A stretch of 64,000 bases of DNA from NCBI GenBank assembly GCA_002722255.1, contig PBLD01000001.1, positions 936,311 through 1,000,310 of the forward strand, in the 5' to 3' direction. Both the position numbers and the translations under genes were made by a program. Source of the DNA: Winogradskyella sp. (GTDB lineage Bacteria > Bacteroidota > Bacteroidia > Flavobacteriales > Flavobacteriaceae). Positions 1 to 64,000 of this stretch are shown piece after piece (positions within the stretch are counted from its first letter, which is position 1; each line of letters opens with the position of its first letter). The notes under the pieces are model-generated. The model was not told the DNA's origin, did not search any database, and saw only the letters and a program-made list of their open reading frames with translations.

Positions 1-1353
1 AATGGTGAAGAGTTAGAAATAATGTCTTTAAATGACTTAGCATATTCCTACAGAGAGAAAGGTAACTACAAGGAGTCATTAGAGATTTTTAAACAAATTT
101 TAGAAGACCCATTACTAAAGGAGGATATGTCTTTTTATGGTCTTGTATTGGATAATTACAGTTTTACTAAGTTTTTAAGTGGTAACTACGTCTATGATGA
201 AGTAGAGCAGAACTTAAAGGAGTCTCTTAAGATTAGTATAAGTCAACAAGATCCTTATACAGAACTAGCTGCTTCTATTGATTTATCAAAGTTTTATAAG
301 GAAAACAAGAAAATAGATTCTTCATTGAAGTATGCTAAAAAGAGTTTTAAATTGTCTAAGGAGATTCCCATGAACGATTTACTTTTAGAATCAATGAGGA
401 TTTTGGCTGATTTAACAGAAGGTGAAGAAAGTAAATCTTATTTAGAAAAGCACATAAAATTAAGCGATAGCTTACTAAGGGTTGAGCGTGCTGTGAGGAA
501 TAAACATGCCAGAATAGAATTGCAAACAGACCAACTTGTAGCAGAAAACAAACAAATTTCTAGAGAGAATCTATATCTCCTTATTTTATCAGCAGGATTA
601 TTACTTACTGCAGTTTTAGTGTATTTAGTTATCTCCCAACGCGCTAAAAATAGAAAACTAAAGCTTATCCAAGTACAGCAAAAAGCTAACGAGGATATTT
701 ATAACTTAATGCTTAGTCAACAAGATAAGGTAGATGAAGCTAGAACATTAGAAAAGAAAAGAATTTCTGAAGAGTTACACGATGGTGTATTGGGACGCTT
801 ATTTGGTACACGTCTTAGTTTAGATAGCATAAACTTTAAGGATGGTAAAGAAGCCATGACAACTAGAGCCAATTATATTGGTCAGTTAAAGACCATCGAA
901 GATGACATTCGAAAAATATCGCATGAGTTAAATACAGACTTCGTCTCTGGTTCTGGTTTTATGGATATTGTTTCAGAACTTATTGAAAATCAAACTAAGG
1001 CATATGGCTTAGCCTATGAGTTTAACTATACTGATGATATAAGTTGGGATTCTGTATCTAATAAGACAAAGATTAATATCTACAGAATCATTCAAGAATC
1101 TATGCAAAACATATATAAGCATGCTAATGCAAAAGCTATAAAAATTAGTATTTCTTTAGAAAAAGATGTAATTTGGCTAGACATCATTGATGATGGAGAA
1201 GGCTTCGATACATCGAAAAGCAAAAAGGGTATTGGATTAAAGAATATGACGTCTCGCGTAGAAGACATTAATGGAAAAATAACCTTTACTTCTCAATCTG
1301 GAAATGGTACGACTGTTAATGTTAAGATTCCCTATAATAACCAATCGACATGA
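1..1353 (+). CDS. TPR-containing membrane sensor histidine kinase, HisKA_3 type (5' end outside window)
   Basis: The reading frame is open from base 1, so the codon at 22 is probably internal and the start lies upstream. Counting from 22, residues 1-160 are helical TPR-like repeats (pattern G.Y..SL..F...L). One membrane helix spans about 184-206, and a coiled linker follows. The phospho-acceptor box ISEELHDGVLGRL has the DesK/NarX-type H-D pair (His253). A GHKL ATPase domain ends the protein, with DDGEGFD and GIGLKNM boxes. Kinases of this kind phosphorylate LuxR/NarL-type regulators, and one follows 84 bp downstream, which is the likely partner. The TPR part appears to be periplasmic or a ligand-sensing module. 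The family call is firm; the signal is unknown. Confidence 0.88.
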   Translation, partial: NGEELEIMSLNDLAYSYREKGNYKESLEIFKQILEDPLLKEDMSFYGLVLDNYSFTKFLSGNYVYDEVEQNLKESLKISISQQDPYTELAASIDLSKFYKENKKIDSSLKYAKKSFKLSKEIPMNDLLLESMRILADLTEGEESKSYLEKHIKLSDSLLRVERAVRNKHARIELQTDQLVAENKQISRENLYLLILSAGLLLTAVLVYLVISQRAKNRKLKLIQVQQKANEDIYNLMLSQQDKVDEARTLEKKRISEELHDGVLGRLFGTRLSLDSINFKDGKEAMTTRANYIGQLKTIEDDIRKISHELNTDFVSGSGFMDIVSELIENQTKAYGLAYEFNYTDDISWDSVSNKTKINIYRIIQESMQNIYKHANAKAIKISISLEKDVIWLDIIDDGEGFDTSKSKKGIGLKNMTSRVEDINGKITFTSQSGNGTTVNVKIPYNNQST

Positions 1354-1437
1354 CATGAATCAGTGCGTGAGTTTGAATTTTATCAAACTTTACATTGATG
1401 ACTTGCATCTGTCTTATTAAAAACCAGAAATAACCAG

Positions 1438-2106
1438 ATGAAACATATTAACATCTTAATGGTAGATGATCACCCAATAATTATTGAGGGTTACCAAAAT
1501 GTGTTAATGGCCACAAAAGAAGAAGATCAAACCCTACTTATTGATACTGCTAATAATTGCGATACTGCTCAACTAATGATTAACAGAGCAGCAAAAGGCA
1601 CACCATACGATGTGTGTTTTTTTGATATTAGTCTACCACCTTCAGAAGATGGAAGATATGCCTCGGGCGAAGATTTGGCATTGCTAGCAAAGAGAGTAAT
1701 GCCAGATGCTAAAATTATTATTTTAACGATGTTTAATGAATCCTTTAGAATTCATAACATCATTAAAGAAATAAATCCGGACGGCTTTCTTATAAAAAGT
1801 GATCTAACTTCAATGGAGCTAGCAGATGCATTTCAACAAATTCTTAAATATCCACCTTATTATAGCAGTACTGTGAGTAATTATGTGAAAAAGACCATCA
1901 CTAGTGAAATTTATGTAGATGATATTAATAGAAAAATTCTTCACCTTTTGTCACAAGGAATAAAAACCAAAAGTTTAAGTGAATATATTCCTTTGTCTAC
2001 CAGTGCTATAGAAAAACGAAAAAAGCAGCTAAAATTGTTATTTTCAGTTGAAGACGGAAAAGACGAGACACTACTTTTTGAGGCAAGAGAAAAGGGGTAT
2101 TTGTAA
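1438..2106 (+). CDS. Response regulator, receiver plus LuxR-like HTH output
   Basis: A 222-residue two-component regulator. Residues 1-130 form a receiver domain with the acidic pair D10-D11, the phospho-acceptor Asp63 in FFDISLP, and the conserved Lys in GFLIKSD. The C-terminal 60 residues contain a helix-turn-helix-like stretch (ILHLLSQGIKTKSLSEYIPLS) that fits a divergent NarL/LuxR DNA-binding domain, ending in REKGYL. It follows the kinase gene by 84 bp on the same strand, so the two likely form a pair. The output domain is degenerate enough that its exact subfamily is uncertain. Three GGTTTTACCACA-like repeats lie just downstream and could be its binding sites, but that is only a guess from position. 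Confidence 0.85.
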   Translation: MKHINILMVDDHPIIIEGYQNVLMATKEEDQTLLIDTANNCDTAQLMINRAAKGTPYDVCFFDISLPPSEDGRYASGEDLALLAKRVMPDAKIIILTMFNESFRIHNIIKEINPDGFLIKSDLTSMELADAFQQILKYPPYYSSTVSNYVKKTITSEIYVDDINRKILHLLSQGIKTKSLSEYIPLSTSAIEKRKKQLKLLFSVEDGKDETLLFEAREKGYL

Positions 2107-2178
2107 AAAAAAGAATAAAAACAGGTCTTTTTATAGTTTAAAAATCAGCTTAAAACCCTTGTTATTGTTGATAATTAC

Positions 2179-2247
2179 GGTTTTACCACATTAAGTCTAT
2201 GGTTTTACCACACCAAAGTATGAATATGTTACTTTACTTTTACCACA
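2179..2247. repeat. Three direct repeats of (GG)TTTTACCACA
   Basis: GGTTTTACCACA occurs exactly at 2179-2190 and 2201-2212, and a third copy, ACTTTTACCACA, lies at 2236-2247. The start-to-start spacing is 22 and 35 bp. The repeats sit in a gene-free stretch between the response regulator stop and a terminator hairpin, with no plus-strand gene between them and the terminator. They look like protein binding sites; which protein binds is unknown. Confidence 0.5.
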
Positions 2248-2296
2248 GGTCAACAAGAATTAATTAATCCCTCATTAAGTAATTGTTGAGTTAATA

Positions 2297-2350
2297 GCAA
2301 GAAAAATTAAACCTAGTTGTACTTCTTACGACTAGGTTTTTTTCTTGCTT
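2297..2350. terminator. Bidirectional intrinsic terminator
   Basis: The arms 2310-2320 and 2328-2338 form an 11-bp stem (one G-U pair) with a 7-nt loop. Flanking AGCAAGAAAAA and TTTTTCTTGCT extend it, giving a T-run on each strand. It separates the convergent response regulator and DUF456 genes. Confidence 0.85.
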
Positions 2351-2352
2351 TT

Positions 2353-2850
2353 TTATAGCCAACTAGCATTATGTTCTGATAGTTTAGCTATAAATAGTCC
2401 TAAATAAATAATGGCGACTATAAACTTTAAAAACGTTGAGGCTATAAACCCTAAGAAAGAACCAAAAGCCGCTTTCAATGCTTTGTTGATGTCGTTGCGA
2501 TGAATCATTTCGCCAATCAAAGCACCAATAAATGGCCCAATGATAATGCCAAAAGGAATAGGTGTTATAAGTCCAATGACTAAACCTAGAGTAGTACCAA
2601 TCATACCTTCTTTACTACCACCAAAACGTTTTGTCCCTATAGCAGGTATAATATAATCTAGTACATAAATTAAAATAGCCATGACTAGGGTAACAATCAA
2701 AAAAGTATTGCTTAGCTGCACGCCTTCAGTAAAATGTAAGACTAAGAGTCCAAACCAACTGGTAAGAGGACCAGGAATTATGGGTAGAAAGCTACCTATA
2801 ATACCAAGAATCATCAGTAGTACGCCAAGTGTTACAAGAAATATTTCCAT
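2353..2850 (-). CDS. DUF456 family membrane protein
   Basis: A 165-residue, very hydrophobic protein with about four to five membrane helices. It has the DUF456 hallmarks: an N-terminal segment with LPIIPGPLTSWFGLL, and the glycine-rich middle KRFGGSKEGMIGTTLGLVIG followed by PFIGALIGE. The length is normal for the family. No biochemical role is established for DUF456; it is an inner-membrane protein. It is transcribed away from the neighbouring BlaI-type gene, and its end faces the bidirectional terminator. The family call is firm and the function unknown. Confidence 0.85.
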   Translation of the reverse strand: MEIFLVTLGVLLMILGIIGSFLPIIPGPLTSWFGLLVLHFTEGVQLSNTFLIVTLVMAILIYVLDYIIPAIGTKRFGGSKEGMIGTTLGLVIGLITPIPFGIIIGPFIGALIGEMIHRNDINKALKAAFGSFLGFIASTFLKFIVAIIYLGLFIAKLSEHNASWL

Positions 2851-2906
2851 ATAAATTATTTGTTTTCAATTATATGACGCAATAATGATAGTTTAGTTAC
2901 ATTTTT

Positions 2907-2974
2907 AACTAAAAAATTAGTTTAAACTAAATATTTAGTTATATTTGTTTTAATATTTAACTAAAAACTTAGTT
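2907..2974 (+). promoter_or_regulatory. Three 16-bp palindromic operators bracketing the -7 box of the BlaI/BlaR1-like operon
   Basis: AACTAA-N4-TTAGTT occurs three times: 2907-2922, 2925-2940 and 2959-2974. All six arms are exact. A further TTAGTT half-site is at 2893-2898. The box TATATTTG at 2940-2947 matches the Bacteroidota -7 consensus TAnnTTTG and lies between operators two and three; the start codon is 3 bp after the last operator. This fits autorepression by the BlaI-type protein encoded directly downstream. Confidence 0.8.
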
Positions 2975-2976
2975 CA

Positions 2977-3336
2977 ATGAAACAATTAACTAAAGCAGAA
3001 GAGGAAATAATGCAAGCTCTTTGGCAGCTAAAAAAAGCCAATGTAAAGTCGGTAATTGAGATATTACCAGATCCAAAACCTGCTTATAATACGGTTTCTA
3101 CAATTGTTAGGATTTTAGAGTCTAAAGGTTTTGTGGATTATGAAAAGGAAGGTAAAGGGCATACGTATTTCCCAATAGTGGCAAAAGAAGCTTACAGTAA
3201 TCAGTCTATAAATAAGTTGCTAGACAATTATTTTCAAGGATCTTTTAAAAGTATGGTGTCTTTTTTTGTGAAAAAGAATGATGTTGATGTGAATGATATA
3301 GAGAGTTTGCTCAACGAAATTAACAAAGACAAGTAG
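2977..3336 (+). CDS. BlaI/MecI/CopY family transcriptional repressor
   Basis: A 119-residue winged-helix repressor. It opens with LTKAEEEIMQALWQL, the family signature, followed by the recognition region KPAYNTVSTIVRILESKGFVDYE and the wing GKGHTYFPI. The C-terminal 45 residues form the dimerisation and cleavage region. In this family the repressor is inactivated through a membrane M56 protease of BlaR1 type, and that gene follows after 2 bp. Three identical palindromes cover the promoter, so autoregulation is very likely. Flavobacteria use many such pairs for unknown cell-envelope signals; no beta-lactamase gene is nearby, so antibiotic resistance should not be assumed. Confidence 0.92.
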   Translation: MKQLTKAEEEIMQALWQLKKANVKSVIEILPDPKPAYNTVSTIVRILESKGFVDYEKEGKGHTYFPIVAKEAYSNQSINKLLDNYFQGSFKSMVSFFVKKNDVDVNDIESLLNEINKDK

Positions 3337-3338
3337 TT

Positions 3339-5141
3339 ATGCTGTACAGTATCATTCAAATTGTATTGTTTCAAACACTTTTTCTGTTAGTGTACGACTT
3401 GTTTTTAAGACGAGAAACCTTTTTTAATTATAACAGAATCTATCTATTGCTAACATCTGTGTTTTCAATAGTGTTGCCATTTGTAAAACTTCCAGAATTA
3501 CGAAAGGTTACAACACAAGAAACGGTTATAAGATTACCAGAAGTCTTTATTGGTGAGGTTTCAAACATTGATACGAATCCTTTTGTGATTGAGCAAATAA
3601 ACGAAGTAACCAATACAAACCCACAATTACCTGTATGGCAAATAGTGTTATACATTGGTGTGGTATTAGCAGCACTAGTGTTTATAGTAAAAATTGCAAA
3701 ACTCTATTTTGTAAAAAGCAATAATCCTAAACGTTGGAAAGGCAACATACTCATTGTTAATCTTCTTAAAAGTTCAGCGGCGTTCTCATTTTTTAACACC
3801 GTTTTTTTAGGGGACAAGATTCCAAGTTCTGAAAGAAATACAATATACGAGCATGAGCTAGTGCATGTGAAAGAAAAGCACAGTGTAGATCTGTTGTTTT
3901 TTGAAGTTCTAAGAATCCTCTTTTGGTTTAGTCCATTGGTATATATGTATCAAAGTAGAGTTAAAGAATTGCACGAGTTTATTGCAGATGCTAAAGCTGT
4001 AAAGCAGCATGGCAAGTCTAACTATTATCAAAGTTTATTGCATCAGATATTAGATACTAACACATTGTCTTTTACCAATACATTTTTCAAAAAATCATTA
4101 ATTAAAAAACGAATCATTATGTTACAAAAATCAAAATCCAGTCAAAAGAGTTTGTTTAAATATGCACTTTTACTTCCTGTAATATTTGCAATGTTGGTTT
4201 ACACTTCAACAGAGGTTAAAGCACAAGAAAAATCGGATGCTAAAACAGAAATGAATCAAGAGTTGACAGATGAGGAGCTTCTTGAAATATACTATAATGA
4301 GATTCTTAAAATGGAAGAAGAAGGTGGTGATTTCATGGAAATATCTGATTATGTAGGAATTAGTGAAAAAAATATAAACAGATATATTGAGCCAAGAGAA
4401 GATTATTTAAAGTTTAAGGCATTTCTAAGATATATAGCAGATAAAAGCATAAAAAGAAAATCTGAACAAGGAGAATTAACCGATTATGATGAGGAGATGC
4501 GCAAAAAAATTACTGAAGGCCCTCATAAGAGCTATGCCGATTATGTTGAGTGGAAAAAGACAGATGAAGCTAAAGAGCGTTGGATGTCAAGCACCAGAGG
4601 TAATACCCTAAGATTAGTCGTTAATGATATGGCTAATAAAACCCAAGAAGAACAAAAACGCTTTGATGATCTAATGAAACAACTAGAAACAGATTCATAT
4701 TACAAAAAGCTTATTGTTACTGACGGAAAAACCACCTTGGTTATTGATTCTCCATTACTTACAGAAGAAGATAAAGTCGAAGTGGTAGAAGTTCCATTTA
4801 GTGCTGTGGATGAAGCACCATCACATAAAGATTGTGAAAATTTAATGTCAAAAGAAGAAAAAAAGCAATGCTTCAGTGAGTTTGTGAATACCCATGTTAA
4901 AAAGCATTTCAATACAAATGTAGAGAAGAATACCGAGCTACAGAAAAAGCGCATTTTTGCACGTTTTTTAATAGATACAGATGGTAATGTAACCAGAATT
5001 CAAGCCAGAGCAGCTAGTAAAGTTTTAGAAGAAGAAGCAATGCGTGTTTTAAGCTTGTTACCACAATTTATACCTGGTCGTCAAAAAGATAAGGCTGTCG
5101 CTGTAGCATTTTCTTTACCAATTGTATTAACTCAAAAATAG
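3339..5141 (+). CDS. BlaR1-like M56 membrane metalloprotease with C-terminal TonB-C-like domain
   Basis: A 600-residue signal-transducing protease. Membrane helices lie near residues 1-20, 35-50 and 100-120. The zinc motif HELVH is at 172-176, and the downstream family box LHEFIADA at 211-218. A further helix around 275-290 leads to an extracytoplasmic region. The last 110 residues resemble the TonB C-terminal fold, with a two-cysteine entry (KDCENL, KKQCF), then KKRIFARFLID and LPQFIPGRQKDK. The same domain recurs in the small proteins at 6321 and 11411. It is coupled to the BlaI-type repressor by a 2-bp gap. The protease domain is firm; what the TonB-like tail does is unknown. Confidence 0.88.
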   Translation: MLYSIIQIVLFQTLFLLVYDLFLRRETFFNYNRIYLLLTSVFSIVLPFVKLPELRKVTTQETVIRLPEVFIGEVSNIDTNPFVIEQINEVTNTNPQLPVWQIVLYIGVVLAALVFIVKIAKLYFVKSNNPKRWKGNILIVNLLKSSAAFSFFNTVFLGDKIPSSERNTIYEHELVHVKEKHSVDLLFFEVLRILFWFSPLVYMYQSRVKELHEFIADAKAVKQHGKSNYYQSLLHQILDTNTLSFTNTFFKKSLIKKRIIMLQKSKSSQKSLFKYALLLPVIFAMLVYTSTEVKAQEKSDAKTEMNQELTDEELLEIYYNEILKMEEEGGDFMEISDYVGISEKNINRYIEPREDYLKFKAFLRYIADKSIKRKSEQGELTDYDEEMRKKITEGPHKSYADYVEWKKTDEAKERWMSSTRGNTLRLVVNDMANKTQEEQKRFDDLMKQLETDSYYKKLIVTDGKTTLVIDSPLLTEEDKVEVVEVPFSAVDEAPSHKDCENLMSKEEKKQCFSEFVNTHVKKHFNTNVEKNTELQKKRIFARFLIDTDGNVTRIQARAASKVLEEEAMRVLSLLPQFIPGRQKDKAVAVAFSLPIVLTQK

Positions 5142-5151
5142 AAGTCAGTTT

Positions 5152-6285
5152 ATGAGATTTCGAGTAATTATTGTTTCGGTATTATTGATGTCTTGTATGG
5201 TTAATGCTCAAAGTATTAAGGATAAAGCTGACCATTTTTTTGCTACAGGTAACTTTTCAAAATCAATTGAAACGTACAAAACTCTAGAGGTCTTAGATGA
5301 TGTGTACGATGATATAGCAAAGGCATACATTGCTATTGGTAATTATGGCGAAGGTTTAGCTTACTATAAAAAAGCAATTTCGGTAAGCCCAGAAGATCTT
5401 TTGTTACAATATCAGTATGCCAAGCTATTGTCAAAAACAAAGAATTATAAAGAAGCTCATAAACGTTTTTCAGATTTAATCCAAAGCGACAGCCTCAACC
5501 CAAATTTTCATTATGAGTTAGGTGTAATATTAGAAAAATTTCAGGATAGCACAGCGTTAGAGCGTTTTAAAACCACCTTTCAGTTAGACTCAACACATCA
5601 AAAAGCAATTTTTAAAATCGGAAAAAGACATCTTGTAAAACGAAGGTTTAAGGAAGCGCATACAATTATAGATAAGGGTTTAGAAAGCTATTCAGACAAT
5701 ATAGAGCTTGTAAGTCTAAAAGCGCAGACCTATTATTATCAAGAATATTATACGCATGCTGTAGTTTGGTTTAAAAAATTATTGGAATTGGGTGAAAAAT
5801 CAGAATTCATTCACGAAAAGCTAAGTCTGAGTTATGCTCAAAACTCAGATTACAAAGAGGCAATTTATCATAGAGAAGAAGCCTTAAAATACAATCCTCA
5901 AGATGCTAATGCCTTTTTTGTTTTAGGCAATTATTATGCGGCTTTGAATGAATTTAAAAAGGCAGAAGACTATTATAAAAAATCACTTAAGTTACGTGAT
6001 GTGTCATTATCTAATGAATATCAAAAGTTAGGTATAGTTTTAAATAGGCAGAAAAAGTACAAAGAAGCTATTGAGGCTTTTCAAAAAGCAAAAAAAGAAG
6101 ATCCTGATGATATTATGAATTCATTTTTTATCCTAAAATCAAAGGACGAATATTATGCAGATGTTGACGCCAAAATAAAATTATATGAGGACTTTATAAA
6201 AAAGGAAAAAAATGCTCCTTTGAAACCCTACGCAGAACGAAGGTTGAAAGAGTTAAAGGAGGAAAAATTCTTAGAAAGAGACTAA
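5152..6285 (+). CDS. Exported tetratricopeptide repeat protein
   Basis: A 377-residue protein with an N-terminal signal peptide ending near VNAQ (residue 20) and about eight TPR units across residues 20-370 (for example FAT.G.F.KSIETYKTLE and NAFFVLGNYYAALNEFKKAEDYY). It begins 10 bp after the BlaR1-like gene, so it is likely the third gene of that operon and may work with the envelope sensor. TPRs are protein-binding scaffolds, and no catalytic motif is visible. Periplasmic location is inferred from the signal peptide. The repeat class is firm; the role is unknown. Confidence 0.82.
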   Translation: MRFRVIIVSVLLMSCMVNAQSIKDKADHFFATGNFSKSIETYKTLEVLDDVYDDIAKAYIAIGNYGEGLAYYKKAISVSPEDLLLQYQYAKLLSKTKNYKEAHKRFSDLIQSDSLNPNFHYELGVILEKFQDSTALERFKTTFQLDSTHQKAIFKIGKRHLVKRRFKEAHTIIDKGLESYSDNIELVSLKAQTYYYQEYYTHAVVWFKKLLELGEKSEFIHEKLSLSYAQNSDYKEAIYHREEALKYNPQDANAFFVLGNYYAALNEFKKAEDYYKKSLKLRDVSLSNEYQKLGIVLNRQKKYKEAIEAFQKAKKEDPDDIMNSFFILKSKDEYYADVDAKIKLYEDFIKKEKNAPLKPYAERRLKELKEEKFLERD

Positions 6286-6326
6286 AACCCAAAAATATTG
6301 TACATTTCGCTATTAGAAATGTGCTA

Positions 6327-6803
6327 ATGAACCGACTAGCTTGTTTTTTATTAATTTTTCTGCTAACCGCTTGCGACTATTTTGAGAAGCAAAAAGTAAA
6401 TTCAGAAGATTTGCTCGAAGAAGAACTACAAACCTTCAATTGGAACGATGTAGATACGTATCCAACTTTCAACAGTTGTGAGGCTATGACAACTAAAGAG
6501 GATAGTAGAGTTTGTTTTCAGAATACCTTATTACAGCACGTTAATGATTATTTAGGAAGTCAGAACATCATAGTTTCAGAAGATGTTTACGATACAATTC
6601 GATTAAAATTAATCATAGACAACAAAGGACTTTTACAAATTGAAGATATCACCTTAAAACCAGAAACCGAATATCAAATTCCTCATATAGATAGTTTATT
6701 GCGTCAAAGTTTAAAAGGTGTACCAAAAATATTTCCTGCTATAAAGAGAGGGCAACAGGTTACAACAGCTTTTGAGTTGCCTATTATAGTTAAGATAGAT
6801 TAG
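6327..6803 (+). CDS. Small lipoprotein with TonB-C-like domain
   Basis: The ATG at 6327 is preferred over the GTG at 6321 because it gives a clean lipoprotein signal, with the lipobox LLTAC around residues 13-17. The remaining 140 residues follow the pattern seen in the tail of the M56 protein at 3339: an NSCEAM / RVCF cysteine pair, a central IRLKLIIDNKGLLQI strand, then GVPKIFPAIKRGQQVTTAFELPI. This is a stand-alone TonB-C-like module, here anchored to a lipid. It lies 35-40 bp after the TPR gene and probably belongs to the same operon. Its binding partner is unknown. Confidence 0.7.
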   Translation: MNRLACFLLIFLLTACDYFEKQKVNSEDLLEEELQTFNWNDVDTYPTFNSCEAMTTKEDSRVCFQNTLLQHVNDYLGSQNIIVSEDVYDTIRLKLIIDNKGLLQIEDITLKPETEYQIPHIDSLLRQSLKGVPKIFPAIKRGQQVTTAFELPIIVKID

Positions 6804-6874
6804 TTTGTTAGTAGTTAGTGGTTGTAAATCAATTAGATGAAAACAGAAAAAACTTCGCGTCTTAGCGAGAAAAA

Positions 6875-7612
6875 CTAAAACCGTATCGCCAATTTCTGCA
6901 TCAATCGCAACACTTCTACATACAACCAAATAAGCGTTGCTAAAAGTCCCCAAGTAGCCAGCCATTCTTTATATTTTGGTGCTTTGTTTTTGTAACGTTC
7001 TATATAGTCAAAATCTAAAAGCAGTGCAAAGGATGCTACTATAGCTGCTAAAATATTAAAGATAATGGCAAACCACGACGTACCTCTAATGTAGGTTTTA
7101 ATACCAAAAAAACCTAGAATCCAAGAAATAAGATACACAACCATAATGCTAATAGTGGCTGTTATAATGACGCTTCTAAGCTTCTTAGTTACTACTATAA
7201 TTCTTAATTGGTATAGCAAAAGCATTACAAAAAATGTGATTATGGTTACACCAATAGCTTGGTATGGTAATTCAGGAAAATTTCGGTGTGCATACGAGGA
7301 AAAGCCACCTAAAAAAAAGCCTTTGGCAATAACGTAAAGCGGTACTAAAATATGTGCCCAATTTTGTCTTACAGAAATTAAAACACTTACAACTACTGCG
7401 CCTAACATGCCACCTAAGGTAAACCAGCGCATTTGCATTCCGGCTTCGTTGAGTTTCCATAAATAAGCTGTAATGGCTGCAATAACCAAAATGCCCATCA
7501 TAGACTTAAAGAAAATACCAGCAACAGACATCGTTTTTGTAGACGATTTGCCATCATACCAAAAGTAGTCGTTAAAAACAGGGTTAGAGGTTTTAAAATT
7601 CCTGAGGCTCAT
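6875..7612 (-). CDS. Bax inhibitor-1/YccA family membrane protein
   Basis: A 245-residue protein with a short cytoplasmic N-terminus (SNPVF, then SSTKTMSVAGIFFKS) and seven hydrophobic helices, as in the bacterial Bax1-I/YccA branch with the long N-terminal extension. The C-terminal part LLLDFDYIERYKNKAPKYKEW carries the acidic residues typical of the family. The family is linked to ion leak or membrane-protease regulation, but no fixed role is known in Bacteroidota. It ends against the convergent lipoprotein gene and starts 2 bp from the end of the porin-like gene at 7615, suggesting co-transcription. Confidence 0.85.
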   Translation of the reverse strand: MSLRNFKTSNPVFNDYFWYDGKSSTKTMSVAGIFFKSMMGILVIAAITAYLWKLNEAGMQMRWFTLGGMLGAVVVSVLISVRQNWAHILVPLYVIAKGFFLGGFSSYAHRNFPELPYQAIGVTIITFFVMLLLYQLRIIVVTKKLRSVIITATISIMVVYLISWILGFFGIKTYIRGTSWFAIIFNILAAIVASFALLLDFDYIERYKNKAPKYKEWLATWGLLATLIWLYVEVLRLMQKLAIRF

Positions 7613-7614
7613 TA

Positions 7615-8478
7615 TTACAAGTTGAATTTATAACCAACAGCAATATCAGTAGAAAAGTTGCCTTGATTGTCTAAAAAAGCAGCAAATAATTCGCCGTAAA
7701 TTATTGTAATATAGCTGTTGTCGCCAACCTTAATATCTGAACCTATACCAAAAATAAAAGGAATATCAAATGAAGTTTCGTTAGAGTCTACTTCCAAATC
7801 ATTTTCATCTAAGAATGTAAAATCCGAAAAATTGATGGTCGCTAATTTCACTTGTCCGTAAATTGAAAATGTTTCTTTATTTATAAATCTAAATCGATAG
7901 CCCAAGGCTAACTCGGTTGTGCTATATTTAAAATCGTCACTTTCAAAAGTATGTCTCGCTTGCAAAAAGCCAGAATGTCTTGGTAAGTTATTAGCCTCAA
8001 AAATTTCGAGTTCTGCACCAATCATTGGTGTTTTAGTGTTGTCAGGATTACCAACAAATGGATTATTTGTAATTCCACCAGAAAATCCAAGTCTAAACTG
8101 AACACTACTTTCAGTACTCGTAGAAGTGTAGTTAGAATCTACAGAAGCATTATAACTATCAATATAGCTTTTAAGGCTGTAAAGCGTTAATTTTAAATTG
8201 TCTGTAGGCTTACCATTAGTAAGATTACGAAGTGTAGACTTATACTCTTCTTGATAATCGTTGTTGTCGTTTTTGGTGTTTTTTAGCTCAGTAATAGTGC
8301 CATCTTCAGATTTTACAAAATAACGGTATTTACCATCAATCGTATTCCATAGTAGATCTAGTTTACCATCAACTTCGGTTTTAAGCTCTAGAGATTCACC
8401 ATTAACATTGTAGGTTTGTTGGCTATAATTTATTTGAAAAGCCATGCAGAAAAGTATTGCAACTAAAATTTTCTTCAT
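7615..8478 (-). CDS. Outer-membrane beta-barrel-like exported protein
   Basis: A 287-residue protein with a signal peptide (MKKILVAILFCMAFQINYSQ). The first 120 residues are a polar domain beginning QTYNVNG, rich in short strands. From about residue 125 there is an alternating hydrophobic-polar pattern with many glycines (FRLGFSGGITNNPF, ALGYRFRFI, FGIGSDIKVGDNSYITIIYG), ending in AVGYKFNL with the C-terminal aromatic and hydrophobic residues of an outer-membrane barrel. It has no specific family that I recognise. It lies upstream of and adjacent to the Bax-inhibitor-like gene on the same strand. Confidence 0.6.
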   Translation of the reverse strand: MKKILVAILFCMAFQINYSQQTYNVNGESLELKTEVDGKLDLLWNTIDGKYRYFVKSEDGTITELKNTKNDNNDYQEEYKSTLRNLTNGKPTDNLKLTLYSLKSYIDSYNASVDSNYTSTSTESSVQFRLGFSGGITNNPFVGNPDNTKTPMIGAELEIFEANNLPRHSGFLQARHTFESDDFKYSTTELALGYRFRFINKETFSIYGQVKLATINFSDFTFLDENDLEVDSNETSFDIPFIFGIGSDIKVGDNSYITIIYGELFAAFLDNQGNFSTDIAVGYKFNL

Positions 8479-8567
8479 TTGTGAGTTTTTTAAGTGATTT
8501 GTGGTCTGCCAATAACCGCAAAGGGCTTTGGTTGTAGTAAAGCTATTAAAAATATCTTAAGTATAGG

Positions 8568-9716
8568 TTACTTTTTAAAAGTTCTCCCTTTCCATTGATA
8601 GGGTTTAAAAAGCGATAAAACAGCTATATACACACTAAAAAAAGGATAAATAAAGCAAGACCAAGCATAAGAGAATAGCACATTTTCTCGTCTGAAAAAA
8701 CGAGCTGTTTTAAATATTAATAGAAAATCAATGCTGAATTTTATAACCACTAAAGCAATTGCTATTCTCGGTTTTAAGTATCCTAAAAATAGAATAGGAA
8801 GTATGGCAATACAAGCTAGATTACCAAAAAAAACAATAAGTCCAACCAATTTTGAAAACCAATTAGGGTTGTGGCTGGTTTTAGAAGCCCAGCGTAATCG
8901 TTGTTGAATTAAAGTGCTGAGGTTTGAAACAGGTTTTGTGGTAACAATAGCCTTATCAGATTTTAAGTACAAAACTTTTTTAGGATGAAGTTTTTTGATT
9001 TTTTCAAGTAGAAAAATATCGTCACCACTAGCCAAATAATCGTTGCCACTAAAACCATTTACGGATTGAAATATAGATTTTTTATACCCAAAATTAGCAC
9101 CATTACATAGAAAAGGAAGTTTAAGACCAAAACCACCAATAGTAGCACCTTGTAAACTTAAAACATCAAGTATTTGAAAACGTTTTAAAAAGGAACTGCC
9201 ATCATTATAAGTCACTGGAGCAACAATACAATTTGGTTGGTGATTTTGAATACATTCATCATAAGTGTCTAGCCAATACTTTGGTAAAACGCAATCTGCA
9301 TCTGTGGTAATAATCCAATCATATTTTGCGATAGCTACAGCAGAACTAATAGCATCCTTTTTTGGGGAATTAGTAACTCTGCTGTTCTTTATAACCTTAA
9401 TAGCGTCAGTTCGAGTGTCACGCTTTTTGCGTGATGTATCGAGAACGTTTTGGATTACTTCCACAGAACCATCTTCAGAATCATCGTCAACCAAGATAAT
9501 TTCAAATAGTGTTTTAGGATAATTCAATCTGTAAATTGAGTTCAATAGTTCACTTAAATTCTCAGCCTCATCTTTAAAAGGAATTACAACAGAAAACTTA
9601 GTTTTTGGTTCTAAATCCTGAAGCTCAAAATCTTCAACCTTATCAAAACCATAGATAAAGCCTACTATAAAAATCAAATAGACAATTACAATTGCTATTA
9701 GTGTTGTAGAAATCAT
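8568..9716 (-). CDS. Membrane-anchored family 2 glycosyltransferase with repeat-derived insertion
   Basis: A 382-residue processive-type GT2. An N-terminal helix (residues 3-24) is followed by the GT-A fold: FSVVIPFKDEAENL, VDDDSEDGS, the DxD motif in TTDADCVLP, and the QQRLRW box typical of enzymes that use lipid-linked or polymeric acceptors. Three helices close the protein. Residues about 91-105 (LDTSRKKRDTRTDA) are encoded by a palindromic element at 9404-9446 that looks inserted in frame between the nucleotide-binding strand and the SRVTNSPKKDA segment. The start overlaps the preceding gene by 4 bp (ATGA), so translation is coupled. Sugar and acceptor are unknown. Confidence 0.87.
   Translation of the reverse strand: MISTTLIAIVIVYLIFIVGFIYGFDKVEDFELQDLEPKTKFSVVIPFKDEAENLSELLNSIYRLNYPKTLFEIILVDDDSEDGSVEVIQNVLDTSRKKRDTRTDAIKVIKNSRVTNSPKKDAISSAVAIAKYDWIITTDADCVLPKYWLDTYDECIQNHQPNCIVAPVTYNDGSSFLKRFQILDVLSLQGATIGGFGLKLPFLCNGANFGYKKSIFQSVNGFSGNDYLASGDDIFLLEKIKKLHPKKVLYLKSDKAIVTTKPVSNLSTLIQQRLRWASKTSHNPNWFSKLVGLIVFFGNLACIAILPILFLGYLKPRIAIALVVIKFSIDFLLIFKTARFFRRENVLFSYAWSCFIYPFFSVYIAVLSLFKPYQWKGRTFKK
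9404..9446. repeat. Palindromic REP-like element inside the GT2 gene
   Basis: Perfect inner hairpin TCACGC-TTTTT-GCGTGA (9417-9433), flanked by outer arms GTTCGAG (9409-9415) and ATCGAGAAC (9438-9446) that pair imperfectly. The style (TCAGTTCGAG ... TCGAGAAC) resembles short palindromic repeats that I recall as widespread in flavobacterial genomes. It is translated in frame as part of the glycosyltransferase. Confidence 0.65.
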
Positions 9717-10681
9717 GCTTTGGTTTTAGGGAGTTTAAAATTTAAAACAAAATAGCTACCCAGTACGCTTGGGATTGCAAAATTCAGTATCCACATAATT
9801 AAAACAATGCATAAAATGGTAAGCTCATCTACACCAATATGAGTAAATAAAAAGACAGCCACACTTCCTTTTATTACAACATCGAATATAGAAATTGTTG
9901 GTATTATAGAAGCTAGTAGATACATGCTTGTAATAACAACCATATCATCATAGTAGCTAAGGTTAACTTCAAAAATTGTTAACAGATAATAAAATTGAAA
10001 TGAAAAAATAAGATACCGTAATAGTGATAAGATAATATTACTTACATGCACTTTTAATGGTATGTTTTTAATATAATCTATAATTTGATTAATAGAATAT
10101 CCTCTAATCTTAAAGCGTTTATGTTTCACTCCGAAAATAGCAAAAACAGACATTAATAAAATTAAAGTACCAAATCTTACGACTTTATAGTAATCAACTT
10201 CTAGTTGATAGCGATTAATAAAAATTACTAATCCTACAACACCAAAAATGGTTGTTATGGTCATTTGCGAAATATTACCCAATAGATTAAGTAGTAAAAC
10301 ACGTTTTCTATAGGTTTTGGTAAAGTAGGCAGCTTTGGCACCATAATCGCCAATTCGGTTTGGTGTAATTAGTGATGCTGTTAAGCCGCCAAGGCTTTGC
10401 TCTAAAGCTTCTTTAAAAGAAATTGATTTAATGGTTTTAACTAAAGTTTTCCATTTCAAAATTTCAAAAAACCAATTAAAACCACTTAAAATGACTAAAA
10501 AAATGATGTTTTTTGTTGAAAAAGTCTTGTTTTCTTTCAAAAAAGCTATAAAATCACTCAGCTGAAGTTGCCCATTTTCGGTGAGTTTTGAATAAATAAA
10601 ATAAAATGCACCAACAACAATGCTTAACTTAATCAGCACAAAGAAGAATTGCTTAGTTTTGTAAGGTATGTTGTAAAGCAT
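9713..10681 (-). CDS. Lysylphosphatidylglycerol synthase transmembrane-region (UPF0104/AglD-like) protein
   Basis: A 322-residue polytopic protein with about eight helices. It shows the LPG_synthase_TM layout: a first helix after a short basic start, FSTKNIIFLVILSGFNWFFEILKW, the conserved LTASLITPNRIGDYGAKA loop, and SIFDVVIKGSVAVFLF near the end. Proteins with this region alone are proposed flippases or partners of lipid-linked glycosyltransferases. The GT2 gene overlaps its stop by 4 bp, which supports a joint role in making a membrane glycoconjugate. The family is firm; the substrate is unknown. Confidence 0.82.
   Translation of the reverse strand: MLYNIPYKTKQFFFVLIKLSIVVGAFYFIYSKLTENGQLQLSDFIAFLKENKTFSTKNIIFLVILSGFNWFFEILKWKTLVKTIKSISFKEALEQSLGGLTASLITPNRIGDYGAKAAYFTKTYRKRVLLLNLLGNISQMTITTIFGVVGLVIFINRYQLEVDYYKVVRFGTLILLMSVFAIFGVKHKRFKIRGYSINQIIDYIKNIPLKVHVSNIILSLLRYLIFSFQFYYLLTIFEVNLSYYDDMVVITSMYLLASIIPTISIFDVVIKGSVAVFLFTHIGVDELTILCIVLIMWILNFAIPSVLGSYFVLNFKLPKTKA
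10654..10661 (+). promoter_or_regulatory. Putative -7 box TAGTTTTG for the 10709 gene
   Basis: An exact TAnnTTTG match, placed about 48 bp upstream of the ATG at 10709. Only 27 bp separate the two divergent start codons, so the plus-strand promoter must lie inside the 5' end of the minus-strand gene, where this box is found. Confidence 0.45.
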
Positions 10682-10708
10682 GATACAAATTAAACCAAAA
10701 ACTTACAC

Positions 10709-11350
10709 ATGAAGCTTAATTTAAAACAATACCTCTTTTTATTTAGTCTACTATGTGTTGGGATGCATAGTAATGCTCAGTTTAGTAAAGCTACCAGTAA
10801 ATGGAAAGCACTTTTTGCGGTAGGTTTTAACTATCCTACAACAGATGGTTTTGTAGATGGAACTTACGCTCAATCGGTTAATTTTCCAACGGTAAATATT
10901 GGTGTACAACACATGTTTAAACGTGCTTATGGAGTAAAGCTAGATTATGGTTTTAACCGTTTCAAAAACGATGATGGTTCACCAGAGTTTAAGATAAACT
11001 ACTCTCGTATAAATGCACAATTTGTATTTGACCCTACAGAATATTTAGGTTTTTTACCACCACGTTTAAGAACCATCTTGCATGCAGGACCAGGATTTAG
11101 TTTTGCAAAACCTTTGGGTGGATTAGAAGATAACAAACAGTCTTATTTAAATCTTTTGGGTGGTTTAGAGCTACACTACGCTATTAACGAAAAAGTATCT
11201 GTTTATACAGATGTAGCCTATATATATGGATTAACATCTTTAGATGAGTATGATCCTCCCATAAGTGGGCTAGGTGCATTTAACGGCAGTGTGTTTAATG
11301 TTACTTTTGGTATTGCTGTGTCGTTAAGTGGTTGTCAGTATTGTGATTAA
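10709..11350 (+). CDS. Outer-membrane beta-barrel protein
   Basis: A 213-residue protein with a signal peptide ending near HSNAQ (residue 24). The mature part has repeated amphipathic strands: ALFAVGFNYPTTDGF, YGVKLDYGFNRFKND, ARINAQF-like segments, HAGPGFSFAKP, LGGLELHYAINEKVSVYTDVAYIYG. It ends FNVTFGIAVSLSGCQYCD. The pattern matches small eight-stranded OmpA/OprF-like barrels common in flavobacteria, but there is no peptidoglycan-binding domain. The three C-terminal residues after the last strand include two cysteines, which is unusual. Function unknown. Confidence 0.7.
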   Translation: MKLNLKQYLFLFSLLCVGMHSNAQFSKATSKWKALFAVGFNYPTTDGFVDGTYAQSVNFPTVNIGVQHMFKRAYGVKLDYGFNRFKNDDGSPEFKINYSRINAQFVFDPTEYLGFLPPRLRTILHAGPGFSFAKPLGGLEDNKQSYLNLLGGLELHYAINEKVSVYTDVAYIYGLTSLDEYDPPISGLGAFNGSVFNVTFGIAVSLSGCQYCD

Positions 11351-11410
11351 ATAACTCAAATAAATTTTAAGACTATTGAAATATTTATTTTCAGTAAAAA
11401 AAAGAATTAT

Positions 11411-11953
11411 ATGGTATTAAAAACGAAAGTCAATTTATTAGTTGCCGTAAGTATCTTGTTGGCTATGAGTGGTTTTGGTAATGCTCAAGAAAAAGAGACT
11501 AAGGTAGAATCAACTGAAGAGGTAGAGATTGTTGAGGTTGACGCAGAACAAGAGCCAGAATTTATTCCTTTTAATGCTGTAAATGAAGTGCCTTATTCAG
11601 AGGAGTGTGAAAATTATAAAACTAACGAAGAGCGAAAAAAATGTTTTGTAGAATTTATACGGAATCACACTATTAGAAAATTCAATACAGATTTACCGAG
11701 AGAGCTAGGTTTGTCTGCTGGTAAAAAACGCATTTTTGTTGGTTTTAAAATCGATGTAACAGGTAATGTTGTAGATGTAAAGTCTAGAGCAGAGCATGAA
11801 GATCTTGAAAAAGAAATTGAGCGCGTTATTAATTTGCTTCCGAAGTTTATTCCAGGAAAACACAAAGGTAAAGTAGTAACTGTCGCCTATTCACTGCCTG
11901 TAATTTTTACTATAGAAGAGTATGAGGTGAAGGGTGATAAACAGAAAAACTAA
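11411..11953 (+). CDS. Exported TonB-C-like domain protein
   Basis: A 180-residue protein with a signal peptide (to about GFGNAQ, residue 25), an acidic linker (EEVEIVEVDAEQEPE) and a C-terminal 115-residue domain: NAVNEVPYSEECENYKT, RKKCFVEFIRNH, FNTDLP, GKKRIFVGFKIDVTGNV, LPKFIPGKHKGKVVTVAYSLP. This is clearly the same module as the tail of the M56 protein at 3339 and the lipoprotein at 6327. Energy-transducing TonB proteins have an N-terminal membrane anchor and a proline-rich spacer; neither is present here, so it is not a canonical TonB. It lies just upstream of ruvC. Confidence 0.72.
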   Translation: MVLKTKVNLLVAVSILLAMSGFGNAQEKETKVESTEEVEIVEVDAEQEPEFIPFNAVNEVPYSEECENYKTNEERKKCFVEFIRNHTIRKFNTDLPRELGLSAGKKRIFVGFKIDVTGNVVDVKSRAEHEDLEKEIERVINLLPKFIPGKHKGKVVTVAYSLPVIFTIEEYEVKGDKQKN

Positions 11954-11969
11954 TATGTATTAGACTTTA

Positions 11970-12524
11970 ATGAGTAAAGAACAAATAATATTAGGAATAG
12001 ACCCAGGAACAACCATTATGGGATTTGGACTTATTAAAGTGGTTGGGAAACAAATGCAGTTTTTACAACTTAATGAGCTACAACTAAAAAAGTACGACGA
12101 TCATTATCTAAAACTTAAGCTCATATTTGAACGAACTGTAGAACTTATAGACACCTATCATCCAGATGAAATAGCCATTGAAGCACCTTTCTTTGGTAAA
12201 AATGTACAGAGTATGTTAAAACTTGGTCGCGCTCAAGGTGTTGCCATGGCTGCAGGATTATCTCGTGAAGTGCCTATTACAGAGTATTCGCCCAAGAAAA
12301 TTAAAATGGCAATTACAGGCAATGGTAATGCCAGTAAAGAGCAGGTAGCTAAGATGTTGCAAAGCACATTAAATCTAAAAGAGTTGCCAAAAAACCTCGA
12401 TTCTACAGATGGATTGGCAGCAGCAGTTTGTCACTTTTATAATCAAGGAAGAGTTGAGGTTGGTAAAAGCTATACGGGCTGGGCAGCTTTTGTAAAACAG
12501 AATGAGAATAGGGTAAAAAAATAG
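11970..12524 (+). CDS. ruvC: Crossover junction endodeoxyribonuclease RuvC
   Basis: A 184-residue Holliday-junction resolvase that cuts four-way DNA junctions symmetrically as the nuclease of the RuvABC complex. The four catalytic acids are all visible: Asp11 in ILGIDPGT, Glu71 in IAIEAPFFG, and Asp144 and Asp147 in LDSTDGLAAAVCH. The conserved SMLKLGRAQGVAMAAG and EYSPKKIKMAITGNGNASKEQV stretches are present. Length is normal. It begins 17 bp after the TonB-C-like gene and is followed after 11 bp by a small secreted protein and then hemW. Confidence 0.97.
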   Translation: MSKEQIILGIDPGTTIMGFGLIKVVGKQMQFLQLNELQLKKYDDHYLKLKLIFERTVELIDTYHPDEIAIEAPFFGKNVQSMLKLGRAQGVAMAAGLSREVPITEYSPKKIKMAITGNGNASKEQVAKMLQSTLNLKELPKNLDSTDGLAAAVCHFYNQGRVEVGKSYTGWAAFVKQNENRVKK

Positions 12525-12534
12525 TCTATTTGTT

Positions 12535-12903
12535 ATGAAATTTATAACTACATTTTTAGTTTTTAATTATTCACTTCTAATCTTTAGTCAAGGACAAGTA
12601 GAAATGAATGATATTGCTTATGATAGCTTTTACCAATCAAATAAGATCAAAGACTCATTGGTTGTTGAATTATTAAAAATGAATAAAGATGACTCAATAT
12701 TTACTAAGAATTTTGAAGCTTCTGAGAAGTTATGGAATGCCTTTGTAGACGAACAGTTTAAGATCAAATTTCCAGAATATGAAACATGGGAAACAAGAAG
12801 AGAAATTTATGGAAGTCAGTTTGATATGAATTACTATCAATTTTTGAAACTATATTGTGATTTAAGAATAAGTACTTTATTGGACATGCTGGAAAAAAAC
12901 TAA
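12535..12903 (+). CDS. Small exported protein resembling LprI/DUF1311
   Basis: A 122-residue protein with an N-terminal signal (MKFITTFLVFNYSLLIFSQ). The mature part is helical, and the segment FEASEKLWNAFVDEQ followed by a YGS turn, LYCDLRISTLLDML matches the order of the DUF1311/LprI pattern (AQ+.W..F+D, GS, C...T..R...L). Only one of the usual cysteines remains, so the match is weak. It lies between ruvC and hemW (its stop directly abuts the hemW start). Members of this family in other bacteria inhibit lysozyme; that role is only a possibility here. Confidence 0.5.
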   Translation: MKFITTFLVFNYSLLIFSQGQVEMNDIAYDSFYQSNKIKDSLVVELLKMNKDDSIFTKNFEASEKLWNAFVDEQFKIKFPEYETWETRREIYGSQFDMNYYQFLKLYCDLRISTLLDMLEKN

Positions 12904-14067
12904 ATGGCAGGCATCTACATACATATTCCTTTTTGTAAACAGGCTTGCCACTATTGCGATTTTCACTTTTCAACATCTATAAAAAAGAAAGATGAACTGG
13001 TCAACGCTTTAGCAAAAGAACTACAATTACGTAAAGACGAATTTAAGAATATAGAGGTGCAGACCATCTATTTTGGTGGAGGAACACCTAGCTTATTGAC
13101 GAATGACGAATTACAATTGTTGATTGATGCTGTTTATGAAAACTATAAAGTAACTGAAAATCCTGAAATCACGCTCGAAGCCAATCCAGATGATTTGATA
13201 GGAACTCAGCTGTCACCTCGAGCGCAGTCGAGAGGTCTTTACGAAAATTATAGAAGTATTGGTATTAACAGACTAAGTATAGGCATTCAATCATTTTTTG
13301 AGAGAGATTTAAAGTTGATGAATCGTGCTCATAATGCCCAAGAAGCGAAAGAATGTTTGTCTGTAGCCACACAATACTTCGATAATATTTCAATAGATTT
13401 AATTTACGGAATACAAGGTTCATCTAATACACAATGGCATCAAAATATTGATATAGCATTGAGTTATAATGTTCCTCATATTTCTAGTTATGCACTAACC
13501 GTTGAGCCTAAAACAGCTTTAGCGTCTTTTATAAAGAAAGGTATTATAGATGATGTAGATGATGAGCAAGCACATGAACAATTTCATTTGCTTAAGAACA
13601 AGCTTGAGGCTTCAGGCTTCATTCATTACGAGTTGTCTAATTTTGGGAAAGAAGGTTTTTTTAGCAGAAATAATTCAGCTTATTGGCAAGGCAAACCATA
13701 TATTGGTATTGGGCCATCAGCACATTCTTTTAATGGTAAGCAACGTGGTTGGAATGTTAGAAACAACACTAAGTACATCAAAGCAATTCAACAAAACGAG
13801 CTGCCAATTGAGATGGAAACTTTAACCACAACAGACCTTTATAACGAGTATATAATGACAGGTCTTAGAACCATTTGGGGAATATCTTTAGATAAGGTTG
13901 AAAAAGATTTTGGAAAAACTTATAAAGAATACTTAAAAGAACAATCCAAAACTTTTATAAATCAACATTTATTGTATATTGATGATAAGCATATACGCGT
14001 CTCTAAAAAAGGTCAATTTTTAAGTGATGGTATTGCCAGCAAACTCTTTAAACTTAATTTGGCGTGA
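12904..14067 (+). CDS. hemW: HemW-type radical SAM heme chaperone with repeat-derived insertion
   Basis: A 387-residue radical SAM protein. The iron-sulfur cysteines are C11, C15 and C18 in the CxxxCxxC motif of HIPFCKQACHYCDF. YFGGGTPSLL, LEANPDDL, GINRLSIGIQSF and the C-terminal HemN_C region follow. It lacks the N-terminal extension of HemN, so the HemW (heme chaperone) branch fits better than coproporphyrinogen dehydrogenase. Residues about 101-115 (GTQLSPRAQSRGLYEN) are extra compared with the usual loop before GINRLSIG, and are encoded by a palindromic element at 13211-13237 inserted in frame. It overlaps the next gene by 4 bp (GTGA). Confidence 0.92.
   Translation: MAGIYIHIPFCKQACHYCDFHFSTSIKKKDELVNALAKELQLRKDEFKNIEVQTIYFGGGTPSLLTNDELQLLIDAVYENYKVTENPEITLEANPDDLIGTQLSPRAQSRGLYENYRSIGINRLSIGIQSFFERDLKLMNRAHNAQEAKECLSVATQYFDNISIDLIYGIQGSSNTQWHQNIDIALSYNVPHISSYALTVEPKTALASFIKKGIIDDVDDEQAHEQFHLLKNKLEASGFIHYELSNFGKEGFFSRNNSAYWQGKPYIGIGPSAHSFNGKQRGWNVRNNTKYIKAIQQNELPIEMETLTTTDLYNEYIMTGLRTIWGISLDKVEKDFGKTYKEYLKEQSKTFINQHLLYIDDKHIRVSKKGQFLSDGIASKLFKLNLA
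13211..13237. repeat. Palindromic REP-like element inside hemW
   Basis: The element has arms ACCTCGA (13215-13221) and TCGAGAGGT (13228-13236), imperfectly inverted around GCGCAG. TCGAG-GCGCAG-TCGAG cores of this type are, from general knowledge, frequent in flavobacterial genomes. It adds about nine codons to hemW without breaking the frame. Confidence 0.65.
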
Positions 14068-14813
14068 TTGCACAAATTCAATACAATTCTAGAAAACTAA
14101 AAATAGATTTAACCAAGCCTTTAGACATATCAATACCAATAAAGGATGGTACTTCAAATGTTAATGCATGGTATATTGGCCCACCAAAAATTGTTCCAGA
14201 AGTTTTTGATAAAGATGTAATTAGTGTAGAAAATGGTGCGTCGGTTAATTTTAACACAATAACCTTTAATCCGCACGCTCATGGCACACATACAGAAACT
14301 GTAGGTCACATAACAAAAGAAAAATACTCTATAAACAAGCATCTAAAACGATTTTTCTTTTTGGCAGAAGTAATTACCGTAGCGCCAGAAAAACGAGGAG
14401 AAGATTATATAATATCTGCTAAACAACTACAATTTGCTATAGGCAACAAGAGACGAGAAGCATTGGTAGTAAGGACTATGCCTAATACAAGCGATAAAAA
14501 AACAAAGCAATATTCTAATACAAATTGGCCTTATTTTGAGGAGGATGCGATTAAGCTTTTGGTAAAAAAGGAGATTAAACATTTATTAATAGATTTGCCA
14601 AGCGTTGATAAAGAGGATGATGGTGGTGAGCTAAAGGGACACAATGCATTTTGGAACACAAAAGGCATTTTAAGAAAAGATGCAACTATTACAGAGTTTA
14701 TTTATGTATCCAACAAAATTGAAGATGGAGCTTATATGTTAAATCTGCTAATTGCACCTTTTGAAAACGATGCTACACCGAGCAAACCTGTGCTGTATAA
14801 AATATTAGAATAG
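14064..14813 (+). CDS. Cyclase family protein (kynurenine formamidase-like)
   Basis: A 249-residue protein of the metal-dependent cyclase/KynB-like fold. The motif NPHAHGTHTETVGHI carries the HxGTH-type metal ligands, and IDLPSVDKEDDGGELKGHNAFW fits the second conserved block (LPS.D.......HN..). Family members hydrolyse formyl-kynurenine or other cyclic amides, and the substrate here cannot be told. The start is taken at the GTG at 14064, which overlaps the hemW stop (GTGA); this suggests translational coupling. Confidence 0.8.
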   Translation: MIAQIQYNSRKLKIDLTKPLDISIPIKDGTSNVNAWYIGPPKIVPEVFDKDVISVENGASVNFNTITFNPHAHGTHTETVGHITKEKYSINKHLKRFFFLAEVITVAPEKRGEDYIISAKQLQFAIGNKRREALVVRTMPNTSDKKTKQYSNTNWPYFEEDAIKLLVKKEIKHLLIDLPSVDKEDDGGELKGHNAFWNTKGILRKDATITEFIYVSNKIEDGAYMLNLLIAPFENDATPSKPVLYKILE

Positions 14814-14915
14814 ATAAGTAAAATCTTAACATGCGGAACTTGTTTCAGCATCTGATACTTTATGTAAAATATAACAAAGAAACAAGGGCACGATGTATGT
14901 GTCTTAATATTAAAT

Positions 14916-15524
14916 ATGGAAACATTTTTTATAATTATCATAACTATATTGGTAACTCTAGGTTTAGTTACCATTTTTAGACAATGGAAAACCAAAAAGA
15001 AAACCAGTGAGCAGTCTATCGTTTTATTAGATAAGATAAAGCGTGTTTGTAAGTTTATAACTGTTGAAGGTGATTTTGCAGAAATTTATCATTACGAAGA
15101 TGTAAAGGAAAAATTTCTAAAACTTATATCTAGCAAAAAGAAAGCATTAGTGGTTATTAATGCAAAAGCACACGTAGGTTTCGATCTCAGTAAAGTACAG
15201 ATGCATTCAGATTTAAAATCTAAAACGATTGTACTTTCTCATTTTCCACAACCCGAAGTTTTGTCCATCGAAACTGATATCAACTACTATGATAAAAAGG
15301 ATGGTATGTTTAACAAGTTTGAAGCTTCAGATTTAACAGAGCTACATACCAAAGCAAAAGAACACATTATGGACAAAATCCCAGAAAGTGGATTGTATAA
15401 TGTTGCAAAACTTGAAGCCTTAGAGGCGATTCAACTGATAGAAAATTTAGTACAAACCATTGGTTGGACCTTGGATTATTCAGCATTAAAAGTTGAAGGA
15501 GAAGAAAAAAAGCTACTAAAATGA
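14916..15524 (+). CDS. DUF4230 domain-containing membrane-anchored protein
   Basis: A 202-residue protein with one N-terminal helix (residues 2-22) and an exported or cytosolic domain typical of DUF4230: CKFITVEGDFAEIYHYED, KKALVVINAKAHVGFDLSKV, IVLSHFPQPEVLSIETDINYYD, then an amphipathic helix with YNVAKLEALEAIQLIENL. The role of the family is unknown. Its stop overlaps the start of the MmcQ/YjbR gene by 4 bp, so they are co-translated. A 102-bp gap precedes it, in which I see no clear promoter box. Confidence 0.82.
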   Translation: METFFIIIITILVTLGLVTIFRQWKTKKKTSEQSIVLLDKIKRVCKFITVEGDFAEIYHYEDVKEKFLKLISSKKKALVVINAKAHVGFDLSKVQMHSDLKSKTIVLSHFPQPEVLSIETDINYYDKKDGMFNKFEASDLTELHTKAKEHIMDKIPESGLYNVAKLEALEAIQLIENLVQTIGWTLDYSALKVEGEEKKLLK

Positions 15525-15880
15525 ATATAGAAGACTTTAGAAATTACTGTATGCAAAAAAAGGAAGTTACAGAACATTTCCCTTTTGATAATGATACATT
15601 GGTTTTTAAGGTTTGCAATAAAATGTTTGCTCTTGCTTCATTAAAACGTTGGGAAAACCATGAAGGTTTTATAAACCTTAAATGTAACCCAGACTATGCA
15701 GAAGAACTCCGTGCAGAGTACAATAGTATAACACCAGGTTACCACATGCACAAAAGACTTTGGAACAGTGTAAAGATCCACAACACAGACCTTTCGATAA
15801 AATTTATCCTAGAACTTATTGATCACTCTTATGACGAGGTGGTAAAAGGGCTCCCTAAAAAAGTACGAGATAGCTTATAG
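15521..15880 (+). CDS. MmcQ/YjbR family protein
   Basis: A 119-residue protein of the MmcQ/YjbR (DUF419) fold, with the conserved opening FRNYCMQKKEVTEHFPFDNDTLVFKV (shown in part), KMFALASL, INLKCNPDYAEELR, and the GYHMHKRLWNSV block near residue 80. The family is often described as DNA-binding because of its fold, but a function is not established. Full length. It is translationally coupled to the DUF4230 gene, and the first LytTR-type promoter begins 38 bp after its stop. Confidence 0.88.
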   Translation: MNIEDFRNYCMQKKEVTEHFPFDNDTLVFKVCNKMFALASLKRWENHEGFINLKCNPDYAEELRAEYNSITPGYHMHKRLWNSVKIHNTDLSIKFILELIDHSYDEVVKGLPKKVRDSL

Positions 15881-15917
15881 CTATTATCTTGTATTTCAGG
15901 TTAAAGAAAATAATCTT

Positions 15918-15987
15918 CCATTCGTCGCCACCAAGGGTTTACTCGTCTAAAAATGCCGCTATAGCCTCAACTGTAGGGTTAAATTTG
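15918..15987 (+). promoter_or_regulatory. LytTR-type promoter A (upstream of 16019)
   Basis: Half-sites CCATTCGTC (15918-15926) and TTACTCGTC (15939-15947) are spaced exactly 21 bp. An exact -7 box TAAATTTG lies at 15980-15987, 41 bp after the second half-site start and 32 bp before the ATG at 16019. Confidence 0.75.
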
Positions 15988-16018
15988 TCTTATCTAATAA
16001 TCAAAGTATCCCCAAGCT

Positions 16019-16417
16019 ATGAGTACGGTATTAATTATTTTTTCATTGACATTAACACAAATTGGCATGTATTTATTTCTAAAGAGTAGTATAGAAAATG
16101 TTTTAGAATATTATTCTAATAACAATTTAAAAGAAAAACAATCTGAAGCGATTAAATTGCAAAGTGCAGAAAGTATTAAACAAAATGACACAACCGTGTT
16201 ACCAAAAAAGGTAGATAACACTAATCATTTAGTTTTAAACAAAAGCTTGAGACATCTAGAATTTATTTCTCAATTTGAAATGTATTTAGAAGACAAAAAT
16301 TACAAAAGTTTTTCAATTGAGTTTCTTCAAGAGTTTGAAAAACTAAAAATTGAAGCTCAACTTACAATCCTAAAAACCACAAATAGGCTTAATGACAAAG
16401 GGTTGAGGGCTGCCTAA
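16019..16417 (+). CDS. Small single-pass membrane protein of unknown function
   Basis: A 132-residue protein with one N-terminal membrane helix (about residues 3-23) followed by a polar, helical cytoplasmic part (ENVLEYYSNNNLKEKQ, then ISQFEMYLEDKNYKSFSIEFLQEFEKLKIEAQ). I recognise no domain. The start is supported by an exact -7 box ending 31 bp upstream. The promoter belongs to the LytTR-type set (site A), and the next gene, a CheY-like regulator, has its own site (B), so this protein is probably an accessory member of the same signalling programme. Confidence 0.65.
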   Translation: MSTVLIIFSLTLTQIGMYLFLKSSIENVLEYYSNNNLKEKQSEAIKLQSAESIKQNDTTVLPKKVDNTNHLVLNKSLRHLEFISQFEMYLEDKNYKSFSIEFLQEFEKLKIEAQLTILKTTNRLNDKGLRAA

Positions 16418-16424
16418 GCAAAAA

Positions 16425-16513
16425 CCATTCGTCGACACTTATCTGCCATCCAACGACAGTAAGCCTCGTTCAACCGAATAATAAATACCATTTTTCTATA
16501 TAGAAGTAACTTG
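16425..16513 (+). promoter_or_regulatory. LytTR-type promoter B (upstream of 16536)
   Basis: Half-sites CCATTCGTC (16425-16433), CCATCCAAC (16446-16454) and TCGTTCAAC (16466-16474). A near -7 box TAACTTG (one T short) lies at 16507-16513, 41 bp after the third site. The region is similar over about 65 bp to promoter C at 24832, which points to duplication. Confidence 0.7.
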
Positions 16514-16535
16514 CTTCAGTATAATTTAGCTAAAT

Positions 16536-16946
16536 ATGAGAACCCTTAATGTTTTACTTATAGAAGATGATATGATTGAAGTGATGAAGCTTAGCAGAGC
16601 TACGTCATCCTTAAATCTTAATCACAAAATTATTGAGGCTAATAATGGTGAAGAAGCTCTTAAGTTATTAGAGGAAAAAGATAAACTTCCAGATATAATC
16701 CTATTAGATCTAAATATGCCTAAAATAAATGGAATAGAATTCCTGAAAATTTTAAAGGCAGATGATAGACTAAAATATATACCAACCATAATTTTAACAA
16801 CATCCAATAATCAACGTGATCTTTTAGAGTGTTATAAAATAGGTATAGCAGGTTATGTGCTAAAGCCTTTAAAATATGAAGATTATGTTTCTAAAATTGA
16901 AAAATTATTAGGATATTGGAGTATTAATGAACTAATCACAACGTAA
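16536..16946 (+). CDS. Single-domain CheY-like response regulator (Rcp1 type)
   Basis: A 136-residue stand-alone receiver. Acidic residues E10-D11-D12, phospho-acceptor Asp58 in LLDLNMP, the Thr pair near 88-89 in LTTSNN, and Lys110 in YVLKPL are all present. The insertion KADDRLKYIPTI is typical of the Rcp1 group that pairs with phytochrome-like or HWE/PAS kinases. With no output domain, it probably acts as a phosphate relay or sink, or by protein contact. It lies just upstream of the H-NOX kinase operon and carries the LytTR-type promoter B, so it could form feedback on the same relay. Confidence 0.92.
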   Translation: MRTLNVLLIEDDMIEVMKLSRATSSLNLNHKIIEANNGEEALKLLEEKDKLPDIILLDLNMPKINGIEFLKILKADDRLKYIPTIILTTSNNQRDLLECYKIGIAGYVLKPLKYEDYVSKIEKLLGYWSINELITT

Positions 16947-17043
16947 TAGATCATATTTTGCAACTTCCATTAAGCATTTGTAAAATAATGTTTTAATTTT
17001 CTGTGATTAAAAATGCCCTTTTTAACCTTAAAAACTTAAACCC

Positions 17044-17583
17044 ATGAAAGGTATTGTCTTTACTGAATTTTTAGAACTAGTTGAGGAAAAATTTGGCTTG
17101 GCTATGGTAGACAAAATTATTACCCAGTCTACTTTAGAATCAGGAGGGGCCTATACAGCTGTTGGTACCTATAATTTTTCAGAAATGTTACAACTCATTT
17201 CACATCTGAGTGAGAATACAGATATCTCTGTTGATAATCTGCTAATGGTTTTTGCAGAGCATTTTTTTAAGGCACTTATTAAGTCGCATCCAAATTTAGT
17301 TGCACACTACAAAGATCCAATGAATTTATTGGCTTCGATAGAAGATCATATTCACTTTGAGGTTAAGAAAATATATCCAGACGCACAGTTGCCTTCTTTT
17401 GAACTAGAAGAAAAAACAGATGACAAAATGGTAATGATATATAAGTCTGATAAAGCATTGTACATGCTTGGTAAGGGCCTAATGTTAGAAACTTTTAAGT
17501 TGTTTGGTGTGCCAGCAAATATTGAAATGGAAAAACTTAATGATCAAGGAACAGAAGTTAGGTTTTTCATCAATAAAGCTTAA
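17044..17583 (+). CDS. H-NOX (HNOB) heme nitric-oxide/oxygen-binding sensor
   Basis: A 179-residue protein covering a whole H-NOX domain. It has the family opening MKGIVFTEFLELVEEKFG, SGGAYTAVGTY, and the heme-ligand region IEDHIHFEVKKIYPDA, with His104 the likely proximal ligand. The propionate-binding YxSxR motif appears as Y133-K-S135-D-K137, with Lys in place of Arg. Bacterial H-NOX proteins bind NO (some also O2) and inhibit or tune a partner kinase. The PAS kinase gene starts 2 bp after its stop, an arrangement known for HnoX/HnoK pairs, so it is most likely the NO input of the relay encoded here. I see no clear -7 box in the 97-bp gap upstream. Confidence 0.93.
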   Translation: MKGIVFTEFLELVEEKFGLAMVDKIITQSTLESGGAYTAVGTYNFSEMLQLISHLSENTDISVDNLLMVFAEHFFKALIKSHPNLVAHYKDPMNLLASIEDHIHFEVKKIYPDAQLPSFELEEKTDDKMVMIYKSDKALYMLGKGLMLETFKLFGVPANIEMEKLNDQGTEVRFFINKA

Positions 17584-17585
17584 CA

Positions 17586-19175
17586 ATGAGTCAGGAAGAA
17601 GTAGATATTCTTAAAAGAACTCTCGCTAGAGAGAGGGCATCTAGGAAAGCTGCAGAAGAAATTTTGGAAGCAAAATCTGCAGAATTATACGAAGTTAACC
17701 AAAAATTAGAAGCATCTCATAAAGAACTAACTACACTATACTCTAAAACGAATTCTCAGTTACAAGGTGTTTTTGAGAACATTGCAGACGCCTATGTTAT
17801 TATAGACCTTTGGGGAAATGTCCTGAAGATGAATCAGGCAGCTATAGATTTATTAGGTTTTAATTATAAAACTGAAGATATTAATCTTATGGATCTGGTA
17901 GTTAAAGAGGAAATTCATCTCGTAGCACCCTCATTTAAAGGACTATTAGAAAAAGGCACTATAACGGACTACAAGGTTCATGTTTTAACTAAGAATAATG
18001 AAAAAAAACTAGTACATATTAACGCTAGTACAATTTACGAAGATGGAAGGGCAGTTGCGGCTCAGGGCATTGTAAGAGATATTACATTAGAAAATAAATA
18101 TCAACAGGCACTTGTTGCTGAGAAACAGAAATACGGTAACATCATTGCTAATATGAATCTTGGTCTTGTAGAGGTAAACAATGACGATGAGATTTTAATG
18201 GTGAACCAAAGTTTTGAAGAAATGTCGGGTTATTTAGAAGAAGAATTATTAGGTAAAAAAGGAGGAGACGTTTTTCAAGCTGATAGCAACAATGACAGAA
18301 TAAAAATAGAAAACGAGAAACGACTAAGAGGTGAGTCTAATTCTTATGAACTAAGGGTTAAAAATAAAAAAGGTGAAATTAGATATTGGCTTATAAGTGG
18401 TGCGCCAAACTATGATTTAAAAGGAAATATAACTGGGTCCATTGGCATTCATCTAGATATTACAGAATTAAAAAATCTAGAATTTCAGAAAGAGAAACTT
18501 CTTCAAAAGCTAGAAAAGAGTAATGAAGAGTTACAAGAGTATGCTCACATAGTTTCTCATGATTTAAAATCTCCATTAAGAAGTATTGATGCCCTAATTA
18601 GTTGGTTAAAAGAAGACAATAAAGATAAGCTTGATGATGTGAGTCTTCAAAATTTTAGTCTCATAGAAACAACCCTAGAAAAAATGGAGCAGTTAATTTC
18701 TGATATTTTAAATTATTCTAGTGTTGCTTCAGATAATACAGACTTAGAACCTGTAAATACACAGGCTTTAATAGATGATTTGCTCAAAATATTATATGTA
18801 CCAGATCATATAAACGTAAAGGTGCTAAATACCTTACCAACTGTATGTGGAGATAAAACCAAGCTTCAACAGGTATTTCAAAATCTAATAAGTAATGCTG
18901 TAAAGTTTAATGACAAGGAAAATGGCCTTATAGAAATTGATGTAGAAGAAAATGATAACTTCTATCAATTTTCCTTTAAAGACAATGGTATTGGTATAGA
19001 TCCTCAGTTTCACGACAAAATATTTAAGATTTTTCATTCACTTAATAAAAGCAAAGACTCTACTGGGATTGGACTTTCATTGGTTAAAAAAATTGTCAAT
19101 CTTCATGATGGTAAAATATGGTTAGAAAGTGAACCAGGAAAAGGAACTACATTTTATTTCACTTTAAAAAAGTAA
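17586..19175 (+). CDS. PAS-PAS sensor histidine kinase, probable H-NOX partner
   Basis: A 529-residue cytoplasmic kinase with no membrane helix. Residues 1-60 form a coiled coil, then come two PAS domains (about 60-180 and 185-300; NIADAYVIIDLWGNVL, then NLGLVEVNNDDEIL). The HisKA box HIVSHDLKSPLRS has His325. The HATPase domain follows with LISNAVKFN, DNGIGIDPQFHDKIFKIF and GIGLSLVKKI. The first gene behind H-NOX in a tight operon, so H-NOX control is likely. It is closely related to the two FIST-linked kinases downstream, and all three probably feed the Hpt protein. Confidence 0.92.
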   Translation: MSQEEVDILKRTLARERASRKAAEEILEAKSAELYEVNQKLEASHKELTTLYSKTNSQLQGVFENIADAYVIIDLWGNVLKMNQAAIDLLGFNYKTEDINLMDLVVKEEIHLVAPSFKGLLEKGTITDYKVHVLTKNNEKKLVHINASTIYEDGRAVAAQGIVRDITLENKYQQALVAEKQKYGNIIANMNLGLVEVNNDDEILMVNQSFEEMSGYLEEELLGKKGGDVFQADSNNDRIKIENEKRLRGESNSYELRVKNKKGEIRYWLISGAPNYDLKGNITGSIGIHLDITELKNLEFQKEKLLQKLEKSNEELQEYAHIVSHDLKSPLRSIDALISWLKEDNKDKLDDVSLQNFSLIETTLEKMEQLISDILNYSSVASDNTDLEPVNTQALIDDLLKILYVPDHINVKVLNTLPTVCGDKTKLQQVFQNLISNAVKFNDKENGLIEIDVEENDNFYQFSFKDNGIGIDPQFHDKIFKIFHSLNKSKDSTGIGLSLVKKIVNLHDGKIWLESEPGKGTTFYFTLKK

Positions 19176-19176
19176 C

Positions 19177-20310
19177 ATGAAAACAGTACAATTAGTAAAA
19201 AGGGACAATAAAAACTGGGAATATGTAACACCAAAACAAGAGTTAAAAGAACCTTTGGTTTTAGTGTTTGGAAATCGTTTAGCAATTGAAAACAAAAATA
19301 TTTATGCTGAAATAAGGACGTTGTTTCCTGATGGTGAAATTATATTTGGCTCTGCATGTGCAGAAATTTCTTCAGACACAGTCAACGAAAATAGTATAAC
19401 CATTACGGCAATTCAGTTTGAAAAAAGTAATTTCATCGTTAAGACCAGTAATGTTTTAAATAAAGATTTAGACAGCTATAAAACCGGTAATGAATTAATA
19501 AACCAATTCCCAAAAGAGGGCTTAAAATATGTTTTTGTTGTATCTGAAGGAAGTTTTATAAACGGAAGTCAGCTAACAAGAGGTATGAGCGCCTCAACAG
19601 ATGATAATATAGTTATAACAGGTGGTTTATGTGGTGATGATACCAGGTTTGAAAAAACAATTGCAGGTTATAATGAAAACCCTAAACCAGGCGAAATAGT
19701 TGCAGTTGGTTTTTATGGAGAGACTCTAGATATTTCGTTTTCTATTCATGGCGGATGGACTCCATTTGGACCAGAGCGTATTGTCACAAAATCTGAAGGA
19801 AACACCTTATATGAGTTAGATGGTAAACCAGCATTAGACCTATACAAATCCTATTTAGGTGATAAAGCAAAAGACCTTCCCAGCGCAGCATTGCTGTACC
19901 CTTTAAATGTAACTTCAGAAAATGAAAAACAATCTATAGTAAGGTCTATTTTAAACATCGATGAAGAAAATAATGCGGTAATCTTAGCAGGTGATATAAC
20001 CAAAAATTCCAAAGTACAGCTTATGATGACTAATGTAGATAATATTGCTAATGCCTCAGAAAGAGCAGCAAGGCAAGCATTAGAGCTAAGAGAAACAAAG
20101 CCAGAGTTGGCAATGTTGGTTAGTTGCATTGGTAGAAAATTAGTATTAGATCAACGTGTGGAAGAAGAAATAGAAGAAGTTATAGAAGTTTTAGGTAATG
20201 ATACTACAATTTCAGGATTTTACTCTTATGGCGAAATAGTACCTTTTCATGGAGAAGTTGCTTGCCAATTGCACAATCAGACCATGACTATTACTCTAAT
20301 GAGTGAGTAA
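19177..20310 (+). CDS. FIST N/C domain sensory protein (copy 1)
   Basis: A 377-residue protein covering FIST-N (about 30-215; IIFGSACAEIS, VFVVSEGSFINGSQLTRGM, ITGGLCGDD) and FIST-C (about 220-365; GNTLYELDGKPALDLYKSYLG, then GFYSYGEIVPFHGEV). FIST domains are predicted ligand-binding sensors, often coupled to kinases or cyclic-di-GMP enzymes. It starts 1 bp after the PAS kinase and is followed directly by another kinase. Together with that kinase it forms a pair that is duplicated at 21356-23619. The ligand is not known. Confidence 0.88.
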   Translation: MKTVQLVKRDNKNWEYVTPKQELKEPLVLVFGNRLAIENKNIYAEIRTLFPDGEIIFGSACAEISSDTVNENSITITAIQFEKSNFIVKTSNVLNKDLDSYKTGNELINQFPKEGLKYVFVVSEGSFINGSQLTRGMSASTDDNIVITGGLCGDDTRFEKTIAGYNENPKPGEIVAVGFYGETLDISFSIHGGWTPFGPERIVTKSEGNTLYELDGKPALDLYKSYLGDKAKDLPSAALLYPLNVTSENEKQSIVRSILNIDEENNAVILAGDITKNSKVQLMMTNVDNIANASERAARQALELRETKPELAMLVSCIGRKLVLDQRVEEEIEEVIEVLGNDTTISGFYSYGEIVPFHGEVACQLHNQTMTITLMSE

Positions 20311-21354
20311 ATGAATTCACTTTTAAAAAGACAAATGCGCAAATTCCTTAGTGACGATCTTAAGGAAAATAAAGATTTGGAAGCTTTTCTGAATGCTGTT
20401 GATTTGTCTTACAATAATTTTGAAGAACAGTCTAATATGATTCAAAGAGCTATGAGAATTAGCTCCGAAGAGTTGTTTGAGGCTAATAGAAAATTACAAA
20501 AGGAAGCAAAAGAGCAGAAAGAGCTAATTGATAAGCTAAAAAGTGTCGTCAATAAACTAAAGGTGTTTAATAATGATTCTGAACAAAAAGAAGATAAAGA
20601 GCTTAATGAAATTGAGCTTGTAAACTTTATAGAAAATCAGGCTAAAGAAATTGTTGAGATAAATAAGCAACGAGAAATATTGTTTAAAGAGTTAGAACAC
20701 CAAAACCAAGAACTTAGCGATTATGCTCATATGGTATCTCACGATTTAAAATCTCCGCTTCGTAGTGTAGATACCCTTGCCGCTTGGTTGCTAGAAGATA
20801 ACAAGGGCAAGTTAGATGATCACTGCAGTTTACAATTAGGTTTAATTCGTACTAATGTAGAGAAAATGGATGCTTTAATTAGTGGGATTTTAAGCTATTC
20901 CACTATTGGTAAAAACGAAGTAGAAACATATAAGGTAGATCTTAATTTATTATTGAAAGATGTACTTAAAATGATAGAAATCCCAAATCATATCTCAGTT
21001 AATATACCAAGCTTACCTTCTGTGAATGGAGATAAATACAGATTACAGCAATTGTTTCAAAATTTAATAAGCAATGCTGTAAAATATAATGACAAAAACC
21101 AAGGTTATATAGAGATTGGGTTTACTGATAAAAATGAATTTTGGGAGTTCTCTATTAAAGACAACGGAAAAGGAATTGATGAGGTTTACTTTAATAAAAT
21201 TTTTAAAGTCTTTGAAAAGCTTGAAAATATAGAAGGATCAACAGGTGTTGGTTTATCTATCGTAAAGAAGATCGTAGATTTATATGGTGGCAAAATCTGG
21301 TTAACATCAAAGCCAGGGGAAGGGAGTACATTTTATTTTACATTAAAAAAATAG
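20311..21354 (+). CDS. Cytoplasmic histidine kinase paired with FIST copy 1
   Basis: A 347-residue soluble kinase. Residues 1-130 are a long coiled coil with no recognised sensor fold. The HisKA box HMVSHDLKSPLRS (His144) and a HATPase domain (LISNAVKYN, DNGKGIDEVYFNKIF, GVGLSIVKKIV) follow. It begins immediately after the FIST stop, so the FIST protein is its probable sensor. The kinase core is almost identical to that of the gene at 22453, including at the DNA level around 21180-21250, showing recent duplication or gene conversion. Confidence 0.9.
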   Translation: MNSLLKRQMRKFLSDDLKENKDLEAFLNAVDLSYNNFEEQSNMIQRAMRISSEELFEANRKLQKEAKEQKELIDKLKSVVNKLKVFNNDSEQKEDKELNEIELVNFIENQAKEIVEINKQREILFKELEHQNQELSDYAHMVSHDLKSPLRSVDTLAAWLLEDNKGKLDDHCSLQLGLIRTNVEKMDALISGILSYSTIGKNEVETYKVDLNLLLKDVLKMIEIPNHISVNIPSLPSVNGDKYRLQQLFQNLISNAVKYNDKNQGYIEIGFTDKNEFWEFSIKDNGKGIDEVYFNKIFKVFEKLENIEGSTGVGLSIVKKIVDLYGGKIWLTSKPGEGSTFYFTLKK

Positions 21355-21355
21355 T

Positions 21356-22453
21356 ATGTTAATAACAACTACAAATACAGATGAAATTGTCTCAGCTATT
21401 TCAAATCATGTTGGTGATAATGCAGCTTTAATTACAATTGGAGAACACACAGAAATTGATGTAACTCAGCTTATCAGTGAGCTTAATGCTTCACAGACTA
21501 AGTTTATGGGAGGGATTTTTCCAAAAGTTATTCATGGCAATTCTATTTTAGATAAGGGTATTGTTATTAATACGCTCAATAATTTAGAGTCTATGTTTTT
21601 GGTTAAAAATATAAGTACAAAAGACTATACAATTCCTAAGGTTGTTTTTAGTAAAAACCACGATTATAGTCTTTTTACATATGTAGACGGATTAACATCA
21701 AATATTTCTCATTACTTAAGCGAACTCTATGAAAATTATGGAATGCAAACCAATTATTTTGGAGGAGGAGCAGGCAGTTTATCACTAGAGCAAAGGCCTT
21801 GTGTTTTTAATAGCGAAGGCGTTTTTCAAGACGCAGCTGTTTTTGCCATAATGAAAATGTCTTCTAGAATTGGCGTTAAACATGGTTGGAGTAAAGTAGA
21901 TGGACCATTTATTGTAACCAAAGCAGAAGGTAATATCATAAAAGAAATAAACTGGAAGAATCCTTTTAAAGTCTATAAAGAAGTTGTGGAAGCACACTCA
22001 GGTAAAACCTTTACAGATAGCAATTTTTTTGATATTGCAAAAGGATATCCTTTTGGAATATTAAAAGATGATGCCGAGTGCATTGTTAGAGATCCGCTAA
22101 TGGTAAATGATAAAGGAGAACTGGTATGTGTTGGAGAGTTAGAGGTTAATGTGCTTGTAGATATTTTAAATGGTGATAAAGCGTCTTTAATAAATGCAGC
22201 TAAAGGAGCAGCTCAGGATAGTATAAAGAAGGCATCTGCACCAAGAAAAGCAATTCTTATAGATTGTATCTCTAGGATTTTGTTTTTAGAAGATAATTTT
22301 GATAAAGAACTAACAGCTATAACCAGTACTATAGAAAAAAACTTTGATAATATATCTATTGGTGGAGCATTAACTCTAGGTGAAATTTCATCTTACGGAG
22401 AAGGCTTTTTAGAGTTTTACAATAAGACAGTTGTTGTAGGTTTGTTCGAATAA
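21356..22453 (+). CDS. FIST domain sensory protein (copy 2)
   Basis: A 365-residue FIST protein, more divergent than copy 1 (TKFMGGIFPKVIHGNS, LFTYVDGLTSNISHYLSELYE, NYFGGGAGSLS, then SYGEGFLEFYNKTVV at the C-terminal end). It probably detects a different ligand. It starts 1 bp after the previous kinase stop, and its own stop overlaps the next kinase start by one base (TAATG). The pairing repeats the FIST-kinase module upstream. Confidence 0.82.
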   Translation: MLITTTNTDEIVSAISNHVGDNAALITIGEHTEIDVTQLISELNASQTKFMGGIFPKVIHGNSILDKGIVINTLNNLESMFLVKNISTKDYTIPKVVFSKNHDYSLFTYVDGLTSNISHYLSELYENYGMQTNYFGGGAGSLSLEQRPCVFNSEGVFQDAAVFAIMKMSSRIGVKHGWSKVDGPFIVTKAEGNIIKEINWKNPFKVYKEVVEAHSGKTFTDSNFFDIAKGYPFGILKDDAECIVRDPLMVNDKGELVCVGELEVNVLVDILNGDKASLINAAKGAAQDSIKKASAPRKAILIDCISRILFLEDNFDKELTAITSTIEKNFDNISIGGALTLGEISSYGEGFLEFYNKTVVVGLFE

Positions 22454-23619
22454 TGAAAATTGAAAATCACATATTAGACATCTTACAGCTTTATGAATAT
22501 GCTATGGCTATTGGTAAGTCTTTAGATTATAAGGAAAGCTGCGATTTGTTTTTAAAACTCATACTTAAACGAAAAAATCTTAATGCAGCATGGATATTAG
22601 AGCCTAAAGGCAAATTGTTGCATTCTACTTATGCCATTCCTTTTGGCAAAGAAATTAGTATAAAAAAAGACCAGCCTATTTCAGAGTTTTTAAAAACTAT
22701 AGAGTTTAGTAAGATAGTTCCTGTAGATAGTATTGTCTCAAGTATTTCGCCAATACCAATCGATAAAGGAAATGCTACAATTTTTAACCTGGAGGAGGAA
22801 GGCTATTTGTTTTTGTATTCTAAGAAAGACAATCTAAGTAACAAAGATTTATCACAATTAGAACCAGTGATAAAAAAGTTTACTATTAATCTAAAAGCAT
22901 GTAAAGCTCTTAAAGAACAAGAGCAATTGCTTCATAATTTAGAGGTTCAAAACCAAGAGCTTAGTGACTATGCACATATGGTATCTCACGATTTAAAATC
23001 ACCACTTCGTAGTGTAGATACACTTGCAGCTTGGCTAATAGAAGATAACAAAGACAAATTAGACGAGCACTGCAGTACGCAACTAGACTTAATTCGCTCT
23101 AATGTAGAAAAGATGGATGCACTGATTAATGGTATCTTAGACTACTCAGCAATTGGTAAAAACCAGGTAGAAACATATAAAATAGACCTCAATTTGTTGC
23201 TTAAAGACGTGCTTAATATGATGGAGATACCTAGTCATATTTCCGTCAATATGCCAGAACTACCAACTATAATAGGCGATAAGTACAGATTGCAGCAATT
23301 ATTTCAGAATTTAATAAGCAATGCTGTAAAATACAACGATAAACCAAAAGGAGTTATTGAAATAGGTATAGAAGAAAAAGAACAGTTTTGGCAATTCTAT
23401 ATTAAAGACAACGGTAAAGGAATTGATGAGGTTTACTTTAATAAAATCTTTAAAGTCTTTGAAAAGCTTGAAAATATAGAAGGATCAACAGGTGTAGGTC
23501 TATCAATTGTAAAGAAAATAGTAGATTTATATGGTGGCAAAATCTGGTTAACATCAGAACCGGGTAAAGGGAGCACGTTTTATTTTACATTAAAAAAGAA
23601 AAGTAATGGAGAAGCCTAA
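22453..23619 (+). CDS. Cytoplasmic histidine kinase paired with FIST copy 2
   Basis: A 388-residue soluble kinase. Residues 1-155 form an N-terminal domain that looks GAF-like (ILDILQLYEYAMAIGKSLDYKE opening, shown in parts) but is weak. The HisKA box HMVSHDLKSPLRS has His179, and the HATPase core follows with DNGKGIDEVYFNKIF and GVGLSIVKKIV. It overlaps the FIST gene by one base and the Hpt gene by 14 bp. The kinase core matches that of 20311-21354 nearly residue for residue, so both kinases should recognise the same phospho-acceptor, most likely the Hpt protein next door. Confidence 0.9.
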   Translation: MKIENHILDILQLYEYAMAIGKSLDYKESCDLFLKLILKRKNLNAAWILEPKGKLLHSTYAIPFGKEISIKKDQPISEFLKTIEFSKIVPVDSIVSSISPIPIDKGNATIFNLEEEGYLFLYSKKDNLSNKDLSQLEPVIKKFTINLKACKALKEQEQLLHNLEVQNQELSDYAHMVSHDLKSPLRSVDTLAAWLIEDNKDKLDEHCSTQLDLIRSNVEKMDALINGILDYSAIGKNQVETYKIDLNLLLKDVLNMMEIPSHISVNMPELPTIIGDKYRLQQLFQNLISNAVKYNDKPKGVIEIGIEEKEQFWQFYIKDNGKGIDEVYFNKIFKVFEKLENIEGSTGVGLSIVKKIVDLYGGKIWLTSEPGKGSTFYFTLKKKSNGEA

Positions 23620-23923
23620 TTTATCTTACATAGAAAGTATGTCTGGAGGTGATAAAGCTTTTGAGCAAAAACTAATAGACATCATTAAAAAAGAATTTCC
23701 AGAAGAAAAGCAGGTGTACTTTGATAATATCGCTGCAAGTAATTTTAAAGCAGCGGCAGAAAACGTGCACAAACTTAAACATAAAATTAGTATTTTAGGG
23801 CTCACAAAGAGTTATGATGTCGCTGTAGACTATGAGAATAACCTAATAGAAAACAGAACAGAAGGCAAAGTAGAGTTCGAAGCTATTTTGCAAAATATAA
23901 CCAGTTTTTTAAAGACCCATTAA
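23606..23923 (+). CDS. Histidine phosphotransfer (Hpt) protein
   Basis: A 105-residue four-helix Hpt protein. The acceptor is His55 in NVHKLKHKISILGL, the standard HxLK block before an LG. It starts inside the last kinase gene (14-bp overlap) and ends 9 bp before the LytTR regulator. Kinases here lack receiver domains, so the CheY-like regulator at 16536 or the LytTR receiver would exchange phosphate with it; the exact order cannot be told from sequence. Confidence 0.88.
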   Translation: MEKPNLSYIESMSGGDKAFEQKLIDIIKKEFPEEKQVYFDNIAASNFKAAAENVHKLKHKISILGLTKSYDVAVDYENNLIENRTEGKVEFEAILQNITSFLKTH

Positions 23924-23932
23924 TCCTGTTTT

Positions 23933-24646
23933 ATGAATTGTATTATTATAGATGATGAAGCTACAGCAAGAGCTATAATTAACCAACTATGCAGTACTGT
24001 AGATAGCTTAAATGTTTTAGAAGAATTTCCTAGTGCAATTCATGCCATAAAGTACTTAAATCAGAATGATGTCGATTTAATCTTTTTAGATATACACATG
24101 CCAGATTTTACGGGTTTTGATTTTATAGAAACCATAAAGAATCCACCAAAAATTATATTAACTACCTCAGATTCTAATTTTGCTATACAAGCATTTGAGT
24201 ACGATTGTATAGTAGATTATTTGGTAAAACCAATTACACCAGAGCGCTTTAAAAAAGCCATACAAAAAGCAGAAGCTGTAGCAAGCAGTCCAAAAAAGGT
24301 AAAAAAGCCTGAAGATGATGTAGAGACATCTTCTGGTAACGATTTGTATGTTAATATTGACAGACGACTCATAAAAATTGATATTCCAAGTATTTATTTG
24401 GTAGAAGCCAAAGGCGATTATATTCAAATAAAAACTGAAACTAAAAACTATACGGTACATTCAACACTAAAGAAGATTGAAGAAAAACTTCCCGATAGTT
24501 TATTCTTAAAAATTCATCGTTCTTACATTATTAACGTAGATAAGATTATAGATATTGAAGATAATAGTGTTCTTATAAAGAAAGATGTAATACCTGTAAG
24601 TCGTTCTAACCGTCCAGAGTTAATGAAACGACTTAACTTACTCTAA
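23933..24646 (+). CDS. LytTR-family response regulator, candidate master regulator of the regulon
   Basis: A 237-residue regulator. The receiver domain (1-120) has the acidic D7-D8-E9, phospho-acceptor Asp53 in IFLDIHMP, and Lys99 in YLVKPIT. The LytTR DNA-binding domain (about 138-237) shows IYLVEAKGDYIQI, LKKIEEKLP, FLKIHRSYIINVDKI and VIPVSRSNRPEL. LytTR proteins bind two direct 9-bp repeats spaced about 21 bp. Nine promoters of that design with CCATTCGTC-like half-sites lie within this window, one of them (T1) starting right behind this gene's stop. It is the last gene of the H-NOX/FIST operon and so the natural output of that phosphorelay. Confidence 0.93.
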   Translation: MNCIIIDDEATARAIINQLCSTVDSLNVLEEFPSAIHAIKYLNQNDVDLIFLDIHMPDFTGFDFIETIKNPPKIILTTSDSNFAIQAFEYDCIVDYLVKPITPERFKKAIQKAEAVASSPKKVKKPEDDVETSSGNDLYVNIDRRLIKIDIPSIYLVEAKGDYIQIKTETKNYTVHSTLKKIEEKLPDSLFLKIHRSYIINVDKIIDIEDNSVLIKKDVIPVSRSNRPELMKRLNLL

Positions 24647-24647
24647 A

Positions 24648-24738
24648 CAATTCATCGTTTTAATAAGGGTTTTCAACGTAGCCAAAGGTCTATTTATCGA
24701 ATTTTAAATATGATGATAGGTACTCTCATTTATCTTTG
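24648..24738 (+). promoter_or_regulatory. LytTR-type promoter T1 (drives a short transcript)
   Basis: Half-sites CAATTCATC (24648-24656), GTTTTCAAC (24669-24677) and CTATTTATC (24690-24698) at exact 21-bp steps. A perfect -7 box TATCTTTG lies at 24731-24738, 41 bp from the last half-site. No gene follows before a terminator. Confidence 0.65.
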
Positions 24739-24743
24739 ATTTA

Positions 24744-24812
24744 GATTCATATAGCGGTATATTGGATTAATGACGAATTAAGGCAGAAACAAAAAGTTTC
24801 TGCCTTTTTTTG
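24744..24812 (+). ncRNA. Candidate small RNA 1 (about 68 nt)
   Basis: The span runs from the expected start 6 nt after the TATCTTTG box to the end of a perfect terminator: stem 24781-24790 / 24796-24805, AAAAA loop, then seven T. No convincing reading frame exists in it (the ATG at 24770 stops after three codons). It shares TCATA and TTGGATT.ATG with candidate small RNA 2, at similar distances from the promoter. The start site is inferred. Confidence 0.5.
24779..24812 (+). terminator. Intrinsic terminator of small RNA 1
   Basis: Perfect 10-bp stem AGGCAGAAAC/GTTTCTGCCT with an AAAAA loop, followed by TTTTTTT. Flanking A and T extend the pairing. Confidence 0.9.
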
Positions 24813-24831
24813 GTTCAATAAATAAAAATTA

Positions 24832-24921
24832 CCATTCGTCGACACTTAACTGCATTCCACAGCCTTACAGTCTATGTTCAACGAATAATAAAAATCCCAG
24901 CATAGAATGTCAGTATTTTTG
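24832..24921 (+). promoter_or_regulatory. LytTR-type promoter C (drives a second short transcript)
   Basis: Half-sites CCATTCGTC (24832-24840), GCATTCCAC (24852-24860) and ATGTTCAAC (24874-24882). A perfect -7 box TATTTTTG lies at 24914-24921, 40 bp after the last half-site. The first 65 bp are similar to promoter B (shared GTCGACACTTA, GTTCAAC and GAATAATAAA). Confidence 0.72.
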
Positions 24922-24927
24922 AATTCG

Positions 24928-24996
24928 AAAGTCATAATTTCATGGTTTTTGGATTGATGGTAAGAACAAGACAAAGGCGAAAGCCTTTGTCTTTTC
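24928..24996 (+). ncRNA. Candidate small RNA 2 (about 69 nt)
   Basis: The span runs from about 6 nt after TATTTTTG to the end of a GAAA-loop terminator. It contains TCATA (24932-24936) and TTGGATTGATG (24949-24959), matching TCATA and TTGGATTAATG in small RNA 1. The only frame (ATG at 24942, stop at 25017-25019) runs through the terminator hairpin and has no counterpart in RNA 1, so coding is unlikely. Confidence 0.5.
24968..24996 (+). terminator. Intrinsic terminator of small RNA 2
   Basis: An 11-bp stem AAGACAAAGGC/GCCTTTGTCTT closed by a GAAA tetraloop (24979-24982), then a short T-run. Confidence 0.88.
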
Positions 24997-25030
24997 AAAT
25001 TAAGAAGGTGATTAAATAGCAAATAAAGTA

Positions 25031-25130
25031 TAATAGTCAGTGGTATTTTAACCCCTTAAGAACTGATTATTATAAACCCCTAATTACTAACTAGGAGAAA
25101 GGCAAATACGAAAGTTTTTGCCTTTTGTTT
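25031..25130 (+). pseudogene. Relic of the 3' end of a 25283-like T9SS gene plus its terminator
   Basis: Bases 25031-25130 align with 27841-27955, the last codons and terminator of the T9SS gene downstream: TAGTCAGT, CCCTTAA, ACTGATTATTA, CCCTAATT and the AAAGGCAAA...GAAAG...TTTTGCCTTTT hairpin all recur in the same order. No open frame remains. It is best read as a leftover of a deleted tandem copy. The hairpin at 25097-25125 may still terminate transcription. Confidence 0.6.
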
Positions 25131-25165
25131 TTTATAAAAATTTCATTCAAAAAATAGCACAAAAA

Positions 25166-25255
25166 CCATTCGCCGAAGCTTAAACGTTTTTTGTCGCTAT
25201 CTGACTTTAGGTAATCGAAATATTTCCAAACAGGCAGAAGTTCAGTTTAATTTTG
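25166..25255 (+). promoter_or_regulatory. LytTR-type promoter D (upstream of 25283)
   Basis: Half-sites CCATTCGCC (25166-25174), a weak TTTTTTGTC (25187-25195) and TAGGTAATC (25208-25216) at 21-bp steps. An exact -7 box TAATTTTG lies at 25248-25255, 27 bp before the start codon. Confidence 0.65.
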
Positions 25256-25282
25256 TTACAGAAATAAGAACATTTCAGCCTT

Positions 25283-27886
25283 ATGAAACAACAATACACT
25301 TTAAAACACAAATTTTTTCTTTTAGCAATATTAATTCTGGGCTTTAGTGCTAATGCACAAGAAGATATTCCTTTTAATTGCGACTATAACGCATATTTAT
25401 TTCAACACAATGATGTGTATGCGATAGATTTAGCGTCTGGTAGTTCTTATCTGGTTGCTGCAGATGTTACACCTGGTAATATAAATGGCGCGGCATACAA
25501 TCCTGCTGATGGCTTTATCTGGGGCTCATTAGGAACACCAGAAAAAACAATTGTAAGAATTGGTAGAAATTTTACGACTACAACCTATTATATAGATGAG
25601 TTACCTACCAGTAACCGCTACATTGGTGACATTAGCGCAACAGGTATGTATTATCTTAAAGGTGGTGGTACAACTTACTATAAGATAGATGTAGATCCAG
25701 AATCTACAAACTACGCACAACATAATGCTACAGAAACATTATCTCAGAATATTAGTATCCATGATTGGGCTTTTAATGCTGTAGATGGTCAACTATATTC
25801 AGTAGAAAAAAACACAAATATTTTATACCGAATTAACCCAGACAATGGTGTAGTAACCTCGCTTGGTGTAGTGCCAATATTAGCAGGAAATAGTTATACT
25901 TACGGAGCAGTATATTTTGATGCTGATGGCCGTTTTTATGTGTCTGCAAACCAAACAGGAACCATTTATGTGATTCAAAATGTACAGGATGTAAATTCTA
26001 CTTTAGACATAGATTCTAACTTGTTTGCTTTTGGTCCATCAAGCTCTAGTAATGATGGAGCACGTTGCCCAACGGCACCTGTTTTACAAGAAATTTGTGA
26101 TAATGGTATTGATGATGATGGTGATGGACTCATAGATTGCCAGGATCCATCATGTTCAGGATTTGGAATGTGCGATATTATTGAGCCACCAACTTCTGGT
26201 GGAAACGATGGAGGGTTAGAAAGTAACAACAGACTTTCTGAGCAAATTAATGCACGTAACTTCAACAGAGCAAAAACAGGTTACACGTTTGATAGAAGCA
26301 CTGCACCAAGAGTATCAAAAGATTTTATGTATGCAAACCGTACTTCAGATAATAGCTTTACGTTACAAGATTTTGTGCCATTAGATGTTATTGGTGAAAC
26401 GGAAGCTATAGAATCTACACCTGCAGACCTTATAAATATTACAAATGCAAGCGAAATTTATGCTGTAGATTACATGAATAACGATACACCAATTGCTACA
26501 GTTTTAGCTCTCAAAACCGAAAACGGTGTTTATGAGCACACAAAATATATTTGTGATCGTCTATTAGGTGCAGAGTTAATTTCTGTAAATACAATAACTA
26601 TTAACGAGCAACCTTTTATAAAATCTATTTTAAAAAATATTGATGGCACATATGAGTTTGTTTTAAGTCTTTCAGCAAAGGTTATTAATGAAGATGCAAA
26701 CTTTGCTGTAGAAAGCCACTGGAATTTAGATCAGTACGAAAGCGATGTTACCTTTTATAATTTCCAAATTTGGGCAAATACAGTAGATGATCTGTACCTG
26801 TTAGGAGAAGAAGTTTTAAATCTATTAAATGTTGAAAAAGAAATAACAGAGTACAATCTCTCAACACCTCCACCAGTATTTGTAAGAAAAGGACAGTATA
26901 GAAACGGAGCACTAGATCTGCAGGTTATTAATACCAACGCTACAGAAACTGTAAACTTAGATGCAGGTTTTAGAACTACAGAAACCAGCGAATTTCAAAA
27001 TATAAGCAATACCCTAACCTTGGGTGAGCAATACATCACTAATCTAACGGTTGAGACTGGACGTTTGTTTGATATTGGGTTTAGAATTGGTGATGGTATT
27101 GCTACGCCAGATGATTTGTTTATGTCAGATGGTCCTTGGGGAATAGACGATTCACAAGATGGTACAACAGTTGGTTTATACAATGTAACAGAAAATGATT
27201 ACGACTTTACTTCAGATGAATTTCCTATAGAACGTAATGTACAATTAAGGGCTACAACAAATACATATGTAGCAGCTTACAGAGCATTAACACCGCGTTT
27301 TAAAGCAGTTGATTTATCAGATTATAACAGTTTAAAGTTAAGTGCATCTGGTACAGGAAATTTAGAAATTACATTCGTAAAAGAAAGTATTAGCAACTGG
27401 GAAGAGCAATACAAAACTACAATTGCCCTTACCAATGCAGAGCAAGAATATGTGTTGCCAATTGCAGATTTTATGAATAATACTGCTGATGCACCACTAT
27501 TAAATGATGTAGTAACTATAGTATTTACTATGGTGTCTGAAGATGGTACAACAAGCTCTAAGATGATGAACTTAAGCAATCTAAGGTTGTCGCAAGAGAC
27601 AAGCTTATCTGTAGAAGAGTTTAGTGCAGATGAGAATGTGCTAAGTGCATATCCAAACCCAATGACATCTAAAACCACTATAGCATTTACAATAGTGCAA
27701 AACGAAACCGTACAGTTTGTAGTATACGACCAATTAGGTAAGCAAGTTTATAATACAACGTACAATGCAATAGCAGGACGCAACAGCATCACCTTTAATA
27801 GAGATAACCTTAGTGCTGGTTTGTACTTCTGTAAAATTATTAGTAGTCAGTATGAAATTAATCCCTTAAAACTGATTATTAATTAA
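25283..27886 (+). CDS. T9SS-exported protein with DUF6923-like N-terminus
   Basis: An 867-residue surface or secreted protein. Signal peptide to about SANAQ (residue 25). Residues 35-270 resemble the DUF6923 propeller-like region (DVYAIDLASGSSYLV, GAAYNPADGFIWGS, ISIHDWAFNAVDGQLYSV). A calcium-binding type motif, DNGIDDDGDGLIDCQDPSC, follows near 275. A middle region of about 400 residues resembles a carbohydrate-binding or matrix domain, but I do not recognise it. The last 80 residues are a type A T9SS sorting domain (LSAYPNPMTSKTTIAF, DQLGKQVYN, SAGLYFCKI). It carries LytTR-type promoter D, so it is likely a regulated surface or matrix protein. Confidence 0.82.
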   Translation: MKQQYTLKHKFFLLAILILGFSANAQEDIPFNCDYNAYLFQHNDVYAIDLASGSSYLVAADVTPGNINGAAYNPADGFIWGSLGTPEKTIVRIGRNFTTTTYYIDELPTSNRYIGDISATGMYYLKGGGTTYYKIDVDPESTNYAQHNATETLSQNISIHDWAFNAVDGQLYSVEKNTNILYRINPDNGVVTSLGVVPILAGNSYTYGAVYFDADGRFYVSANQTGTIYVIQNVQDVNSTLDIDSNLFAFGPSSSSNDGARCPTAPVLQEICDNGIDDDGDGLIDCQDPSCSGFGMCDIIEPPTSGGNDGGLESNNRLSEQINARNFNRAKTGYTFDRSTAPRVSKDFMYANRTSDNSFTLQDFVPLDVIGETEAIESTPADLINITNASEIYAVDYMNNDTPIATVLALKTENGVYEHTKYICDRLLGAELISVNTITINEQPFIKSILKNIDGTYEFVLSLSAKVINEDANFAVESHWNLDQYESDVTFYNFQIWANTVDDLYLLGEEVLNLLNVEKEITEYNLSTPPPVFVRKGQYRNGALDLQVINTNATETVNLDAGFRTTETSEFQNISNTLTLGEQYITNLTVETGRLFDIGFRIGDGIATPDDLFMSDGPWGIDDSQDGTTVGLYNVTENDYDFTSDEFPIERNVQLRATTNTYVAAYRALTPRFKAVDLSDYNSLKLSASGTGNLEITFVKESISNWEEQYKTTIALTNAEQEYVLPIADFMNNTADAPLLNDVVTIVFTMVSEDGTTSSKMMNLSNLRLSQETSLSVEEFSADENVLSAYPNPMTSKTTIAFTIVQNETVQFVVYDQLGKQVYNTTYNAIAGRNSITFNRDNLSAGLYFCKIISSQYEINPLKLIIN

Positions 27887-27918
27887 CCCTTAATTGATTA
27901 CACAACTTAACCTACATG

Positions 27919-27955
27919 GTAAAAGGCAAAGGCGAAAGCTTTTGCCTTTTTGTTT
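27919..27955 (+). terminator. Intrinsic terminator of the T9SS gene
   Basis: Stem AAAAGGCAAA-GC / GC-TTTTGCCTTTT with a GAAA-type loop at about 27921-27950, then TTGTTTT. It is similar to the hairpin in the relic at 25097. Confidence 0.85.
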
Positions 27956-27969
27956 TACAAGTAATCCAG

Positions 27970-28036
27970 GTGCTAACTTTAGTATGTAGTAAGAAATTAA
28001 CAATAAACTTACTTTGTGCTAACTATAGTGTACTCA
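27970..28036 (+). promoter_or_regulatory. Direct repeats (C-box-like) before the R-M controller gene
   Basis: GTGCTAACTTTAGT (27970-27983) and GTGCTAACTATAGT (28016-28029) differ at one base and are 46 bp apart. Each ends in an ACT-NN-AGT palindrome (ACTTTAGT, ACTATAGT). The second copy ends 7 bp before the ATG at 28037. This fits operator sites for the XRE controller protein. Confidence 0.55.
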
Positions 28037-28267
28037 ATGAACATAGAATTATCCCAGAATTTCGGAAAAATAATTAGAGAACTTCGAAAGAGCAAAGACA
28101 TTTCTCAAGAAGAACTAGGTTTTCGTTCAAACTTACATCGAACATATATCGGAATGATTGAACGAGGAGAAAAAAATATTACTCTCGAAAATATTGACAA
28201 ATTAGCGAAAGGTCTTGATGTATCGATGAAGATAATATTTGAAAAACTTAACAAAATACATCAATGA
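28037..28267 (+). CDS. XRE-type controller protein of a restriction-modification system
   Basis: A 76-residue helix-turn-helix protein. The ATG at 28037 is chosen over the GTG at 28016, because the latter lies inside the second operator-like repeat and adds seven unlikely residues. Helices 2-3 are visible in ISQEELGFRSNLHRTYIGMIERGEKNITLENI, the classic C-protein and XRE signature. It overlaps the restriction enzyme start by 4 bp (ATGA). C proteins delay endonuclease synthesis until DNA is methylated, and the coupling to the nuclease gene fits that role. Confidence 0.85.
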   Translation: MNIELSQNFGKIIRELRKSKDISQEELGFRSNLHRTYIGMIERGEKNITLENIDKLAKGLDVSMKIIFEKLNKIHQ

Positions 28268-29463
28268 AAATTACTTTTCTAGGACAAGGTTTCGAAGCTG
28301 AATCTAAAAACTCTGTAGGTAATACAGTAATCAAACTGTTTAAAGAAACTAAATTTAATTCCTTTACCGGAATTTCTGCTTTTGCAAGTGAAGCTGGTGT
28401 TGTCGGACTCTCCGAGTGCATAGAAAGTGGTGCTGACTTTTTCGAAACTTTAAACCTCATTGTTGGTATAGACCAAGAAGGAACATCAAAAAAAGCGTTA
28501 AAAGAAATTGATGAACTTGGAATAAATAGCTATCTATTTTATCAAAAAGAATCACCAATTTTCCATCCAAAAATTTACTTATTTGAAGGAGAAAACGATA
28601 CAACTTTAATAGTTGGTTCTTCTAATTTAACAGCAAGAGGTTTATTTGGAAATATTGAAAGTTCATTAATGGTTGAATTCAAGAATGACAATCCTGATGG
28701 AATCAAATTACTCAAAGAATTAAAAGATTATTACAAAACTTTATTTGATTTTACAGATCCTAACTTATTTAAGATTTCACCAGATATTATAAATCAATTT
28801 GTTGAAGAAGGAATTGTTCCTACGAGAAAAGTATGGAAGAAAAAGCACAAGAAAAACACTTCTAAAAAAGCACCACAAGAAGGAACAGATTTAGAAATCC
28901 CAAAAAGAAAAACAGTTAAAATTCCATCTAACTTCAAAGGTAGATATAAGTCAAATAAAGCTGTCTCAAAATTGATATCCGAACTTGAAATTGAAAACAA
29001 TTTTGAATTTGAAAACAATGAAGACAATAAAATTCTATGGCAAAGTGGACCGCTAACAGAAAGAGATTTAAATATACCCAAAGGAGCTAATACCAATCCA
29101 ACTGGCTCTATGCTTTTTAAAAAAGGTACTTTAAAAGACATTGACCAAAGACATCATTTTAGAGATGTAGTTTTCAACACTCTTAATTGGGAATTTGATA
29201 CTTCGCTAGGAAAAACACATTTAGAAAGAGCTACTGCTCAAATTAGATTTGTAATTAAAGGGACAGATTATGGAATCTTTCCGATAATAATTACACATAA
29301 TCCAAGAACTGACACAGCATCTTACAAGCAAAAAAACTCAATGACACAATTAAGTTGGGGAGAAACTAAAAACTTAATCGCTCAAGATGAATTAATTGGA
29401 AAAACTGCAACTCTGTATAAAGATTTAACTGTAGCTGATGCCTTCACATTGATAATAGAATAA
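28264..29463 (+). CDS. Phospholipase-D-fold type II restriction endonuclease (NgoFVII/BfiI-like)
   Basis: A 399-residue nuclease. A single PLD-type half-site is visible: H101-P-K103 in IFHPKIYLFEG and GSSN (118-121) in IVGSSNLTARGLFGN, followed by an acidic residue in SSLMVEF. Enzymes of the BfiI/NgoFVII group use one such motif per subunit, dimerise to form the active site, and work without metal. The C-terminal 150 residues (KKGTLKDIDQRHHF, FVIKGTDYGIFPIIITHN) would be the B3-like DNA-recognition domain. A basic, lysine-rich linker lies around 185-215. Its position between a controller and a methyltransferase gene confirms the R-M role. Recognition sequence unknown. Confidence 0.83.
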   Translation: MKITFLGQGFEAESKNSVGNTVIKLFKETKFNSFTGISAFASEAGVVGLSECIESGADFFETLNLIVGIDQEGTSKKALKEIDELGINSYLFYQKESPIFHPKIYLFEGENDTTLIVGSSNLTARGLFGNIESSLMVEFKNDNPDGIKLLKELKDYYKTLFDFTDPNLFKISPDIINQFVEEGIVPTRKVWKKKHKKNTSKKAPQEGTDLEIPKRKTVKIPSNFKGRYKSNKAVSKLISELEIENNFEFENNEDNKILWQSGPLTERDLNIPKGANTNPTGSMLFKKGTLKDIDQRHHFRDVVFNTLNWEFDTSLGKTHLERATAQIRFVIKGTDYGIFPIIITHNPRTDTASYKQKNSMTQLSWGETKNLIAQDELIGKTATLYKDLTVADAFTLIIE

Positions 29464-29491
29464 AATATTTTAATAATTAAATAATTTATTC

Positions 29492-29516
29492 TATTTTTGG
29501 ACTGAAGTTGTCCAAA
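29492..29516 (+). promoter_or_regulatory. Promoter and operator of the second XRE / methyltransferase unit
   Basis: An exact -7 box TATTTTTG (29492-29499) overlaps the perfect inverted repeat TTTGGAC-N7-GTCCAAA (29496-29502 and 29510-29516), 9 bp before the ATG at 29525. A repressor bound there would block this promoter. Confidence 0.65.
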
Positions 29517-29524
29517 TTAATGTT

Positions 29525-29842
29525 ATGCATTCAGAAAAATCATTCGGAGAAACTATAAGGGAGTTACGCACTGAAAGACATCTAACGTTACGTGAAGTTG
29601 CTGAATATCTTAAAATTGATACTTCAATGTTGGGAAAGATTGAAAAGAATAATAGGAAACCAACAAAACAAATCATCAAAGATATTTCAAACCTATTCAA
29701 CATCAGTGAAGATGTTTTGACTGTTGCTCATTTAAGTGATACAGTCGCATATACGATTTTAGAAGAAGAATTAGCAACTGAAGTATTGAAAGTCGCAGAA
29801 GAAAAAATTAATTATCACAATAAAACAAAAGCCAATAAATAA
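29525..29842 (+). CDS. Second XRE-family regulator in the R-M system
   Basis: A 105-residue protein with an N-terminal HTH (SFGETIRELRTERHLTLREVAEYLKIDTSMLGKIEKNNRKPT, shown only as a position: residues 5-46) and a helical C-terminal tail. It has its own promoter with an overlapping inverted repeat, and shares one base with the methyltransferase start (TAATG). It is unrelated in detail to the controller at 28037, so the system appears to have separate controllers for nuclease and methylase expression. Confidence 0.82.
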   Translation: MHSEKSFGETIRELRTERHLTLREVAEYLKIDTSMLGKIEKNNRKPTKQIIKDISNLFNISEDVLTVAHLSDTVAYTILEEELATEVLKVAEEKINYHNKTKANK

Positions 29843-31452
29843 TGCAGTTAATTAAAGAAGCTACAAGCGAAAAATTAAGAGGAGGTTTTTACACACCAGA
29901 ACCAATTGCTGCATTTATTTTGAAATGGGCGTTTAATGGAAATAAAGAGCTCGACATTTTAGAACCTAGTTGTGGAGATGGAGTTTTTCTTAAAGAAATT
30001 CAAAAAGCCAATTATGAATATAACTCTGTAACTGCAATAGAATACGATGAAATCGAAGCAGAAAAATCCGAAGCTATAAACTTGAATAAGTCAACAGTGA
30101 TTAATGAGGATTTTCATAGGTATTGCATTAACACTGATAGTAAATTTGATTTAATTGTTGGCAATCCACCATATATTAGGTATCAATATTTTGATAAAGA
30201 ACAACAACAATTTGCAGCAAACATTTTTAACAAAGCTGGTTTAAAATATTCTAAACTCACTAACGCTTGGGTATCTTTTGTTGTTGGTTCATCATTACTT
30301 TTAAAAGAAGAAGGAAAGATTGGCTTTGTTTTACCAGCAGAAATCCTTCAGGTTTCATATGCACAACCATTGAGAGAATTTTTAGCTCATTTTTACAATA
30401 AAATAAACATTGTTTCTTTTGAGAAACTTGTTTTTCCAAATATTCAACAAGAAGTGGTTTTATTGTTTTGTGAAAAAAATAAGACAAACTCTCACTTAAT
30501 CGAGCATTTAGAATTAAGAGATGCTAAAGAACTTGATAAACTAGATGTATCTAAATTAAAAAGCCCAAAAAAAAGAATTGATTTCAAATCTAATAAATGG
30601 ACTTTCTATTTTCTAGAACAAGAGGAAATTGATTTTCTTGAAAAACTACAGTCTGACAAAAAAATTAAGCAGCTTGGAGATTATGCTAAAGTAGAAGTTG
30701 GTATAACTACAGGTTCTAACCCTTTCTTTACAGTTCCTCTATCTATAGTAAAGTTTTATAACCTTGAAAAATATGCAAAACCTTTAGTTGGTAGAAGCGT
30801 TCAAGTTCCAAGTGCTATATTCACAACAAATGATTGGAACATAAATCGTAAAAAAGAAGCAAGAACACATTTTCTTTCTTTCCCTAAAATGAAAGATTTA
30901 AATAGTTCTGTTGGAGCAAGAGATTATATTGCTTGGGGAGAAGAACAAAAAATTAATGAAGGCTATAAATGTAGGATAAGAGATGAATGGCAAATAGTTC
31001 CTTCTCAAAGAATTTCGGATGCTCTTTTTATTAGAAGGAACAACTTATATCCAAAATTAATTATTAACGAAGCTAAAGCATTTACAACAGACACTATGCA
31101 TCGTGTAACTGTTAAACCAAATATTGGATTAGAAGCTTTGACAGCTAGCTATTACAATTCGTTATCATTGGCATTCTCGGAAATTTGTGGTAGAAGTCAT
31201 GGAGGAGGCGTTTTAGAACTAATGCCAAATGAAGTTGAAAGAATAATACTTCCTTACAATGAAAATAATTCAGAATTACTTCCTATCATAGATAAAATGA
31301 TAAGAGATAAAAAGAATATTTCAGAGGTATTAAAAATAACGAACGAAAAAATACTAAAAGAAAATTTCGGACTTTCTGATAATGAAATTGATTTAGCTGA
31401 TAGGATTTGGAAAAAACTATCTAAAAGAAGATTAAATCGAGGAAAAATCTAA
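29842..31452 (+). CDS. N6-adenine DNA methyltransferase of the R-M system
   Basis: A 536-residue gamma-class (TaqI/Eco57I-like) methyltransferase. The SAM motif LEPSCGDGVFL starts near residue 40, the catalytic NPPY is at 108-111 (VGNPPYIRYQYF), and a target-recognition region covers about 280-480 (GRSVQVPSAIF, CGRSHGGGVLELMPNEV). It protects host DNA by methylating adenine in the sequence cut by the adjacent nuclease. Its stop codon overlaps the stop of the convergent TPR/barrel gene by 4 bp (31449-31452), so the R-M cassette is joined to its neighbour without any spacer. Confidence 0.92.
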   Translation: MQLIKEATSEKLRGGFYTPEPIAAFILKWAFNGNKELDILEPSCGDGVFLKEIQKANYEYNSVTAIEYDEIEAEKSEAINLNKSTVINEDFHRYCINTDSKFDLIVGNPPYIRYQYFDKEQQQFAANIFNKAGLKYSKLTNAWVSFVVGSSLLLKEEGKIGFVLPAEILQVSYAQPLREFLAHFYNKINIVSFEKLVFPNIQQEVVLLFCEKNKTNSHLIEHLELRDAKELDKLDVSKLKSPKKRIDFKSNKWTFYFLEQEEIDFLEKLQSDKKIKQLGDYAKVEVGITTGSNPFFTVPLSIVKFYNLEKYAKPLVGRSVQVPSAIFTTNDWNINRKKEARTHFLSFPKMKDLNSSVGARDYIAWGEEQKINEGYKCRIRDEWQIVPSQRISDALFIRRNNLYPKLIINEAKAFTTDTMHRVTVKPNIGLEALTASYYNSLSLAFSEICGRSHGGGVLELMPNEVERIILPYNENNSELLPIIDKMIRDKKNISEVLKITNEKILKENFGLSDNEIDLADRIWKKLSKRRLNRGKI

Positions 31453-33491
31453 ATAAACACCCACTTAAAACGCAATCCAACCTCAGTAAAGGTAAAACCA
31501 GCAGCAGTAGCAGAGGCAATATTACTGTGTGTGCCATATACATTAAGTAAGCTACGCTCAGAAAATTTATAACCAAAAGCACCTTGTATTCTGTATGCTG
31601 TTTGCTTTGGGTCGTCTTCTATAAACTGGTAACCAAAAGCACCTGTAAGATTGTAAAACCATTCTTTTGGTTTGGCAACAGCCTCATCTTTAATAAGGTT
31701 TATAAAAACCTCATAAGCATTAAACTTTTCTGGGCTAAAGTATATTGTTGGCACTTGGTCTTTAAAGGTAATGTGTTGGTAATTTACACCAGCTTTTAAT
31801 CCAGGTTTTGGTAAAATGTTATAGTATAAAGAGGTAAACAATAGATTTCTGGTGTTACCATCATTTTGTGAGGTGTGTATTAACTGCGTGTACCAACCTA
31901 AATTAAAATTTGTACTAAGATTGTAGTTAGCGTAGTAGTTGTTTTGTACCAATTCTCGGTCTAAAAGCTCAGCATTAAAGCTTTCTACTTGGCGCTTATA
32001 ACCTAGCTCTAATGTTTGAAGCTTAAAGGTTTTAATATTTAAGGATACGTCTGCTAATAATTGATTATAGTCATTATTTTCGGCTTCGGCAGAATTAAGA
32101 CCTGCAATACCTTTCAACGTTAAATTAGGGATTAACTGATACGATAACCCAAAGGACAAGTTATTAGCATTAGCAGAAACATCTGTAACACTATTATTAG
32201 TAGTGCGGTAACTGTAATTTCCTAAGAGCTGTAATTTGGTTGATAATGGATATGTAACATATGCTGAGAAGGTATAAGCTTTGTTGTCTCCATTATCAAA
32301 GGTGTGCGATGCTTTGGTCTCTATTGTTGGACTAAAACTAAGATCTAATTGATTAATAAAATTAGTAGCATCCTTCTGTTTGTCGTAAAATTTTAAAGTG
32401 TTTTCTGCTGAGGTATACGCTTCATCAGTTCTACCTAATGCTTTTAAGACGTTAGCTTTTCCTAAGTTACCATCAAAAGATGTACTGTCGTTTACAAGGA
32501 TTTTGTTGTAGTCTTCAAGACTTTTCTTAAAGTTGCTTTTGTAGATATTTAAAGTAGCGCGCAAAGCTAAAACCCAATTTTTATTAGGATATTCAGCCAT
32601 AAGTTGATTGATTAGTTCAGAAGCTGCTTTAAATTTTTTATTCCAGATTAAAGCTTGTGCATAGCGTTCTGTTGTTTGTTGTTTTATTGTTGCATCTGTA
32701 GAGTCGGTAATGCTATTGTAGGCTTCAGTACTTAGAGCTAAGGCTTGTTTTTCTATGCCTTTTAGGTGAGAGACTAATGCCAAGCCATTTAAGGCAATGA
32801 TCTTATGCTCTGGTTGTTTTGCTAAGCGATTGTATATGTTCTGCGCCTCATCGTACTTTTCCCATATTAAGTATAAATTACCAAGGTTGAGCAAAGTATC
32901 TTTATCGTCATTAAAAAGCTCCAAATTTTTATTTAAGAGTTCTTCGGCTTTTTTGTAGTTCTGTGCTTGTTGATTTTGGTAAGCATAACCCAAATAAATA
33001 TATTTTTTAGAGGTTAGAGCGTTTGGGTTTCCTGGCGATACTTCTAAAGCTTTATTGACATAGGTTAGAGCATCTTCGTATTCTTTTAAGTTAGAAAGTG
33101 TATTAGCAAAACCTAATAAGGCAGCAAAACTTTTAGGGTCTTCGGTTACTAAACCTTTATAGTAAGACTTGGCATCTGCAAAGTTGCTGTTCCAAAGTAG
33201 AGATTCACCATAATTAAGTTTTACTTCAAAATCATTAGGATAATCCTCTAGTAAATCTGAAAATAAAGCATTAGCAGCTTCGGCTTTTCCGTTTAGTCCA
33301 ATAGCACGACCATAACACAAACGTGCAGTTTTGTTATTTGGATAATCTTTTAATACAGTATTAAAAAATTTTTCAGCTTTGGCATACTGGCCAGTTTCTA
33401 AATACGTAAATCCTTCTTGCATGTTTTGTGCCGAAGCGCTTATAGCAAAAGCTAAAAAACTAATAATAAATAACGATTTTAAAATCCTCAT
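31449..33491 (-). CDS. TPR plus outer-membrane beta-barrel protein, probable polysaccharide exporter (BcsC/PgaA/YaiO-like)
   Basis: A 680-residue protein with a signal peptide (to about ISASAQ, residue 21), roughly ten TPR units over 22-385, and a C-terminal barrel of about 290 residues with alternating strands (TFSAYVTYPLSTKLQLLGNYSYR, NLSFGLSYQLIPNLTLKGIAGL, shown as examples) ending in VGLRFKWVFI. This is the layout of outer-membrane exopolysaccharide porins such as BcsC and PgaA, with a YaiO-type barrel. The neighbouring flippase, glycosyltransferases and hydrolase support that role. It is divergent from the STAS gene, and the LytTR-type site E lies between them. Confidence 0.75.
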   Translation of the reverse strand: MRILKSLFIISFLAFAISASAQNMQEGFTYLETGQYAKAEKFFNTVLKDYPNNKTARLCYGRAIGLNGKAEAANALFSDLLEDYPNDFEVKLNYGESLLWNSNFADAKSYYKGLVTEDPKSFAALLGFANTLSNLKEYEDALTYVNKALEVSPGNPNALTSKKYIYLGYAYQNQQAQNYKKAEELLNKNLELFNDDKDTLLNLGNLYLIWEKYDEAQNIYNRLAKQPEHKIIALNGLALVSHLKGIEKQALALSTEAYNSITDSTDATIKQQTTERYAQALIWNKKFKAASELINQLMAEYPNKNWVLALRATLNIYKSNFKKSLEDYNKILVNDSTSFDGNLGKANVLKALGRTDEAYTSAENTLKFYDKQKDATNFINQLDLSFSPTIETKASHTFDNGDNKAYTFSAYVTYPLSTKLQLLGNYSYRTTNNSVTDVSANANNLSFGLSYQLIPNLTLKGIAGLNSAEAENNDYNQLLADVSLNIKTFKLQTLELGYKRQVESFNAELLDRELVQNNYYANYNLSTNFNLGWYTQLIHTSQNDGNTRNLLFTSLYYNILPKPGLKAGVNYQHITFKDQVPTIYFSPEKFNAYEVFINLIKDEAVAKPKEWFYNLTGAFGYQFIEDDPKQTAYRIQGAFGYKFSERSLLNVYGTHSNIASATAAGFTFTEVGLRFKWVFI

Positions 33492-33536
33492 GTTTGTTTC
33501 ATTTTAACTATTTGCAAGTTACGGATGAATAACGCT

Positions 33537-33606
33537 TCATTCATCTACAGTAAATTGCCATCCGTCGAAATAGAACGCTATTACATGGAAATGCGCAAGA
33601 TATTTG
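33537..33606 (+). promoter_or_regulatory. LytTR-type promoter E (upstream of 33648)
   Basis: Half-sites TCATTCATC (33537-33545) and CCATCCGTC (33558-33566) are 21 bp apart. The box GATATTTG (33599-33606; one mismatch to TAnnTTTG) is exactly 41 bp after the second. An inverted copy, TTATTCATC on the minus strand, lies at 33524-33532, facing the exporter gene. Confidence 0.7.
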
Positions 33607-33647
33607 TGTCAGAATTGAATAAAAAAAATAATTAAAATTATAAAAAT

Positions 33648-33929
33648 ATGGCACTTACAATCACAGAAAAACACGGAGTATTTTTAATAGAGGGATCTAT
33701 TAATGCATCTACAGCAAAACATTTTATAGGCCATTGCGAAGCTATTTTAGATGCTAACGGAGAATTAACTATACATATAGAAAATGTAAAAGAGATCGAT
33801 GCTAAAGGTATTAGAGCCATTGAGGTATTATACAAAAGCGCAATGAGCCAAAACAGATGTTTTATGATAATAGGTAATATTAATGGAGACCTTTATGCAG
33901 AATTAAGAGCAATTAAAACAGCAGCTTAA
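33648..33929 (+). CDS. STAS-domain protein (anti-sigma-antagonist-like) without the phospho-serine
   Basis: A 93-residue single STAS domain: VFLIEGSINASTAKHF, LTIHIENVKEIDAKGIRAIEVL. In SpoIIAA-type antagonists the loop reads DSSG, and a serine is phosphorylated by a kinase. Here it is D51-A-K-G54, so that switch is absent. The protein probably works by constitutive binding. It forms an operon with the flippase 23 bp downstream and is driven by the LytTR-type promoter E. A second STAS gene with the same feature lies at 46494. Confidence 0.85.
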   Translation: MALTITEKHGVFLIEGSINASTAKHFIGHCEAILDANGELTIHIENVKEIDAKGIRAIEVLYKSAMSQNRCFMIIGNINGDLYAELRAIKTAA

Positions 33930-33952
33930 TTTAAACTAAAAAAAACAAAACT

Positions 33953-35206
33953 ATGCAAGCCTTATCAATCCTAAAATCGAAAAAAATAACACCAGAACAA
34001 CTCTTTATGATAAGTGTTTTGGCAGTAAATGGAGGTAACTATCTATACAACCTTATTTTGGGTCGTGTATTAGGACCTGCTCAGTTTGCTGATGCTGCAG
34101 TACTCATCACATTTTTATTGGTGTTGTCTTTTGTGGCAATGACGTTTCAATTGGTTACAGCCAAATTTTCTGTGTTGTTTGAAGGAGATACCTTTAAAAG
34201 TTTTGTTGCTAAGGTCTATAAACAATCATTTATAGTTGGTATAATATTGGGAATACTGATTGTGGTTTTTTCAACGCAATTACAAACCATTTTTAATACA
34301 TCATCTTCTAATATGTTTGTCATTTTTGGTTGTGGTGTGCCGCTTTATTTTTTAATGAGTGTTAACAGAGGAACCTACCAAGGAAAAAAAGCGTTTAAAG
34401 CTTTATCTATTACTTATCAAGGAGAGATGTTAAGCCGATTGCTCATTACATTGGCTATAATTTTAATCTTCGATATTAAAGCATCTTGGGTAATTGCGTT
34501 AGGTATTTTAATATCCTTTGCATTCGGATTGTTTCCATTTAAAACAGGTCAGATTAGTTTTAGTAAGACTTTAAAATTAGATGCAGAACATGGTAAGCAA
34601 ATAAAACGCTTCTTTTTGCTAACTGCCTTTTACGAGTTAACACAAATCATCATTAATAATAGTGACATCCTATTAGTGAAACACTATTTTGAATCTTACG
34701 AAGCCGGTCTGTACGCTTCCTTAGCATTGATTGGTCGTATTGTATATTTTATTGCCTGGATGTTTGTAATGTTACTATTACCAACTGTTGTAGAACTAAA
34801 AAAAGAAGGGAAAGAAACAGCATCAGTATTGTTTAAGTATGTTGGATACATCGCTGCAATATCTGCAGTTATAGTATTAGGTTGTGTACTTTTCCCAGAG
34901 TTAATAATAAATATACTTTTTGGTGAAGCTTACATAGATATGGCACCATTGCTTTGGCAATATGCTATTGCGACTTCTATGTTCGCTTTATCTAACATCT
35001 TTGCTTACTACTACTTGTCTTTAGATAAATATGTGCCTGTTATTATCTCTGGAGTATTTGGAATGTTACAAGTAGCACTAGTTGTGTTTTACCACGATAG
35101 TTTAGATCAGGTTGTGCATATGCAAATTGTTGCAATGGCAATGCTGTTAATCATTCAGTTAGCATTTTTTAGACTCGAAGTCGTAAGACAAAAGAGGCTT
35201 ATCTAA
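33953..35206 (+). CDS. Wzx-like oligosaccharide flippase (MATE/PST family)
   Basis: A 417-residue membrane protein with about 12 helices. The start MISVLAVNGGNYLYNLILGRVLGPAQFADAA (residues 20-50) is the typical opening of polysaccharide flippases, followed by repeated pairs of helices and GEAYIDMAPLLWQYAIATSMFALSNIFAYYYLSLDKY (residues 320-355). It would move lipid-linked sugar units across the inner membrane for polymerisation or export. It is in an operon with the STAS gene and just upstream of the GT4 gene. Confidence 0.85.
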   Translation: MQALSILKSKKITPEQLFMISVLAVNGGNYLYNLILGRVLGPAQFADAAVLITFLLVLSFVAMTFQLVTAKFSVLFEGDTFKSFVAKVYKQSFIVGIILGILIVVFSTQLQTIFNTSSSNMFVIFGCGVPLYFLMSVNRGTYQGKKAFKALSITYQGEMLSRLLITLAIILIFDIKASWVIALGILISFAFGLFPFKTGQISFSKTLKLDAEHGKQIKRFFLLTAFYELTQIIINNSDILLVKHYFESYEAGLYASLALIGRIVYFIAWMFVMLLLPTVVELKKEGKETASVLFKYVGYIAAISAVIVLGCVLFPELIINILFGEAYIDMAPLLWQYAIATSMFALSNIFAYYYLSLDKYVPVIISGVFGMLQVALVVFYHDSLDQVVHMQIVAMAMLLIIQLAFFRLEVVRQKRLI

Positions 35207-35285
35207 ACTAATTTACCATTCGTCTACAGTAAATCGTTAACTGTCTAAAATCAAACGAATTAGTTCCTGTAAATTTTCAAATTTG
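35195..35285 (+). promoter_or_regulatory. LytTR-type promoter F (upstream of 35324)
   Basis: Half-sites AGGCTTATC (weak, 35195-35203), CCATTCGTC (35216-35224) and TTAACTGTC (weak, 35237-35245) at exact 21-bp steps. The box CAAATTTG (35278-35285; one mismatch to TAnnTTTG) lies 41 bp after the last. The first half-site overlaps the end of the flippase gene. Confidence 0.65.
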
Positions 35286-35323
35286 TACTATAATTAAAAA
35301 ACAATTTTAAAAAATCCATCAAA

Positions 35324-36547
35324 ATGAAACTAGCAATTGTAACAGCATATCCACCGAGTAAAGTCACTTTAAATGAGTATGCATATCATTTGGTAAAGCA
35401 GTTTAGAAAGCATCAAGATGTAACAGAATTAATTTTATTAACCGATAAAACAGAAGGTGATAAAGATTTACAGTTTGAAGAAGCAGGATGCAAGATCACA
35501 GTAAAAGAATGTTGGTCGTTTAACAGTTATAAGACGATTTTTTCAGTAACAAAAGCAATCAACCAAACAAAACCAGATTCAGTATTGTTCAATTTACAAT
35601 TCATGAAGTTTGGCGACAAGAAAGTTGCAGCTGCTTTAGGTTTAATGCTGCCATTGGTTTGTACACTAAAAAGAATCCCAAATATAGTATTGCTTCATAA
35701 TATTCTAGAAGAAGTAGATCTTGGAAGTGCAGGTTTTACATCAAACAAAATGATGCAAAAAATATATGGCTTTATAGGTTCTACGTTGACACGATTAATT
35801 CTAAAAGCAGATACAGTTGCTGTAACTATGCAGAAGTATGTAGATATTTTAGAAGAGAAGTATAATGCTAAAAACGTAAAATTAATACCTCACGGTACTT
35901 TTGAAATACCAGCAGAGCCAGATTATTCTTTGCCTGAAGGACCGTTACAAATAATGACTTTCGGAAAGTTTGGAACTTATAAAAAAGTAGAAGGTATGAT
36001 TGAAGCTGTAGAGAAAGTAAGACAATCTACAGACTTAGATATGGAAGTTGTAATTGCCGGAACCGATAACCCAAATGTACCAGGATACTTAGCCAAAGTA
36101 CAAGACGATTATAAACACGTGCCGCAAGTAAGATTTACAGGATATGTAGAGGAAGAAGATGTGCCTGTAATTTTTAACGAAAGTGCTGTAGTTGTATTTC
36201 CTTACACATCAACGACAGGAAGTTCTGGTGTGCTGCATCAAGCAGGAAGTTATGGTAAGGCTGTGGTAATGCCAGACTTAGGAGATTTAGCATTATTAGT
36301 ACAAGATGAAGGCTATAAGGGTGAATTTTTTAATCCTACAAGTGTCGATAGTCTAGCGCAAGCTATTGAGGCTATTGTAACCAATGATGCTTACAGATTA
36401 GAGCTGGCCAAAACAAATTACAAAGCAGCAACAGCACACCCAATGTCTCAAATTGCAGATATGTATGTGCAAACGTTTCAAACAATTATAGAAGATAAAA
36501 ACCTAGATAACCCTAAATTAAATAACGCCAACGAAGTTATTCTTTAG
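35324..36547 (+). CDS. GT4-type (GT-B fold) glycosyltransferase
   Basis: A 407-residue enzyme with a GT-B layout: N-terminal Rossmann half (MKLAIVTAYPPSKVTLNEYAYHLVKQF, residues 1-27) and C-terminal half with VKLIPHGTFEIP, QIMTFGKFGTYKKVEGMIEAVEKV, VRFTGYVEEEDVPVIFNESAVVVFPYT and SSGVLHQAGSYGKAVV, which carries the acidic and glycine-rich nucleotide-sugar site. It transfers a sugar during assembly of the exported polysaccharide. Its 3' end overlaps the convergent hydrolase gene by 11 bp. It has its own LytTR-type promoter. Confidence 0.88.
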   Translation: MKLAIVTAYPPSKVTLNEYAYHLVKQFRKHQDVTELILLTDKTEGDKDLQFEEAGCKITVKECWSFNSYKTIFSVTKAINQTKPDSVLFNLQFMKFGDKKVAAALGLMLPLVCTLKRIPNIVLLHNILEEVDLGSAGFTSNKMMQKIYGFIGSTLTRLILKADTVAVTMQKYVDILEEKYNAKNVKLIPHGTFEIPAEPDYSLPEGPLQIMTFGKFGTYKKVEGMIEAVEKVRQSTDLDMEVVIAGTDNPNVPGYLAKVQDDYKHVPQVRFTGYVEEEDVPVIFNESAVVVFPYTSTTGSSGVLHQAGSYGKAVVMPDLGDLALLVQDEGYKGEFFNPTSVDSLAQAIEAIVTNDAYRLELAKTNYKAATAHPMSQIADMYVQTFQTIIEDKNLDNPKLNNANEVIL

Positions 36548-38054
36548 ATGATATGTATTTAAAGGATGCCTTTTTTGCTCCATTTTTATTTATAAAACCA
36601 AAATGTTTCTGAACATTTTTTCGCCAAGGAAGTCTACCCACGACTTCCTTTGGTATTTTAGAAAAGTCATATAGCGTCCAGGACATAAATGGAATGTCTT
36701 CTTCTGCAAAAGTCGATTGAATTTTTTTGTGGTATTCTGCTTGATCGTCTTCGGATGGTCCAAAAGGTTTCCAGAAACCACTGTAAGACGACATACCATA
36801 TTCAGTAATTACAATAGGTTTGTTTTTAATTTTAGATTTTAAATTGGTGTATGCTTCCGATAAATCATCAAGACTTTCATAGTAGTGAAACGAGATAAAA
36901 TCGAGTTTGTCTTTAAGTATGTCACCACTTTCAATATTAGACCAACCTATGGTTACAGGATGATTGTTATCTACAGACTTTATCAAATCTATCATTTTGT
37001 CAAGCCAGGCAGTAACCAAGGATTTACCTCTGGATTCAAAATCTAAATTAGGTTCGTTTTTAATGTCCCAACCTAATAAAGCATCGTGATCTTTTAAGGC
37101 AGTAACTACTTTTTTTGCATGCTGCTGGGTTAAGGTCCAATCTAAAACCGAATAGTCTCCATAAAAATCGAACAAGGTTATAAGTACTTTAAGATCTTCT
37201 GCCTTTGCTAAGTCTAAAAGTTGCTTTACTTGGTCTAGTTTTGTGGTATCTACATTGGCCTTGCCAAAACTTTCATACGGAATAAAAACACGGATACTGT
37301 TGAGGTTAGCACTTTTTATAATTTTAAAATCCTTAGTGATAGTATCTGTATTAAAATTGTTGCCATACATATCCCAAGCTGTCGCTTGTGGATAGTAGTT
37401 AATGCCTTTAATGTTTAGTTTTAAAGTATCTTGAGTGGTTTGATTTTCAAACGGACGGCTTTCTAATTTTACCATATGTCGTATTCGCCAAAACCCATCT
37501 TCCAGTAAAAAAGTAACACGATAATCCGAAGTTTCTGTTGCGTCAAAAATTAGTTTGTTGTCTTTAAAAACGCGTTTGTATTCCACAACATCATAATCTG
37601 TTAACACAGCAAGTTGACCATCTTCACTAAAAAAATCGAGTTTAGGATTGTGAGATAATGTGGTGGCATCTATTGTAGTATTACTTTCAGTGTTAAGCTG
37701 AATGATATTATAAAGATTCTCTCTGGAGCTTTCTGTATAATAATCAGTTATGCCTTCAGTAGTGTTAGTTTTGTATGCAACTTGCTTTACGTACCAAGCA
37801 TCTAAATAATCTGTTTCAATAGCTTTTAAGGTTTGCTGGTCCATTGGTCTACCTTCATTAGTTAAAGGTTGCCATTGCATTTGGGGCAGATATTGCTCTA
37901 CTTTTTTTACTTCGGTATGAAGCATTTTGCTTCGGTCTGCACCAGTATTAAGGTAACTGTAAATAGACGAAATACCATAAACCACCAAACCAATGAGAAT
38001 GATATAAGATATCATTAACGCTGTGCGTATTATATTTTTATTGATATTACTCAT
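36537..38054 (-). CDS. Membrane-anchored GH5-like glycoside hydrolase with NTF2-like domain
   Basis: The ATG at 38054 is preferred over 38102, because the longer form would run 56 bp into the upstream gene; with 38054 the two overlap by 8 bp (ATGAGTAA), which suggests coupling. An N-terminal membrane helix (about residues 8-28) precedes an NTF2-like region (about 60-200) and a TIM-barrel hydrolase (215-490). The acid/base Glu334 is in DIKNEPNLD and the nucleophile Glu418 in VITEYGMSS, the clan GH-A arrangement. Within this cluster it probably trims the polymer being exported, as BcsZ does for cellulose. Location: periplasm-facing, inner-membrane bound. The GH5-type call is firm on motifs, the substrate is unknown. 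Confidence 0.8.
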   Translation of the reverse strand: MSNINKNIIRTALMISYIILIGLVVYGISSIYSYLNTGADRSKMLHTEVKKVEQYLPQMQWQPLTNEGRPMDQQTLKAIETDYLDAWYVKQVAYKTNTTEGITDYYTESSRENLYNIIQLNTESNTTIDATTLSHNPKLDFFSEDGQLAVLTDYDVVEYKRVFKDNKLIFDATETSDYRVTFLLEDGFWRIRHMVKLESRPFENQTTQDTLKLNIKGINYYPQATAWDMYGNNFNTDTITKDFKIIKSANLNSIRVFIPYESFGKANVDTTKLDQVKQLLDLAKAEDLKVLITLFDFYGDYSVLDWTLTQQHAKKVVTALKDHDALLGWDIKNEPNLDFESRGKSLVTAWLDKMIDLIKSVDNNHPVTIGWSNIESGDILKDKLDFISFHYYESLDDLSEAYTNLKSKIKNKPIVITEYGMSSYSGFWKPFGPSEDDQAEYHKKIQSTFAEEDIPFMSWTLYDFSKIPKEVVGRLPWRKNVQKHFGFINKNGAKKASFKYISSKE

Positions 38055-39261
38055 AGGTAATGGTACTAAAGGATTTTGTTGTTCCAGCAGCATAAAATTC
38101 AAAATTGTATTGTCCTTTTGGGAAACGGTCTTTGTTTAGTTTAAATGTCGCAAAACCTTCACGTGTTTCTTTAATCATTTTGTGGTCTAAAACATCATTT
38201 TTAAAGATTTTTAAACTCACATTGAGGCCATCTGGTACACGTTGATTCATAAAACTTTCAATTGGTCCTACAGTTATGGTGCGCTTATCTTCAGAAAAAT
38301 GAATTTCAAAATCACCAATAGCTTTTTTATAAAAAATGGCAATAGTATTGCTTTCTGCCATACCCTCAACATAGGCTTTTACATCATAACGTTCTTCGTG
38401 GTCTGGGTGCAAAAATTTTGCTTTGGCAATGCCATTAATTGTTAGTCCTGATGTTGATGATTTGTAACCCTTGGAGTTAGTGAGATAAAAATTTACAAAG
38501 GTGCCATCGCTAACTGTATTGCCGTAACGGTCTTTTAATTCTGAAGTTGAAAATGTAGTAATTTGATTTCCGTCTGCATACTCATGAATTCTGTTGTAAT
38601 CAATTTCGAAATTCGTAGGAATAGCTGGTACCACATTAACATCATATTCTTTAGAATTAAGCTCTAAACATTCTGTACTTATAATGATGCGACCATCTTC
38701 TTTTTCGGAATATATATTTCTGTAAGCAATGCCATTTTGCATCACGATGTCGTTGCTGTAATTTTTGTTTATAAACTGATGCTTTACTTGCACTTTTGTG
38801 CTATCTGCTAAAGGATTGTCTAATGGGTCTGTAGGTATGGTAACAAGCATTGTATAATCTGTACCACCTGCTTCAATGCTAGGAGGACCAATGTAGGTTT
38901 CAATAGCCTTAATGTTGGATTGAGGTAGAATTTCGATATTACCAGTTTTTATAATAGAGTCGTCAACCAATCTCCAATTTATTATGCCAGTTTTTATAGC
39001 AAAGGATTGCGGTAAGTTAAAGCTAAATGTAGTGTTTTCTGTTTTTGGAGATACGATAATACTGCCATAGCTGTTGGCACAAAATAAATAAGTTGAAGCG
39101 GTTGCTTTACCTTTAAACTGAAGTGAAACATTTTCGCCAGCGACATAAGATGTTTGCTCAGTAAGTAACTCAATGTTTTGTTTTGCGTTACCTGAATGTT
39201 GATTGCTGCTTGCCGCAAAAAACAGAATAAAAAGGATGATATAGAAATTTTTAAACGGCAT
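38047..39261 (-). CDS. Exported protein with Ig-like domains, polysaccharide cluster
   Basis: A 404-residue protein with a signal peptide (FYIILFILFFAASSN, about residues 5-20). The rest is beta-rich and looks like a series of bacterial Ig-like or invasin-type domains (SYVAGENVSLQFKGKATA, YADGNQITTFSTSELKDRYGN, GTFVNFYLTNSKGYKSS). I recognise no enzyme motif. Its stop overlaps the start of the GH5-like gene by 8 bp, and its start directly follows the GT-C-like gene, so the three form one operon. It may bind or guide the polymer in the periplasm; this is an inference from position. Confidence 0.65.
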   Translation of the reverse strand: MPFKNFYIILFILFFAASSNQHSGNAKQNIELLTEQTSYVAGENVSLQFKGKATASTYLFCANSYGSIIVSPKTENTTFSFNLPQSFAIKTGIINWRLVDDSIIKTGNIEILPQSNIKAIETYIGPPSIEAGGTDYTMLVTIPTDPLDNPLADSTKVQVKHQFINKNYSNDIVMQNGIAYRNIYSEKEDGRIIISTECLELNSKEYDVNVVPAIPTNFEIDYNRIHEYADGNQITTFSTSELKDRYGNTVSDGTFVNFYLTNSKGYKSSTSGLTINGIAKAKFLHPDHEERYDVKAYVEGMAESNTIAIFYKKAIGDFEIHFSEDKRTITVGPIESFMNQRVPDGLNVSLKIFKNDVLDHKMIKETREGFATFKLNKDRFPKGQYNFEFYAAGTTKSFSTITYE

Positions 39262-42200
39262 TAATTAGGGTTTCCTATGTAAGTGTTAACTTCTAGTTTT
39301 ACGTATTTATAAATCGGATGATTAATGGGTTGCAACTCATTATCATTGTGCTTAATAATTCGGTTTGGTACAATCTTGTCTGAAATGTTTTCGTTTGGCA
39401 AGCCGTTAACAAAACAATTCTCCATGCTATCATTGATTAGCCTGGTTGTTTCGTCTTTTAAAATTGAAATGTCAAACTGTTGTTGTCTTTGCTGTCGTAT
39501 ACCATCTTTAATAAAGGTATGGTCTACCCAAACCAATGTTTTGTTTTCATCGTAATAAGATACCAATAACTGCGGTATGGTAACTTCTTCTGTACCTCCA
39601 TTAAATAAAGTTCCTGAGATTTCTGAGTCCGAAATATTTTGAATAGCAATTGACGTGCGCTTATATAAATCTGAACTCGATACATTACCTGCTGCCTGAA
39701 GATTAAATTTGGTTGGTTGTTCTTCAAACTCTACTGGTGTAAATTCATCAGGATTAAAGGTTTTTGGGATAGAATCTTGTGTTTTAGACCATGCAATACC
39801 TTCAAAATTTATTCTAAACGAACTTACTTCTTTAGGCATTAACTTATGCTTTACGTGGTATTTGGCATTATAGGTTGCCAAAAACTTATTGTCATCGTTA
39901 TATAAAGTGCCTTTAAGTACTACGTCTGCTGGTACATTATCTATGTTTTGTACTTCGCCAATTAAAGCATAATGATTTTCAAACTTTACCAATTTAGCAT
40001 CTAAAATTTCTAAAACAGGCTGTTTTAAAATGTCTTCGTGATGGGTTTCCTCGGTTGTGATACGTCGTCTACCTTGGTTAAAATAGTCGGTCGTATTCAT
40101 AGAATATAGTTGGTCTGGTGGTAAATCTAAATCAATATCTTCTGGCTGTAAATACCATTTACCATTAACTTTTTCGAGATACTTATAATCGGTTTTCTTA
40201 ATTTTTTCGAGAGGTGTAATCCATTCGGTATTCACTTTTATGCTTGCTAAACTGTCATTTTCGCTTATAGTTTCAGTTGTAATCGCATCGAGTTTAGCGT
40301 AAGAGCTCAATAAACCGTCAGTGACGGAAACTTCTAGCATGTATTGGTCTAATGCCATATTGCTCTTTGGGTTTATGAGGCTGTGCGCTTCTTTAAAGCG
40401 TTTAAAATCGATAGCATCGTAATAGGCAATAACGGCATTTTTGGCAGAGTGATGCGATACGTTTTTAATGTAAAACAAATAAATACCATAAAACACAATG
40501 ATGGCTAATATCACAGACCATACGTGTGTGAGTTTTAAAATTAACCTAGAAAATTTGGTATAATTATTCTGAAAATTAAGATAGACAGGTGGTGGTGAAT
40601 ATTTTGTTTTTAAAGCATGTACCAATAAAAATTGAACGTTGAGTACAAAAGCTACTAAAACGGTTAGAAAAGGCATAGTGCCCCAAAGAATTTTTAACCA
40701 GGTGGCTACGTCGTCTTTAGGTAGAATAGATGATAACGGAGGTACATTGAGTTTTTCCCAAACCATTATGCCATTTTCTAATTGCCTTAAACGTTGCCAG
40801 CCACAGAAATATAAAATTGGATCGTAAAACTTGTCGTTAGAGAAAATGTATTTTAGATTGTATTTCTCTGGTGTAGTTAAAAATTGTTGTAACGAACCAA
40901 TACCTTCTACACCTTTAAATTTTGAATTTTCCAAACGCTCAATAGGTCGTGTTGTAAGTTCTGGAAGTCGTCTTGCTGAATGGTAATTACCATCAACAGA
41001 CAATGCTTTTGTTTGCGCAGACAACCATGCCATTTGGTCGCCAAAACCAAGAGTCATATAACGCCATTGGTCGTGATGATCCTGACTCAAAAAATTAATA
41101 ATAGGTAGCATTTTAATTTTTTGAGGTTGGGAGGGTTTAAAATAACCAAGGCTTAGTGTAAAAATGGTCATAAACAAGAATAAACCAGCAAAGAGTCCGC
41201 CAGCAACTCTGTGGTACACATCTCCAAGGCGTTCTTGTATGAGTGTTTTTAAATCGCCTTCAACTAATCTGTAAGCAAACTCTCCAAAAAGCGGCAAAGA
41301 CATTATAGATGCCCAAAGCGTAAAACGGTCTAGTGTTAAGATGTTAAACGCAGTTTCACCAAGCGCAATTCTAGGAATAGGTGTTGTACCACCTGTACCC
41401 AAAATAGTTAAAATGGTTATAGATAAGCCAAAAAACAAATAGCGCTTACTGTAATAGCGATAGAAAATATATGGTAATAAGATGAGTAAAACTCCCCAAG
41501 GAATCAGGAAAAAAACGAGTCCAGAAGATGTTATTTCCAGGAAATTATCTCTAGAGCCATGCGGAATTGGAACCTGCGTAATAGGATTGTTTTTAGAGTT
41601 TATCCAATACGGTAAAATACAACCTACAATGATTACTAAGGATAACATTCCAAAGCTAACAATGCGTTTAAAGAGTTTAAAAAAGCTATTAAGAAATAAT
41701 CTAATGGTAACTTGTTTGTAAGAAGCCACACCCTCTCGCGCATCATCCATTATTACTGTACCTATTAATGGGAAAATAAAAAAGACCATTCCAAAAATAG
41801 GTGTAACGTGGTGTGAGGTAACGGTTACTGATATTAAGGATAATGAGGTGGCTAAATATCTTAGTTTACCAGTTTTTAGCCACAGATAAATTTCTGGTAG
41901 CGCATGCATTAAAACAGACACGCCAACAATACTTGGTAATTGACCAAAGATATGAAGCGTTTCTACGAATGAAGAGGAAAATACAGCCAATATAGCAGCA
42001 TAACCAGCTGCTTTTTTACTTGCTGTAATAAGATATGAATATCTGTAAACTCCAGTGATAAATAATGTTATACCAATAAATGCTACAGTAAACATACCAA
42101 ATTTGAGTCCTCCAATATACGAGAGCGCACCTATAGACTGATGTACTAAAGGAGGATAACTCATCACAGTAAACCCAGTATACCACTTATAATTCCAAGG

Positions 42201-42350
42201 CTCAAACCAACTATTGGCATAATGGTCTGCAAAAAACAGATGGATTAAAGCATCGTAAGTAGTTTCTAAAGTAAAGAATATAGAAGTACCATGAAAAACC
42301 AAACCCATAAGTAGGGCAGCAACCAAATATTTATTTGAGCTTTCTTTCAT
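39261..42350 (-). CDS. Large polytopic GT-C-like membrane protein with periplasmic C-terminal domains
   Basis: A 1029-residue protein. The N-terminal 400 residues contain about ten helices. A loop after helix 1 carries TYDALIHLFFADHY and a WFEPWNYKWYTGF block, which fits the first extracytoplasmic loop of GT-C-type enzymes and of proteins annotated as PTPS-related membrane proteins. Two more helices near residues 560 and 600 precede an NTF2-like domain (SAKNAVIAYYDAIDFKRFKEAH, then VNGKWYLQPEDI) and a beta-rich tail of about 250 residues. The GH5-like protein downstream also has an NTF2-like region. It may polymerise or transfer sugars from a lipid carrier, but the catalytic residue cannot be confirmed by eye. 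Confidence 0.6.
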   Translation of the reverse strand: MKESSNKYLVAALLMGLVFHGTSIFFTLETTYDALIHLFFADHYANSWFEPWNYKWYTGFTVMSYPPLVHQSIGALSYIGGLKFGMFTVAFIGITLFITGVYRYSYLITASKKAAGYAAILAVFSSSFVETLHIFGQLPSIVGVSVLMHALPEIYLWLKTGKLRYLATSLSLISVTVTSHHVTPIFGMVFFIFPLIGTVIMDDAREGVASYKQVTIRLFLNSFFKLFKRIVSFGMLSLVIIVGCILPYWINSKNNPITQVPIPHGSRDNFLEITSSGLVFFLIPWGVLLILLPYIFYRYYSKRYLFFGLSITILTILGTGGTTPIPRIALGETAFNILTLDRFTLWASIMSLPLFGEFAYRLVEGDLKTLIQERLGDVYHRVAGGLFAGLFLFMTIFTLSLGYFKPSQPQKIKMLPIINFLSQDHHDQWRYMTLGFGDQMAWLSAQTKALSVDGNYHSARRLPELTTRPIERLENSKFKGVEGIGSLQQFLTTPEKYNLKYIFSNDKFYDPILYFCGWQRLRQLENGIMVWEKLNVPPLSSILPKDDVATWLKILWGTMPFLTVLVAFVLNVQFLLVHALKTKYSPPPVYLNFQNNYTKFSRLILKLTHVWSVILAIIVFYGIYLFYIKNVSHHSAKNAVIAYYDAIDFKRFKEAHSLINPKSNMALDQYMLEVSVTDGLLSSYAKLDAITTETISENDSLASIKVNTEWITPLEKIKKTDYKYLEKVNGKWYLQPEDIDLDLPPDQLYSMNTTDYFNQGRRRITTEETHHEDILKQPVLEILDAKLVKFENHYALIGEVQNIDNVPADVVLKGTLYNDDNKFLATYNAKYHVKHKLMPKEVSSFRINFEGIAWSKTQDSIPKTFNPDEFTPVEFEEQPTKFNLQAAGNVSSSDLYKRTSIAIQNISDSEISGTLFNGGTEEVTIPQLLVSYYDENKTLVWVDHTFIKDGIRQQRQQQFDISILKDETTRLINDSMENCFVNGLPNENISDKIVPNRIIKHNDNELQPINHPIYKYVKLEVNTYIGNPN

Positions 42351-42413
42351 CTATAATGCTGATGCTTAAATCATTTTTGGTAAAGATATATAATTTCAAA
42401 GGTGGTTCTAATT

Positions 42414-42504
42414 TTATTCATCTTAAGTAATCTGCCATTCGTCTACACTAAATGTCTGATTAATCTAAATTAAAATTTTTAGGAAGCCTTATCTAGTACT
42501 TTTG
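42414..42504 (+). promoter_or_regulatory. LytTR-type promoter G (upstream of 42535)
   Basis: Half-sites TTATTCATC (42414-42422), CCATTCGTC (42435-42443) and TGATTAATC (42457-42465) at 21-22-bp steps. An exact -7 box TACTTTTG lies at 42497-42504, about 41 bp after the third and 30 bp before the ATG. Confidence 0.78.
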
Positions 42505-42534
42505 AATCGAAATTAATACCTAAAATCACAAATT

Positions 42535-43713
42535 ATGAAAATTTTAGCCATCGACGACCAACAGTTAGTATTACTTCCTTTAGAAAAAAGATTGAAGGAG
42601 TTAGGATACGATGTTAAAATAGAAACAGATGCTAATAAAGGATTGGCTATATACGATGAATTTAATCCAGATTTAGTTATCGTAGATTTTAATATGCCAA
42701 GAATTTCTGGATTTGATGTGATAAAACAAATTAGAACTTCAAAAAATCCGGAAACATTAATTATGATTTTATCTGGTAATACACAAGATGCTATTATTAC
42801 TGAGGCTTTTGAGTTGGGTGTAACCGATTATATGAAAAAACCGCTGAGCTTAAACGAGATTTGTGCTCGTGTAAAACGATTAATTGGTACGCCAAATGTG
42901 GTGAAAAATGAATCTGCTGAGAATGTAATGATTCAGCAACGTTGTGTAGGTGTGGTAATACCTTGCTATAATGAAGAAGAACGATTGTTAAGTGATGAGT
43001 TTTTAAAGTACATAGATCAACATACTGGCTATCATTTATGTTTTGTTAATGATGGTAGTAAAGACAGAACTTTAGAAGTTTTGCATAATATTCAAAAAGG
43101 AAGAGAAGACTTTATTACAGTTTATGATTGCGAAAAAAACGGTGGTAAAGCTGAAGCTGTAAGATTAGGAATGTTACACATGGCACAAAAAGAAGATCTT
43201 GATTACATAGGGTTTTTAGATGCAGATTTATCCACTGATTTAAGAGATTTTGACGATTTAGTAAAAACTATAGAAAACTCAGATTTTAAAATTGTAAGCG
43301 GTTCTCGTATCTCTAGAATGGGAGCAGATATTACTAAAGAATCAGCACGCAAAATCATTAGCTTAACGATAAAATTTATTATAAGAAAGATTTTAAGAAT
43401 GGATTTTAAAGACACACAATGTGGTGCAAAAATCTTTCATAAGGATATCATTGATATTGCTTTTGGTAAAAAGTTTGTAACGCAGTGGATTTTTGATGTA
43501 GAAATTTTTAAGCGAATGTCTATCCATTTTGGTCTTAAGAAGGCAAAAGCGATGCTTTGTGAACAGCCATTAAAGCGTTGGATACATGCTGACGGATCTA
43601 AATTGTCTATGAAAGACTCAGTAAAGATTGTAATGCAATTAGCGCAGATTGCATGGGTTTATAGATCCAAAAAATCAAAATCTAAGAATTCAGAAGTTCT
43701 TGAAGTTGCATAA
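42535..43713 (+). CDS. Receiver domain fused to a family 2 glycosyltransferase
   Basis: A 392-residue fusion. Residues 1-118 are a full receiver: acidic D7-D8, phospho-acceptor Asp51 in VIVDFNMP, and Lys102 in DYMKKPL. Residues 137-370 are a GT2 of the dolichol-phosphate-mannose/glucose synthase type: VVIPCYNEEERL, FVNDGSKDRT, NGGKAEAVRLG, the DxD pair in FLDADLST (229-231), VSGSR and DTQCGAKIF. No membrane helices. It should load a sugar onto a lipid carrier, with activity or localisation controlled by phosphorylation. It has the LytTR-type promoter G and heads an operon with a degenerate GT2 and manA. Confidence 0.88.
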   Translation: MKILAIDDQQLVLLPLEKRLKELGYDVKIETDANKGLAIYDEFNPDLVIVDFNMPRISGFDVIKQIRTSKNPETLIMILSGNTQDAIITEAFELGVTDYMKKPLSLNEICARVKRLIGTPNVVKNESAENVMIQQRCVGVVIPCYNEEERLLSDEFLKYIDQHTGYHLCFVNDGSKDRTLEVLHNIQKGREDFITVYDCEKNGGKAEAVRLGMLHMAQKEDLDYIGFLDADLSTDLRDFDDLVKTIENSDFKIVSGSRISRMGADITKESARKIISLTIKFIIRKILRMDFKDTQCGAKIFHKDIIDIAFGKKFVTQWIFDVEIFKRMSIHFGLKKAKAMLCEQPLKRWIHADGSKLSMKDSVKIVMQLAQIAWVYRSKKSKSKNSEVLEVA

Positions 43714-43726
43714 TAATAAGTAAATA

Positions 43727-44206
43727 ATGAAGATAGGAGTCATAATAATTTTTAGAAATAATGAATCTTTAATAAATGTTGACGCTTTAGCCAAACACAT
43801 TCAGTCTACAGATGTTGTAAAGTTTTGTTTGGTAGATAATAACAGCAAGGATAATACCATACAATTACTTAACGAAGTAAAAGAAAATTGTGCAGACAAA
43901 GTAGAAATTGTAGAGATAAAAAAGACGGTTTCCGAACCAATGGCCAAAAGAGCAGGTGCTCGTTATTTGTTTAGTAATTATAATTTGAAGTATATAGGGT
44001 TTATAAACTTGGCATCACTTCAAAAAACAAACAAAAGTCTTGATGAAATTTTGGAGCACAGTGTAAAAAACAAAGAATTTATAGCAGAGGTAAAAGCGCT
44101 AATAGATAAAAATAACCCTAAGTCAAATTTCTTTAAGGGAATTATTTCAATTGTAGATTCAGTAAAAGAAATGAATAAATACAGGGCTTTAAAACCGAGC
44201 CTTTAA
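43727..44206 (+). CDS. Truncated or degenerate GT2-fold protein
   Basis: A 159-residue protein with the first half of a GT-A fold: IGVIIIFRNNESL, FCLVDNNSKDNT, then a helix. Where an active enzyme has a DxD motif, this has FINLASLQ, with no acidic pair, and the acceptor-binding half is missing. It is therefore probably not a catalyst. It follows the receiver-GT2 fusion by 13 bp and may form a regulatory heterodimer with it. Another possibility is a decaying gene, but the frame is intact and the codon use ordinary. Confidence 0.65.
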   Translation: MKIGVIIIFRNNESLINVDALAKHIQSTDVVKFCLVDNNSKDNTIQLLNEVKENCADKVEIVEIKKTVSEPMAKRAGARYLFSNYNLKYIGFINLASLQKTNKSLDEILEHSVKNKEFIAEVKALIDKNNPKSNFFKGIISIVDSVKEMNKYRALKPSL

Positions 44207-44219
44207 AAATAGAAAGAAC

Positions 44220-45221
44220 ATGAAAGCATATCCTATAAAATTTAAACCAATCTTAAAAGAGAAAATTTGGGGCGGAAATAAACTCTCAAAAATCTTGAAT
44301 AAGCAAACAGATTTAGAAAATGTTGGTGAAAGCTGGGAAATTTCTGGTGTAAAAGGAAATGTTTCAGAAGTAGCTAATGGAGACTACAAAGGGCAAAACC
44401 TAAATGATCTTTTAAAAACATATAATTCAGAATTTTTAGGTTTAGCAAATTCAGAACGTTTTGGCGAAGAGTTTCCTCTGTTAATTAAGTTTTTAGATGC
44501 AAAAACAGACCTTTCAGTACAAGTGCATCCAGATGATAAAATGGCCCAAGCACATCATAATTCCTTTGGTAAAACAGAAATGTGGTATATCATGGATAGT
44601 GATGACGATGCAGATATCGTTCTTGGATTAAAAGATGAAAGTGTAGATAAAAATATATTAGGACAAATTAACGCAAATAATGTTGAAGAGGTCTTTAATA
44701 GAGAAAAAGTAAAGCAAGGCGATAGTTACTTTATTCCAGCAGGAAAAATTCATGCCATTGGTGCAGGTGTTTTGGCTGCTGAGATACAGCAAACCAGTGA
44801 TATTACTTATAGAGTTTACGATTGGGATAGAACTGACGATTCTGGTAATAAACGCGATTTACACACCAAGCAAGCTATAGAAGCAACAAAATCTTTTGAG
44901 TCTAATGGTAAATGTGATTATGAACTTTTTTCTTATAAAAATAGCAATTTAGTGTCTTGTGATTTCTTTACTACTAATATTTTTAAGGTTAATGGTTTAA
45001 GACAAATAAACTATGACTATCTAGACTCGTTTGTTATTTTTATGTGCGTAGAAGGAGAGACTTTAATATCTGTAAACGGACATACCGAAACTTTAAAAAT
45101 GGGAGAAACTGTTTTGCTTCCTGCATCAATGAGAACAGCTTTATTTAATGGTAAGAATGCAAAGTTGTTAGAAGTGTATATAAAACCACAACAATCTCAA
45201 AGTAAAAAATTAGCTATTTAG
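44220..45221 (+). CDS. manA: Mannose-6-phosphate isomerase, class I type
   Basis: A 333-residue zinc enzyme interconverting fructose-6-phosphate and mannose-6-phosphate, the entry to GDP-mannose for polysaccharide synthesis. Zinc-binding residues: His103 in SVQVHPDD and Glu120 in GKTEMWY, plus a His in IPAGKIHAIGAG. The opening FKPILKEKIWGGNKL and the DWDR motif are typical of the short bacterial form. It lies 13 bp after the degenerate GT2 in the promoter-G operon, suggesting that the exported polymer contains mannose or a sugar derived from it. Confidence 0.92.
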   Translation: MKAYPIKFKPILKEKIWGGNKLSKILNKQTDLENVGESWEISGVKGNVSEVANGDYKGQNLNDLLKTYNSEFLGLANSERFGEEFPLLIKFLDAKTDLSVQVHPDDKMAQAHHNSFGKTEMWYIMDSDDDADIVLGLKDESVDKNILGQINANNVEEVFNREKVKQGDSYFIPAGKIHAIGAGVLAAEIQQTSDITYRVYDWDRTDDSGNKRDLHTKQAIEATKSFESNGKCDYELFSYKNSNLVSCDFFTTNIFKVNGLRQINYDYLDSFVIFMCVEGETLISVNGHTETLKMGETVLLPASMRTALFNGKNAKLLEVYIKPQQSQSKKLAI

Positions 45222-45235
45222 TTACCTTATAATTT

Positions 45236-45243
45236 TATATTTG
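45236..45243 (+). promoter_or_regulatory. -7 box TATATTTG of the PhnA-like gene
   Basis: An exact TAnnTTTG match, 23 bp before the ATG at 45267. It supports the ATG rather than the TTG at 45264 as start. Confidence 0.6.
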
Positions 45244-45266
45244 CTCATCTTTAAAATTAAATTTTG

Positions 45267-45830
45267 ATGAGTTTAGAAAGAGAACTTCAAAAGCGAAGTG
45301 GAAATCGTTGCGAACTAAGTGGAGATACAGAAAAACTAGCAGTTTATATTGTTCCCGATGCCAAAGATTTAGCTTTATACGCGTCAGAAACGTGTATAGA
45401 GCAGATGAATGATGCTGACAAAATTGATGTTAACCACTGGAGATGTCTTAACGATAGTATGTGGAGCGAGCATGATGCCGTAAAAGTGATGGCTTGGAGA
45501 ATGCTTCACAGAATTGATGCAGACTGGACGCAAGACTTACTCAATATGTTTTACATCGAAGATGACTTGTTAGAAGTAGCAAAAGCCTCAGGTGATGGTG
45601 AAGATGATGAAAATAAAATTATACATCGTGATGTTAATGGTGTGGTTTTAGAACATGGGGATTCAGTTGTGCTTATCAAAGATCTTAAAGTTAAAGGCTC
45701 TAGCATGGTAGCCAAACAAGGAACTGCTGTTAGAAATATTAGACTAGATCACGAAAATGCTGAATATATTGAAGGTAAAGTAGATGGCCAGCAAATCGTC
45801 ATTATTACCCAATACGTTAAGAAGATTTAA
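45267..45830 (+). CDS. PhnA-domain protein
   Basis: A 187-residue protein, starting at the ATG at 45267. The N-terminal half holds a zinc-ribbon-like start (RSGNRCELSG, then SETCIEQM) and a helical region (NHWRCLNDSMWSEHDAVKVMAWRML). The C-terminal 70 residues are the PhnA domain (RDVNGVVLEHGDSVVLIKDLKVKGSS, VRNIRLDHE, GQQIVIITQYVKK). Despite its name, PhnA is not required for phosphonate use, and the role of the family is unknown. The last 4 bp overlap a convergent small gene. Confidence 0.88.
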   Translation: MSLERELQKRSGNRCELSGDTEKLAVYIVPDAKDLALYASETCIEQMNDADKIDVNHWRCLNDSMWSEHDAVKVMAWRMLHRIDADWTQDLLNMFYIEDDLLEVAKASGDGEDDENKIIHRDVNGVVLEHGDSVVLIKDLKVKGSSMVAKQGTAVRNIRLDHENAEYIEGKVDGQQIVIITQYVKKI

Positions 45831-45967
45831 TCTGAGTTCTTTTTGTTGAAAAAGTCAAAACTCAGCGGTATCATAAATACTAAAAACAAATAACGACCAG
45901 TTACTAATCCAAAGAGTGTTATTCCGGCCAGAATAACCATTAAAATTACCTTATATTTATATTTCAT
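45827..45967 (-). CDS. Small membrane protein (46 residues)
   Basis: A short gene read on the minus strand from ATG at 45967 to TAA at 45827-45829. It begins MKYKYKVILMVILAG and ends FDFFNKKNSD, with two hydrophobic stretches (residues 7-23 and 26-37), a basic start and a polar end, as a small inner-membrane protein would have. It overlaps the PhnA-like stop by 4 bp in a region otherwise without genes. No family is recognised. Support is its membrane-protein composition and clean frame. Confidence 0.55.
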   Translation of the reverse strand: MKYKYKVILMVILAGITLFGLVTGRYLFLVFMIPLSFDFFNKKNSD

Positions 45968-46015
45968 GGTGTAAAGGTAAATGCCTTATTTATTTTATTC
46001 AACACTAAAATCAAA

Positions 46016-46282
46016 ATGTTGCAAATAAGACCAACATGTGAGCATTGTAATAAATCACTTCCTTTTGATTCTGAAGAGGCTATGATTTGCACCTTTGAGT
46101 GTACTTTTTGCAAAGATTGTGTTGAGCTTTTGCATCATATCTGTCCAAGCTGTGGAGGTGGTTTTGAAAAACGGCCAATTCGTCCAGCAAATATGTTGCA
46201 AAAATATCCTGTTTCTACTAAAGTAATTCATAAACCTGTGAATCTTAAAGCGCATTTGACAAAGTTTAATATAAAAGAGTAA
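46016..46282 (+). CDS. DUF1272 zinc-ribbon protein
   Basis: An 88-residue cysteine-rich protein: CEHC (8-11), then ICTFECTFCKDCVELLHHICPSCGGGFEKRPIRP (positions 24-57), with eight cysteines in the pattern of DUF1272, a double zinc-binding fold. It is a common short flavobacterial and proteobacterial family without assigned function. Length is normal. It stands alone between the small membrane protein and the LytTR-type promoter H. Confidence 0.88.
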   Translation: MLQIRPTCEHCNKSLPFDSEEAMICTFECTFCKDCVELLHHICPSCGGGFEKRPIRPANMLQKYPVSTKVIHKPVNLKAHLTKFNIKE

Positions 46283-46344
46283 ATTTTCTTACAATGTATC
46301 TGTTTGTAAATGTGTTTTTTATCGAAAAAATAAACCGCCGTTTT

Positions 46345-46413
46345 CAAATTATCTAAACAAAAACACCATTTATCGAATTTCTGGGAAGTAGAGGATATTT
46401 AGTTAGATATTAG
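46345..46413 (+). promoter_or_regulatory. LytTR-type promoter H (upstream of 46494)
   Basis: Half-sites CAAATTATC (46345-46353) and CCATTTATC (46366-46374) are 21 bp apart. GATATTAG (46406-46413; two mismatches to TAnnTTTG) lies 40 bp after the second. This is the weakest member of the set. Confidence 0.45.
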
Positions 46414-46493
46414 TGTCATCCCTTAGAATTAATAGCACCAGATTTACAGATTAATAGCCCTAAATTATTATTAATGATTTAACAGTATTTATT

Positions 46494-46808
46494 ATGGATT
46501 TACAGATCACCAACTACAACAATCGCTTTCAGATTAAGGGGACACTTAACAAGTTAAGTATTAAGACTTTTAATGCGCATTTTGCTAATATTTTTGATAG
46601 ACTAGATAATATCTTATTAGATATAGAAAGTGTAGAAAGTATAGATAGGGCAGGCGTAATGGCCTTGGCTAGATTACATAATGAATCTATTACAAAATCT
46701 AAAAAATTATCAATAATAGGTTTAGGTTGCAAAGAACTTTACGATCATTTTAAGTCTGAAGAGCCTGAAACTATCCAGGTGCCTGCTGGTTCAATTGTTG
46801 CAGCTTAG
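46494..46808 (+). CDS. Second STAS-domain protein without the phospho-serine
   Basis: A 104-residue STAS domain (FQIKGTLNKLSIKTFN, NILLDIESVESIDRAGVMALARL, KLSIIGLGCKELYDHF). At the usual DSSG loop it has D51-R-A-G54, so it cannot be switched by serine phosphorylation. It resembles the STAS protein at 33648 in size and in this loss, and also carries a LytTR-type promoter. No anti-sigma kinase gene is visible nearby. A small protein-binding regulator of the surface programme is the likeliest role. Confidence 0.83.
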   Translation: MDLQITNYNNRFQIKGTLNKLSIKTFNAHFANIFDRLDNILLDIESVESIDRAGVMALARLHNESITKSKKLSIIGLGCKELYDHFKSEEPETIQVPAGSIVAA

Positions 46809-46841
46809 AAGAATAGAATAAATCATAAAATATATACACAG

Positions 46842-46895
46842 AAAGTGCCTTAAGTACGTTTATGGTGACAGATAAGCGGCTTTTGAGCACTTTTT
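46842..46895. terminator. Possible bidirectional terminator
   Basis: AAAGTGC (46842-46848) and GCACTTT (46887-46893) can pair, with a T-run on the plus side. The 38-nt loop is long, so this is weak. It lies between the convergent STAS and DUF4440 genes. Confidence 0.35.
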
Positions 46896-46897
46896 AT

Positions 46898-47341
46898 TTA
46901 GCAAGACATGTCTGCTATAATTTTCCATTCGCCATTAATCTTTTTAAAGATAATGATGAAAACACCATCTGCATTACCAACTTCTCTTTTAAGATGGTAT
47001 TCACCCATTACCCAATAATTATCTCCTTCAATTTTTGAAATATCATTGATGACAAAATTCAGTGTGCCACTTTCAGCCTTTGTAGGATAACCTTTTTTGT
47101 AATTGTTTAATGTGTTTTCCCAACCGTAAGTTAAGCCTCTGCTACCATAAAATTTGAGAGAATCGCTCTTCCAATAGCCTTGCATAAACCCTTCTAAGTC
47201 ATGATTGCTCCATGCCTTTTCTTGCGTGTTAAGGACCTTTAAAATTTCTGCTTTGTCGGTTTCAAAAGTGTCTTTTTGTTGGTCTTGGTTATTACTGCAA
47301 TTCAACAATAAAAGAGCAAAAACAAAATAGATAGATTTCAT
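46898..47341 (-). CDS. Lipoprotein with SnoaL-like/DUF4440 (NTF2) domain
   Basis: A 147-residue protein with a lipobox at LLLLNC (cysteine 15) and an NTF2-like domain: ILKVLNTQEKAWSNHDLEGFMQGYWKSDSLKFYG, then GESTLNNYKKGYP-like and GTLNFVINDISKIEGDNYWVMGEYHLKR, IIFKKINGEWKIIADMSC (given in parts). This matches the DUF4440 family of small exported proteins with a binding pocket. Function unknown. Confidence 0.85.
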   Translation of the reverse strand: MKSIYFVFALLLLNCSNNQDQQKDTFETDKAEILKVLNTQEKAWSNHDLEGFMQGYWKSDSLKFYGSRGLTYGWENTLNNYKKGYPTKAESGTLNFVINDISKIEGDNYWVMGEYHLKREVGNADGVFIIIFKKINGEWKIIADMSC

Positions 47342-47406
47342 TACAAATAGGATTTTAGTTTATCCTAAAAGTAATGATTTACAGATAAATCTGCATTAGA
47401 GTGTTT

Positions 47407-48507
47407 TTAAAGCACTCCCTTTTGCTTCTTTAAAAAAGCATCTGCCTGATGTTGCATTAACTCGCGTGCTTTTTTACGTTTGTAATTCATTACTTCTTCT
47501 TCATCAGCAATTTCGGTGTACACTTTGTTGTTAATGTCATTATCTGTCTTAACCAGTAATTGACGTTCTGCAACTTGTTGGCTAACCCAAGATTTAATAA
47601 CAGTTTCCTGATCTTCCAGTTTGTAGTCGTACTCGCCTTTTGGTGATAAAAGTTTTGCGATAATAGGTGAAGTCTCAATAGCCAAAAACAACAGGAAAAT
47701 AAAGAAAGAAGGCAGCCAAGGTAACGTACCCAAAGCGGTAACTCTAGCCATTAAGCCGTCAAAATTATCAATGATAGGTTGCGATTCTGAAACGTTGGCT
47801 TTATAATCGCCTTGCAAAGCAATTATTTCATTTTCTAAAGTTGTAATTTTTGCTTTGTTGTCGGTTTTTAGTTTTTGTAGTTCTGCCAAAGCAGTGTCGT
47901 GTTTCTCTCGCTTTTCTTTGTAAACAGGCCCTTTTCCTAATTTCATTGAACCAGAGGTGCCTTCGACTTCTGTTATGTAAGTGTCGTAAAGCGCATTGAC
48001 TTCGGTTTCTTTAGCATCTATTTCATTTTGTAAGCCTAAAATCTGACCTTCTAATTCTGCTATTTTAGGATTGAATTGTTGCGCAATTTGATTTTGATTG
48101 GCAAGTGTTAAATCATTCTTTTGTTCTAATAACACCTGATTGATTTCCTTTTCAAAAATCTTAAGTTCCAAAGGTTTAGAAATCACCACAGCAATTATCA
48201 CAGCCAGAAAAATTCGTGGTGTGGCTTGTAGTAATTCGTCTAAAATATTATTTCTTTTTTTAATAGTTGAAACAATGTATCGATCTAGATTAAAGATTAA
48301 AAGTCCCCAAACCAGCCCAAAACCAATGGAAGTATAGAGGTTATCAAAAACTGTGTACAACGCATAACTTGCAGCAATAGTTGCCATTAATGCGGTGAAA
48401 AATACAGTAGCTCCAATACCAGCATATTTATTTTGCTCGCCATTAGAGCAGTTATCGAGAATATTGGTGTCTGCTCCCGAACATAGGATAAAGAATTGTT
48501 TTAACAT
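47407..48507 (-). CDS. DUF4407 membrane protein
   Basis: A 366-residue protein with the DUF4407 layout: ILCSGADTNILDNCSNGEQNKYAGIG at the start (residues 7-32), three helices up to residue 110 (FNLDRYIVST between them), a long periplasmic or cytoplasmic coiled coil (about 125-245, NQIAQQFNPKIAELEGQILGLQNEI) and a last helix with FLLFLAIETSPIIAKLLSPKGEYD. Function is unknown; the family is common in Bacteroidota. The gene stands alone between DUF4440 and the terminator of the second BlaR1-like gene. Confidence 0.88.
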   Translation of the reverse strand: MLKQFFILCSGADTNILDNCSNGEQNKYAGIGATVFFTALMATIAASYALYTVFDNLYTSIGFGLVWGLLIFNLDRYIVSTIKKRNNILDELLQATPRIFLAVIIAVVISKPLELKIFEKEINQVLLEQKNDLTLANQNQIAQQFNPKIAELEGQILGLQNEIDAKETEVNALYDTYITEVEGTSGSMKLGKGPVYKEKREKHDTALAELQKLKTDNKAKITTLENEIIALQGDYKANVSESQPIIDNFDGLMARVTALGTLPWLPSFFIFLLFLAIETSPIIAKLLSPKGEYDYKLEDQETVIKSWVSQQVAERQLLVKTDNDINNKVYTEIADEEEVMNYKRKKARELMQHQADAFLKKQKGVL

Positions 48508-48606
48508 AACTTGTTTGTTTTGATTGATTGATGATAAGACAAGTTTAATACAAGTCTTACAGGCTATTAGAACGCTAAAACTGTGGTTTTGTTACATTTT
48601 TAAGAC

Positions 48607-48640
48607 GAAAAAAGCCTCGATACTCGAAGCTTTTTCTTAA
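48607..48640. terminator. Intrinsic terminator of the second BlaR1-like gene
   Basis: Arms AAAAAGCCTCGA and TCGAAGCTTTTT pair with one mismatch around a 3-nt loop. The A/T runs let it act on both strands. It lies 24 bp beyond the stop of the minus-strand gene at 48665. Confidence 0.75.
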
Positions 48641-48664
48641 TACGGTAACTATTTCGTTTGTTGT

Positions 48665-51469
48665 TTATTCGTCAGTTTTAATTTCGATTGGTTTTTTAGT
48701 AATGTATACCAAAGATTTTCCATCTTTAGATTTTTCTCTGGCATTAACGTTTAGTTGATTGTTCTTTTTAATTAATGCTATAGCTTCGTCAGAGCTTATA
48801 GGTTGTCCTTCATTAAAGAATTTTGCACCTTCTTTAGCCATTCTTATAACGAAATCTAGAGTAGATTCAAATGGTGTATCTTCAGTTTGGTCTAAGTATA
48901 CTTTACCAGTGCTATTCCCATTATCATCTATAAATTCGTAAGAAGCGGTTGACACTCTAACTTTCCATGGACTGTTAGAATTATTGATGCTATCTATCTT
49001 TTTTTCAGTGTCTCCAGAATTACTGAAAATTTTCTTTTCCTTAGCTTTTGCTTCTTCAACGTTTAACCCAGCGTATAAATTTAATAATCTTTTTGGTAGG
49101 TTAGATTTAGCAATACTTTCATTATAAGATATACATGTAGACCAAACATTTACCTCTTTAAGTTTAGATTGAATAGACTTTGCTAAATCTGCACTTTTAT
49201 TCTTTTCAATAGCAATAGAAGCCATAACATATTTTCTATGCTCGTCAGTAGATAAATGTTTGTTGAGCTTTTTTACTTCATTGTTAATGTTAGTTACTTC
49301 AACTTTCTTTCCATTAAATAGAATGTTATTTTCACTATCAATAAAAATTTCAATAGGTTCAATTTTGTTAGTTTGTGACACTCCATTAGCATTTGGTCCA
49401 CCCTTAGATGTTTTCTTGGGTGTTTCAGGTGCTGGTGGTGCAGGAGGTGGTGGAGGTGGAATGTTTGGCCATGGCTCGGCATTTTCGCGTTGCGCTTCAG
49501 ACATTAAGTTTCTGTAAATCTTATAGTATTTATCGTATTCCTTTTTCTTAATTATTGGATAAGAACTTTTATTGTTAGTGGCTTCAGCTTTCTTTATGGC
49601 TGAATTCATTTTTTTAGCCCAAGTGTTGTATTCTGCAATTTGCTCTTTTGTGGCTTTTTGTTGACTAGCTTTTACATCAAGCGATGGAAAAGGAAATTCA
49701 ACGGCTTTATTTTTCTGCTGTGATGACATTTTTTTGTAGATGCCTGTGAATTTATTGAGCTCTTTTTCATCAACAGGTGGATACCATGTTGTACCATTTG
49801 AGAGCTTTTTACTTTTTGCGTTTATATTTTTTGCCCAAGTATTGTATTCAGAAATTTCCTCTTCAGTTGCTTTTTGTTGATCTAAAATGTCTTCAACTTT
49901 TTGCCAATCACTTTTTTTAGCAGGAACAGGTGGACAAGGTAGAATATTATGTTCTTTTAATTCTTCTTTAGTGAACGAATTATAGATTTTGTCTGCCTGT
50001 GCTTTTAAAATAAATAACTCAGAATTATCGGTTTGAGGGCCTTTTAAATATTCTGTAATTGCATTAGAATATACCTTCGAGATTTTCTCGTAACGTTTTA
50101 TTTGCGAATCTTGATAAGTTGATTTGAATCCTGTTTTTGTATAGAGATTAAATTGATATGGTTGCGGATGCGTTTTACTCATAGCATTATTTAAAACTTT
50201 ACTGCCAGTGTAATAGACGATATCTTTATGAGAATAATCGTTTAAAATAGAATTTTCAATGTGTTTGCCGTCAAGCCATAGTGCAAATACGGTTTCATCT
50301 TTCCAAGATTCAAACTGTATTTTTGAAGGTGATTTTGGTTCGACTTTAGACAGGTTAATTGTAGGGACTTCAGGATACTTTTTGACACTGTTTCGTTGTG
50401 TGTCGTTCATAATATCATAGATAGCAACAATTCTTTGATATGTAGTGTTATTAATGAAATTTGTTCTTTCAAAAGCTTCCATCCAAGCACTATATTCTTG
50501 CATCATGGCATCTGTAGCACCAGTAACATAAGTCATTTTTAGTTTATTAGCTTCCTTTAGCTCTTCTGTAATAGCATCAACAGGATTTGTTTGTTCTTTC
50601 TCAACATATTCTCGTTCTGCAAAGCTGTAAAAAAGAATAGCTAAAACAGGTAAGACCAATAAGGTACTTAACCAAATTCGGGTTTTGGAGGTTTGTGTTT
50701 TCATAACTGTAAATCGTTTTTTGAATGATGAATAATTGATGGCACTCGCTAATTGATGATTGTGAGTGTTTGATGAAAATTGTAATAATATATGCTGATA
50801 GCTTTTAGTGGTAACACCTTGTTGCAATACAGCGTCATCTGCTAAAAACTCGTGATTTAGTTTTACATGATGTTTTAAAATGTACACCAATGGATGAAAC
50901 CAAAAGACAATTTGTAACAGTTCTAGCAACAAAATATCTAAACTGTGCCATTGCTTGGCATGCGTTTCTTCGTGTAGCCTAACTTCTTCGGGTATTTGGT
51001 TAATTTCAAATTGGTGTTGGTTAACAAAAATGTATTTAAAGAAGGAATGTGGTATGCGATACGCTTTTAGTAATACGTAGATAAAATTACGGTTGCGTTG
51101 TTTATCGTTAGTTGCAATTTGTCTGTATAGTCTAAAAAGGTTAACCGCAAAACGAATTGCAAATAGCGTTGCTCCAAGTATGTAGATAGACCAAAGAATA
51201 GTTTCTAAAGTAAGTACAGGTGAGGTCTCAATGGGTTGAGGTGTAAATTCTGCTTCTATGGGAATAAATGCAGTTGAAATTTCAAAATTTTGAACAATAG
51301 GTTCTATATATGCAACAATGGTAAGCTGCGGAATTATTAAAGCCATGGCAAACGAACCCAACAGATAAAATCTTTTGAAGTGATGCATTTGTTGCTTTTC
51401 TAAGAATAGCACATAGGTTAGCCAAAGCACCAAAAGACAAGCCGAAAATTTTAACAGAAATAGTTCCAT
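48665..51469 (-). CDS. Large BlaR1-like M56 metalloprotease with internal repeats
   Basis: A 934-residue membrane protease. Helices near residues 5-20, 35-55, 85-110 and 270-285. The zinc motif HEETH is at 166-170, and LNHEFLADDAVLQQ follows. Beyond the last helix is a 640-residue extracytoplasmic part with three copies of a 50-70-residue unit (EY..W......IY..M...Q......P..P) at about 325-375, 495-560 and 570-640, then a proline-rich linker (IPPPPPPAPPAPE) and a C-terminal region of about 260 residues. This part is far longer than in classical BlaR1 and has no penicillin-binding motif. It forms a two-gene operon with the BlaI-type repressor (2-bp gap). Confidence 0.85.
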   Translation of the reverse strand: MELFLLKFSACLLVLWLTYVLFLEKQQMHHFKRFYLLGSFAMALIIPQLTIVAYIEPIVQNFEISTAFIPIEAEFTPQPIETSPVLTLETILWSIYILGATLFAIRFAVNLFRLYRQIATNDKQRNRNFIYVLLKAYRIPHSFFKYIFVNQHQFEINQIPEEVRLHEETHAKQWHSLDILLLELLQIVFWFHPLVYILKHHVKLNHEFLADDAVLQQGVTTKSYQHILLQFSSNTHNHQLASAINYSSFKKRFTVMKTQTSKTRIWLSTLLVLPVLAILFYSFAEREYVEKEQTNPVDAITEELKEANKLKMTYVTGATDAMMQEYSAWMEAFERTNFINNTTYQRIVAIYDIMNDTQRNSVKKYPEVPTINLSKVEPKSPSKIQFESWKDETVFALWLDGKHIENSILNDYSHKDIVYYTGSKVLNNAMSKTHPQPYQFNLYTKTGFKSTYQDSQIKRYEKISKVYSNAITEYLKGPQTDNSELFILKAQADKIYNSFTKEELKEHNILPCPPVPAKKSDWQKVEDILDQQKATEEEISEYNTWAKNINAKSKKLSNGTTWYPPVDEKELNKFTGIYKKMSSQQKNKAVEFPFPSLDVKASQQKATKEQIAEYNTWAKKMNSAIKKAEATNNKSSYPIIKKKEYDKYYKIYRNLMSEAQRENAEPWPNIPPPPPPAPPAPETPKKTSKGGPNANGVSQTNKIEPIEIFIDSENNILFNGKKVEVTNINNEVKKLNKHLSTDEHRKYVMASIAIEKNKSADLAKSIQSKLKEVNVWSTCISYNESIAKSNLPKRLLNLYAGLNVEEAKAKEKKIFSNSGDTEKKIDSINNSNSPWKVRVSTASYEFIDDNGNSTGKVYLDQTEDTPFESTLDFVIRMAKEGAKFFNEGQPISSDEAIALIKKNNQLNVNAREKSKDGKSLVYITKKPIEIKTDE

Positions 51470-51471
51470 AA

Positions 51472-51837
51472 TTACTTACTTTTAATTTCCTTGTCTATGA
51501 TTGCTTTTAATTCTTCTAACTCTGTTTTTGTTAAATCAGTTTTTCGTGTGAAGAATGATGCAAACTGAGACGCACTATCGTTAAAAAAGGTTTTAATTAA
51601 CCCATTTACATGCTTAGAGAAGTAGTCTTCTTTTTTTACGAGTGGGTAATATTCTCTAGATTTACCATAGGTTTTATAATCTACAAAACCTTTTCCAATC
51701 ATGCGCTTTAATAACGTGGCAACGGTTGTTGTTGCTGGTTTTGGCTCAGGATAGACTTCTAAGATATCCTTCATAAATGCTTTTTCTAGCTTCCACAAGT
51801 ATTGCATGAGTTGTTCTTCGGTTTTAGAGAGTTCCAT
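51472..51837 (-). CDS. BlaI/MecI family transcriptional repressor (second copy)
   Basis: A 121-residue repressor: LSKTEEQLMQYLWKLEKAFMKDI, KPATTTVATLLKRMIGKGFVDYK, GKSREYYPLV. It is clearly related to the protein at 2977 but distinct (roughly half the residues shared by eye). It is followed after 2 bp by its M56 protease partner. The predicted operator upstream, TCTACA-AA-TGTAGA, contains the TACA/TGTA core known for BlaI/MecI, unlike the TTAGTT palindromes of the first copy, so the two systems should not cross-talk. Confidence 0.92.
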   Translation of the reverse strand: MELSKTEEQLMQYLWKLEKAFMKDILEVYPEPKPATTTVATLLKRMIGKGFVDYKTYGKSREYYPLVKKEDYFSKHVNGLIKTFFNDSASQFASFFTRKTDLTKTELEELKAIIDKEIKSK

Positions 51838-51839
51838 TG

Positions 51840-51874
51840 TTCTACAAAGTTAGAATTAACTCTACAAATGTAGA
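51840..51874 (-). promoter_or_regulatory. Operator and promoter of the second BlaI/BlaR1-like operon
   Basis: A perfect palindrome TCTACA-AA-TGTAGA lies at 51861-51874 and a partial copy TTCTAC-N4-TTAGAA at 51840-51855. On the minus strand TAACTTTG (51852 to 51845), a TAnnTTTG match, lies within the partial copy and only 8 bp before the start codon, so the leader would be very short. Confidence 0.65.
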
Positions 51875-51898
51875 ATAAAAATTTTAATTTCAAAACAT

Positions 51899-51932
51899 TT
51901 GATTATCAATTTTTTACATTTCACTATCTTTG
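51899..51932 (+). promoter_or_regulatory. Promoter of the secreted peptidase gene
   Basis: An exact -7 box TATCTTTG at 51925-51932 with TTG at 51899-51901 upstream. The box overlaps the ATG at 51930, which rules that codon out as the start and supports the ATG at 51960. Confidence 0.6.
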
Positions 51933-51959
51933 ACTATACTTTTTAATGCAGTTTTATTA

Positions 51960-53348
51960 ATGAAAAAGTCCTTATTACTATTAGGCTTTATAGTATTAGC
52001 TACGCTTACTGTTAAAGCGCAATCTGTAGAAGATTTAATGAGTCAAGTCATCAATTCTAACTTACAAACTACAGTTGCTGAGTTATCAGGTGAACAAGCA
52101 ACGAGCATAAACGGAAGTACACAGACCATAACGACTAGAGTACAAAGTAATAATGATTTAGCAGCAGGTTATATAAAGGAACGTTTAGAAGCAATGCCTA
52201 ACCTAAATGTTGAATTTCAGAACTTTAATTCGGTTGGGAAGAATGTTATTGCAACGCAATTAGGACAAACAAATCCTGATGATATCTACATAATTTGTGC
52301 GCATTACGATTCTGTAACCACATACTGTGCAGATGATAATGCCACTGGAGTTGCTGCGATTTTAGAAATAGCAAGATTGCTTTCTACACAGTGTATTGAT
52401 AATACAATTGTTTATGCGCTTTGGGACGAAGAGGAAATAGGATTAAGAGGTGCTAACTATTATGCACAGCAAGCTGCTGACGAAACCAATGGCAATACAC
52501 GAGATAATATTCTGGGTGTGATTAATATGGATATGATTGGTTATGATAGTGATGCACCTGGAGCACCTGGCGATAATCAGTTTGATATTGATGTAAGAGA
52601 TATTGCGAATTCAATTGCTATAAAAGATGATTTAATAAATCTTTTGAATACTTATACCTTCGATTTACATGAAATAGTTGTTAATCCAGGAACAACAGCT
52701 AGTGATCATTCTCGTTTTTGGAATCAAGGCTATTCAGCGGTTTTGGTTGGTGAATCTTGGGAAACTAATGATCAAACACCAGATTATCATACGTCTAACG
52801 ATAGGGTTGAGGATATCGATTTTCAGTATATGACGGAGTTGACCAAATTAGTTTTGGCATATACAGCAACTAAAGCTAGTTTAATTGGTGTAGATAATAC
52901 TATTACGCAAACAACAACATCTTTAACATCTAACCAAGCTACAGGAACATACCAATGGTATAATTGTGATACTAATACACCTATTTTTGGTGAAACAAAT
53001 CAATCCTTTACACCATTAACTAGTGGGAATTATGCTGTTGAAGCCACCAATGGAAGTTGTACTGAAATGAGTGTATGTATTAATTTTTCTGTTTTATCTA
53101 CGGAAGAATTTCAACCCAATGAGATAAAGGTGTACCCAAATCCTGTTAACTCAGTAATTAAGGTTGATAATTTTACAGCATCAAAAATTGATATCACAAT
53201 CAATAATATTTCTGGGAAAGTGATTAAAAAAATAAACTCCAGAAAAGCACATATTGAAATTGAATTTGATAGCACTGCTTCAGGAGTTTATTTTGTAAAT
53301 GTTAAGTCTAAAACTAAAGCTTCGACTTTTAAAATTATTAAAGAATAG
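51960..53348 (+). CDS. Secreted M28 family zinc aminopeptidase with T9SS sorting domain
   Basis: A 462-residue protein from the ATG at 51960, which gives the signal peptide MKKSLLLLGFIVLATLTVKAQ (given by position: residues 1-21). Metal ligands of family M28 are visible: His in CAHYDSV, Asp in CADDNATGVA, Glu pair in WDEEEIGLRG, Asp in NMDMIGYDS, His in PDYHTSNDRVEDI. An Ig-like segment (GTYQWYNCDTNTPIFG) and a type A T9SS domain (VYPNPVNSVIKV, ISGKVIKKI, SGVYFVNVKSK) follow. Exported through the outer membrane, probably for peptide scavenging. It is divergent from the second BlaI-type gene. Confidence 0.9.
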   Translation: MKKSLLLLGFIVLATLTVKAQSVEDLMSQVINSNLQTTVAELSGEQATSINGSTQTITTRVQSNNDLAAGYIKERLEAMPNLNVEFQNFNSVGKNVIATQLGQTNPDDIYIICAHYDSVTTYCADDNATGVAAILEIARLLSTQCIDNTIVYALWDEEEIGLRGANYYAQQAADETNGNTRDNILGVINMDMIGYDSDAPGAPGDNQFDIDVRDIANSIAIKDDLINLLNTYTFDLHEIVVNPGTTASDHSRFWNQGYSAVLVGESWETNDQTPDYHTSNDRVEDIDFQYMTELTKLVLAYTATKASLIGVDNTITQTTTSLTSNQATGTYQWYNCDTNTPIFGETNQSFTPLTSGNYAVEATNGSCTEMSVCINFSVLSTEEFQPNEIKVYPNPVNSVIKVDNFTASKIDITINNISGKVIKKINSRKAHIEIEFDSTASGVYFVNVKSKTKASTFKIIKE

Positions 53349-53350
53349 AT

Positions 53351-54745
53351 TTATTCAGCCAATTTTAACTCTGTAAAATACTTGTAAAACCAAGGAATAG
53401 TCTCAATACCTTTTAAGTAATTCCATACACCAAAATGTTCGTTTGGTGAATGTATCGCATCGCTATCTAAACCAAAACCCATAAGGATTGTTTTGCTTTT
53501 TAGTTCTTTTTCAAAAAGAGCTACGATAGGAATACTTCCACCACTACGTTGTGGAATAGGCGTTTTTCCAAAAGTCTCTTCATAGGCTTTTGAAGCTGCT
53601 TTATATCCTGTGCTATCTATTGGTGTTACATAACCTTGACCACCATGATGAGGTGTTACCTTCACCTTTGCGGCTTCTGGTGCGATACTCTCAAAATGGG
53701 TTTTGAATAATTGTGTAATCTCTTCCCAATCTTGGTTAGGTACTAAGCGCATAGAAATTTTGGCGTAAGCTTTACTCGCAATAACTGTTTTAGCTCCTTC
53801 ACCAGTATAACCTCCCCAAATTCCATTAACATCTAATGTTGGTCTTATAGAATTACGTTCGTTAGTAGTGTAACCTTCTTCACCATAAACAGCATCAATA
53901 TCTAAAGCTTTTTTGTAGTTGTCTAACGAAAACGGAGCTTTGGCCATTTCTGCCCGTTCTTCGTTCGAAAGGTTTTCAACCTTATCATAAAACCCAGGAA
54001 TTGTTATGTGATTGTTTTCATCATGAAGTGAGGCAATCATTTTAGTTAAAACATTTATAGGATTTGCTACAGCACCTCCATACAAGCCAGAGTGTAAATC
54101 TCTATTTGGACCAGTTACTTCAACTTCAACATAACTTAGGCCTCGTAATCCAGTCGTAATAGAAGGTACATCTTTAGCGATCATGCCCGTATCAGAAATT
54201 AGTATTACGTCGTTTTCTAACTTCTCACGATTTGCTGCAACGAATTTACCGAGGTTAGCACTACCAACTTCTTCTTCACCTTCAATCATAAACTTTACAT
54301 TACATGGTAATTCATTATTGTTTGTCATGTATTCTAAAGCCTTTACATGCATATACATTTGCCCTTTATCGTCACAAGCACCTCTTGCAAAAATGGCACC
54401 TTCAGGGTGTTTTTCTGTATTTTGTATTATAGGCTCAAACGGAGGGGAATTCCATAAATCTAACGGATCTGGTGGTTGTACGTCATAGTGGCCATAAACT
54501 AAAACTGTAGGTAAGTTTTTGTCAATTATTTTTTCACCATAAACGATAGGATAGCCATCTGTTTCACAAATTTCAACCTTATCACATCCAGCTTTTTCCA
54601 AACTCACTTTAATAGCATCTGCTGTGTTGAGTACGTCTTCTTTGTAAGCTGAATCTGCACTTATAGAAGGAATTTTTAGTAAATCAATTAGCTCGTTGAT
54701 AAAGCGTTGTTTGTGTTTATCGATGTAAGAATTTATGTTTTGCAT
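53351..54745 (-). CDS. M20 family dipeptidase
   Basis: A 464-residue cytosolic metallopeptidase of the CNDP/DapE-like M20 group. Zinc-binding residues: His in VYGHYDVQPPD, Asp in RGACDDKGQ, the Glu pair in EGEEEVGSANLG, Asp in ISDTGM, and a final His in DAIHSPNEHFG. The dimerisation domain (RDLHSGLYGGAVANP) carries the conserved His. The enzyme hydrolyses dipeptides and related small peptides. Its stop lies 2 bp from the end of the convergent M28 gene, so both ends share a very tight boundary with no room for a terminator. Confidence 0.92.
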   Translation of the reverse strand: MQNINSYIDKHKQRFINELIDLLKIPSISADSAYKEDVLNTADAIKVSLEKAGCDKVEICETDGYPIVYGEKIIDKNLPTVLVYGHYDVQPPDPLDLWNSPPFEPIIQNTEKHPEGAIFARGACDDKGQMYMHVKALEYMTNNNELPCNVKFMIEGEEEVGSANLGKFVAANREKLENDVILISDTGMIAKDVPSITTGLRGLSYVEVEVTGPNRDLHSGLYGGAVANPINVLTKMIASLHDENNHITIPGFYDKVENLSNEERAEMAKAPFSLDNYKKALDIDAVYGEEGYTTNERNSIRPTLDVNGIWGGYTGEGAKTVIASKAYAKISMRLVPNQDWEEITQLFKTHFESIAPEAAKVKVTPHHGGQGYVTPIDSTGYKAASKAYEETFGKTPIPQRSGGSIPIVALFEKELKSKTILMGFGLDSDAIHSPNEHFGVWNYLKGIETIPWFYKYFTELKLAE

Positions 54746-54850
54746 AGTAGTTATTTGATTTCTAACAAAAGTAATAATAATGAAAGGATTATTTTCTTAA
54801 ATAAAACCTATTTGAATATTGAAACTATTGTTTATATTTGCAGTCCTTTT

Positions 54851-54932
54851 GCAGGCGTGGTGGAATTGGTAGACACGCTAGACTTAGGATCTAGTGCCGC
54901 GAGGTGTGCGAGTTCGAGTCTCGCCGCCTGTA
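54851..54932 (+). tRNA. tRNA-Leu (anticodon TAG)
   Basis: The 82-base cloverleaf has acceptor stem GCAGGCG/CGCCTGT (first pair G-U), anticodon stem CTAGA/TCTAG around the loop CTTAGGA with anticodon TAG, the long variable arm of leucine tRNAs, and a T arm GCGAG-TTCGAGT-CTCGC. The discriminator is A at 54932; CCA is not encoded. It decodes CUN codons. Confidence 0.96.
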
Positions 54933-54937
54933 CAAAT

Positions 54938-54970
54938 AAAACCTTCAACGTATATGTTGAAGGTTTTTTG
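54938..54970 (+). terminator. Terminator of tRNA-Leu
   Basis: The stem AACCTTCAAC/GTTGAAGGTT (54940-54949 and 54956-54965), 6-nt loop, then a T-run. It starts 8 bp after the tRNA. Confidence 0.88.
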
Positions 54971-55030
54971 TTTATAGTCATTTTGTTAGCTTTTTTGTGT
55001 ATTATATTAACAGCCACTAATTAATATTAT

Positions 55031-55063
55031 AAAAAAAGGCTTCTCTATAAGAAGCCTTTTTAC
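55031..55063. terminator. Bidirectional terminator behind the amylase gene
   Basis: A perfect 12-bp stem AAAAAGGCTTCT/AGAAGCCTTTTT with a CTATA loop (55045-55049). It ends the minus-strand starch operon and also stops plus-strand read-through from the tRNA side. Confidence 0.88.
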
Positions 55064-55083
55064 TCAAATAAACACTTAATAAA

Positions 55084-57960
55084 TTAGAGTTTTACTAACT
55101 TAGTTGTCTTAGTTTTATTGTTGTTATCCTCAACTTTTACTATGTACGTACCTGTATTTAAAGTAGAAATGTCAAAAGTGTCATTTTTAGTAAAATCACC
55201 TTTATAAGATTTTACTTTTTTCCCTGTTAAATCATAAATTTCAATATTAGAGACATTAGAATTAATTCTAAACAATGATTGTGTAGGGTTAGGGTATATT
55301 GAAAATACTGAAAAATTTTGGTCATCTACACTTAGAATACTAGATGGTTTATTTCCTAAAATTCTAAACTGACCTGCTGGTATTGTGATAGTAGTTGTAG
55401 AGTTAGAAACCGTAGTGTTACCTGTAGGATCCATTAAATCGTACCAAGTTGTAGTTACTCCTGCAGGGAAGTTGGTGTTTACAAACTGTGTATTAACATC
55501 AAAATTAGCTAAAATTATAACATTTCTTAGTTCAGTTGTAGGAATTGAAGTATCAAAAATATCTATTCTAGGAGTGAAATCCCCTGAACTAATGGTGTAT
55601 TCGCCTTCAAAAACCGGTTCTTCAATTTTAAGCTTGTGTAGTCTAGACCAATCATCATAAATTTGTGATCTCACAGCATCAGTAATCCAATTGTTACCCC
55701 ATTGAGGTTGTGGCTTAGTGTCTAATTTGCAATCACCAGGCGTAGCATCATCAGGTGTATTTACAGTACCATTGTTACAAGTAAATATAGAATTGTTCAT
55801 TCCTAATTCTCCAAAATGCCAAATCATTTTTGGCCCAGGAACCATTACAGATACAGCAGCTAAAGCAGACATGCGTGATAGTGCTGTATTTAAGTCTTGA
55901 ACATTGTGACTGCTATTACTAGTATTTCCAAACTGAAGGTTTTTATACATTAAGCGCTCTTCGTCATGACTCTCTGGATAACCTAAAACTCTTGGGCCAT
56001 CAAAAGAAGATCTTGATTTGTGACCAATACCATTAATATTTTTATTTCCATTCTGTCCCATTGTTAACTCATTGTAAGGATCTGTCATTTTTCCCCACAT
56101 CATCACACCCTTACCTTCAGAGTATCTGTAATTAGCCCATTCCTTTTCTTCATTTTCACTTCCTAAATGCTCAAAAATAGCATAGTGATAAGGATCTAAA
56201 GACCACGAATAGTCAACATACTCTCTTAATACATCTACACGGTCTTGTTGGTAACCATTTGTACAGGTTTCGTTTCCTGAAGTACAATTTTGAGTAAAAC
56301 CTTTTGTTAAATCCCAACGGAATCCATCTATATGAAATTCTTCAACCCAATGTTTAATAACACGTTTTGTGTAGTCTTTTGTTCTTGGATTAGAGTGATC
56401 AAAGTCGTTACCTACACTATAAGTATGTGTAGCTGTTACATTAAAATAAGGGTTTTCAGAACTTGGTCCTCCCCAACCATCACCATCAGGATCATCCATC
56501 CACATACGCACCATCGGGTTACGTCCGAAAGCGTGATTTAAGGCTAAGTCCAAAATTACAGCAATACCATTTTGATGACAAACGTCTATTAATTCTCTTA
56601 GCTTGTCTTCTGTACCATAGAATTTGTCTAATGCCATATGGAAAGATGTATTGTAGCCCCAGCTTTCATTACCTTCAAATTCCATAACAGGCATTAACTC
56701 AATAGCGTTAATATTTAAACTTTTAAAGTAGTCAATTTTATCAATCACATCTTGATAGTTTCTGTCAGCATCAAAATCTCTAACTAAGAGTTTATAAATT
56801 ATGAGGTCTTCTTTCTTTGGCTTTTGAAAGTCCGTGACTTGCCAGTTGTATGGTGTTTGTCCAGTTTGTAAAACTGTAACTTCTCTTTCTTGACCTACTG
56901 GATATGTAGGCATATTTGGATAAGAAGTTGTAGGTATATATGGGTCGTCAAAAGGAGAAAGTACTAATGTTGAGTATGGATCGGCTGTTTTTACTAATAC
57001 AGGCGAGTTGGCAACTGGAGTTTTATCAACTACCCAATATTGGTAGGTTTCAATTTGTCCTGGAGTTAACCCTGTTAGTTCAATCCAAAACTTGTTATTT
57101 CTTGTTGGATCCTTTTTCATTGCGTACGAAGCATCAGGCTGATAGTTATTAAAACTACCTGCCAAGTACACAAAATCTTTTCCAGTAGCATATAACACTA
57201 ACAAAGCAGTATTGTCATCTATGTAGTTGATTCCATCTTCATAGTCTGCAGCCATTATACCAAAATTAGAACCAGGGTCTACTAATACACTAAAAGTTCT
57301 TGTAATTGTGGTTCCGTTTAAAGTTGCAGTTAATTCATAGGATTTGTTCTCAGTAATATTCATATCTGTATATGAATAATTTGAAACGAAGTTAGCCGTA
57401 TTAATAACGGATCCGTTAGCAGATAATGTATAAGTAGCAGGACCACCTATATTAGTAGCAGAAATACTTAGACTTTCACCTGAATTCAGTATTGTTGTTT
57501 CAGAACTTGGTGACGATAGGCTCATTTGAAATGTCCCAACATCAAAAAAGAAATCTTGGCATCCATTGGCTTTAAGCTCTTCTGAACCATCTGCATTCCT
57601 AAAAACCATGCCCATTCTAACAACATTTGCAGCTTCTGAAGCACTAAGACCATAGTAAGTTTCAGGTACAAAGGTAATGGTCCATATACCACCTCCTTGG
57701 TTTGTCATTTCTCCAATACCATCATCTATGCCCCAATTACCGACAACATGAGTCCATGGGTCCGTAGTGTCACCAACACCAGAATGTATATATACTTTTG
57801 ATGGATTATTAAATCCGTTACAATTGGAAGAGCTGCTATTTATATCTAATGTGATAGTAATAGATTCGTCAACCTCAAACGGGTTCGGTGTTATTGTAAC
57901 TTGACTATAGCCTACTAAGGAAATTATAGCAAGTAATGTAAATATGTAAATCTTTTTCAT
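55084..57960 (-). CDS. Secreted GH13 alpha-amylase family protein with T9SS sorting domain
   Basis: A 958-residue enzyme. Signal peptide to about residue 19 (SLVGYSQ). Residues 20-330 are beta-sandwich domains that include a starch-binding or CBM48-like module (LLVLYATGKDFVYLAGSFNNYQPD). The GH13 barrel spans about 375-790: nucleophile Asp550 in GFRWDLTKGF, acid/base Glu597 in AIFEHLGSE, and Asp666 in PESHDEERL. A C-terminal type A sorting domain follows (IYPNPTQSLFRI, DLTGKKVKSY, TGTYIVKVE). Exported to the surface to cut alpha-glucans for the SusCD importer encoded just upstream. A terminator-like hairpin separates it from susE, so its expression may be lower. Confidence 0.92.
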   Translation of the reverse strand: MKKIYIFTLLAIISLVGYSQVTITPNPFEVDESITITLDINSSSSNCNGFNNPSKVYIHSGVGDTTDPWTHVVGNWGIDDGIGEMTNQGGGIWTITFVPETYYGLSASEAANVVRMGMVFRNADGSEELKANGCQDFFFDVGTFQMSLSSPSSETTILNSGESLSISATNIGGPATYTLSANGSVINTANFVSNYSYTDMNITENKSYELTATLNGTTITRTFSVLVDPGSNFGIMAADYEDGINYIDDNTALLVLYATGKDFVYLAGSFNNYQPDASYAMKKDPTRNNKFWIELTGLTPGQIETYQYWVVDKTPVANSPVLVKTADPYSTLVLSPFDDPYIPTTSYPNMPTYPVGQEREVTVLQTGQTPYNWQVTDFQKPKKEDLIIYKLLVRDFDADRNYQDVIDKIDYFKSLNINAIELMPVMEFEGNESWGYNTSFHMALDKFYGTEDKLRELIDVCHQNGIAVILDLALNHAFGRNPMVRMWMDDPDGDGWGGPSSENPYFNVTATHTYSVGNDFDHSNPRTKDYTKRVIKHWVEEFHIDGFRWDLTKGFTQNCTSGNETCTNGYQQDRVDVLREYVDYSWSLDPYHYAIFEHLGSENEEKEWANYRYSEGKGVMMWGKMTDPYNELTMGQNGNKNINGIGHKSRSSFDGPRVLGYPESHDEERLMYKNLQFGNTSNSSHNVQDLNTALSRMSALAAVSVMVPGPKMIWHFGELGMNNSIFTCNNGTVNTPDDATPGDCKLDTKPQPQWGNNWITDAVRSQIYDDWSRLHKLKIEEPVFEGEYTISSGDFTPRIDIFDTSIPTTELRNVIILANFDVNTQFVNTNFPAGVTTTWYDLMDPTGNTTVSNSTTTITIPAGQFRILGNKPSSILSVDDQNFSVFSIYPNPTQSLFRINSNVSNIEIYDLTGKKVKSYKGDFTKNDTFDISTLNTGTYIVKVEDNNNKTKTTKLVKL

Positions 57961-57970
57961 AACGCATTAT

Positions 57971-58006
57971 TTAAAAAAAGGGCTGACATTAATCAGCCCT
58001 TTTTGG
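57971..58006. terminator. Terminator-like hairpin between susE and amylase genes
   Basis: A perfect 12-bp stem AAAAAGGGCTGA/TCAGCCCTTTTT (57975-57986 and 57993-58004), loop CATTAA. On the minus strand it is followed by T-rich sequence. Positioned inside the operon, it may act as an attenuator. Confidence 0.8.
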
Positions 58007-58026
58007 GTTAATAATAAGATATTTTA

Positions 58027-59388
58027 TTATTGAATTTTATTCAGTTCATAGGTGCCATTAGCAACATCCATTTTTACACGGTATAAGCCAGCTGCAACAG
58101 CAATGTTATCTCCTCCATCGTCTAAAGTACCATCAGCACCAGTGTCACCGTAGTTAGTTCCCCAATCTTCATTAACTCTAAACTTAATCTCACCATCTAA
58201 CATAGTTACAATTTCAGCCATGTAAACATCTGGCTGTACTTGTGTGAAACTATAGTCAGGAGTTGCTCCCCAGTCATTATAACCAGAACCTACAATACCA
58301 AAAACATCTCCAGCTTCCATTGTATAAACATTATTGTTAAAATCTAGAGTAATATTATAGAATCCTGCTGTAACAACAATGTTGTCACCTCCATCTTCTA
58401 AAGTACCGTCAGCACCAGTATCTCCAAAATTAGTTCCCCAATCATTATTCAAACGGAATTTAATTTCACCATCAATCAATTTTACACCAACTTTAATAGT
58501 ATCTGTTGTATAATCATAGTAAAACTTAGCATCTGGTGTAGCTCCCCAATCATTATAACCAGAACCTACAATTCCCCATGAAAAAGGTTCCATTGTGTAA
58601 GTGTTGTCATTAAGATTCATAGTTATTTTGTAAGAACCAGCTGTAACAGCGATATTGTCACCTCCATCATCTAATGTACCATCAGCTCCTGTATCTCCAT
58701 AATTAGTTCCCCAATCATTATTTGCTCTAAACTTGATTTCACCGTCAATTAAATTAGCATAAGCTACAAAAACATTCTCCTCAGAAGTAGTATAAAAAAC
58801 ACCATCTAAGCCAGCGCTTCCCCAATCGTTATAACCAGAACCAACAATTCCCCACATAGAAGGCTCTATTCCTGTGCCTCCACCTGAAGTTTCTTGTTGT
58901 AACTCTACATTAAGTCCTTGAATAGCAGAATATGATGGTAAACCATCATCTCCAATAACCGCCATTAATCTAAAATAAAGTGTGCCTGTATTTGTACCTT
59001 CATTATTGTCTAGTCCTGCAGCATTAGCTAAGGCAATCATTTGGCCTACGGTTACAGGGATTTCATTAGCTTCAGGATTTGCTGTAGTACTTCCTAAATC
59101 ATAAAGACTTTCGCCTGCTACATAATCTGAAAAATCAGACATTGTAGCCCCTTGTAAGTAGTATGTGATATTAGTTGGTACACCAAAATCTGCACTTCCC
59201 CATGTGAAACGCTCTGCGAGATTGCTTGAAACAGATGAGTTTAATACATAGTTATCTAAAAATGAAGTGTTAAACACCAGTCCTTCTGCTTCATTTGCCA
59301 CAAACTCTAAATCGTCATCTTGCTGGCAAGCAGTAAAGCTAGCTACAGAGACAAATAGCAATAAAATTAATTTTATTTTTTTCATCAT
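58027..59388 (-). CDS. susE: SusE-like starch-binding outer-membrane lipoprotein
   Basis: A 453-residue lipoprotein with the lipobox ASFTAC (Cys about residue 20) followed by QQDDDLEF, a surface-retention-type acidic run. Residues 25-165 are the SusE N-terminal Ig-like domain (FTWGSADFGVPTNITYYLQ). Then come three nearly identical modules of about 92 residues, each with WGIVGSGYNDWG, DGEIKFRxNxDWGTNYGD, TGADGTLDDGGDNI and a closing TYxME. These are starch-binding modules of the SusE/SusF kind. It sits on the cell surface and holds glucan for the SusCD complex. Gene order SusC-SusD-SusE-amylase supports the call. The codon at 59385 is an equally possible start. Confidence 0.88.
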   Translation of the reverse strand: MMKKIKLILLLFVSVASFTACQQDDDLEFVANEAEGLVFNTSFLDNYVLNSSVSSNLAERFTWGSADFGVPTNITYYLQGATMSDFSDYVAGESLYDLGSTTANPEANEIPVTVGQMIALANAAGLDNNEGTNTGTLYFRLMAVIGDDGLPSYSAIQGLNVELQQETSGGGTGIEPSMWGIVGSGYNDWGSAGLDGVFYTTSEENVFVAYANLIDGEIKFRANNDWGTNYGDTGADGTLDDGGDNIAVTAGSYKITMNLNDNTYTMEPFSWGIVGSGYNDWGATPDAKFYYDYTTDTIKVGVKLIDGEIKFRLNNDWGTNFGDTGADGTLEDGGDNIVVTAGFYNITLDFNNNVYTMEAGDVFGIVGSGYNDWGATPDYSFTQVQPDVYMAEIVTMLDGEIKFRVNEDWGTNYGDTGADGTLDDGGDNIAVAAGLYRVKMDVANGTYELNKIQ

Positions 59389-59405
59389 TCTTTGTTTTTT
59401 GTTTA

Positions 59406-60962
59406 TTAGTAATTAGGATTTTGTGTTAAGTTAGGATTTGCTTGTAAGGCAGTTGCCGGAATAGGGAATAATCTATAACTGTCTGGTATAGATGATCCTG
59501 AAGCTGAGCCGCCTTTCCAAGGCCATATATAACTACCTCCTGTAAACATGCCAAAACGTATTAAGTCTGAACGACGATGACCTTCTAGGTTTAGTTCTCT
59601 TGCACGTTCGTCTATAATAAAATCTAATGTTAAGTCTCCACTAGTTATTGTGCTAGCGCCAGATCTAGATCTAACAGCATTAACATAATCTAAGGCATCT
59701 CCCATAGATGTTCCAGCAGCACCTCTTAAAGCTAATTCAGCATACATTAAATAAGCATCAGCTAGACGATAGAAAGGGAAATCTGTAGCTGAAAAGTCAA
59801 CAGCACCACCAGATCCATCTGAAGCTGTATTTCTAAATTTAGTTACAGGGAATCCATCAGTCCATTCTCTATAATCATTCATTTCGTAGTTATGCCCATC
59901 TGTCCAAAACAAACTAGCTCTTACATCATTTGAAGCTTGTAGTTCTGCAATGTTATCCCCAAATAATCCGTACCATCCTTTAGAAGATCTGTGACCTGTC
60001 CATCCTTGAGTAGCTCCAAACTGAGCTAAAGGCATAGTGTCTGCACTTAAACTTCCGTTAACAATGTAGGTTGTGTTACCATAACTTTGACTAGTTACAG
60101 ATTCAGCTATAAGTGGAAAGATAATTTCTGGTGACATGTCATTATCAGAAGAGAACATTCTAATAAAGTTATTGTCTAAGCTATAAGGTCCTTCATTAAT
60201 AATTTTATTAATGTAGGTAGCAGCGTCATCCCATCTTGCAGTACCTGTGTATACTTCTGCATTGATGTATAATTTTGCTAAAAGCATATCGACTACATAT
60301 TTATTAGCTCTACCATAGTTAGAAGTCTCGCTAATAACAGGTTCTATAGCTAATAATTCAGTTTCAACGTAATTAAATAATTCTTGTCTTGAAGCCTCAG
60401 GTAATGGTTCTGACTGACCAAAATTCTCTTCCGTAGCTAATACACCTTTTCCAAATACATCAATGATATTATAGTATGCAAGTGCTCTTAAGAATCTTGT
60501 TTCTGCTACAATGTTTTCTTCATTAGGGAAATCTGCTATCTCTAATGCTTGTAAGAAGTTGTTACATTGTGGGATAGTGTAATAAGCTCTGTCATAGAAT
60601 AATCTAAAAAACTTATTGTTTCTGTCCCAAGCAGATGTTGTAGTAAGCTGGTCTAAACCATCATCTCCCCAGCGATTTTTCATAGCGTCTGCCGTAAAAT
60701 CTTGTAAGTTGATGATAGCTCTCAAAAAAGCTCCTTCACCAGCATCTGGACTTACAATATCTGAACTACCAGGACCGCTTGGGCCTGTTAATGCATAAGA
60801 AGCATATAGTCTAGAGACTAGTCCTTCTACAGCATTAGGGTCGGAAGCTAATAATTCCTCAAGTGTTAATTCAGTTATAGGCTTTGTGTCTAAATCGTCA
60901 GTACAAGAGAAATAGAACCCTATAATTGTTAAACTGAATAAAATTAAAATTCTTTTTTTCAT
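59406..60962 (-). CDS. susD: SusD/RagB family nutrient-binding outer-membrane lipoprotein
   Basis: A 518-residue lipoprotein: lipobox GFYFSC with cysteine near 20, followed by TDDLDTKPITELT, the usual SusD start. TPR-like helices (FLRALAYYNIIDVFGKG), and the C-terminal DUF-type signature with FPFYRLADAYLMYAELALRGA, DALDYVNAVRSRSGAS, LDFIIDERARELNLEGHRRSDLIRFG (parts shown) ending ALQANPNLTQNPNY. SusD caps the SusC transporter and captures glucan. It starts 10 bp after the SusC stop. Confidence 0.95.
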   Translation of the reverse strand: MKKRILILFSLTIIGFYFSCTDDLDTKPITELTLEELLASDPNAVEGLVSRLYASYALTGPSGPGSSDIVSPDAGEGAFLRAIINLQDFTADAMKNRWGDDGLDQLTTTSAWDRNNKFFRLFYDRAYYTIPQCNNFLQALEIADFPNEENIVAETRFLRALAYYNIIDVFGKGVLATEENFGQSEPLPEASRQELFNYVETELLAIEPVISETSNYGRANKYVVDMLLAKLYINAEVYTGTARWDDAATYINKIINEGPYSLDNNFIRMFSSDNDMSPEIIFPLIAESVTSQSYGNTTYIVNGSLSADTMPLAQFGATQGWTGHRSSKGWYGLFGDNIAELQASNDVRASLFWTDGHNYEMNDYREWTDGFPVTKFRNTASDGSGGAVDFSATDFPFYRLADAYLMYAELALRGAAGTSMGDALDYVNAVRSRSGASTITSGDLTLDFIIDERARELNLEGHRRSDLIRFGMFTGGSYIWPWKGGSASGSSIPDSYRLFPIPATALQANPNLTQNPNY

Positions 60963-60972
60963 AATTCTTTTT

Positions 60973-63900
60973 TTAAAAATCTATATTAACACCTAATGTG
61001 TAAACAGTAGGTCTAGGATAAAAGTTTCTGTCAATACCACCAAAGTTTTCTGGGTCTTCACCAGAGTAATCTGTTATTAAGAACGGATTAGTTACGGCAG
61101 CATATAACCTCATAGAGCCATCTTTTATTAAATCACTAAAACGATACCCTAAAGCAATATTATCACATCTTAAGAATGTTGCATCTTCTAAATAATAGTC
61201 TGAGAACTGAATGTTACCATTTACATTTTGAATAACATCATTAGCAGAACCATCATAGAAGTTTAGAACATTAGTTAAGTTGTTCTGACTACTAAATACT
61301 GCAGCATCCGTCCATCCGTAGTTAAGTTGTGCAAAGTTGTACACGTTACCACCAATTTGACCTCTGAAGCTAGAGCTTAAGTCCCAATTTTTATAGTTTA
61401 CATTTAAGTTAAAACCATAAGTCCAGTTTGGTGCAATTTGCTCGTAATAACGGTCAGCATCAGTAATTTGATTGTCACCATTTAAATCAACAAATGCGTT
61501 TGGAATAGGGTCGCCGTTTGAATCATATACTTGTTTAAATACATAAGCACTCCCTGCTTGCTGACCAACAGCATGTCTTAATAAGTCTGCACCTGTACCT
61601 CTAAGTGTACCACCTGCATTTATATTGTCAAGACCATTTAAGTCGGTAACTTCTGTGCTATTATAAGACAGGTTTCCACCTATGTTTATTGTTAGATCTT
61701 CTGTACTAACAGGAACTAGGTTAAGGTTAAGTTCAAAACCTTCACTTTCCGTTTCACCAATATTGTCAATAAAAGCATTGGTTAAAGCTTGTCCTGGAGG
61801 AACAGGAGCTTGAGCTAATAAGTCTCTAGTATTACGCTTGTATATATCAAAAGAACCTGATAGCATTCCGTTGTTAAACAAAGAGAAATCTAAACCTAGG
61901 TTATAAGTTGTAGTTTTTTCCCATGTTAAGTTGGGATTAAAAGGTTGCGCAGAATATAAAGATGAATTAGGGAAATACTGACTGTTAGCGTCACCCGCTA
62001 AGAATAATGGAATTGAAGGATAAAAGCCTACTACACCAGTAATATCTTGTTGTCCAGTTTCACCCCAACTTAATCTTAATTTTAAAGAATTAAAGACTTT
62101 AGAATCACTTAAAAACGCTTCTTCATCAATTTGCCAAGCTAAAGCAGCTGCAGGAAAATAACCCCAACGATTATCTTCGGTAAATAATGAAGACCCATCG
62201 GCTCTTACAGAAGCAGTTAATAAGAAACGCTCTAATACACTTATGTTAGCTCTCGCAAAATATGATTGTAAATTTAGAACGTTATAGTATCTAAAGTTAG
62301 GATTAGCTTCGTTATATACTAATTCTCTTCTACCAGAATCTGCATTATATTGATAACGAACTTGGTTACCGTCATTTTTGAAATTTTGATAAGAATAACC
62401 TGCCTGAACGTCATAGCTATCTACAATTTTACCTGTTAGCTCTTTTTTGTATTGTAAGAAAGCATCAAAGGTAGTATTAGTAATGTGTTGTTGTTCCTTG
62501 TAGTTAATACCTGGATTAAATACACCTTGCCCTGTGCTATTGTCTAATCTAAACGTTTCAAACGCACCATTAGTAAAACGTTCTTCTATTTTAGAACCAG
62601 ATGCATCTAAACCTAAGTTTACAACAGCTCTAAGTTCAGGTAAAAATGGCATTGTGTAGTCTAATTCAGTATTTCCTACAAAACGATAAACATTTTCTGG
62701 GCGCTCTCTCTGTTCTAGTCTTGCTAATGGATTAGCTTGGAAAATACCAAAGTTACCACCTCCGTTTAGTGTTATGTAATAATTTTGAAATCTATTATTA
62801 GGAGCTCTATTATAGATAGGTTTAGTAGGGTCGAAATTAAGAGCTTCACCTATAGCACCACCAGCATCAACAGCATTTTTAAAAGCAAAGATACTCTTAG
62901 CGTTAACATCTAACTTAAGGTTATCATTTAGCAAACGTGGTGTAAGTTTAACAGACATTGTTAGTCTTTCATAGTCATCGTTTTTTACAACACCTTCAGC
63001 GTAGGTATAACCTACAGAACCTCTAAAAGGAATAGCATCCCAAAGATTAGCTCTTGCACTAAAGTTGGTGTTAGAGGTTGTTGCAGTTCTTGTAATAGCA
63101 TCTCTCCAATTTGTGTTGTAAATATTTCTTCCGTTTATTGTTTGTGCTATGGCTTCTGAAGTAGCAACTGTACCAGCAGGAACTCCTAAGTCATCAACAC
63201 GGTCTGGGTGATATTCTTGGATGAATCTTGTAAACTCATTTCCGTTCATCATATCTAATCCATCACCTAAAGTAGATACAGAATAGTCTGTAGAGAAATT
63301 ATATTGTGCTCCACTAGAAGTACCTTTTTTTGTGGTTATGATAATAACACCATTAGATGCTCTAGAACCATAAATTGCAGTAGCAGAAGCATCTTTTAAT
63401 ATTGAGAAACTTTCAATGTCATTAGGGTTTACCAAAGTCAATGGGTTAGATACACCAGCAGGATTATCGTTTCCAATAGGTACACCATCTATAACTATTA
63501 ATGGATTGTTTTGTGCGTTTAAGGACGATCCACCACGAATTCTAATATTTGGTGCAGCGTCTGGCGAACCTCCGTTATTGGTGATTCTAACACCAGCAGC
63601 TTTACCATTCAATAGTTGATCGGTAGAAACGATGGCACCTTGATTAAAATCCTTTGATGATACAACATCTACAGATCCTGTAGCGTCTTTCTTAGTAGTA
63701 GAACCGTAACCAATAAGTACTACTTCGTCTAATTGTGCTGCATCTTCTTCAAGTGCAATATCAAGACTAGATTGACCGCTAAATGTTATTTCTTGTGTTT
63801 TGTAACCTACATAAGAAACTACAACAGTCTCTCCTTGGTTAACTTCTAAGGTAAACTTACCGTCAAAATCGGTAGAAGCACCTCTCGAAGTTCCTTTTAC

Positions 63901-64000
63901 CAAGACATTTACGCCTGGTAAAGGCATAGCGTTTGCTTTATCTGTTACTGTACCTGAAACGGTTGTTTGAGCCAATAAAGTGGTAGGCATCATTATCAAA
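60973..64000 (-). CDS. susC: SusC/RagA-family TonB-dependent receptor (5' end outside window)
   Basis: At least 1009 residues of a SusC transporter; the frame is open to the window edge, so the start and most of the signal peptide (TTLLAQ visible) lie beyond. An N-terminal carboxypeptidase-regulatory-like domain (GTVTDKANAMPLPGVNVLVKGTS) precedes the TonB-dependent plug (LDEVVLIGYGSTTKKDATGSV, SFSILKDASATAIYGSRASNGVIIITTKKG) and a 22-stranded barrel ending YTLGVNIDF. It imports malto-oligosaccharides together with SusD, using TonB energy. It is the first gene of the operon visible here. Confidence 0.95.
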   Translation of the reverse strand, partial: LIMMPTTLLAQTTVSGTVTDKANAMPLPGVNVLVKGTSRGASTDFDGKFTLEVNQGETVVVSYVGYKTQEITFSGQSSLDIALEEDAAQLDEVVLIGYGSTTKKDATGSVDVVSSKDFNQGAIVSTDQLLNGKAAGVRITNNGGSPDAAPNIRIRGGSSLNAQNNPLIVIDGVPIGNDNPAGVSNPLTLVNPNDIESFSILKDASATAIYGSRASNGVIIITTKKGTSSGAQYNFSTDYSVSTLGDGLDMMNGNEFTRFIQEYHPDRVDDLGVPAGTVATSEAIAQTINGRNIYNTNWRDAITRTATTSNTNFSARANLWDAIPFRGSVGYTYAEGVVKNDDYERLTMSVKLTPRLLNDNLKLDVNAKSIFAFKNAVDAGGAIGEALNFDPTKPIYNRAPNNRFQNYYITLNGGGNFGIFQANPLARLEQRERPENVYRFVGNTELDYTMPFLPELRAVVNLGLDASGSKIEERFTNGAFETFRLDNSTGQGVFNPGINYKEQQHITNTTFDAFLQYKKELTGKIVDSYDVQAGYSYQNFKNDGNQVRYQYNADSGRRELVYNEANPNFRYYNVLNLQSYFARANISVLERFLLTASVRADGSSLFTEDNRWGYFPAAALAWQIDEEAFLSDSKVFNSLKLRLSWGETGQQDITGVVGFYPSIPLFLAGDANSQYFPNSSLYSAQPFNPNLTWEKTTTYNLGLDFSLFNNGMLSGSFDIYKRNTRDLLAQAPVPPGQALTNAFIDNIGETESEGFELNLNLVPVSTEDLTINIGGNLSYNSTEVTDLNGLDNINAGGTLRGTGADLLRHAVGQQAGSAYVFKQVYDSNGDPIPNAFVDLNGDNQITDADRYYEQIAPNWTYGFNLNVNYKNWDLSSSFRGQIGGNVYNFAQLNYGWTDAAVFSSQNNLTNVLNFYDGSANDVIQNVNGNIQFSDYYLEDATFLRCDNIALGYRFSDLIKDGSMRLYAAVTNPFLITDYSGEDPENFGGIDRNFYPRPTVYTLGVNIDF

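Follow-up and report, generated by a model that had tools for sequence, protein, structure and literature searches.

Directly behind the gene for a LytTR response regulator, a Winogradskyella genome (3.2 Mb, 84% complete) carries two promoter-terminator units that contain no gene, and the question which this locus raises is whether these units specify RNAs made under the control of the regulator and how such RNAs might work. In the window, by which we mean the whole analysed stretch of 64,000 nucleotides, the regulator gene is the last member of an operon-like run that encodes a haem-NO-binding protein (17044), a PAS histidine kinase, two FIST proteins, two more kinases, an Hpt-like protein (a weak Pfam match, below the cut-off) and the LytTR response regulator. 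The two units follow on its 3' side, and after them comes the gene for a secreted protein at 25283. Orthologues of the regulator were detected in 21 of 36 other genomes of the genus (72–95% identity), and the orthologous loci came for the most part from Winogradskyella and other Flavobacteriaceae. A preliminary description of this DNA had proposed that the units are tandem sister small RNAs driven by the regulator; based upon the comparisons reported here, it is very probable that they are real, regulator-driven non-coding RNAs.

The features of the two units and of the adjoining genes are summarized in Table 1. The perfect TAnnTTTG boxes that had been placed at 24731 and 24914 are present there, and since the flavobacterial sigma-A box occupies positions −12 to −5, according to PMC9723704, the starts of the RNAs are predicted near 24743 and 24926. 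As had been described, each box is followed by a short span (predicted at about 70 and 73 nt) that ends in a terminator with perfect 11-bp arms; the terminator consensus scan listed that of unit 1 and not that of unit 2. Compared with shuffled sequences, the folds of the two RNAs are stable (z −5.8 for unit 1 and −4.3 for unit 2), with the terminator accounting for most of this stability. Both units also share, in similar positions, the word TCATA (24747 and 24932) and the segment TTGGATTxATG (TTGGATTAATG at 24762 and TTGGATTGATG at 24949), in agreement with the preliminary description. Such an 11-mer in two copies could by itself be due to chance, and it is its conservation in the relatives that decides. 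The three LytTR half-sites ascribed to each unit were likewise found, about 21–22 bp apart and with the first of them 81–82 bp before the box, although in unit 2 the middle one is a poor match.

Table 1. Positions of the two units and of the flanking regulator and secreted-protein genes in the window.
Feature	Positions	Strand	Basis
LytTR response regulator, presumed activator	23933–24646	+	Pfam Response_reg and LytTR
Unit 1, three LytTR half-sites (24649–24658, 24672–24678, 24693–24701)	24649–24701	+	matrix score 17.7, shuffle maximum 5.0
Unit 1, −7 box TATCTTTG	24731–24738	+	sequence; sigma-A consensus in flavobacteria (PMC9723704)
Unit 1, predicted sRNA of ~70 nt	24743–24813	+	box to terminator; homologues in relatives
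Unit 1, 5' hairpin	24744–24768	+	minimum-energy fold
Unit 1, core GATTAATGAC, diverged from GATTAATAGC	24765–24774	+	alignment with relatives
Unit 1, intrinsic terminator	24780–24806	+	perfect 11-bp inverted repeat; consensus scan; fold
Unit 2, LytTR half-sites (24833–24842, weak middle ~24852–24862, 24877–24888)	24833–24888	+	matrix score 58.6, best in window
Unit 2, −7 box TATTTTTG	24914–24921	+	sequence
Unit 2, predicted sRNA of ~73 nt	24926–24998	+	homologues in relatives
Unit 2, candidate 5' hairpin TCAT...ATGG	24932–24945	+	pattern common to relatives; not the minimum-energy fold of this copy
Unit 2, core GATTGATGGT	24952–24961	+	alignment and pattern in relatives
Unit 2, intrinsic terminator	24968–24993	+	perfect 11-bp arms; fold
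LytTR half-sites and box of gene 25283–27886	25167–25256	+	matrix score 47.7
Secreted DUF6923 protein with T9SS sorting tail	25283–27886	+	domain search; sRNA core in 3'UTR of the downstream secreted gene in relatives from other genera

A third terminator-like inverted repeat, which the preliminary description had not mentioned, is present at 25098–25125, without a TAnnTTTG box. The terminator-bearing segment 25031–25131 is a repeat of sequence from the end of the secreted gene 25283–27886 (copy at 27841–27956), and its match to our RNA model (E 0.017 in the genome's own search) is ascribed to the terminator. As this segment aligns with the end of the open reading frame 25283–27886 and its terminator, and has no such box, a third sRNA was rejected here and the segment was treated as a gene relic, apparently of a deleted copy of the secreted gene. 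A comparable gene-end stretch lies 3' of unit 2 in three relatives (L002, L005, and L039).

The relation of the promoters to the regulator was examined with 36 promoters collected from the loci of relatives, in which a half-site near CATTCGTCGA is followed by a box 76–87 bp downstream. Within this search range the distance was exactly 81 bp in 30 of the 36, and a promoter matrix was trained on those 30, none of which came from the window. The matrix identified four sites in the window, with scores of 58.6 (24833, unit 2), 56.1 (16426, preceding the receiver gene 16536), 47.7 (25167, preceding the gene at 25283) and 17.7 (24649, unit 1). The fifth-best score in the window was 1.4 and the maximum over 30 shuffled 64-kb windows was 5.0; hence the promoter of unit 1 is clear, although it is the weakest of the four. 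A strict composite pattern (half-site, 70–72 bp, box) was found in 23 of the 38 genomes of the genus that have the regulator as against 1 of the 22 that lack it, a protein of 56% identity being scored as regulator absent in this count, and the reversed control of the pattern gave no match across all 60 genomes. Both the matrix matches and the composite support a tie between this promoter motif and the LytTR regulator, and they place predicted binding sites for it in the promoters of the RNAs, as had been presumed for control by the adjacent regulator.

Further LytTR-like half-site promoters occur in the window at 15919, 33538–33568, 35217, and 42436, and in those at 15919 and 42436 the box is 61 bp downstream of the half-site. 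The genes behind these four are a 132-aa gene, a STAS gene, a 407-aa gene and a receiver-glycosyltransferase gene, which are possible other members of the regulon. A similar composite LytTR promoter was also observed at a distance from the regulator locus in three genomes (G000:C2:208296, G036:C37:6624, and G079:C10:210453).

Units of the same build follow the orthologous regulator gene in many Winogradskyella, and also in Psychroserpens, Lacinutrix, Bizionia, Aestuariibaculum, and further loci of Flavobacteriaceae. An RNA gene is thus predicted beside an AgrA/LytTR-type response regulator gene in the window and in many relatives; in many other loci, for example in Aquimarina, no unit is present. 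The two unit types of the window co-occur in three relatives (L002, L005, and L039), and other relatives have a single unit or two in different combinations. An RNA model (R1) was built from 40 aligned units including the two of the window. In the search of the source genome, unit 2 (E 1.6e-8) and unit 1 (E 1.2e-7), both of which are themselves training sequences, were the sole matches below 0.007. When 37 same-genus genomes, including this one, were searched, matches adjacent to the regulator gene (E<=1e-4) were obtained in 18 of the 22 with the regulator and an adjacent unit was absent in the other four, a proportion that is partly by construction because R1 was trained on many of these genomes (most of the 18). 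The 15 genomes without the regulator had no match below 0.002.

A set of 23 further genomes comprised 16 with the regulator and seven without it, and six of the 16 were dropped because their units were identical or nearly so to training units. Among the ten that remained, a clear adjacent unit (E<=1.3e-5) was found in five and a weak one (E 0.0057) in another, whereas four had no unit at E<=1e-4. The seven genomes without the regulator gave no match at E<=1e-4, the best being 2.9e-4 (G081). As these searches scored 75 (37-genome set) or 150 (source genome and further genomes) first-look candidates per genome, the absences are not absolute and a weak unit could be missed. The preliminary description had staked its reading on conservation of the common segment in relatives and had called for a search for homologous units, and both the core and the units do recur (18/22 as against 0/15, and outside training 5/10 as against 0/7, at E<=1e-4).

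In two Aestuariibaculum genomes (L086:8798–9010 and L097:8798–9012) the RNA is longer, at about 200 nt, and has several hairpins, with the core near the last of them. Another stand-alone unit (L195; G071:C131:1570–1628), which has LytTR-like half-sites and the core TTTAATAGC, is on a different contig from the regulator locus of its genome. In searches with Rfam 15, which cover FopS only if that release includes it, no family except tRNA reached its gathering score in the window and none did so in 14 loci of relatives; at a lax threshold the best overlap was STnc410 (23.1 bits compared with a cut-off of 50, E 0.01). Among the papers listed in literature searches, none describes these RNAs as judged by title and abstract. 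These results point to a family of regulatory RNAs that is undescribed so far.

The units have a common anatomy, in which the predicted start at box +12 is followed by a 5' hairpin (arms UCAU/AUGG or GAUUCA/UGAAUU, for example), then by a core that approximates to GAUURAURGY, and last by the terminator. The 11-base segment common to the two units of the window is conserved, but the conserved element is wider than had been described, consisting of the core GATTRATRGY (TTAATAGC in many relatives) beside the 5' hairpin, and both copies in the window have diverged from it. In a collection of 42 units, which excludes the two long units of Aestuariibaculum and includes a few that were added by eye, the core RTTRATRRY was present in 30 (shuffled mean 1.1) and the pattern TCAT...ATGR in 13 (shuffled mean 1.0); the corresponding numbers for seven units outside training were six (mean 0.3) and four (mean 0.1). 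In many units the core is imperfect. The arms are TCGT/ACGG in L356, a unit from outside the training set, and this double change preserves the pairs. A helix test of this hairpin (hairpin 1), which omitted nine of the 42 units because no core was recognised in them, gave a score of 314, whereas the shuffles averaged 273 (sd 13) and at least 1 of the 500 exceeded the observed value. The 5' hairpin is therefore moderately supported by comparison. RNAalifold applied to a MAFFT alignment returned the terminator only, as MAFFT failed to line up the hairpin arms. The invariance of TAATAGC in A4 and R2 is due to selection, since the source sequences were chosen for having the core, and matches of R2 were taken as leads only.

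The core is also found in mRNAs. In Algibacter, Seonamhaeicola, and other loci where there is no unit behind the regulator, TTAATAGC coincides with or closely follows the stop codon of the secreted gene downstream and precedes the terminator of that gene. Within the fetched loci, which were not de-duplicated for these counts, 35 terminators were located in the first 600 bp behind the regulator, and 12 of them had TTAATAGC not more than 40 nt before them; the same was true of 13 of the 84 further downstream on the same strand and of none of the 101 elsewhere. The exact core is absent from the 3'UTR of the window's own secreted gene (25283), and hence the 3'UTR link is drawn from other genera. 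After 22 of 80 loci had been dropped because they have no large downstream ORF, the 58 scorable loci comprised one with both a stand-alone unit and a 3'UTR core, 16 with the unit alone, 13 with the 3'UTR core alone and 28 with neither; the two thus rarely coincide (Fisher p 0.046, not corrected for kinship). It may be that the stand-alone units originated from the 3'UTR element of the adjacent secreted gene, which was released from it.

Matches of R1 about 3 kb downstream were considered as extra sRNAs and rejected, those that were fetched being the 3' ends and terminators of the next genes. Words resembling the core are frequent genome-wide (GATTAATAGC occurs 41 and 35 times in two genomes, and RTTRATRGY has 32 matches in the window where 14.6 are expected). 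A terminator follows 14 of the 76 GATTAATAGC sites in these two genomes as compared with 37 of 3000 random positions, a contrast that is inflated by the presence of coding DNA among the random positions. The idea that the core has a general role in 3'UTRs was considered and set aside; TTAATAGC was absent from the 101 terminators elsewhere in the loci. In two loci (L193 in G068 and L197 in G009), genes for lipoprotein-like proteins of 164–165 aa have GATTAATAGC in the 3'UTR before the terminator, and the protein resembles, by eye, one encoded at some regulator loci.

A second setting of the core in mRNA is the leader (46367–46500) of a STAS gene at 46494, which has two copies of ATTAATAGC 22 bp apart and, upstream of them, a LytTR-like half-site at 46367. 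In 13 genomes, selected on the basis of a pattern search that detected the core in this leader, the gene-proximal copy is exact and the other varies. Three of the 13 (G005, G010, and G091) lack the regulator, and the 22-bp spacing could also reflect a DNA site.

It is well known that CsrB and RsmY compete for CsrA and RsmA, and that decoy RNAs of this kind carry the same short motif as the regulated mRNAs. Here sequence comparison supports the conserved units, the link of the promoter motif to the regulator, the core and its recurrence in mRNAs, and we infer transcription of the units, their direct activation, a core-binding factor and competition for it. In the explanation thus assembled, the signalling operon would end in an activator, the LytTR regulator encoded just upstream of the units, which would bind to three half-sites about 22 bp apart. 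The sigma-A polymerase would then make two RNAs of about 70 nt, each composed of the 5' hairpin, the core near GAUURAURGY and the terminator. A putative RNA-binding factor, suggested by the recurrence of the core in the same sense in the 3'UTR and in the STAS leader, would read the core on the mRNAs of the secreted gene (3'UTR) and the STAS gene (leader), and the sRNAs would compete with these mRNAs for it. To this explanation as a whole, with LytTR-activated sister sRNAs, a core read by a shared factor and competition, we give a little less than an even chance. Due to the same-sense recurrence in mRNAs and the lack of an excess of complements over sense sites described below, a protein-binding or decoy mechanism is our first choice for the mode of action, although it is put forward tentatively. 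That Flavobacteriaceae possess a decoy system of Csr/Rsm logic with unrelated parts, where a putative protein would recognise GAUUAAUAGC in leaders and 3'UTRs of LytTR-regulon mRNAs and the sRNAs made by the regulator would carry GAUUAAUAGC as well, appears unlikely.

The main rival, which we rank after the decoy mechanism and regard as rather doubtful, is that the regulator-driven sRNAs act by antisense pairing in the manner of FasX, with either the core or the loop of hairpin 1 as the seed. Such pairing is a common mode of action of bacterial sRNAs and is reported for FasX (PMC3673130) and for FopS and GibS of Bacteroides (PMC11697453). In two genomes, moreover, five complements of the core are located 11–14 nt before an ATG, two of them orthologous, and four of the five precede genes for signal-peptide proteins or lipoproteins (judged by eye); the nearest sense sites in these genomes are 1, 3, and 9 nt before an ATG. 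However, this cluster is not reflected in the total counts. Over 60 genomes the complement was found before an ATG 582 times and the sense control 543 times, and the number of complements was no higher in genomes with the regulator than in those without it. Around the starts at the locus there were five complement sites as compared with 0–12 for eight control words, which is no clear excess. Both orientations were far above the reversed-pattern control, and that control was therefore not used as evidence for pairing. The suggestion that the common segment is a seed for start-codon regions is thus not supported so far, as regards the core.

The remaining alternatives deny the RNAs a role of their own or turn them into messages. 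Gene decay occurs at this locus, where 25031–25131 resembles the end of the secreted gene with its terminator, and the core is common to the units and to gene 3'UTRs, as would be seen if the units were promoter-plus-terminator relics of deleted regulon genes yielding functionless short RNAs. This is nevertheless quite improbable in view of the similar length of the units, the conserved core and the hairpin with its compensatory change across genera, and also of the retention of one or two units at the same place in many relatives. It is very improbable that the units chiefly insulate the regulator gene from the next operon, with the RNAs as by-products: the terminator of each unit does stand between two regulated genes, but a lone terminator would suffice, and the promoters and the core would be left unexplained. 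Some relatives (L064, L075, and L076) have a plain terminator at that place instead. That the units encode very small peptides is scarcely credible. Although an ATG is present in both, no reading frame was found by inspection to be conserved among the units of relatives, in which indels alter the frame or a stop follows after a few codons, and the frame in unit 2 runs through the terminator; the view of the preliminary description that the units are non-coding is supported.

The likeness drawn there to Rsm-type and Qrr-type RNAs holds in part. Qrr genes use sigma-54, and CsrA sites are GGA in loops; in other bacteria, fasX is found directly behind fasA, and VirR has a LytTR domain. Membership in the Qrr group does not fit, because the boxes here are of sigma-A type, as judged from the TAnnTTTG boxes present at the expected place. 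Rsm logic is possible as a working mode, but the units do not belong to the Rsm RNAs and the likeness to Csr/Rsm is in logic only: a repeated, conserved GGA was not observed, as the GGA of the two window units reads GAA in the six closest relatives of unit 1 (L002, L005, L006, L009, L014, and L039).

A closer parallel in regulation is provided by the fas operon of Streptococcus pyogenes, in which, according to PMC3673130, FasA, an AgrA homologue with two AgrC-like kinases, promotes FasX. The likeness lies in an AgrA-type response regulator that promotes a small RNA of its own system (PMC3673130). By description, however, FasX is set apart, as it is one RNA of a Firmicute and stabilises ska mRNA, whereas the Flavobacteriaceae locus has two predicted RNAs, each of about 70 nt, with TAnnTTTG boxes and a core of their own. 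The same paper places RNAIII under an AgrA-type regulator and VR-RNA under the two-component VirRS regulator (PMC3673130), and these resemble the units in being regulatory RNAs under an AgrA-type or two-component regulator; RNAIII, which is described there as among the largest regulatory RNAs and as also encoding a peptide, is unlike them by description. Within the Bacteroidota, FopS and GibS are, according to PMC11697453, multi-copy Bacteroides sRNAs with canonical promoters, FopS having a Rho-independent terminator and being bound by RbpB, and Rfp18 of Flavobacterium psychrophilum is, according to PMC9723704, a conserved sRNA with predicted secreted-protein targets and at least three stem-loops. 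The units of the window differ from FopS and GibS by their LytTR half-site promoters, their own core and the lack of any Rfam family at gathering score, and from Rfp18, although it is from the same family Flavobacteriaceae, by the number of stem-loops, as far as its description goes. FopS/GibS and Rfp18 are the nearest sRNAs that we met in the phylum and in the family, and no sequence link to them was seen, in the case of Rfp18 as judged by its partial description.

To our knowledge, the regulatory RNAs of marine Flavobacteriaceae have been little explored. The units appear to be regulatory RNAs that belong to a LytTR-type system but consist of new parts and occur in a new phylum, and an arrangement known from Firmicutes, in which an AgrA-type regulator is coupled to a regulatory RNA, would thereby extend to the Bacteroidota. 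With its presumed activator, its promoter code and its short, conserved RNA core, the family would be testable at once, and the recurrence of the core in mRNAs would provide a handle for finding the RNA-binding factor.
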